From NCBI GenBank assembly GCA_026388515.1, contig JAPLJO010000063.1, forward strand, positions 1-33,600: 33,600 nucleotides of DNA, given 5' to 3'. Source of the stretch: Deltaproteobacteria bacterium. GTDB lineage: Bacteria > Desulfobacterota > Syntrophia > Syntrophales > UBA2210. Below the pieces are notes generated by a model. It was not told where the DNA came from. It worked only from the letters and a program-made list of their open reading frames with translations, and ran no database searches. A program made the translations under genes and the position numbers. Positions 1-33,600 of the stretch are shown one piece after another; position 1 is the stretch's first letter; the number at the start of each line of letters is the position of its first letter.

Positions 1-119
1 AGTGAGAGGACAGGTTGAATTCCCCTGAACTCCACCTTGTGTTCTGAAATGATTATTATGAATGACTCCTGCGGTGCCACGTGATCGGGCACCTGCTTCA
101 TGCACACGATGATATTCAT
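1..119 (-). CDS. etfB: Electron transfer flavoprotein beta subunit, N-terminal part (runs off window start)
   Basis: Reverse-strand translation from ATG at 119: MNIIVCMKQVPDHVAPQESFIIIISEHKVEFRGIQPVLS..., matching the EtfB N-terminal pattern M-x-I-x-V-C-x-K-Q-V-P-D. A purine-rich GAGGGGG lies just upstream. Open to the window edge. Confidence 0.7.
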   Translation of the reverse strand, partial: MNIIVCMKQVPDHVAPQESFIIIISEHKVEFRGIQPVLS

Positions 120-124
120 CTGGT

Positions 125-436
125 TGCCCCCTCATCCCCGGTGGACATGAAGTGGTCGAGGCCGATCTGCCGTCAGTAGTGATGGTCAGCAACGAGGTGG
201 GAGAACTGAGGTATCCGACGATGATTCAGCGCAGGGATGCCAAGAGCAAACCCATTATCTCATGGAGAGCAGACGATATTGGCTACCAGCTGGCCGAGGG
301 CAGCAAGGTCCATATCCGATTTCTTATCAAGCCTGAACTTAAACCCCGGGAGTGTCGATATTTCAAGGGGGATACTCCCGCCGACATGGGAAAGAACCTA
401 GCCCTTGCCTTACTGAATGACACTACCATCGGATAA
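125..436 (+). pseudogene. Electron transfer flavoprotein beta subunit, C-terminal fragment (no N-terminal half on this strand)
   Basis: In-frame PLIPGGHEVVEADLPSVVMVSNEVGELRYPTMIQRRDAKSKPIISWRADDIG...GDTPADMGKNLALALLND is EtfB C-terminal-like. An in-frame TGA at 110-112 and absence of the upstream half indicate a truncated gene. Confidence 0.7.
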
Positions 437-480
437 ATGGAAGAACATTAATAATTTATGTTAGGAAAAGGAGGAGAAAA

Positions 481-906
481 ATGAAATACTGGAAAGATCA
501 TGATGAGCCTATCAAAGCATTTGTTCGTCTCATGGAGGAAAGTTTTAAGGATGCGGAGTTAAGCGCAAGCCTTCAAAGTGTGAATCAGCTCATTTGGTTT
601 GACTACACTCAGGATGCTCCGGACTGTTCATTCTGGGTTAATGTCAGACCAGGGAAACTTGAAGTAGGAAAAGGCAAGCCCGATGGAACCCCTGATTTAA
701 TCATGAGCACTTCCGCTGACAATGCACATCTCTCATGGTCGAACAAGCTCAGCCCCATCATGGCCATTACCCGGAAGATAATCATAGTCAAAGGTTCAGC
801 AACTGGGCTCCTGAAGCTTGCACCCAAGCTCTCCAAGGTAGCAAAGATCTATGAACAGGTACTCAAGGAATTGGGTTGGGAAGATAAGATCGTGCAGCAA
901 TCTTGA
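481..906 (+). CDS. SCP2 sterol-binding/lipid-transfer domain protein
   Basis: 141 aa; SCP2-like core (DCSFWVNVRPGKLEVGKGKPDGTPDLIMSTSADNAHLSW...IIIVKGSATGLLKLAPKLSKV). RBS AAAGGAGGAG upstream. Confidence 0.75.
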   Translation: MKYWKDHDEPIKAFVRLMEESFKDAELSASLQSVNQLIWFDYTQDAPDCSFWVNVRPGKLEVGKGKPDGTPDLIMSTSADNAHLSWSNKLSPIMAITRKIIIVKGSATGLLKLAPKLSKVAKIYEQVLKELGWEDKIVQQS

Positions 907-1118
907 TTTGTTGCGGTGCCATGGAGTCCGTTTGTGATTATGGTTGCAGATAACATAATCGATCTGCGGCAATACGTTGGGTTTCCGGCACAATACCGGA
1001 TCATGCGAAAGTGGCCGGTTATCCATAAACCATGAACGCTTATCATTCTGCAATTAGAACTATTCCGGACTGGCCCGGCCCTGAGCATTGCGTAGCAGAC
1101 GTTTGCCTGGAAAAAAGA

Positions 1119-2600
1119 ATGGATCTGAGCACCACCTTTCAATCCCTGTTTAAGCCCCGGACTATCGTTTTTATTGGTGCTTCGCAGGACTTTCAAAAAT
1201 GGGGGTTCACGATCCTGCACAATATTATAAAGGGGGGGTTCCAGGGACACGTCTACCCCGTCAATCCCGGAGGCGGCTCCTGGTATGGACGCAGGGTTTA
1301 CGTCAGCCTTGATGAGATTGAGGATCCGATAGATCTTGCGGTGATCGTCGTCGCACAGGAGCATGTCCTTGCAACTGTTCTGAAATGCGTTGAAAAGAGA
1401 ATCCCCGCCGGCATAATTATCACGGCAGGATTTTCGGAAACGGGTAACGCAGGAACCGTGCAGGAGGAAGAGATCATAAGAGCTGCCCGCGCCGGCGGCA
1501 TGCGCTTGGTGGGGCCAAATACAATGGGCGTTTACAGCGGTTTCCCTTCCCCGATGCAGGCTATCATGGCCGCTGTTAGATTACTTCCAGGACCGGTGGG
1601 GCTGGTTGTCCAAAGTGGAAATCTTGGAGTATCGATCAGTTCCAGATTCAGCCGCAGAAATATAGGGATCAGCCGTCTGATAAGTTCCGGAAATGAGGGA
1701 GACCTCAATACGGGGGATTATCTTGAACTCCTCGAGATAGACGCCAATACGAAGCTGATTTGTCTGTACGTAGAAGGTATTCGCCTGCCCGACCGCTTCC
1801 TTCAAATTGCGCGGAGAGTTGCAGCCAAAAAGCCCGTCCTGCTTCTGAAAGGAGGACGAAGCCCATCGGGGGCGCTGGCAGCCCGTTCTCACACGGGAGC
1901 CCTGGCCGGCGACGACCGTATCTTCAGAGGAATATGCCGCCAGTCGGGTATAGTTCAGGTAGAGACCATAGATGAAATGGTGGATATTGCGGGCATGTTT
2001 CTGACCCAGCCGAAACCGCGGGGCAACCGGGTCGGCATTATCACACTCGGTGGCGGGTGGGGAGTACTGGCGACGGACCTCTGCGCATATCACGGCCTAA
2101 AAGTTCCCGCGCTCAATGAAGACCTGATAAATCGCATTAATGCAGTTCTGCCGTCTTACTGGAGTCGCGGTAACCCGGTGGATCTGGTCGCACCCAACAG
2201 GATCTCCTCCATTACGGATGTTGCCGGGATTCTTCTTGAGGATGACTCCATGGATGCCGTGCTGATGCTGGGCCTCGGCTATATCACCATGAGGGCCCGC
2301 CGCCTGCTCGATTCACCGATTATTCCAGCGCAGAAAACCGGCAATACCGCCCGAGCGCTGATATCCGCTGAGATACAACTCCTCGATCTAATCATAGAAC
2401 AGATCCGACAAACCGGAAAGCCCATCATACCCGTACTCGACATCGAAATTCATGATGAAGTCATGGAAAACAATCCGGCAAAATACCTCGAACAACACGG
2501 GATCATGGCCTATACAGCCCCTGATCAGGCCATCAGGGCCCTCGGTTGTGTAGTACGCCACACCACCCGCCATAATCAAGTTCATCAGGAGATTACATGA
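1119..2600 (+). CDS. Acyl-CoA synthetase (NDP-forming), alpha-type: CoA-binding plus succinyl-CoA ligase-like domains, no ATP-grasp domain
   Basis: ORF 1032-2600; internal ATG 1119 (MDLSTTFQSLFKPRTIVFIGAS) fits the family N-terminus. GPNTMG, QSGNLG and RSHTGALAGDD (phospho-His motif) present. Confidence 0.85.
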   Translation: MDLSTTFQSLFKPRTIVFIGASQDFQKWGFTILHNIIKGGFQGHVYPVNPGGGSWYGRRVYVSLDEIEDPIDLAVIVVAQEHVLATVLKCVEKRIPAGIIITAGFSETGNAGTVQEEEIIRAARAGGMRLVGPNTMGVYSGFPSPMQAIMAAVRLLPGPVGLVVQSGNLGVSISSRFSRRNIGISRLISSGNEGDLNTGDYLELLEIDANTKLICLYVEGIRLPDRFLQIARRVAAKKPVLLLKGGRSPSGALAARSHTGALAGDDRIFRGICRQSGIVQVETIDEMVDIAGMFLTQPKPRGNRVGIITLGGGWGVLATDLCAYHGLKVPALNEDLINRINAVLPSYWSRGNPVDLVAPNRISSITDVAGILLEDDSMDAVLMLGLGYITMRARRLLDSPIIPAQKTGNTARALISAEIQLLDLIIEQIRQTGKPIIPVLDIEIHDEVMENNPAKYLEQHGIMAYTAPDQAIRALGCVVRHTTRHNQVHQEIT

Positions 2601-2771
2601 TTGTAATCTTCTACAGAATCATAGAGCTACTTTCCCCATCATCGCATCACAAAATACAGATTGATTTATGCCGTGGTATCTCCTATCCTAATCACATTAA
2701 GGAACAGTCTTCACAATACGTTCATATTGCTGCTCATTACAATCTGTTCTTACATATGGAGGTTTCTACGT

Positions 2772-3081
2772 ATGGAGTGTCCCGGGTGCCACTTTCAGAA
2801 CAGAGACGAAGCCATATTTTGTAATGAGCATGGCTACAAACTGGAGAATATATGCCCCAATTGTGGCAATACAAATCGTCTTGGAAGCAAGTATTGCGAT
2901 AAGTGCGGTAATGTTCTGACGATAACACCTCCAAAAATAGCTAAACCGCCCCCATCCTTACCAATCACACATAGATCACGAATGTAAATGCGTTACTGTC
3001 TTGTTCAGCGACCTCTCAGGCTCGAACATTATATCCGTTCCGGCAGCGGAAGCACGCTCATCGGCGTCGTCGACATGCTGA
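2772..3081 (+). pseudogene. Remnant of a double-zinc-ribbon / class III nucleotide cyclase N-terminus, frameshifted
   Basis: Frame of 2661-2987 gives MECPGCHFQNRDEAIFCNEHGYKLENICPNCGNTNRLGSKYCDKCGNVL. The frame starting 2977 gives HECKCVTVLFSDLSG, the canonical class III cyclase start, then stops at 3081. Confidence 0.6.
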
Positions 3082-3099
3082 ATAAAAAGTAATAGGCGG

Positions 3100-3909
3100 A
3101 TGAAGATGAAAAGAGTGCCCGTAGTGCTTGCAGTATGGATTGCCTTTGTTGCTATGGCCACAGCACCCGGCTTCAGCGAGGAGATGAGTGATGAGGAACT
3201 CGCCAAGAAGACACAAAACCCGGTAGCTAACCTGACCAGTCTTCCCCTGCAGTTAAACGCAGATTATGGCAATGGCCCAGCGGACGCAGCGAAATATACC
3301 CTCAACATCCAGCCAGTCATTCCATTTTCCCTGAATGAGGATTGGAACCTCATCACCCGCACCATTGTTCCTCTCATTCATGCGGAATCACCAATTCCAA
3401 ATGGAGATGACGGTAATGGTTGGGGAGATATTATGCAGAGCTTCTTCTTTACGCCTAAGAAGGATTTCAATAGCTGGATAGTGGGAGGCGGACCGGTGTT
3501 GCGTTATCCATCTGCAACCGATGACACACTCGGCAGCGAGAAGTGGAGTGCCGGCCCCACAATGGTGGTGCTCAAGCAGGAAAGCGGCTTTACCTATGGA
3601 ATCCTTGTGAACCATCTCTGGTCATATGCCGGCGATTGTGACCGTTCATACATCAACGCCACGTTCCTCCAGCCAGTTATTTCCTATACTACAAAGATGC
3701 ACACATCATTCGGCTTGAACACCGAATCGACGTATGACTGGAGGGAATATGAATGGATTGTGCCCATCAATGTTTTAGTGACCCAAATGCTGAAGATTGG
3801 CAACCAGCTGATCAGCCTTCAGATAGCTTATCGCTATTATGCCGAAAAGCCGGAGGGCGGATCGGACTGGGGTCTACGCTTTGCATTGACCTTCCTGTTC
3901 CCGAAATGA
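3100..3909 (+). CDS. Predicted outer-membrane transporter-like protein (MetA phenol-degradation/neuromedin U-like family)
   Basis: 269 aa with signal peptide; AKKTQNPVANLTSLPLQLNADYGNGP...YTLNIQPVIPFSLNEDWNLITRTIVPLI is typical of this family. Confidence 0.7.
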   Translation: MKMKRVPVVLAVWIAFVAMATAPGFSEEMSDEELAKKTQNPVANLTSLPLQLNADYGNGPADAAKYTLNIQPVIPFSLNEDWNLITRTIVPLIHAESPIPNGDDGNGWGDIMQSFFFTPKKDFNSWIVGGGPVLRYPSATDDTLGSEKWSAGPTMVVLKQESGFTYGILVNHLWSYAGDCDRSYINATFLQPVISYTTKMHTSFGLNTESTYDWREYEWIVPINVLVTQMLKIGNQLISLQIAYRYYAEKPEGGSDWGLRFALTFLFPK

Positions 3910-4011
3910 GGCAATTGCTCATACATGAAGAAATCCTTTTGAATGTTGATACGTGGTTTATTGTTTTGATTCTTACCAGCAAGTAATTATTTCAGAAAAG
4001 GAGGTACAAAG

Positions 4012-4764
4012 ATGAAGAAGGGAATGATTGCAATGACTGTGGCGACCGTGTTGGTGTTCGCGGGTGTGTCGGGTTTCGCCGCCGAACCGCAGGGATGGAA
4101 ATTCGAACTCACACCCTACCTGTGGTATGCGGGAATTGAGGGCGATGTCACCGTAAAGGGGCAGAAGATCGATTTCGAAAAGTCTGCCAGCGACCTAGTC
4201 GACTATGTCGAAGCGGGGGGGTCGCTGCTCGGTGTGGTCCAGTACAACCGATTACTGTTCTGGGGACAGGTGGACTACTTCTCATTGAGCACCGACGCGT
4301 TGGACGTAGAAGACCAACCCAAAGGTGGAAGCCTGGATACGGATATGCTGCTCTGGGAGTATGCCATGGGGTATCAGATTGACGGCTTTTGGGAGGGCCA
4401 GACGATCGACCTGATGGTCGGCATACGTACGCTGCGTCAGGAGAACGATTTGAAGGTGTTCGGCAAGGGAACCATCAGTACAGACGATACTATATCGGAC
4501 CCCATTTTTGTCGTGAGGCCGAGTTTTCCGCTCTTCCCCTCAAAAATCAAGGGGCTGCGCTTCAATCCGACGCTGGCCATCGGTGGCGGCGGTGATGCCG
4601 ATCTGGTGTATGAACTATTTCCACAGTTCCAATATCAAATTACGGATAACATCGCCGCTCGTTTAGGTTATCGCACGGTCGGCTATAAGTTCTCAGATGA
4701 TAACGACAACGAGCTGAACTTCCGTATGGCCGGTCTGATTGCTGGCGTGGGCGTAATGTTTTAA
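4012..4764 (+). CDS. Outer-membrane beta-barrel protein
   Basis: 250 aa, signal peptide (MKKGMIAMTVATVLVFAGVSGFAA), WKFELTPYLWYAGIEGDVTVKG, amphipathic strands, C-terminal Phe; strong RBS AAAGGAGGT. Confidence 0.7.
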   Translation: MKKGMIAMTVATVLVFAGVSGFAAEPQGWKFELTPYLWYAGIEGDVTVKGQKIDFEKSASDLVDYVEAGGSLLGVVQYNRLLFWGQVDYFSLSTDALDVEDQPKGGSLDTDMLLWEYAMGYQIDGFWEGQTIDLMVGIRTLRQENDLKVFGKGTISTDDTISDPIFVVRPSFPLFPSKIKGLRFNPTLAIGGGGDADLVYELFPQFQYQITDNIAARLGYRTVGYKFSDDNDNELNFRMAGLIAGVGVMF

Positions 4765-4889
4765 TGAGATGGTCTCGTGGACAGAAGGGAAGTGCGACGG
4801 TTCTTCTCCCCTTTAATGTTTGGAAAAATGCAGTATATTTTCCTCTGCTGAAATGAACTGAAATAATGTATCTAAAGGAGAACAAAGTT

Positions 4890-7355
4890 ATGAGACTACG
4901 ACAGTGTACAAAACAGCAAGCGGTGAAAGGACATACTGCCGGCGCCTGGACCGCCGTGGGCTCTTTGCTGGCGTCGGGACTTATACTAAGTATCAATGCG
5001 TCAGCACAGGAGGTGCTGCCGATTCCACCGGCACCCTTCAAAGGGCAGATAGGCCTGAGTGCCAAGGACTCGAAATCCGATTTTCCAAAACCGGTAGAGG
5101 CGCCAAAGGGGGTGCCGAACATTGTTCTGATACTCCTTGACGATGTCGGATTCGGCGCGTCGAGTACGTTCGGCGGGCCCATCAGTACACCCACATTGGA
5201 TCGGTTAGCGAAGAATGGATTGCGCTATACGCAGTTTCATACGACGGCGCTCAGTTCTCCCACACGAGCAGCTTTGCTCACCGGACGCAATAATCACTCG
5301 GTTCATACCGGAGTGATCATGGAGCAGGCAACGGGCTTTCCCGGATACGACAGCCTTTTGGGTAAGGATACCGCAACTGTCGCCGAAATCCTGAAGCAGA
5401 AGGGCTGGAACACCGCCTGGTTCGGTAAGAACCACAACGTGCCGGACTGGCAGACCAGCCAGGCCGGTCCGTTCGATCTCTGGCCGACCGGGCTGGGATT
5501 TGAGAAGTTCTATGGGTTCATCGGCGCCGAGACCAATCAGTGGCGGCCGGCAGTGTTCGACGGTACGAAACCCATCGAGCCGTACCTCGGCAAGCCGGAC
5601 TACAACTTCGATTACGACATCGCCGACCAGGCCATCCAGTGGGTGCGCAACCAAAAGGCCGTCGCACCGGACAAGCCCTTCTTCCTCTACTATGCGCCGG
5701 GGGCAACCCACGCGCCGCATCATCCTAAAAAAGAATGGATCGCCAAGTACAAGAGCCAGTTCGATCAGGGCTGGGACAAGGTTCGCGAGGAAACGCTGGC
5801 GCGGCAGAAAAAGCTGGGGATCGTGCCGGCCAACACACAATTGACACCACGCTCACGGGGGATTCCTGCCTGGGATACCCTTAATGCCGAACAGAAGCAA
5901 CTCAGCGCTTACATGATGGAGATTTATGCCGGCTTCCTCGAGCAGACCGACTACAACATCGGCCGTATGCTGGATGCTATTGAGAAACTCGGCCAGCTAG
6001 ACAACACACTGGTGATCTACATCGTCGGCGACAACGGCGCCAGCGCCGAGGGCGGCGCTAACGGGACCTTCAACGAGATGGCCCACCTTAACGGCATCGA
6101 CGAAGGCTACGAGGCCATCCTCAAGCACAAGGACAGCCTGGGGAAGTGGTCCTCCAACAACCACTATCCGATGGGCTGGGCACACGCGATGGACGCGCCG
6201 TTCCAGTGGACCAAACAGATTGCCTCGCACTACGGCGGCACCCGCAACGGCATGGTCATCTCATGGCCTGCCCATATCAATGACGAGGGAGGTATCCGCC
6301 CCCAGTGGCACCACACGATTGATATCGTGCCAACCATCCTGGAGGCAACCGGTATCGAGCAACCCTCCTCCGTGAACGGCGTGGCGCAGAAACATATTGA
6401 GGGCGTCAGCATGGCATATAGCTTTGATGATCCTAAGGCGCCCTCGGCCCGCCGGACACAGTATTTCGAGATGTTCGGCAACCGGGCGATCTATCATGAC
6501 GGCTGGTTGGCCTGTACGACGCCGAAACTCGCGCCTTGGGAGGACGTCACCATGGTTCCGGCGGCGGCCACAATTGACGTGATCACTGGCTACAAGTGGG
6601 AACTCTACCACGTCGCGGAGGACTTCAGTGAGGCCGTCAACCTCGCCGAGCAGCAGCCCGACAAGCTGCATGAGATGCAGTTGCTCTTCTATGCGGAGGC
6701 CGCGAAGTACAACGTCCTACCGCTGGACGACAGCAAGGTCGCGCGGCTTGATGTGCGTATCCGACCGAGTCTGACGCGCGGACGCACCGAATTCGTATAT
6801 GAAGGAGGTGTCACGCGCATACCGGAAGCGGCGGCCCCGGACGTGAAGAACAAGTCATTCCGCATCACGGCCGAGGTGGTCGTGCCCGAAGGTGGCGGTC
6901 AAGGTGTCATCGTCACCCAAGGAGGTCTGGCCGGCGGCTGGGCGCTACTGTTCCGAGACGGCAAACCGGTGTTTCAATACAACACGTTGAACTTGGCGTA
7001 CTTTACCATAGCCGCTAAGGACGCCCTCAAACCCGGTAAACACACGATAGCCTTCGACTTCAAGTACGATGGCGGCGGGTTTGGCAAGGGCGGCAACGGG
7101 GCGCTGAGCGTAGACGGCACAACGGTGGCTGAGGGCCGCATCGCCGCCACCGTTCCATTGCGGTTCACTTTGGATGAGACCTTCGACGTGGGTGAGGATA
7201 CCGGCACACCCGTAAGCGAAGACTACGATGTACCGTTTGCGTTCACCGGCGAGATCAGGAAAGTTGTCGTTAAGCTCGGAGATTCCAAACTTGGCGCCGC
7301 CGACCAACAGAAGCTGCAGAGCAAAGAGCGCAAAGCGGCTCTTGCGGTGCAATAA
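4890..7355 (+). CDS. Secreted Ser-type sulfatase (arylsulfatase family)
   Basis: ORF 4866-7355; ATG 4890 preceded by AAAGGAG. Signal peptide; NIVLILLDDVGFG metal site; HTTALSSPTRAALLTGRN (S-x-P-T-R with Ser at the formylglycine position); VIYIVGDNGA. Confidence 0.9.
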   Translation: MRLRQCTKQQAVKGHTAGAWTAVGSLLASGLILSINASAQEVLPIPPAPFKGQIGLSAKDSKSDFPKPVEAPKGVPNIVLILLDDVGFGASSTFGGPISTPTLDRLAKNGLRYTQFHTTALSSPTRAALLTGRNNHSVHTGVIMEQATGFPGYDSLLGKDTATVAEILKQKGWNTAWFGKNHNVPDWQTSQAGPFDLWPTGLGFEKFYGFIGAETNQWRPAVFDGTKPIEPYLGKPDYNFDYDIADQAIQWVRNQKAVAPDKPFFLYYAPGATHAPHHPKKEWIAKYKSQFDQGWDKVREETLARQKKLGIVPANTQLTPRSRGIPAWDTLNAEQKQLSAYMMEIYAGFLEQTDYNIGRMLDAIEKLGQLDNTLVIYIVGDNGASAEGGANGTFNEMAHLNGIDEGYEAILKHKDSLGKWSSNNHYPMGWAHAMDAPFQWTKQIASHYGGTRNGMVISWPAHINDEGGIRPQWHHTIDIVPTILEATGIEQPSSVNGVAQKHIEGVSMAYSFDDPKAPSARRTQYFEMFGNRAIYHDGWLACTTPKLAPWEDVTMVPAAATIDVITGYKWELYHVAEDFSEAVNLAEQQPDKLHEMQLLFYAEAAKYNVLPLDDSKVARLDVRIRPSLTRGRTEFVYEGGVTRIPEAAAPDVKNKSFRITAEVVVPEGGGQGVIVTQGGLAGGWALLFRDGKPVFQYNTLNLAYFTIAAKDALKPGKHTIAFDFKYDGGGFGKGGNGALSVDGTTVAEGRIAATVPLRFTLDETFDVGEDTGTPVSEDYDVPFAFTGEIRKVVVKLGDSKLGAADQQKLQSKERKAALAVQ

Positions 7356-7362
7356 GAACCCA

Positions 7363-7392
7363 GGAAGGCGGGGCTTCCAAGGCCCGCCTTCC
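7363..7392 (+). promoter_or_regulatory. Strong intergenic RNA hairpin between sulfatase and maturase
   Basis: GGAAGGCGGG (7363-7372) pairs perfectly with CCCGCCTTCC (7383-7392), 10-nt loop; no clear U-tract follows. Confidence 0.6.
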
Positions 7393-7403
7393 AATCTCCC
7401 TAT

Positions 7404-8681
7404 ATGAACAGTACGCAAAGAAAGAGCGACTCTGCTCCGCAAGGCATCCACGTCGTGGCTAAACCCATAGGGCCACTGTGCAACCTCGAGTGCGAATATT
7501 GTTTTTACCTTGAAAAACAGGCACTCTTCGATTCCGGTGGCCAGTACCGGATGTCCGATAAAGTCCTCACCGCATTCATCACAAGCTACATCACCGCTCA
7601 GCCCACACCGGCAGTTGAATTCGTCTGGCAGGGAGGCGAGCCGACGCTTTTGGGGATCGATTTCTTCAAAAGGGTGGTTGAACTCCAGCGGCAGTTTGCG
7701 GGAGGAAAAATGATCTCCAATTCACTCCAGACGAACGGCACGCTCCTCGATGTCGAATGGTGCCGTTTTCTGAAGAAGCACAATTTCATGGTGGGGATCA
7801 GCCTGGACGGTCCGAAAGAGATTCACGACCGCTATCGCCGTGACCACCAGGGTAAGAGCACCTTTGACCGGGTGATGCATGGTCTCAACCTGCTGCAGGA
7901 ATACAAGGTTGATTATAACGTGCTGGCTTGTGTAGCCCGGGAAACGGCGGCAAGCCCTCTCGAAGTATACAGTTTTCTCAGGGATGCAGGTGTCGAGTTC
8001 ATCCAGTTCACGCCCATCGTGGAGCGCCTGCCCGATGCATGCTGCAGTCAGCTTGGTCTGAGCCTTGCGGGTCCTTCATTTCTGGGAAAAGAAGAACCAC
8101 AAACCGAGGTTACCCCCTGGACGGTGATTCCCGAGGAATACGGCGATTTTCTGATCGCCGTTTATGAAGAATGGATCCGCCATGATGTGGGCAAGGTATT
8201 TGTCATGAACTTCGAATGGGCGCTCAACGCCTGGATCGGCAATCCCTCGCCGGTCTGTATCCATGCGGAGCAATGCGGGCGATCAGTTGTGACCGAGCAC
8301 AATGGCGATGTCTATGCCTGTGACCATTGTGTCTACCCCGAGTACAGGCTCGGGAATATTTTAACCGACAATCTCCTGCAGATGGTCGGGAAATCAATAC
8401 AGTCAGGTTTCGGCATAACAAAGGAGTCGGCCTTGCCTCGCTGGTGCGGGGAATGCGAAGTCTTGGCAGCCTGCCGGGGCGGGTGTCCCAAGCATCGTTT
8501 TACAAGAACATGGGACAATGAACCGGGACTTCATTACCTCTGCGAAGGATACAAGAAGTTTTTCCTCCATATCCGGAAGTACCTGAGAGCAATGACAACC
8601 CTCCTGGAACACGGGCTGCCTGCGTCACACGTTATGAACGCAATAAATGGCCCATTATTTATAAAAGCAAGTGATAGATGA
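7404..8681 (+). CDS. Anaerobic sulfatase maturase (anSME), radical SAM/SPASM protein
   Basis: 425 aa; CNLECEYCFY (CxxxCxxC), EFVWQGGEPTLLG, C-terminal SPASM Cys cluster ACDHCVYPEYRLGN...WCGECEVLAACRGGCPKHR; directly downstream of the sulfatase. Confidence 0.92.
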   Translation: MNSTQRKSDSAPQGIHVVAKPIGPLCNLECEYCFYLEKQALFDSGGQYRMSDKVLTAFITSYITAQPTPAVEFVWQGGEPTLLGIDFFKRVVELQRQFAGGKMISNSLQTNGTLLDVEWCRFLKKHNFMVGISLDGPKEIHDRYRRDHQGKSTFDRVMHGLNLLQEYKVDYNVLACVARETAASPLEVYSFLRDAGVEFIQFTPIVERLPDACCSQLGLSLAGPSFLGKEEPQTEVTPWTVIPEEYGDFLIAVYEEWIRHDVGKVFVMNFEWALNAWIGNPSPVCIHAEQCGRSVVTEHNGDVYACDHCVYPEYRLGNILTDNLLQMVGKSIQSGFGITKESALPRWCGECEVLAACRGGCPKHRFTRTWDNEPGLHYLCEGYKKFFLHIRKYLRAMTTLLEHGLPASHVMNAINGPLFIKASDR

Positions 8682-8815
8682 TGAAATGTCAGGTCAGCTT
8701 GACAGAAATCATGTGGCTACCGGAAATCGATATGAAAAATTACCTTATAGGGGGAACTACATCTGGTTGAAGATAGAGATACTATAGTAGCGTAGAACCT
8801 CTTTCGGAGAAAGAA

Positions 8816-10210
8816 ATGAAGATGCATCATGAGATGGCTCTATGGACATATCTTTTCCTGACTTTCATTATGACTGCCGGCTGCAGCCACTTCGGACACT
8901 ACCCAGTGAATGCGCCCTTGGACCAATATGACCCCAGCTATGGTTATCGTATCAAAAGCACGGGGAGGGAGGGCAACTCGGAAGAACTGCTCCTTATCCT
9001 TTCCTTCTCCGGTGGTGGAACCCGGGCGGCTTCCTTTTCCTACGGGGTGCTCGAAGCGCTGCGAGAAACGGAGGTTACCTTTGACGGCAGGAAGCGGAGG
9101 CTTTTGGATGAGGTGGACGTGATATCGGGTGTTTCGGGTGGAAGCTTTACGGCCGCCTATTTCGGACTTTTCGGCGAACGGATCTTCGAAGATTATGAAA
9201 GCCGGTTCCTGAAGAAAGATATCCAGGGGGATCTGACCTTTGCCCTTCTTAATCCTGTCAACTGGTTTCGGCTTTCATCGCCGTTCTTTGACCGGAGTGA
9301 CCTCGCCGCCGAGTACTATGACAAGAACGTTTTTGAAGGGAAAACTTTTAGGGACATGCTCGAGCGGAAAGGACCGATGGTTTTAATCAATGCCACAGAC
9401 ATGTCCAGGGGAATGAGGTTTGCCTTTCACCAGTTCTCATTCGATGCAATCTGCTCAGACCTCTTGCCATTTCCAGTGGCCAGGGCATGTGCGGCTTCAT
9501 CAGCGGTGCCGGGTGTGCTGACGCCGATCACGCTGAAAAATTATGCAGGCCATTGCGGCTTTATGCTTCCTTTTCAAAGCGGGACGCACCCTTCCAGTTA
9601 TCGGTTGAGGGAAATGAGAGAAAATATGATGCTCGCACTGGATTCGGACGAAAAACAATACTTTCACCTGATTGATGGTGGTGTGACGGACAACCTTGGT
9701 TTGAGGATCATCGAGGAAAGCATTGATTCGGTCGGTGATGCGTGGACATCTCTCAAGCTCGCGGGATGGGAGAAGGTCCGGAAGGTAGTCTTTATCGTCG
9801 TCAATGCTGAAACGAAAATAGAATCCCATTGGGACCGGATGGAAATCATTCCTCCCTTTGTGGCAATGCTCTCGAACTCTTCCTCCATCGCTATCACACG
9901 ATACAACCGTGAGACCATAGCACTTCTCCAGGAAAGTTTTGAACGGTGGGCTACTCAGGTACGGACGGGGAGGTGCCCGCCGGGACAGATCTCCCAGACG
10001 CACGGATCCTGCGGCGATATTGAGTACTATATGGTGGATGTTCGGTTCGAATCACTGAACGACCCCGCAGAAAGCGCCTCTCTGGCTTCATTGCCTACAT
10101 CTTTTTATCTATCTCCTGACGAAGTAGATAGGCTGAGAATTGCAGCCCGTAAAATCCTGACCGAGTCCGGTGATTTCCAAAGATTGCTGAAAGACCTTAA
10201 TGCTGAGTGA
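8816..10210 (+). CDS. Patatin-like phospholipase, predicted lipoprotein
   Basis: 464 aa; lipobox-like MTAGC; LSFSGGGTRAASFSYGVLEAL oxyanion region, GVSGGSF (GxSxG), DGGVTDN catalytic Asp motif. Confidence 0.9.
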   Translation: MKMHHEMALWTYLFLTFIMTAGCSHFGHYPVNAPLDQYDPSYGYRIKSTGREGNSEELLLILSFSGGGTRAASFSYGVLEALRETEVTFDGRKRRLLDEVDVISGVSGGSFTAAYFGLFGERIFEDYESRFLKKDIQGDLTFALLNPVNWFRLSSPFFDRSDLAAEYYDKNVFEGKTFRDMLERKGPMVLINATDMSRGMRFAFHQFSFDAICSDLLPFPVARACAASSAVPGVLTPITLKNYAGHCGFMLPFQSGTHPSSYRLREMRENMMLALDSDEKQYFHLIDGGVTDNLGLRIIEESIDSVGDAWTSLKLAGWEKVRKVVFIVVNAETKIESHWDRMEIIPPFVAMLSNSSSIAITRYNRETIALLQESFERWATQVRTGRCPPGQISQTHGSCGDIEYYMVDVRFESLNDPAESASLASLPTSFYLSPDEVDRLRIAARKILTESGDFQRLLKDLNAE

Positions 10211-10323
10211 GAGGAGTGGCGAATCTTTCCTTCCGTCACAATTTGGCTCGAGCAAATATGACATATGACTCATTTGATAAAAATTAAGAGGGATAAGAAC
10301 CTGGTACAAAATGGAGATTAATA

Positions 10324-11664
10324 ATGAAGTTACTGGGTCGTGCTTTGACCTTATCATCATGTTGGCGAGTTATTGAGGCCCTGGCAGTATCCTTGGTACT
10401 GCTATTCTTCATTCTCAGCAGTCTTCCCGCTTACGGACAGAGCGTTCTCGTCAGAAAAGATAGGGAATTTGAACCGAAGACACTAAGCCTTCCGTATGCC
10501 TTCTACAATAAGTCGTTTGGAGTAGCGGCAGGCTACGTTCATGGATATGCCGGATATCCCCAGAAACAAATGACTCTTCTTGCCACACTCATCGCCGGCA
10601 CGAATGATGCGCTGGCGTTTTATGTGATGACCAGGGATATTCAATCTCCCCTTGAGCGGATTTTTCTGGACGCCGATTTGGCACTGAGTACCTTCGGTAC
10701 CAATAACAGTTATGCGAACGGGAACCCCGCATTCGCTCATGAGCGGGCGGGAAGCAACGATTCTGACAAGGACAATTATATCGAAGGCCGTGGAATGGAT
10801 AACATTGCGCGCGTCAAATTCCGATACCTGCTCCCTATCGGCAGCGGCGAGAATGAGGTGATCACCACACAGGTTATTGACAGAGGCCAGTTAATTGAGG
10901 GGGCGGTCGGGGGAGATTCATGGAATCCCTTTGAGAGTGGGAGGACGTACTTTGAAATGCGGCCTTTCTGGCGTCAGCAGACAATCAACACTGATGACAA
11001 TGAAGTGAATCGAAGAACAAACGGGGTCGATATCTCCCTCTATTGGGAGAATACTGACTTGCCCAAGAATCCGTCACATGGCAATACTGTCCGCACCCGG
11101 TATACTGAAGACTGCGGGTGGTTCGACAGCTCAAATCCATACAATGTGGCTGATATTGAATACAGCCAGTATTTTTCTTTCGGGGAATCAGAACACTTCA
11201 GGCAGCAGGTACTTGCCTTTGATTTCTGGACGGTGAACGCCATATCCTGGAATCGAAGTGATGTCGAGGATGGTAAGATTGTATACCGCAGGCCGCCGTC
11301 GTATGCCGGGGCGGCACTTGGCGGTCTCTGGCGGCTTCGAGGCTATCCTTTAAATCGATTCAATGACCGCGCCGCGATTTATTACGCCGTTGAATACAGA
11401 ATGACCCCGGAATGGAATCCCTTTGCAGATATCGAATGGCTCCAAAAGTATTTTGAGGTTGCATGGTGGCAGGTTGTTCCATTCTTCGAAGTCGGCAGGG
11501 TTGCATCGAGCTGGGAGCTCAATACTCTTCACTCAAGTATGAAATGGGATGTGGGAGTAGGTATGCGGGCAATGGCCAAAGGCCTGGTGGTGCGTGTTGA
11601 TATGGCAGTATCTGAAGAAGACTGCGGAGTCCAGATGATGGTGGGACATCCATTCCAGTTTTAA
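10324..11664 (+). CDS. Omp85/surface antigen D15-type outer-membrane barrel without visible POTRA domains
   Basis: 446 aa; signal sequence; GLWRLRGYPLNRFNDRAAIYYAVEYR matches the Omp85 L6 (V/L)RG(F/Y) motif; C-terminal Phe (MMVGHPFQF); too short for POTRA plus a 16-strand barrel. Confidence 0.78.
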   Translation: MKLLGRALTLSSCWRVIEALAVSLVLLFFILSSLPAYGQSVLVRKDREFEPKTLSLPYAFYNKSFGVAAGYVHGYAGYPQKQMTLLATLIAGTNDALAFYVMTRDIQSPLERIFLDADLALSTFGTNNSYANGNPAFAHERAGSNDSDKDNYIEGRGMDNIARVKFRYLLPIGSGENEVITTQVIDRGQLIEGAVGGDSWNPFESGRTYFEMRPFWRQQTINTDDNEVNRRTNGVDISLYWENTDLPKNPSHGNTVRTRYTEDCGWFDSSNPYNVADIEYSQYFSFGESEHFRQQVLAFDFWTVNAISWNRSDVEDGKIVYRRPPSYAGAALGGLWRLRGYPLNRFNDRAAIYYAVEYRMTPEWNPFADIEWLQKYFEVAWWQVVPFFEVGRVASSWELNTLHSSMKWDVGVGMRAMAKGLVVRVDMAVSEEDCGVQMMVGHPFQF

Positions 11665-11726
11665 TTATTTCAGCTGGGAAATATTTATAGGCAAAAAGGA
11701 CGCGATGAAGATATGGGGGTAGCACG

Positions 11727-12494
11727 ATGAATCCAACTATTGCCGGCATTATCGTGTTTGCATGTACATTTGGGGGAGCACTGTTTGGTATGTGGTTGAA
11801 TACCGTATTGCCGGAGCACCACCTTGACGAGGAGTCGAGAGACACGGTGAAGCTTGGTTTTGGGCTCATCGCCACCATGACCGCGCTTGTTCTCGGCCTT
11901 GTCACTGCCTCCGCTAAGAGTTCCTTTGATGCGGTGAACATCGCTGTGAAACAAACCGCCGTTGAAATCCTCTCTCTCGACCGCGTACTTGCGCGCTATG
12001 GGCCCGAGACCGGCGAGATTCGCAAGGACTTAAAGCACGGGATTGGGGCAAGGATCGACGTGATTTGGCCCCAGGACTCATCCAGCCCCGCCGGTCTGGA
12101 TCTCATGCGCTCGGGAGCAGGAGTGGAAGCAGAGGGACTCCCCGCTGCAATCCGCGCTCTAAAGCCTCGCGACGACTCCCAGCGGGCGCTCCAGTTGCGT
12201 GCGATGGATCTTGCCGAAACACTGTTGCAAGCCAGGTGGCTCTTGCTTGCCGGCACCGAGATGTCGGTTCCCATGCCGTTCCTCGTGACACTTCTTTTCT
12301 GGCTTGCGATCACGTTCACGAGCTTTGGATTGTTTGCTCCGCGGCACGCCACAGTGATCGCGGTCCTCTTCGTTTGTGCGCTATCCGTCGGTAGTGCCAT
12401 GTTTCTCATATTAGAAATGGATGGGTCGTTTGAGGGTATGATTAGGGTTTCCGCAGATCCTCTCCGCTTCGCATATGCGCATCTCAATATGTAG
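11727..12494 (+). CDS. Bestrophin-like/DUF4239 membrane protein
   Basis: 255 aa; N- and C-terminal TM pairs; LNTVLPEHHLDEESRDTVKLGFGLIATMTALVLGLVTASAKSSFD is characteristic of this family. Confidence 0.7.
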   Translation: MNPTIAGIIVFACTFGGALFGMWLNTVLPEHHLDEESRDTVKLGFGLIATMTALVLGLVTASAKSSFDAVNIAVKQTAVEILSLDRVLARYGPETGEIRKDLKHGIGARIDVIWPQDSSSPAGLDLMRSGAGVEAEGLPAAIRALKPRDDSQRALQLRAMDLAETLLQARWLLLAGTEMSVPMPFLVTLLFWLAITFTSFGLFAPRHATVIAVLFVCALSVGSAMFLILEMDGSFEGMIRVSADPLRFAYAHLNM

Positions 12495-12790
12495 GCGCGT
12501 CACGGTCATGTGCGTTCAAATCGCTGTCCAATGTTGCATTCGACTGGAACGCCCTTCAGCAGTGCCGCTATATACCCTTGCCCCTTTTCCCCTAGTCGCC
12601 CGGTCAATGCAAGCAGTGATTTCGGAGAGAAATATACAATATTTCAATCCAGATCCTTATCCATAGGATAAAAAAAGCATATGATACGTATATAATATTA
12701 TAAAAGTATGCATTTTAGGTGAAACAGGTTGGTACATAGTCATGTGTATTAGAACAGGAAGTAGAAATTCAGAAATCGTAAGGAGTTCTG

Positions 12791-14143
12791 ATGAAGCCAC
12801 ATCGTTTCAAAGTTTTTGTTATAACGGCGGTACTGCTGTTTCAATTTGGCATGTTATTACCTCAAAGTGCGCTTGCGTGGACTGAACATCCGCTTATTTC
12901 ATATCAGGTACTTCGGGTTATTCCTGAAGTTCGGGATGCGAAAACCGTGAACGTGGAAGATCTTGATACATTCCTCATGGAAAAGGAGGGCGGTCTCGCA
13001 ACACTTCTGGCAGCAGAAGAAGAATGGGCGCGGCAGAATCTCGCATACTACAGACCCCTGCCCGAAGTATTGACATTCAAGGCCACGGGCACTCCGGCGG
13101 ATATCAGGGAGCGTTTTTGCCATGCCATCAGGATCAATCCCGATAGCAGGTTTGGCCTTTACCTCCAGATCGTTCCCGGGACCGATTCCGGAGGAAGGCC
13201 GCGTATTACGCCGGATGCCGTCACCTTTCTTAAGAACACCTCTGACTGGAAATCGACCACGTTTGTGGAGCTAAAGGCAGGAGAGATGGTATCCCCCCTT
13301 GATGTCATGACAACCGCCAGCGACGAGCCTGATTTTGGTCTGGATATTGGCTTGTATGATGACAACAGCACCGAGTTTGGCACGATCTATGGCTTCGGAA
13401 AACAACCGTTCGGAAACCCTAACCTTGAATACAGCAGCCAGGGGCCATTCCACATGGGATACTACCATGAATCATGGTTTGTCAGCACCTTTGCCGATTT
13501 TGTGAATCAGACCTACCCGGAATACCGGATACACCTCTATAAAACATTGTCCACATATGCTTTCCGGACGGGTCACGACTACTGGGGATGGCGTTTCATG
13601 GGTATAGGCCTGCATTACATCATGGATCTTACCCAACCGTATCATACCACTCTGCTGCCCGGCGTGAGGGATATCGTGTTACGCTGGATCAACTACTTTG
13701 ATATCATTGGCATTGGGGATCCCAAGGCTGATGCCATCCAGCTTGTATCCAACCGGCACACGGCCATTGAAAAATTTCAGCAGGCGGTCCTGCAGGAGGC
13801 GTATCAAGCGAACAAACCGGATCACCCGCTCCTTGTCACCCTCAGGACCATCAATGTCTGCCCTGCATGGGATGACAGTTTACCACGGGACTTGATTTCA
13901 GAGCGGAGCCATGCCATTGCCGGCAAGATGGATGAGATCATGGAAGAAACCATGCCTGAAAGCTGGGTTTCTGACCCCACCTTTGAGCTGGGAACGAGCC
14001 CTGAGCTGGACGATATAATGGTCAGGATAAAGCAGAATGGCGGAGAGCAGGCTATAGATCGTGTTACAATGATTTTGAAAGAGATACTTGAACCTTTATC
14101 TGGTTATATGTGTTCATATATCTATAGCATCATGGTGAAATAA
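12791..14143 (+). CDS. Secreted zinc-dependent phospholipase C / S1-P1 nuclease-fold protein
   Basis: 450 aa; signal peptide ending SALA followed by WTEHPLISYQVL; H-x3-D-x5-H zinc motif in GIGLHYIMDLTQPYHTT; TGHDYWGWRFMG. Confidence 0.7.
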   Translation: MKPHRFKVFVITAVLLFQFGMLLPQSALAWTEHPLISYQVLRVIPEVRDAKTVNVEDLDTFLMEKEGGLATLLAAEEEWARQNLAYYRPLPEVLTFKATGTPADIRERFCHAIRINPDSRFGLYLQIVPGTDSGGRPRITPDAVTFLKNTSDWKSTTFVELKAGEMVSPLDVMTTASDEPDFGLDIGLYDDNSTEFGTIYGFGKQPFGNPNLEYSSQGPFHMGYYHESWFVSTFADFVNQTYPEYRIHLYKTLSTYAFRTGHDYWGWRFMGIGLHYIMDLTQPYHTTLLPGVRDIVLRWINYFDIIGIGDPKADAIQLVSNRHTAIEKFQQAVLQEAYQANKPDHPLLVTLRTINVCPAWDDSLPRDLISERSHAIAGKMDEIMEETMPESWVSDPTFELGTSPELDDIMVRIKQNGGEQAIDRVTMILKEILEPLSGYMCSYIYSIMVK

Positions 14144-14222
14144 GAAAGTAAGAGTGAGGAGAAAAAGAGTACAAAAGTTGTTACTTATATAACCAGAACT
14201 GCCCTGCCCAAGAACATACACC

Positions 14223-14252
14223 ACAGTGAGGGTTAAAAGTTCCCCCCACTGT
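14223..14252. terminator. Hairpin between convergent genes, possible bidirectional terminator
   Basis: ACAGTG A GGG (14223-14232) versus CCC C CACTGT (14243-14252), one mismatch; no strong U-tract. Confidence 0.35.
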
Positions 14253-14258
14253 CAACTA

Positions 14259-15308
14259 TTACGGTTTGAAAGTCTTTATAAGTGACGAGGCAATCTTAAA
14301 CAGTTCATCCTGATACATGGGAGACAGGGGGAAGAGATGCCCCCTCTCATCATAGAGATGCAATGTCGCATCGGGGATCGTATCAGCCAGATGTTCTGCA
14401 AACTGCCAGGGAACAAATGTATCCTGTTTTCCCTGAAAGATGTGAACCGGGACTTTTATCTCTTCAAGCTTAAATTCCCAGGGCGCCCATTGCGTTTGAA
14501 GATCCTGAATTGTACCTCTTGCCCCGCCTACTAACGCCTCCTGCTGATCATGCGAAAAAAGGTCGGCAATAGATTGGTTTTTCAATATCTCGCGGTCAGC
14601 AGCACACATCTTGTCTTCTGATATTTTTGAATAGTATTCTGGCAAAAATAAATCAATCCTGCGCAAATTCCTGATTATGATTTTAAACAGAATTGGTGTT
14701 TCCTCAGATAGACTGGGACCGTACAGGCCATACTCCTCCATAAGCTTGCGGGCATCATTGTATTCCCCAAAGTTTGTATAACCAGAGATGGAAAATACGA
14801 ACCTGACTCTCTCCGGCATGTAATAGGCGGCGGCAAGAACTGGCGGACCGCCGCTGGACCACCCCATCAACCCGAAATACTGAATCCCCTTCTCATCAGC
14901 AAATCTCTTAAGGTCTTGTGCAAATGCCAGTAGGGGATATCCCTCCACATAATCCGATTTCCCGATACCCGGTCTCTCAAATACAATCAGTCGTATGCCG
15001 TATTCCCTGGCTTTTTCTTCCATGAACAAAATTTCTAAACGGGATCCCGGATTCCCGTGTGCATAAAAAACCGGAAATCCCTCAAGATCGCCGCATTCCA
15101 GCCAGGACACCTTACGATCATTCTCCCATATACAATAATTCGGCGCTCCTTTATCGATGACAGTTTTAGTATCTTCTCTCTCACTGTTTAATGTTGTGCA
15201 GCCGGTTGATAGAAGCAATAAAACAACAACGAATACTTTCACATAACGCTGGCCTGACATTTTTCTCATTCCCCCATGAAGCAGATAGTGATCACTTATT
15301 GATCGCAT
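14259..15308 (-). CDS. Alpha/beta hydrolase, predicted lipoprotein
   Basis: 349 aa (start possibly 15269 or 15260); VVVLLLLSTGCTTLNSE lipobox; FYAHGNPGSRLE, GWSSGGPPVLAAAY nucleophile elbow, DERGHLFPL catalytic His. Confidence 0.85.
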   Translation of the reverse strand: MRSISDHYLLHGGMRKMSGQRYVKVFVVVLLLLSTGCTTLNSEREDTKTVIDKGAPNYCIWENDRKVSWLECGDLEGFPVFYAHGNPGSRLEILFMEEKAREYGIRLIVFERPGIGKSDYVEGYPLLAFAQDLKRFADEKGIQYFGLMGWSSGGPPVLAAAYYMPERVRFVFSISGYTNFGEYNDARKLMEEYGLYGPSLSEETPILFKIIIRNLRRIDLFLPEYYSKISEDKMCAADREILKNQSIADLFSHDQQEALVGGARGTIQDLQTQWAPWEFKLEEIKVPVHIFQGKQDTFVPWQFAEHLADTIPDATLHLYDERGHLFPLSPMYQDELFKIASSLIKTFKP

Positions 15309-15411
15309 CCGACTTGCCCTCTACGATTTTCATTAACATCAAATTGTGCTAGACAATTTACTTAATGTTTAAACTGACTTTCTAAGTTGGTGTTATGATA
15401 TGGGGAAAAGG

Positions 15412-16179
15412 CTACCATTTAATCCATCGTGCGCGTATCTCGTAATCGATTTCCTTGGCTTTCACTGCTTTAATGCCCCTGTTTATTTGATTGAGAACTT
15501 CTGCGTTTCCTTTCTTCACCACAATTCCATACTCTTCACTGACTGACGGAGTGCCAAGGATTGATAGCTCGCTGTCGATGGCAAATCTCCCCTTATAGGT
15601 ATCCCTAAAGAAGGCATAATTGACGGCCACAGGTGTATCGCAGAGAATGCCGTCTATCCTGCCTGCAGCCAGATCATCGAACGCTTTTGTGGTTTCGGTT
15701 GAGAGGTACGATCTGACAGTAACCAATTCGGCTTTCCTGAGTGCAGCCGCACCCGTAGTTGTTTCGAAGGCCGCGATGGTTTTACCTTTATAAGATTTTT
15801 TGACCGCTGATTTGGGGACGACCAGCAACTGCTCGGCTGAAAAATAAGGCACGGAAAAATCGAACCTCGCTTTCCTTTCGTCTGTAATGCTTACCGAGGC
15901 CATAATTGCGTCGAACTTGCCGGCGTCAAGTTCTCTGAAAATATCCTTCCACGGCACTTCAGTGATCTTAATCTGAAACCCTCCTTCGGTACTGATAGCC
16001 TTTATCATATCTATCTCATATCCAATAAGGTTCCCGTCGGCGTCCTTAATCTTCATGGGCGGCCAATTACCATCCACGGCCATAACAATGGTTTCCTGGG
16101 CGAATGTACCAGAAGAAAGAAAAATACCGACCAAAACGATAACAAATATCCATGTCATCCACCATTTTGGTTTTTTCAT
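15412..16179 (-). CDS. ABC transporter substrate-binding protein, family 3 (polar amino-acid type)
   Basis: ORF extends to 16392 but ATG 16179 has an AGGAGGT RBS and signal peptide (MKKPKWWMTWIFVIVLVGIFLSSGTFAQ); NWPPMKIKDADGNLIGYEIDMIKAI, FDAIMASVSITDERK. Confidence 0.88.
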   Translation of the reverse strand: MKKPKWWMTWIFVIVLVGIFLSSGTFAQETIVMAVDGNWPPMKIKDADGNLIGYEIDMIKAISTEGGFQIKITEVPWKDIFRELDAGKFDAIMASVSITDERKARFDFSVPYFSAEQLLVVPKSAVKKSYKGKTIAAFETTTGAAALRKAELVTVRSYLSTETTKAFDDLAAGRIDGILCDTPVAVNYAFFRDTYKGRFAIDSELSILGTPSVSEEYGIVVKKGNAEVLNQINRGIKAVKAKEIDYEIRARWIKW

Positions 16180-16548
16180 GAAACCTCCTATAGTGATAAA
16201 CACCAATAGACCAATAGAATGATACGAGAGCCGGGGTTCGATTATGAAGCTTTCATAAAAAGTAACGCATTTCTGGCATACTTCTATCACATTACAAACC
16301 TGAGTTCTGCTCTTTTCAACCATTACTGTTGAAAGCGTGCATTTTGGGGAAATAGCCCGATACACGATTAGGAAAAAATGTTGTGATTCCATATTGTATT
16401 AATTGATACCTAAGCAAAAACTTAAGCTCTCACAAGTACAGGGCGCACATCGGATTTTATGGTATTTATTGGGATGGGATAATTCCCCGTCATTTCTCGA
16501 CGCTATATATATCAATTACTTATGAGGGTCACTTTGGATGGTCTTCGA

Positions 16549-16588
16549 GGTTATTTCGGTTATGGTGGTTACATTTTGGTTACATTTT
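16549..16588. repeat. Four GGTTA iterons including a perfect tandem 11-bp repeat GGTTACATTTT
   Basis: GGTTA starts at 16549, 16558, 16567 and 16578; GGTTACATTTT occurs at 16567-16577 and 16578-16588. Confidence 0.6.
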
Positions 16589-16600
16589 ACCCCAAATGAT

Positions 16601-16626
16601 AAAAAAGAGGCCGACTTTATGAGTCG
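16601..16626 (-). terminator. Rho-independent terminator downstream of selC
   Basis: Minus strand: CGACT-CATAA-AGTCG hairpin (16626-16612) followed by GCCTC then TTTTTT (16606-16601). Confidence 0.7.
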
Positions 16627-16643
16627 TAACAAATTGATATTAT

Positions 16644-16741
16644 TGGCGGAAGTGCATGGGAATCGAACCCACCCGAGAGGGTGTTAGCCCCTCACACCGG
16701 ATTTGAAGTCCGGGAGGCCCACCAGTGACCTAGGCACTTCC
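16644..16741 (-). tRNA. selC: tRNA-Sec (selenocysteine), anticodon UCA, CCA encoded
   Basis: 98-nt GGAAGTGCCTAGGTCACTGGTGGGCCTCCCGGACTTCAAATCCGG...GGGTTCGATTCCCATGCACTTCCGCCA; 8-bp acceptor GGAAGTGC/GCACTTCC, long variable arm, discriminator G. Confidence 0.96.
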
Positions 16742-16750
16742 GCGCGAGCA

Positions 16751-16779
16751 TGAATATCTGATTATAAAGGAACTGTCAA
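16751..16779 (-). promoter_or_regulatory. Sigma70-type promoter for selC
   Basis: Minus strand TTGACA (16779-16774), 17-bp spacer, TATTCA (16756-16751), about 10 nt before the tRNA 5' end. Confidence 0.55.
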
Positions 16780-16860
16780 TTTGCGGCCTGGCTGGCAACG
16801 CGGCGCCGGATATGTAATACGCAATGAAACAACGACCTCGACGCGGTGTCCCGATAGCGC

Positions 16861-18096
16861 CTATCGCATATCGGATATCCCGCTTATGGGCTCATCAATA
16901 AGCTGGCAGTCGGCAAAGTCCCCCTGTTTTAATGCGGTCACTTCTTCGGGGATGACAAGTATGGCGTTTGCCTCGACCATTGATTTCAATATGCCCGAAC
17001 CCTGGCTTCCCGTGAGGGCCGCCCGGTATTCTCCTTCCTCGATGGTGACGCGCACCCTCGCGAAGTAGCGTAAACCTTTCTTCTTCTCGAAGTCCCCGGA
17101 AAGCCTCGCCTTCACCATTTTCCTGAAAAGATTTGCGTGTCCCGACATTTTCAGGATTGCCGGCCGCACGTACTCTTCGAAGGTGATCATGGATGATACG
17201 GGATTGCCGGGAAGGCCAAAGAAAAGCGTTTTTTCCATGGTGCCGAACGCCACCGGCTTCCCCGGGCGCTGGGCCACCTGCCAGAATTGAATGGTAGCGC
17301 CTATTTCCTTCATCACATCCCTGACAAAATCATAGGCCCCCATGGAAACACCGCCGGACGATACCACGATATCGGCGCGGAGCGCTTCCCTGAAGTGGCG
17401 CAGCAGATCGTCCTTTGTATCTTTTGAAATGCCGAGGGACACGGGAACGCCGCCGCACTCCATCACCTGGGCATAGAGGGAATAACTGTTGCTGCTTATG
17501 ATCGCGCCGGGGGGCGGGGAGTCGCTGATATCGACGATTTCATCACCCGTCGCGATGATGGCCACCGTTGGTTTCCGATAGATGCTCGCAGAGGCAATGC
17601 CCAGTGATGCCATCATGCCGATTTCCGGGGGGCGCACCACCTTGCCCCGGGGAATGACGAGTTCCCCCTTTTTTACATCTTCGCCGCGGCGCCGCAGGTG
17701 CTCTCCCTTTTTCGCTTCGGCATGAATGGCGACTTTCCCTTCAGCGCTTTCCGTATTTTCCACGGGCACCACGGCGTCAGCACCGCGGGGAATGAGGGCG
17801 CCGGTCATGATTCGCGCCGCCTGGCCGGAGCCCACGGACTTCGCAGGTACACGGCCCGCCGGAATGTCCTCGACGACTTCCAGGGAAACGGGATTTTTTT
17901 TCTCGGCTCCCTTTGTGTCGGCGGCCTTCACGGCGAAGCCGTCCATGGCCGAATTGTCATCGGAAGGTATGTCACGGGCGGCGATGATATCTTCACCGAG
18001 GATCCTGCCGAGCGTGCCGGTGATAGGGGCTTTTTCACAGCCAAGTGTCGTCGCCGCATCGAGCACACGGCGAAGCGCTTCTTCAAAAGCTACCAT
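16861..18096 (-). CDS. moeA: Molybdopterin molybdenumtransferase
   Basis: 411 aa; DIPSDDNSAMDGFAVKAAD, IMTGALIPRGADAVVPVENTE, SSGGVSMGAYDFV, FFGLPGNPVSSMITFEEYVRP. Confidence 0.95.
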   Translation of the reverse strand: MVAFEEALRRVLDAATTLGCEKAPITGTLGRILGEDIIAARDIPSDDNSAMDGFAVKAADTKGAEKKNPVSLEVVEDIPAGRVPAKSVGSGQAARIMTGALIPRGADAVVPVENTESAEGKVAIHAEAKKGEHLRRRGEDVKKGELVIPRGKVVRPPEIGMMASLGIASASIYRKPTVAIIATGDEIVDISDSPPPGAIISSNSYSLYAQVMECGGVPVSLGISKDTKDDLLRHFREALRADIVVSSGGVSMGAYDFVRDVMKEIGATIQFWQVAQRPGKPVAFGTMEKTLFFGLPGNPVSSMITFEEYVRPAILKMSGHANLFRKMVKARLSGDFEKKKGLRYFARVRVTIEEGEYRAALTGSQGSGILKSMVEANAILVIPEEVTALKQGDFADCQLIDEPISGISDMR

Positions 18097-18291
18097 GATG
18101 ATGTTCCTGTTTTATGAAAGACTCACGTTGAATAGCTGAAAGGATTTGATAAGTCAATATTTTCGGCCTGCTTAAATATCAATTGCGGGAGGCGGACAAC
18201 GCCGCCGGCGTCATCATTTACGCCTTGAATAAAAAAGTCGTATGATATACAAGTGCAGCCCTTCGAATACCTTCGTAAAGTGGCGTGAAGA

Positions 18292-19212
18292 ATGGATAAG
18301 GACATTTCAACGAAGCAAAAAAAAATAAGGACACTTCTTGACGAGAAGAAGGGAATTCTCCTCGCCCACTACTACCAGCGGCCGGAGATTCAGGATATCG
18401 CCGATTTCAGGGGTGATTCCCTCAGCCTCAGCATCCGGGCGACGGAGACGGACGCGCGGGTGATTGTATTTGCCGGTGTCCGCTTCATGGCCGAAAGTGC
18501 TTCCATCCTCTCGCCCGATAAAACAGTGCTGCTTCCCCGTCTTGACGCGGGGTGTCCGCTTGCCGATATGATTACCGGCGGCGAACTGAAAGAATTGAAG
18601 CGCCTTCACCCGGGCGTGCCCGTCGTGACCTACGTGAACTCCTCCGCCGCGACGAAGGCGGACTCCGATGTCTGCTGCACCTCGGCGAACTCCGTGAAGG
18701 TGGTGAATTCTTTCACCGGCGCGGAGACGGTTATCATGGTTCCCGACGGAAACCTGGCGCGGTATACGGCACGGTTTACGGATAAACGCGTCATCCCCGG
18801 ACGGGGATACTGCTATGTGCACCATAACCTCTCGCCCGATGATATCCGCGCCGTGAAGGAGCAGCATCCAAAGGCGGTCCTGGCCGTGCATCCCGAGTGC
18901 ACCCTCGATGTCATCGACATGGCCGATTTCGTGGGGAGCACCAGCGGCATCCTCCAGTTTGCACGAACGACGGAAGCCTCTGAAATCATCGTCGGCACCG
19001 AGCACGGCATCATGCACCTGCTCAAGAAAGAGAACCCCGGAAAAACTTTCATCCCCGCCTCGCCGTCGATGGTCTGCCGCGACATGAAGTTAATAACCCT
19101 TGACGATATTCTCGATGCCCTCACTGAAATGAAGCATGTGATCAGCGTTCCCGATGAAATCAGAAAACCCGCGTACCGCGCCCTCAGAAAGATGCTCGAC
19201 CTCTCGTCATGA
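18292..19212 (+). CDS. nadA: Quinolinate synthase
   Basis: 306 aa; LLAHYYQRPEIQDIADFRGDSLSL, VVTYVNSSAATKADSDVCCTSANSVKVV, VHPECTLDVIDMADFVGSTSGI. Confidence 0.95.
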   Translation: MDKDISTKQKKIRTLLDEKKGILLAHYYQRPEIQDIADFRGDSLSLSIRATETDARVIVFAGVRFMAESASILSPDKTVLLPRLDAGCPLADMITGGELKELKRLHPGVPVVTYVNSSAATKADSDVCCTSANSVKVVNSFTGAETVIMVPDGNLARYTARFTDKRVIPGRGYCYVHHNLSPDDIRAVKEQHPKAVLAVHPECTLDVIDMADFVGSTSGILQFARTTEASEIIVGTEHGIMHLLKKENPGKTFIPASPSMVCRDMKLITLDDILDALTEMKHVISVPDEIRKPAYRALRKMLDLSS

Positions 19213-19283
19213 TGAGATAACCATTCCACCGCCGGCACGATACGCCGGGCGTTGAGATTCTCCGGACTCCAGACAGCAATTTC

Positions 19284-22200
19284 ATGAATACCGCTTCCGA
19301 AAAGACATTCAATTCATCCGATCCCGCGTTTCGCTTCCTCATGGAAAAGATTGCCGTGGGTGCGAAGGATGCGAGCATATCCGGTCTCCACGGTGCATGC
19401 CGCTCCCTTGTCCTTTCAATGATCGCCGCGACCCTCAAAAGAACCGTGGTATACATCGGCACCACCCGTGAGGAGACCGATACCGTCTTCCGGGACCTGT
19501 CCTTTTTCCTCGGCGAGGGGCGGGTGCTTTTTTTCCCCGCGTGGGATGAGCGGTGTCCCGATGACGCCTCCCTTGAGGAGCGGGAGACGGCGCTCGGTCG
19601 CGCGAGGACGCTCGCCATGCTTCTCGCGGGAGGGCCCGCCGTTATCGTCGGGCATCTCGACGCCTTCATGCAGAGAACGGCGCCTCTTTCAGTCGTGGGG
19701 GACTATATCGAAACGGTATCAGCCGGCACGACGTGTCAGCGTGAGAAGCTCGAAGCGAAGCTCCATGCGGGAGGTTTCCACAGGGTCTCCCTCGTCGAAG
19801 AAAAAGGGGAGTACAGTGTCCGGGGCCATATCGTTGATGTCTTTCCGCCGGTACGCGAGAAACCCGTCCGCATGGAATTCGACGGGGATGACATTGTCTC
19901 GATACGCGAATTCGATTCTTCCACGCAGCGGTCCGCCGGGGAGATAAGTGGCGTGCTCCTTTCACCGGCGGGCGAACTGGTGCGTGACGAAGGCGCCACC
20001 GTGAGGACCCTCGCCGGTGTGCGGAAGCGCCTCTCCGAACTCGATATTCCGAAGGCGCGGAGAGACCGCATCATCGATCTTGTTGAAAAGGAAGACGAGA
20101 CCCTCGCCGGTGTACAGATGCTCCCCCTCTTTTACGGATACGGTGGTGAGGGGGAAGGTCTTGATACTTTCTTTGAGTATCTTCCCTCGACGGCACTCGT
20201 TGCCTGTGAAGATGTTCGTGTGCTTGACCGGTCATGCGGTCTGCGGGAAGAAAAATCGGCCCTTTTCACGTCGAACGCCCTCGCGGAGGGAAAGTTCCAC
20301 ATCGAAACACGTCATTTCATGTCCTCGAAGGATGAATTCGCGAACCGCCTCGGCGGCTTCCAGGCGCTTTCCATGGATGCCATCGAGAGAAGCGATTCTT
20401 TTATCCTGAAGACGGAGAAACCCCTTGGATTGAAGCAGGTGCCGTCGCGTCTCGACCGGGAGTCGAGCCCCCTCGCGCCGGTGGTCGAGCGGATGAAAAC
20501 GTGGCTTGCAGGAAAGAATCTCGTTGTCTTTCTCTCCGTCGAGGGGGAAGTCGAGCGGATGGCGCGCCTTTTCGAGGGATACGGGCTTCCCGTCACTGTC
20601 GCGAAGGAATTTTCACTGCGCGAGCTCGAGCGGGCCGGCGTGGTGCCCCGCCTTCTCATCACCGCCGGCAGTGTGAGCGAAGGTTTTTACTATCCGGGTC
20701 TCGGCCTTGTCCTGGTCTCCGAGGAGGAGATATTCGGGAAAAAGATAAAGAGGCCGCGCAAAGCAAAGGTCCGGGAAGGGTATTTTCTCAAGTCGTTCGG
20801 GGAACTGAAGAACGGGGATTTCGTGGTCCACCTGGATCATGGGATAGGTATCTATCACGAACTGAAGCGGCTGTCCGTGGGGGATATGGAAAACGATTTT
20901 CTCCTCATCGAATACGAGGGCGGCGACAAGCTCTATGTACCGGTGGACCGGCTGAACAAGATTCAGCGGTACATCGGGCCCGAGGATTATATGCCCCCCG
21001 TTGACCGTCTCGGCGGGAGCTCCTGGGAAACCGTGAAAAAGCGCGTGACGAAGTCGGTGCGGGAAATCGCCGAGGAACTTGTCGCCATCTACGCGGCACG
21101 GGGAGTGATGGAAGGACACCGCTATGCGGCCCCTGACAGGTACTACGAGGAATTTGCTTCCTACTTCGAATTTGAAGAGACGCCGGACCAGGCACGTGCC
21201 ATAGAAGAAGTCGATCTGGACCTCGGCAACCCACGGCCCATGGACCGCCTGGTCTGCGGCGATGCCGGGTTCGGGAAGACCGAGGTGGCCCTGCGGGCGT
21301 CCTTCAGGGTTGCCATGGAGGGCAAGCAGGTAGCCTTCCTGGTTCCCACCACGATACTCGCGGAGCAGCACTACCGGACCTTCGTGAAACGGTTCGCGCA
21401 TCACCCCGTGAGAATCGAGGCGCTGAATCGCTACCGGCCTTCCTCCCTTCAGAAGAAGATTGTCGGGGATATCGCCCGGGGCGCCGTTGACATTGTCATC
21501 GGCACGCACCGGCTTCTCCAGAAAGACGTGGCCTTCAAGGATCTCGGGCTCGTCATTATCGACGAAGAGCAGCGGTTCGGTGTGAGCCACAAGGAAAAGC
21601 TCAAAAAACTCCGGACCCTTGTGGATGTGCTGACGCTCACGGCGACACCAATTCCGAGGACGCTCCAGCTCTCCCTCGTGGGCATCCGCGATCTGTCGAT
21701 AATCAACACGCCGCCTCCCGATCGCCAGTCCATCAGGGTGCATGTCCATGAATTCAGCGAGGAGATTATCTGCGAGGCGATTCGCAGTGAACTGAAGCGG
21801 GGCGGGCAGGTCTTTTTCGTCCATGACCGCGTGCGCTCCATCGAGGGCATGGCCCGCCTGGTGGAGCATCTGGTGCCGGAGGCAAAGATCGGGGTCGCCC
21901 ACGGCCGGATGAAGGCGGCCGATCTCGAACGGGTGATGGTGCGCTTCATTCAGCGGGATTATGACGTGCTTGTCTGTACGACCATTATAGGTTCAGGGGT
22001 CGATATCCCGACGGCGAATACCATTGTCATCAACAGGGCCGACCGCTTCGGCCTCGCGCAGCTCTACCAGCTCAGGGGCCGGGTGGGGAGGTCGAATGAA
22101 GATGCCGCGGCGTATCTTCTGGTACCCCGGGGCGCGGTGCTCTCGCAGGATGCAAAAAAGAGACTCCGGGTGATTCAGGATTACGCCGAGCCCGGGTCGG

Positions 22201-22796
22201 GATTCAAGATTGCCGCCCACGACCTGGAACTGCGCGGTGCGGGCAATCTGCTCGGCGTTTCCCAGTCGGGCCACGTCTCCGCCGTGGGGTACGAGCTCTA
22301 TACGGAACTTATGGAGAAGGCGGTCTCCGAACTGAGAGGTGAAGGCGCTCCCGCCGATGACATAAGTCCGGAGATACGATTCCGGGTTCCCGCCTTCATC
22401 CCCGACGATTACATCGCGGATATGCATTCCCGGCTTATTACCTATAAGGAGATATCGGCCGCCGCCGCCGACGCGGAGATTGATGAAATCCGTGATACCC
22501 TCCGGGACCGCTACGGCTTCGTGCCGCCTTCGCTGGAAAATCTTATGGAAATCATCGGCATACGGAACCGCCTGAAGAGTATCTTGGCGGAGGCGATGGA
22601 ATACGACGGGCGGCAGTTTCAGGTCGCCTTCAGGAAGACAAGCCCCGTAGACCCGGCGAAAATCGTGAAACTTTCACGTACGGCCTACCGGGGGCTTACC
22701 TTATCTCCAGACTTGAAGCTTTCGGTACCACTCCCCGGGCTCACGGGAACGGACATCCTGGGCAGGGCGAGGGAGCTTCTCATGGCGCTTGCCTGA
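19284..22796 (+). CDS. mfd: Transcription-repair coupling factor
   Basis: 1170 aa; FVVHLDHGIGIYHELKRL RNAP-interaction region, GDAGFGKTEVALRASF Walker A, DEEQRFGVSHKEKLK, TATPIPRTLQLSLVGIRDLS. Confidence 0.96.
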   Translation: MNTASEKTFNSSDPAFRFLMEKIAVGAKDASISGLHGACRSLVLSMIAATLKRTVVYIGTTREETDTVFRDLSFFLGEGRVLFFPAWDERCPDDASLEERETALGRARTLAMLLAGGPAVIVGHLDAFMQRTAPLSVVGDYIETVSAGTTCQREKLEAKLHAGGFHRVSLVEEKGEYSVRGHIVDVFPPVREKPVRMEFDGDDIVSIREFDSSTQRSAGEISGVLLSPAGELVRDEGATVRTLAGVRKRLSELDIPKARRDRIIDLVEKEDETLAGVQMLPLFYGYGGEGEGLDTFFEYLPSTALVACEDVRVLDRSCGLREEKSALFTSNALAEGKFHIETRHFMSSKDEFANRLGGFQALSMDAIERSDSFILKTEKPLGLKQVPSRLDRESSPLAPVVERMKTWLAGKNLVVFLSVEGEVERMARLFEGYGLPVTVAKEFSLRELERAGVVPRLLITAGSVSEGFYYPGLGLVLVSEEEIFGKKIKRPRKAKVREGYFLKSFGELKNGDFVVHLDHGIGIYHELKRLSVGDMENDFLLIEYEGGDKLYVPVDRLNKIQRYIGPEDYMPPVDRLGGSSWETVKKRVTKSVREIAEELVAIYAARGVMEGHRYAAPDRYYEEFASYFEFEETPDQARAIEEVDLDLGNPRPMDRLVCGDAGFGKTEVALRASFRVAMEGKQVAFLVPTTILAEQHYRTFVKRFAHHPVRIEALNRYRPSSLQKKIVGDIARGAVDIVIGTHRLLQKDVAFKDLGLVIIDEEQRFGVSHKEKLKKLRTLVDVLTLTATPIPRTLQLSLVGIRDLSIINTPPPDRQSIRVHVHEFSEEIICEAIRSELKRGGQVFFVHDRVRSIEGMARLVEHLVPEAKIGVAHGRMKAADLERVMVRFIQRDYDVLVCTTIIGSGVDIPTANTIVINRADRFGLAQLYQLRGRVGRSNEDAAAYLLVPRGAVLSQDAKKRLRVIQDYAEPGSGFKIAAHDLELRGAGNLLGVSQSGHVSAVGYELYTELMEKAVSELRGEGAPADDISPEIRFRVPAFIPDDYIADMHSRLITYKEISAAAADAEIDEIRDTLRDRYGFVPPSLENLMEIIGIRNRLKSILAEAMEYDGRQFQVAFRKTSPVDPAKIVKLSRTAYRGLTLSPDLKLSVPLPGLTGTDILGRARELLMALA

Positions 22797-22924
22797 GTGC
22801 CCTGCTGAATAATGGTCCCGGGTTCGATACGGCTTTAAAGATTGAAGGGGTACTGCTCTTTTGTTACAATCACAAGATTGATTGCTTTATAAGAAATCAC
22901 TCCACTAACGCATGACAACGGGGA

Positions 22925-23920
22925 ATGAGAATGATGGTAAAAAAGACGGTTATGGTATTGTGGCTGGTATTCATGTGCGGTACCGCCTGCTTCGGCGCGG
23001 CTTACGAGGATGGCATCGCCGTGGTGGTGAACAATGATGTGATAACCCTTTCGGAGCTCAATGAAGAAGTGGGCGGGCTTTTCAAGAGGATCGGGAATCC
23101 CTCCGAGGCCGAAAAGGAAACACTCCTGCCCGAGGTCAGGAAAACCGCGATGAATAAATTGATTGACGATCTCCTGATCGGGCAGGAAGCCGCAAAGATG
23201 AACATCATCATTCCCGCCGAAAATGTGGATGCCACCATTCAGGGGATGCTCCAGGAAAGAAAGATACCCATGGAGGCATTTGCCGCGACCCTGGCCAAAG
23301 ACGGCGGCACCATGGCTGAATACAGAGAAGAGGTAAAACAGTACCTCACCAGGATGAAGCTCATCTCACGGGAAATCAGGCCGAAAATTTCCGTGAACGA
23401 AGAGGAAATCGGTGAATACTACAGTGAACACCGCGACCTTTACGAGGGAAAGGAAGCCGTGAGATTGAGCCAGATACTTTTTGTCATTCCCGAAGGAGCG
23501 AGTGCCGCGAACCGGAAGGAAATCGGGGCGCAGGCCGAGGCGGTCTTTGCGCGGCTCCAGAATGGGGAGTCTTTCGAGTTGCTCGCGAGCCAGTACAACA
23601 GTGACCCGGCGGTGAGGGCATCGGGCGGGGACCTGGGATTTGTCGAGCGGGGCATGCTGCGGGACGCCTTGAATGAAGCCGCCTTCATTCTTCCTCTCGG
23701 GCAGACGAGCGGGGTAATCGAAACACCCGTAGGATTTCACATCATCAAGGTCACGGAAAAGCGCGGTGCCGGCATCAAACCAATTGGCGAAGTGCGCGCC
23801 GAGGTCGAGGAAAAGATAGCGGCGAAGAAGACGGAAGCAAAGTATCTGGAATGGATCGGCACGCTGCGGCAGAAGGCCCATATTGAAATACGCATCGATA
23901 CACCCGCGGCACAGGGGTAA
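22925..23920 (+). CDS. SurA/PpiC-type periplasmic peptidyl-prolyl isomerase
   Basis: 331 aa; signal peptide; VVVNNDVITLSELNEEV SurA_N; single parvulin domain RLSQILFVIPEGAS...GGDLGFVERGML...FHIIKVTEKR. Confidence 0.88.
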   Translation: MRMMVKKTVMVLWLVFMCGTACFGAAYEDGIAVVVNNDVITLSELNEEVGGLFKRIGNPSEAEKETLLPEVRKTAMNKLIDDLLIGQEAAKMNIIIPAENVDATIQGMLQERKIPMEAFAATLAKDGGTMAEYREEVKQYLTRMKLISREIRPKISVNEEEIGEYYSEHRDLYEGKEAVRLSQILFVIPEGASAANRKEIGAQAEAVFARLQNGESFELLASQYNSDPAVRASGGDLGFVERGMLRDALNEAAFILPLGQTSGVIETPVGFHIIKVTEKRGAGIKPIGEVRAEVEEKIAAKKTEAKYLEWIGTLRQKAHIEIRIDTPAAQG

Positions 23921-23992
23921 GGGTTCTAATGTCCCTCCCACGGGGAAGGGATTGCGAATTCTGAAACCTGAAAATTCTTTAAGACAAAAGTC

Positions 23993-26851
23993 ATGCAGTA
24001 CATAAAAGTTCGTGGCGCCTGCCAGCACAACTTAAAAAACGTCAGCGTCGACATACCGCGGGACAGGATGGTGGTCATCACCGGCGTGAGCGGCTCCGGT
24101 AAATCGTCGCTCGCCTTCAATACCATCTATGCCGAGGGCCAGCGGCGTTATGTGGAGTCCCTTTCCACCTATGCCCGCCAGTTTATCGGGCAGATGGACA
24201 AGCCCGACGTGGAATCGATCGAGGGGCTTTCTCCCTCCATTGCAATCGAGCAGCGCACCGCGAGCCATAATCCGCGTTCCACCGTGGGCACGGTCACGGA
24301 GATTTACGATTACCTGCGTCTTCTCTACGCGCGCATCGGCATTCCCCACTGCCACAAGTGCGGCAGGGAAATCCGGACCCAGACCGTGGATACCATGCTC
24401 GACCAGATTCTGTCGTTTCCCGCGCAGTCGAAAATTACCATCCTTGCGCCGGTGGTGCGGGGGAAAAAGGGGGAATTCCATAAAGAACTTAAAAAACTGA
24501 GGAAAGACGGATTTGCACGGGTGCGCGTTGACAGGGAAGTGCGGGATCTTGCCGAGGACATCGTCCTCGACAAGAAAAAGCGCCATGATATCGATGTCAT
24601 CGTTGACCGGCTGGTAGTAAAAGACGGCGTGAGAAAGCGCCTCAGGGATTCGCTGGAGACCGCGCTCAAGCTCGCGGAAGGTTTCATCAGGGTGGGTATT
24701 GCGGGAGGTGAAGAGATCACCTTTAGCGAGGTCTATGCCTGCACGGAATGCGGTATCAGCATCCAGGAACTCGCCCCGCGCATGTTTTCATTTAACAGCC
24801 CCTACGGTGCCTGCACCGAGTGCGGGGGGCTGGGCACGAAAGTTTACTTCGATGAAAATCTTATCGTGCCCGATTCCTCACTCTCGATACGTGAGGGCGC
24901 CATTGCGCCCTGGGATAACCGCACTTCGCTTTTTTTCTTTCAGTTGCTGGAAGCCCTCTCAAAACACTATTCCTTCGATATCAACACGCCCTTCAACCAA
25001 CTTCCCGCGAAGGTGCGCCACGCGCTCCTCTTCGGTTCGGGCGACGAGAGCATCGAGTTTTATTTTGACAAACGGGGGAGGCGGTTCTTTTACAAAAAAA
25101 CCTTTGAAGGGGTGATTCCCACTATCGACCGGCGGTACCGCGAGACCGATGCGGCTGACACGAGGATCGACCTGGAGCGGTACATGAACGTCACAGACTG
25201 TCCGGCCTGCGACGGCGCGCGGCTCATGAAGGAAAGTCTCGCCGTCACCGTTGCCGGAAAGAACATCCATGAGGTGTGCCTTTTCTCCATCGGCGAGTGC
25301 CTCCGGTTCTTCGGGGGTCTCTCGCTTCAGGAGCGGGAACTGCAGATATCGGAACGGATATTAAAGGAGATAAAGGAGCGGCTTGTCTTCCTTGTTGATG
25401 TGGGTATGGATTATCTGAATCTTGCGCGGTCCTCGGGGACGCTCTCCGGCGGCGAGTGGCAGCGCATACGGCTGGCGACGCAGATCGGTTCCGGGCTCAT
25501 GGGGGTGCTCTATGTCCTCGACGAGCCGACCATCGGTCTCCATCCCCGCGACAATGTCCGGCTTATTTCGACACTTAAAAGGCTCCGCGACATGGGAAAC
25601 ACGATTCTCGTCGTGGAACATGACGCGGAGATCATAAGGTCCTCCGACGACATTATCGACATGGGGCCCGGGGCGGGGCTTTCGGGCGGCGAGGTCATCT
25701 TTCACGGCACGCCCGATGATGCCTGCGTGTCGGAGACATCGCTCACCGGGAAATACCTTTCGGGGAGGGCCTCCATACCGATTCCCGAATCGAGGAGATC
25801 GCCGGCGGACCGGTTCGTCGTCATCGAGGGGGCCACGGAAAACAATCTGAAGGACATCACCGTCAGGATTCCCGTGGGTCTTTTTACCTGCGTCACGGGT
25901 GTCTCGGGTTCGGGGAAAAGCACGCTTATCATCGAGACGCTCTACAAGGTGCTTTTACGAAGGCTTTACCGGTACCACGGAAAGGCGGGAAGGATAAGGG
26001 CGGTCAGGGACCTGGGCGGCATTGAGCGGGTGATTGCCATGGACCAGCAGCCCATCGGCCGCACCCCCCGCTCCAATCCCGTGACGTACACCGGCGCCTT
26101 TACCCCCATCAGGGAACTGTTCACCATGCTGCCCGAGTCACGAATGCGGGGCTACAAACCGGGCCGCTTCAGCTTCAACGTCAGGGGAGGGAGGTGCGAA
26201 TCCTGCGAAGGCGACGGACTGAAGCGGATAGAGATGCATTTTCTTCCCGATGTCTATGTGACCTGTGATGTCTGCCGGGGAACCCGTTTCAACAGGGACA
26301 CGCTGGAGATACTCTACAAGGGGAAAAGCATTGCCGATGTGCTTGACATGACTGTGGATCAGGCCCTTGTCTTTTTCGATGCCGTTCCCTCAATCAGGTC
26401 GAAGCTGAAATTCCTTTCCGACGTGGGGCTCGGCTACGTAAAACTCGGCCAGTCGGCGACCACGCTCTCCGGCGGCGAGGCCCAGCGCATCAAACTTTCC
26501 CGCGAGCTCGGGCGGCGGCTCACGAACAATACGCTGTATATTCTCGATGAGCCCACCATCGGTCTTCATTTCGCCGATATCGAGAAACTTCTCCAGGTAC
26601 TGGCGAGACTCGTTGACATGGGGAACACAGTGGTGGTAATCGAACACAACCTCGACGTCATCAAGTGCGCCGATTACGTCATTGACCTCGGTCCCGAGGG
26701 AGGAGCAGGCGGCGGACGGATCGTTGCAGCGGGTGTTCCCGAAGACGTGGTCAGGGTTCCCGCCTCATTGACGGGACAGTTTCTCCGCGCCGTGCTCGAC
26801 GGAAAGCCGGGCCGGGCGGATGACAAAGCGTGTGCGGCGCACGAGGGATAG
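23993..26851 (+). CDS. uvrA: UvrABC system protein A
   Basis: 952 aa; two ABC ATPase modules (GVSGSGKSSLAF, GVSGSGKSTLI), LSGGEWQRIRLATQIG, LSGGEAQRIKLSREL, zinc-finger Cys pairs. Confidence 0.97.
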   Translation: MQYIKVRGACQHNLKNVSVDIPRDRMVVITGVSGSGKSSLAFNTIYAEGQRRYVESLSTYARQFIGQMDKPDVESIEGLSPSIAIEQRTASHNPRSTVGTVTEIYDYLRLLYARIGIPHCHKCGREIRTQTVDTMLDQILSFPAQSKITILAPVVRGKKGEFHKELKKLRKDGFARVRVDREVRDLAEDIVLDKKKRHDIDVIVDRLVVKDGVRKRLRDSLETALKLAEGFIRVGIAGGEEITFSEVYACTECGISIQELAPRMFSFNSPYGACTECGGLGTKVYFDENLIVPDSSLSIREGAIAPWDNRTSLFFFQLLEALSKHYSFDINTPFNQLPAKVRHALLFGSGDESIEFYFDKRGRRFFYKKTFEGVIPTIDRRYRETDAADTRIDLERYMNVTDCPACDGARLMKESLAVTVAGKNIHEVCLFSIGECLRFFGGLSLQERELQISERILKEIKERLVFLVDVGMDYLNLARSSGTLSGGEWQRIRLATQIGSGLMGVLYVLDEPTIGLHPRDNVRLISTLKRLRDMGNTILVVEHDAEIIRSSDDIIDMGPGAGLSGGEVIFHGTPDDACVSETSLTGKYLSGRASIPIPESRRSPADRFVVIEGATENNLKDITVRIPVGLFTCVTGVSGSGKSTLIIETLYKVLLRRLYRYHGKAGRIRAVRDLGGIERVIAMDQQPIGRTPRSNPVTYTGAFTPIRELFTMLPESRMRGYKPGRFSFNVRGGRCESCEGDGLKRIEMHFLPDVYVTCDVCRGTRFNRDTLEILYKGKSIADVLDMTVDQALVFFDAVPSIRSKLKFLSDVGLGYVKLGQSATTLSGGEAQRIKLSRELGRRLTNNTLYILDEPTIGLHFADIEKLLQVLARLVDMGNTVVVIEHNLDVIKCADYVIDLGPEGGAGGGRIVAAGVPEDVVRVPASLTGQFLRAVLDGKPGRADDKACAAHEG

Positions 26852-26927
26852 CATGGTGGCTGCTGCCGGTTGATGAGCCCATGGCGGCCGAATGGCGCCG
26901 GGGTGTACGAATATCAGGGAGGGATCA

Positions 26928-28346
26928 GTGGCACAGGGAAACGGTCTGCAGAGTTTTTTCAACCCAAAGAGTGTGGCTCTTTTCGGAAGCATGCAGGAGG
27001 GGTGGTTCTTTGGTCCCGGCGTGGTGATAAAGGACCTTCGCGAGGGCGGCTACAAAGGAACAATCTATCCCGTCCATCCGACGGTGGAGACCGTCTACGG
27101 CCTTCCCGTCTATCGGGATGTCCAAGGCATTCCCGGTGACATCGAGCTTGCCGTGGTAATTACCTCGTGGCGGCATGTGCCGGGTATCCTGAAGTCCTGC
27201 GGCGAGCGGGGCGTGAAGGCGGCAGTGGTGGTATCCGACGGCTTCGGCGAGATGGGGGAGGAAGGAAGGATTCGCGAGCGTGAACTCGTCGCCCTTGCGG
27301 AGGGCTTCGGGCTTCGCATCATCGGTCCCAACACCCTGGGCATACTCAATACGGTGGACCGGTTTACCACCGTCCCCTACGAGAAGGGCTACCGCTACAC
27401 AAAGACGGGCCCCCTCTCAATCGTGACACAGACGGGCATGTACGGACCGCAGGCGGTATCGCTCAACGACTATCAGTTCGGCGTCAATAAAATCATCGAC
27501 CTGGGAAACATGTGCGATGTCGATGAAGTGGACTGCCTCTCCTACCTGGAACATGACGAGGGAACGGAGGTGATTTCCCTCTACATTGAACATACGCGGC
27601 GTCCCCAGGCGTTTCTCGACACCGTGAAAAAACTCTCGATGAAAAAACCCGTGCTCTGCCTCAAGGGCGGACGCTCACCGGAGTCGGCAGGCGCCATGGC
27701 GTCCCATACGGGATCACTCGCCGCCGACGACAGGCTCTACGAAGGACTCTTCCGCCAGACGGGCGTTATCAGGGTGGACGACTACCGGGACCTTCTCGAT
27801 TGTGCGAAACCCTTTCTCTACCAGTCCCTGCCCGCAGGGAACCGGCTGGGCATCATCTCGTTCTCGGGGGCTATCGGCATTCAGTGTATCGATGCGGCAC
27901 GGGTATCGGGGCTCACCGCAGGAAAATTAAGCGCGGCGAGTCATGAGCGCCTCTCCCGGATTCACCCCCTCATGGGCGGGCATCCCATCGATCTCGGTCC
28001 CGCGGCGGCGGTCGCCGGCCCGGAGGTGTTTAAATTCTACAGGGAATCCTACGGGACACTCGTGGAGGACGATGCCATCGATTGTATCTACTTCAACGCC
28101 TACGTGGGTGCGCTTCTGAAGCCGGAATACTACAGTGAATTTTTCGAGTATATGAAAGAGCACAGGGGAAAACCAACCGTCATGTGGTGTTACGGGTCTT
28201 CCGGTGAATATGTGCGGGAGATGGCGGTGATGGCCGAGCGTTCCGGCATACCCTGCTATGAAACGACGAGGAAGGCCGTGAGGGCGCTCGGGTACATGAA
28301 TCGCTACGCGGCGTGGAGGCGATCGAGGGGGCGTGAAGAAAATTGA
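26928..28346 (+). CDS. Acyl-CoA synthetase (NDP-forming), alpha-type, second paralogue
   Basis: ORF 26892-28346, GTG 26928 after GGGAGGG likely start (VAQGNGLQSFFNPKSVALFGS); GPNTLG, ASHTGSLAADD; no ATP-grasp domain. Confidence 0.83.
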   Translation: MAQGNGLQSFFNPKSVALFGSMQEGWFFGPGVVIKDLREGGYKGTIYPVHPTVETVYGLPVYRDVQGIPGDIELAVVITSWRHVPGILKSCGERGVKAAVVVSDGFGEMGEEGRIRERELVALAEGFGLRIIGPNTLGILNTVDRFTTVPYEKGYRYTKTGPLSIVTQTGMYGPQAVSLNDYQFGVNKIIDLGNMCDVDEVDCLSYLEHDEGTEVISLYIEHTRRPQAFLDTVKKLSMKKPVLCLKGGRSPESAGAMASHTGSLAADDRLYEGLFRQTGVIRVDDYRDLLDCAKPFLYQSLPAGNRLGIISFSGAIGIQCIDAARVSGLTAGKLSAASHERLSRIHPLMGGHPIDLGPAAAVAGPEVFKFYRESYGTLVEDDAIDCIYFNAYVGALLKPEYYSEFFEYMKEHRGKPTVMWCYGSSGEYVREMAVMAERSGIPCYETTRKAVRALGYMNRYAAWRRSRGREEN

Positions 28347-28451
28347 TGAGGCGGGCCGGGGAGCACATCTCCACGGCACGGACCTTATGCACACCCGCCT
28401 GCATCATCGGCATGAACCGAATAATCGGATAAACTGCGGGGAGGAACACAC

Positions 28452-28649
28452 ATGGATCAAAACGTGGGTACCATTGACAGGGTCGTCCGGCTCGTGGTGG
28501 CGATTCTTTTTATTGTCGCCAATGTTGCGGGCTGGGTAAAGGGCATCGCGGGTCTCGTGCTTGCCGTCCTTGCCGGCATGCTTCTTTCAAGCGTGGCCTC
28601 AGGACACTGCCCGCTCTATGTGAAGCTGGGAATTAAAAAGACGATATAA
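28452..28649 (+). CDS. DUF2892 (YgaP-like membrane) family protein
   Basis: 65 aa; MDQNVGTIDRVVRLVVAILFIVANVAGWVKGIAGLVLAVLAGMLLSSVASGHCPLYVKLGI. Confidence 0.85.
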   Translation: MDQNVGTIDRVVRLVVAILFIVANVAGWVKGIAGLVLAVLAGMLLSSVASGHCPLYVKLGIKKTI

Positions 28650-28759
28650 CCGGAACCGGTAATCGCCAGTCCCCCATTTCCGCCACGGGCGTGTGCCGTC
28701 CGCGCGGCGGTGGGCCGAGGTATGCGGGGCAATCTGAAATCATATCGGGAGGTGGTGAA

Positions 28760-29791
28760 ATGTTTCTGAAGGAAAAGTGCACACTCTGCGGCGAATGCCT
28801 TGCGCGGTGTCCCTATCTTGCCTATCCGCTTGAAGAGGCGAAAAAAGAGTTTTCCAGGCTCATGAACGGAGAGGCATCATCCGTCACATCCCGGTGCATT
28901 ACCTGCGCGGCCTGCAATATGTTCTGCCCCGAGGGGGCGAATCCCTTCGATCTCATCAATGAGCTTCAGGAAAAGACGGGGACCTTCAAGGTCGCGGAGC
29001 AGTCTCTTGCGGTAATGAGCATCGCCCCGACCCTGCCTTCCCAGGTAATCAAGGGCGAGGCGGGCAAACCCGCCATCAATCTCTGTGCCGTGGGCGACAT
29101 GATTCCCGGCGTTATCGAGGGGGCGCTCTTCGAGGGACTCACGCAGATAAAAGGCGGCGATTATTTCTGCTACGTGGGATGGATTCACGTGGGAAAGCCG
29201 GGCATGGTGGCCGACCATGCAGCCTCCTTTGTGAACAACCTGGCGGCGACGGGGGCGAAGGAAATCATCTGCTACCATGATGACTGCTATGCGGTCCTGG
29301 ATAATAAGGTGAAAGAATTCGGCATTGCCGTTCCCTTTAAAGTTACCCATCTCATCGAATACCTGAGGGACTACGTGAAGGAACATGCGGGCCGGGTGCG
29401 GAAGCTCAATATGAAAATCGCCTACCAGCAGCCCTGCGCGTCACGGTATACCTTTGCTAAGGACGCAATTCTCGACGACCTCTTCGAGAGAATCGGCGTC
29501 ACCCGGGTCGCACGCCGTTATGACAGGATGGGTGCGCTCTGCTGCGGCGCCGCCATGGCCGGCATGAAGGACATGCCGCGGGAGACGACGGAAGAATGGC
29601 GTATGAAAAATATCATGGATGCAAAGGAAGCCGGCGCGGAAGCGATGGTCTTTCTCTGCCCCATGTGTGCGCTTAACCTGAGGAACCGGGCAAAGGCCCG
29701 GGGAGTGGAGCCTTACATGGTGAGCAATCTCGTGAGACTCGCCCTCGGAGAGGAACTCGCGCTGGGCGGGGCGGGGAAAAAATTCGAATAG
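28760..29791 (+). CDS. 4Fe-4S / CCG-domain (heterodisulfide reductase HdrD-like) protein
   Basis: ATG 28760 with GGGAGGTG RBS; CTLCGECLARCP and CITCAACNMFCP ferredoxin motifs; CCG domain QQPCASRY...LCCGAAMAG...CPMC. Confidence 0.85.
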   Translation: MFLKEKCTLCGECLARCPYLAYPLEEAKKEFSRLMNGEASSVTSRCITCAACNMFCPEGANPFDLINELQEKTGTFKVAEQSLAVMSIAPTLPSQVIKGEAGKPAINLCAVGDMIPGVIEGALFEGLTQIKGGDYFCYVGWIHVGKPGMVADHAASFVNNLAATGAKEIICYHDDCYAVLDNKVKEFGIAVPFKVTHLIEYLRDYVKEHAGRVRKLNMKIAYQQPCASRYTFAKDAILDDLFERIGVTRVARRYDRMGALCCGAAMAGMKDMPRETTEEWRMKNIMDAKEAGAEAMVFLCPMCALNLRNRAKARGVEPYMVSNLVRLALGEELALGGAGKKFE

Positions 29792-29847
29792 GGTACGCGA
29801 AAGCGGGAATCCGGTAATTTATTTTTTTATGAAAACGGTGAGGAACT

Positions 29848-31230
29848 ATGACACGTTCAAAGGTGGACGCCCTTCTCAAATCAGACGCGCCCGTTGAAGA
29901 GGTGCTTGTCATGGGGTGGGTGCGGACGAAGCGCGATGCCAAGGGATTCTCATTTATAGAACTGAACGACGGCTCGTGTCTCAGGAACATGCAGATTGTC
30001 GCCGGAGAAACCCTTCCCAATTACGATGAGGTAAAAAAACTGACGACGGGATCGGCTGTCAGCATCACAGGCGGTCTCGTGGAGTCCGTCGGTAGCGGCC
30101 AGAAGTGGGAAATCAGGGCGGACACCATGGAGATCGTAAGCTTCGCCCCCGAGGCCTATCCGCTCCAGAAAAAACGTCACAGTGATGAGTTCCTGAGGAC
30201 GATTGCCCATCTGAGACCGAGAACGAATAAATACGGGGCCGCCTTCCGCCTGCGGTCGGAGCTCTCCTACGCCATTCACAAATTCTTCAGGGACAGGGGA
30301 TTCCGGTATATCCACACGCCCATCATCACCAGCTCGGACTGCGAGGGCGCCGGTGAAATGTTCCGGGTCAGCATCTTCAACCCCACGTCAATTCCCATGG
30401 TGAACAGTGCCCCCGACTTTTCCGCGGACTTCTTCGGCAGGGAGACGAACCTCACCGTCTCGGGGCAGCTCGAGGCGGAGATGTTCGCCCTTGCACTCGG
30501 CGATGTCTATACGTTCGGCCCCACCTTCAGGGCAGACCCTTCAAACACGCGCCGCCATGCCGCCGAGTTCTGGATGATCGAGCCTGAGATGGCCTTCTGC
30601 GACCTCGCGGGCGACATGACGCTCGCCGAGGAAATGATTAAATACCTCACCACATTCGCCATGAGCGAGTGCGCCGACGACCTGGGACTCTTCGCGAAGT
30701 ACGTTGACAAAAATCTCATGCCGGTCCTTGAAAATGTGGTGTCCTCGCAGTTTGTAAGGCTTCCCTACGGCGAGGCGGTTGATATTCTTCTCAACTCGGG
30801 AAAGACGTTCGAGTATGCGGTACAATTCGGCACGGACCTCCAGTCGGAACACGAGCGGTACCTGACGGAGGAACACTTCAGAAAACCCGTGATACTCTAT
30901 AATTACCCGAAGATCATCAAGCCCTTCTACATGAGGGTGAACGACGACGGCATCACCGTCGCCGCCATGGATGTGCTCGTCCCCGGCATCGGTGAAATCA
31001 TCGGGGGAAGTCAGCGTGAAGAGCGTCTCGACGTACTGGAGAGAAGAATGAGAGAGTGCGGGCTTTCACCGGAAAATTACTGGTGGTATCTCGATTCCCG
31101 CCGGTTCGGTTCCGTGCCCCACAGCGGTTTCGGCCTCGGCTTCGAACGCCTCATCATGATGATGACAGGCATCACCAACATCAGGGACGTCATACCCTTT
31201 CCACGAACCCCGGGGGGTATCGAGTTTTAG
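29848..31230 (+). CDS. asnS: Asparagine-tRNA ligase
   Basis: 460 aa; OB-fold VMGWVRTKRDAKGFSFIELNDGS, FRDRGFRYIHTPIITSSDCEGAGEMF, FRADPSNTRRHAAEFWMIEPEMAF, GFGLGFERLIMMMTGI. Confidence 0.96.
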   Translation: MTRSKVDALLKSDAPVEEVLVMGWVRTKRDAKGFSFIELNDGSCLRNMQIVAGETLPNYDEVKKLTTGSAVSITGGLVESVGSGQKWEIRADTMEIVSFAPEAYPLQKKRHSDEFLRTIAHLRPRTNKYGAAFRLRSELSYAIHKFFRDRGFRYIHTPIITSSDCEGAGEMFRVSIFNPTSIPMVNSAPDFSADFFGRETNLTVSGQLEAEMFALALGDVYTFGPTFRADPSNTRRHAAEFWMIEPEMAFCDLAGDMTLAEEMIKYLTTFAMSECADDLGLFAKYVDKNLMPVLENVVSSQFVRLPYGEAVDILLNSGKTFEYAVQFGTDLQSEHERYLTEEHFRKPVILYNYPKIIKPFYMRVNDDGITVAAMDVLVPGIGEIIGGSQREERLDVLERRMRECGLSPENYWWYLDSRRFGSVPHSGFGLGFERLIMMMTGITNIRDVIPFPRTPGGIEF

Positions 31231-31318
31231 CATGGCGGAAGACACCGGGATATTTCTCTTTCAGCCACAACTGAACAACGGTGTTCAACTGCATCAGGTT
31301 CGTCCGGTTTTATGACTT

Positions 31319-31678
31319 CTATGAGCGTTCTGCGCCCCGGACCGCCGATGCTGCCTGACGGATACATGCCGCACGACGGCTCTTTTTCCCGGGGGAACGA
31401 CTGGCCGCTCCGCGTTCAAGCGCAATCTGCCTTGCCAAATATACCTTTGCGAGGCTTTGGTAGGGGACATCTTTCTTGTTGGCAATCGTTCTAAGTTCGG
31501 CCAGCATGTCCGAAGGGATCCTGATGGAAATTGATTTCAGGGACGGCTTCAGATGGGGAAATGAAGCTCTCCTGATATTTCGGAGATCAAAGTAATCCAA
31601 AGGCGAGTGAGTTGCCCAGAACCTGCGCTCCGCATCCTCACTCTTGAATTCCGGTATGCGTTTATCCGTTTTCTTCAT
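31319..31678 (-). CDS. BrnA/CopG-like antitoxin
   Basis: 119 aa; PSLKSISIRIPSDMLAELRTIANKKDVPYQSLAKVYLARQIALER ribbon-helix-helix-type region; overlaps the toxin stop by 17 nt. Confidence 0.75.
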   Translation of the reverse strand: MKKTDKRIPEFKSEDAERRFWATHSPLDYFDLRNIRRASFPHLKPSLKSISIRIPSDMLAELRTIANKKDVPYQSLAKVYLARQIALERGAASRSPGKKSRRAACIRQAASAVRGAERS

Positions 31679-31961
31679 AGAATTTACTCTCCCTCCGGTT
31701 CATGTCCCTTGCGGAAATGACCCGGATTAGTTTTTCTCTTATAGTAAAAATCACCACGAGAAGACGTCCGCTGTCGGTGCGGCCGAAGGCCGCCCATCGA
31801 TTTTCCGCGGTTGAATGTACGCGATCATCGAGAATAAGCAAAGGGTCGTTAAAGAATATCTGTTCACACTCCCAGTTATCGACGTTATGTGCAATCCGGT
31901 TCTTCTCGGTGTTCCCTTCATCCCACTGGAACCCGACACTGTGTTCGATATCGTCCTTCAT
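31662..31961 (-). CDS. BrnT-like ribonuclease toxin
   Basis: 99 aa; VGFQWDEGNTEKNRIAHNVDNWECEQIFF...RWAAFGRTDSGRLLVVIFTIREKLIRVISARDMNRRESKFYEE is a typical BrnT pattern. Confidence 0.85.
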   Translation of the reverse strand: MKDDIEHSVGFQWDEGNTEKNRIAHNVDNWECEQIFFNDPLLILDDRVHSTAENRWAAFGRTDSGRLLVVIFTIREKLIRVISARDMNRRESKFYEENG

Positions 31962-31969
31962 GACAAAGA

Positions 31970-31998
31970 ATTGTATATGGATATAATATACAGGTCAA
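31970..31998 (-). promoter_or_regulatory. Promoter and probable operator of the BrnT/BrnA-like operon
   Basis: Minus strand TTGACC (31998-31993), 17-bp spacer, TACAAT (31975-31970); inverted repeat GTATAT-N7-ATATAC at 31973-31991 overlaps the promoter. Confidence 0.65.
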
Positions 31999-32055
31999 GT
32001 TTTTAGTAAGGCGGAAATCAGTGCCAGGGACGCATAAAAATCAATTCAGGATTTT

Positions 32056-33600
32056 TTAATAAAGCCTGCGGCGGGTGATGTAGGCCCGGACGGATTCGGA
32101 AACGAGGTATCTGATGGAGTCCCCGTGCGCGAGCCTGCGGCGTATATCCGTTGAAGAGATATCAAGGAAGGTGGTTGTCCGGAAGTACAGGGCCTTTCCT
32201 CCCGGCTTCCTGTAGCAGTCCTCTCTCTTGGCATAGCGGTACCCTGCGGCGTCGTCCGGGCCGAGAATCCCCTCGAGGGATTTCGGCTCATACCCCGGCC
32301 GCGCCATCACTATGAAGTGGCAGCGCGTGAGAAGCCGCCGCCAGTCTTTCCACAGGCGGATGTCCTGGAAGGCATCCTGGCCGGTGATGAAGTAAAGCGC
32401 GCACGCCTTTCCTCCCTGGGAGAGAAAATCTTCGATTGTTTCGATTGAGTATGACGTGCCGCCCCGCCGGTGCTCGATGTCGGAGAGCTTAAAAAACCTG
32501 TTCCCCTCGATGGCGAGCCGCAGCATCTCCGCACGATGGGGAAAGGGAGTGATGTTTCCGGTCCGTTTGAGGGGCTGGCGATGTGAGGGAACGAAAATGA
32601 TTTTATCGAGGGTAAACGCTTCACGTATCTCCTCGGCACACCGCAGGTGCCCGAGCAGCTTGGTCGTGCTGATGCCGATTTCCGCGCCGAGGCCGAGCTG
32701 GAATCCGTCGCTGAACCGTGTCGAGGCATTGACAAGCACCGTTGATGAATTGACTTCCCTGAGAAAACGCTGGGCGCCGGCGTAGTCCCTCGTCACGATT
32801 GATTCGGTGTGGAGGGAGCCGTACTTCGCGATGTGGTTCATCGCCTCATCGATGCCGTCGACCACCCGGATGGCGATTACAAGATCGAGATATTCCGCGT
32901 ACCAGTCGTCCTCGAGGGCCTCTTCGACATCGGGGAGAATCGCCTTCGTCCGTGCACACCCCTTCATGACGACACCCGCCTTTCTGAATTTCTCAGCGAT
33001 CACCGGGAGGAAGGCCGGGGCTGCATCGCGATGGACAAGCAGTGTTTCCATGGCATTACAGACACCGGGCCGCTGGGTCTTGGCGTTCATGCAGATGGCC
33101 GCAGCCATTTCCATGTCCGCGCCGGCATCAACGAAGACGTGGCAGACCCCCTTGTAGTGCTTGATGACGGGAATCTTCGAAAGATTCACCACCGTTCTGA
33201 TAAGCTCCTCGCCGCCCCGCGGGATGATGAGGTCGATATATTCCTCCAGAGAGAGCATTTCAGCGACGGCGGCCCTCTCCGTCGTGGGAATGATCTGAAG
33301 TGCCGCTTCGGGTATTGCGCTCTTTGCGAGGACGCCCCGGAGGATATGTGCGATGGCGAGGTTGGAATGGAACGCATCCGATCCGCCCCGAAGGATGACG
33401 GCGTTGCCCGACTTCAGGCAGAGCGCGGCGGCGTCGGCCGTGACGTTCGGCCGCGATTCATAGATGATTCCGATAACGCCCAGCGGTATCCGCATCCGTC
33501 CCACGAGAAGCCCGTTGGGGCGACGCCACATGGAGGTGATGGATCCCACCGGATCGGGAAGCGCGGCAACTTCGCGCAGCCCCACGGCCATTGCCTCGAT
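32056..33600 (-). CDS. Gamma-glutamyl phosphate reductase joined in frame to nicotinate-nucleotide adenylyltransferase; 5' end outside window
   Basis: One open frame: ProA ([63 protein letters not shown]) runs directly into NadD ([29 protein letters not shown]...[12 protein letters not shown]). Confidence 0.88.

What the first reader, a model, noticed from the sequence alone, without database searches (positions are those of the whole stretch)
8816..11664. Patatin lipoprotein plus separate POTRA-less Omp85 barrel: a possible split type-Vd-like pair
A patatin-like phospholipase with a lipobox is followed 113 bp later by a barrel with the Omp85 L6 signature (LRGYPLNRF...EYR) and a terminal Phe but no room for POTRA domains. 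In type Vd autotransporters (PlpD) patatin, one POTRA and an Omp85-like barrel are one polypeptide. Here the passenger and barrel are separate genes, and the passenger carries its own lipoprotein signal. The barrel may surface-display or export the lipase, or the pair may act in outer-membrane lipid turnover.
Basis: partly seen in the sequence, partly recalled or inferred. Interest (0 to 1): 0.62.

Follow-up and report, generated by a model that had tools for sequence, protein, structure and literature searches.

The report
Lipoprotein patatin beside POTRA-less Omp85 barrel
A lipid-cutting enzyme anchored in the bacterial outer membrane is encoded next to a bare Omp85-type barrel; both are real, but they belong to known families that mostly live apart, so this is probably not a split autotransporter, only a possible two-gene version of a lipid-turnover device.

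Summary
8816-10210 encodes a lipoprotein patatin with an intact catalytic dyad; 113 bp downstream, 10324-11664 encodes an Omp85 barrel with a signal peptide, about 13 residues, and then the barrel: no POTRA (AlphaFold2 pLDDT 90.9; Foldseek: SAM50/TamA/BamA).

The 'split type Vd' reading is not supported. The barrel belongs to a broad POTRA-less Omp85 group (at least 208 relatives), most likely the 'noNterm' class named in 2014. Only a few relatives lie beside a patatin; most lie beside unrelated envelope genes. The window barrel's nearest relatives have no patatin. The patatin's own relatives (up to 61% identical) were never found next to this barrel, and among 394 other genomes of the phylum none has both.

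Something remains. Elsewhere an unrelated lipoprotein patatin (21% identical) sits upstream of the same barrel in three related genomes, and one locus holds a true type Vd fusion, a phospholipase D and this barrel in a row: 2 independent events against 0.10 expected.

The type Vd premise has also changed: PlpD's patatin domain is now placed in the periplasm, in outer-membrane lipid homeostasis. Best reading: two separate periplasm-facing outer-membrane proteins with at most a shared lipid theme. A two-gene PlpD-like module is possible but unproven.

The parts
8816..10210 (+). Patatin-like phospholipase, 464 aa, with lipoprotein signal
   Evidence: PF01734 E 7.7e-20; family conserved in about 20 relatives at 36-61% identity
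8882..8884 (+). Lipobox cysteine, Cys23 (...FIMTAG|C-S); +2 residue is Ser, so no Asp inner-membrane retention signal by the E. coli rule
   Evidence: Read from sequence; Cys conserved in at least 90% of 20 aligned sequences
9008..9025 (+). SGGGTR oxyanion-hole motif of the patatin
   Evidence: At least 90% conserved in the family
9134..9136 (+). Predicted catalytic Ser107 in GVSGGS
   Evidence: At least 90% conserved; Ser-Asp dyad is the patatin mechanism (PMC11116518)
9674..9676 (+). Predicted catalytic Asp287 in DGG
   Evidence: At least 90% conserved
10324..11664 (+). POTRA-less Omp85 barrel, 446 aa
   Evidence: NCBIfam Omp85_fam 2.1e-21; AF2 pLDDT 90.9; Foldseek to SAM50/TamA/BamA E 1e-11 to 1e-8
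10324..10440 (+). Signal peptide of the barrel, about residues 1-39 (...LPAYGQS); cleavage point read by eye
   Evidence: Helix 3-31 in the model; inference from sequence
11335..11400 (+). Loop-6 motif LRGYPLNRF ... EYR (residues 338-359)
   Evidence: Invariant or nearly invariant R339, R345, F346, D348, E357, R359 in 64 sequences
10211..10323 (.). 113-nt spacer; no terminator-like site found between the two genes
   Evidence: Consensus scan; inverted repeats only as short palindromes

Best explanation
These are two separate outer-membrane proteins, not the halves of an autotransporter. The patatin is a free-standing lipoprotein phospholipase: exported by Sec, lipidated at Cys23 and, by the E. 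coli +2 rule, carried to the inner leaflet of the outer membrane, where it would cut phospholipids on the periplasmic face. The barrel is a POTRA-less ('noNterm') Omp85 protein, inserted by BAM, that most likely disturbs or thins the membrane beside its first and last strands, as BamA and TamA do, and so handles lipids or lipoproteins. The two genes may be co-transcribed and may share an outer-membrane lipid theme, but neither needs the other. Shown here: gene identity, intact catalytic motifs, lack of POTRA, lack of co-occurrence, varied neighbours. Inferred: localisation, lipid substrate, co-transcription, the barrel's activity.
For: Patatin relatives at 36-61% identity keep lipobox and dyad but have no such barrel next door (18 loci), and the annotated plasmid relatives examined sit beside RND pumps and other genes. 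Across 394 genomes the two families overlap in none. The barrel's nearest kin (L054, L055, L056, L084, L057) have other neighbours. Over 80 loci the barrel keeps changing company: MscS (L056, L073), a MacB/Lol-type ABC exporter (L107, L114, L121, L132), DUF2860 OMP (L059, L068, L099), a lytic transglycosylase (L057), a DUF900 hydrolase (L003). 'noNterm' Omp85 barrels are an established class (PMC4104836).
Against: Patatins near the barrel are commoner than chance: two independent same-strand events within 1.6 kb in 50 genomes against 0.10 expected, P about 0.005. These are an unrelated lipoprotein patatin 72 bp upstream in L061 and L063 (its 3' part 29 bp upstream in L072), and a type Vd fusion plus phospholipase D in L099. 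This points to some functional coupling, at least in those lineages.
Confidence: 0.55

Rival explanations
1. A two-gene functional equivalent of PlpD. The patatin's lipid anchor replaces the covalent POTRA tether and keeps the enzyme at the inner leaflet beside the barrel. The barrel creates a thinned or curved zone from which the patatin takes phospholipids, for outer-membrane lipid homeostasis.
For: Two unrelated lipoprotein patatins (21% identical over the local match) stand immediately upstream of the same barrel family in separate clades; well-supported branches force two origins. L099 holds a true type Vd fusion, a PLD and this barrel in a row. PlpD's patatin domain is in the periplasm and plpD loss raises membrane lipids (PMC11116518).
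Against: At most 7 of 81 loci have any patatin within about 6 kb; sister barrels of the window lack it; no genome-level co-occurrence. No interface could be predicted.
Confidence: 0.25
2. Split type Vd / two-partner system in which the barrel translocates or displays the patatin on the cell surface.
For: Adjacency and superficial likeness to PlpD.
Against: No POTRA to recruit a client; the patatin carries its own lipoprotein route; its relatives do without the barrel; the type Vd model of surface release is itself now disputed, with the PlpD patatin domain placed in the periplasm (PMC11116518). The genome has an ordinary FhaC-type two-partner barrel with POTRA_2 and its large exoprotein elsewhere, and no fused type Vd protein was found.
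Confidence: 0.08
3. The barrel's real partner is another neighbour, for example the bestrophin-like protein 62 bp downstream (11727-12494), with the patatin a bystander.
For: Barrel relatives lie beside ion channels or transporters: MscS in L056 and L073, FtsX/MacB exporters in L107, L114, L121, L132.
Against: No single partner family recurs in more than a few loci; the downstream gene was not tested for conservation.
Confidence: 0.12

Closest known systems
noNterm Omp85 subfamily (Heinz and Lithgow 2014, PMC4104836)
   Same: Omp85 barrel with signal peptide and no POTRA or other N-terminal domain; scattered over many phyla
   Different: Membership in their actual sequence cluster was not tested; no function is known for the class, so nothing can be transferred
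PlpD / FplA, type Vd patatin-like Omp85 proteins
   Same: A patatin and an Omp85 barrel; outer-membrane lipid role plausible
   Different: Two genes instead of one polypeptide, no POTRA, patatin held by its own lipid anchor; no barrel-profile match to the PlpD-type barrel of L099 (hhalign probability 1%)
Free-standing patatin lipoproteins (family of P0001, on chromosomes and plasmids)
   Same: Lipobox, SGGGTR, GxSGGS, DGG; 36-61% identity
   Different: Relatives are not next to this barrel
Borrelia BBJ25 cluster (PMC13078400)
   Same: POTRA-less Omp85 barrel; in Desulfobulbaceae loci (L107, L114, L121, L132) the window barrel's relatives also stand beside a MacB/LolE-type ABC exporter
   Different: Sequence kinship between BBJ25 and this family was not tested; the window has no such transporter beside the barrel
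Type Vb two-partner secretion (FhaC)
   Same: Separate genes for an Omp85/TpsB-superfamily barrel and an exported partner
   Different: No POTRA_2 domain; the partner is a lipoprotein, not a TPS-domain exoprotein

Membership tests
Type Vd autotransporter (PlpD type) | Patatin, POTRA and Omp85 barrel in one polypeptide | tested here: not met
   Two ORFs with stop codons and a 113-nt gap
Type Vd autotransporter (PlpD type) | At least one POTRA domain | tested here: not met
   No POTRA match in either protein; model shows the barrel starting at residue 52; the L099 type Vd control does show POTRA, E 0.0011
Type Vd autotransporter (PlpD type) | Active patatin dyad | tested here: met
   Ser107 and Asp287 motifs conserved; activity itself not tested
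Type Vd autotransporter (PlpD type) | Barrel homologous to PlpD-type barrels | tested here: inconclusive
   Same superfamily by Pfam, but profile comparison with the L099 PlpD-like barrel gives probability 1%, and only 50% with BamA
noNterm Omp85 subfamily | Omp85-type barrel fold | tested here: met
noNterm Omp85 subfamily | No N-terminal domain before the barrel | tested here: met
   Window protein; Pfam finds only Omp85 in the 64 members scanned
noNterm Omp85 subfamily | Falls in the published noNterm sequence cluster | not tested
Type Vb two-partner secretion | POTRA_2 plus ShlB/FhaC-type barrel, partner with TPS domain | tested here: not met
   Absent in P0002; present in the same genome's L183 as a positive control
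Free-standing patatin lipoprotein | Lipobox, catalytic dyad, no fused barrel | tested here: met

The most novel reading that the evidence does not exclude
Lipoprotein phospholipases have been recruited more than once to a POTRA-less Omp85 barrel, giving a two-gene counterpart of PlpD in which a lipid anchor does the work of the POTRA tether, for phospholipid turnover at the inner leaflet of the outer membrane.
Probability: 0.22. Interest if true: 0.65.

Novelty: new member of a known kind. Interest (0 to 1): 0.33.

Why it matters
noNterm Omp85 barrels have no assigned function. Their neighbours (lipoprotein lipases, a phospholipase D with a type Vd fusion, MacB/Lol-type exporters, lipoproteins) give a testable hint that Omp85 barrels without POTRA act on outer-membrane lipids or lipoproteins rather than on protein folding. 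The pair itself would matter only if physical coupling were shown.

Tried and rejected
Single-protein search of genome contigs with the barrel gave nothing; the profile search worked. Structure of the patatin without an alignment was useless (pLDDT 32), so a hidden POTRA in its C-terminal part is excluded only by profile. PDB sequence searches gave no real match for either protein. The 735-aa and 750-aa patatins of the same genome were checked as possible type Vd fusions and rejected: by eye they are cyclic-nucleotide-binding-type patatins, without a barrel. Promoter-like sites were below shuffle level; terminator-like sites exceeded it but none lies between the two genes. Failed calls by input error: 41, 49, 83.

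Full report
Observation. P0001 (8816-10210, 464 aa) is a patatin (PF01734, E 7.7e-20). P0002 (10324-11664, 446 aa) is an Omp85 barrel: weak on its own in Pfam (E 9e-4), but 60 of 64 relatives match PF01103 and all 64 match NCBIfam Omp85_fam.

No POTRA. AlphaFold2 on a 64-sequence alignment gave mean pLDDT 90.9 and pTM 0.84. It shows a signal helix (3-31), a short low-confidence linker, then strands from residue 52 to the C-terminus, with the loop-6 region before the strand that ends in EYR. I count 16 to 17 long strands and did not resolve the exact number. Foldseek's best PDB hits are SAM50, TamA and BamA (E 1e-11 to 1e-8), with modest TM-scores of about 0.42-0.50. POTRA is absent by profile from both proteins, while the same search finds it in the genome's BamA and TpsB and in the L099 fusion.

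The patatin family. In 395 sampled genomes of the phylum, 40 have a match; 21 of them, apart from the window's own, have a strong one (E below 1e-40), mostly full length at 36-61% identity. Eighteen of these loci were read out: in the alignment SGGGTR, the Ser motif, DGG and the lipobox cysteine are each at least about 90% conserved, and none has this barrel near it. On plasmids, relatives are common (127 records), and the annotated ones examined lie beside RND pumps, plasmid functions or metabolism. So the enzyme is a free-standing lipoprotein.

The barrel family. A profile scan found 208 related stretches in named genomes; the best 80 were kept. They come from Thermodesulfobacteriota, Nitrospirota, Acidobacteriota, Verrucomicrobiota, Pseudomonadota, Myxococcota, Bdellovibrionota and Bacteroidota (titles and tree). 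The closest relatives of the window barrel (L054, L055, L056, L084, L057/L058) have no patatin beside them. In the phylum sample, 14 genomes hold the barrel (E below 1e-18) and 21 hold the patatin family; none holds both except the window's own (0.75 expected, so absence is not itself significant, but an obligate pair would overlap heavily).

Where patatins do recur. L061 and L063 have a lipoprotein patatin 72 bp upstream on the same strand, and L072, whose contig ends inside the gene, has its 3' part 29 bp upstream. This patatin (PF01734 E 1.8e-28, lipobox LTSC) is only 21% identical to P0001 in the local match. The barrel tree separates the window from this clade, so adjacency arose at least twice. 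L099 has, in a row, a fused patatin-POTRA-Omp85 protein, a phospholipase D and this barrel. Two Holophagaceae loci have a patatin about 4 kb away. In the first 50 genomes 130 patatin places were found. The expected number within 1.6 kb of the barrel is 0.10, and two independent events were seen (P about 0.005). The window itself is left out of this count because it suggested the hypothesis. The numbers are small; I take this as a hint.

Other company. Barrel relatives are also next to mechanosensitive channels (L056, L073), a DUF2860 outer-membrane protein (L059, L068, L099), DUF4136 and DUF3313 lipoproteins, a lytic transglycosylase lipoprotein (L057), a DUF900 alpha/beta-hydrolase lipoprotein (L003) and, in Desulfobulbaceae and relatives, FtsX permease, ATPase and a 1489-aa MacB/FtsX protein. 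[quoted passage not shown]

Mechanism. For PlpD the patatin domain is now reported in the periplasm, with changed membrane lipids on deletion and a proposed role in outer-membrane lipid homeostasis (PMC11116518). A lipoprotein patatin facing the periplasm next to an Omp85 barrel would fit that newer model better than surface display. It remains inference: there is no interface, expression or activity evidence here. I therefore favour separate envelope proteins with at most a shared theme (0.55) over a two-gene PlpD-like module (0.25).

Known or new. 'noNterm' Omp85 proteins were described in 2014 with no known function (PMC4104836). I found no paper on a lipoprotein patatin paired with such a barrel in the open-access library searched; that library is incomplete. 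Interest is moderate to low for the pair, somewhat higher for the question it raises about what POTRA-less Omp85 barrels do.

Noticed in passing
L107:5983-13314; L114; L121; L132:6001-8036: POTRA-less Omp85 barrel directly upstream of FtsX permease (PF02687), ABC ATPase (PF00005) and a 1489-aa MacB/FtsX protein with an M28 peptidase match (L107): a possible Lol/MacB-like export system like Borrelia BBJ25-27.
   Followed up: partly
L099:2013-8501: Fused type Vd patatin-POTRA-Omp85 protein, phospholipase D, POTRA-less Omp85 barrel and DUF2860 outer-membrane protein in one row.
   Followed up: partly
window 4866-8681: Signal-peptide-bearing arylsulfatase followed by anaerobic sulfatase maturase (TIGR03942, E 2.4e-150), directly upstream of the patatin.
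   Followed up: no
window 11727-12494: Bestrophin-like domain protein (PF14023) 62 bp downstream of the barrel, same strand.
   Followed up: no
window 12791-14143: 450-aa secreted protein with no Pfam or NCBIfam match; by eye reminiscent of zinc-dependent phospholipase C / S1-P1 nuclease sequences.
   Followed up: no
window 14259-15308 (-): Alpha/beta hydrolase (PF00561) with a lipobox (STGC): a second lipoprotein hydrolase near the pair.
   Followed up: no
window 16644-16741 (-): tRNA-Sec gene.
   Followed up: no
window 4012-4764; L079, L084, L099, L105, L126, L131: A family of about 250-aa outer-membrane barrel proteins recurs within about 6 kb of this Omp85 barrel in seven loci.
   Followed up: no
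L183 (G000 contig C66): Complete-looking FhaC-type two-partner locus (POTRA_2 barrel plus haemagglutinin-like exoprotein) in the window's own genome.
   Followed up: no
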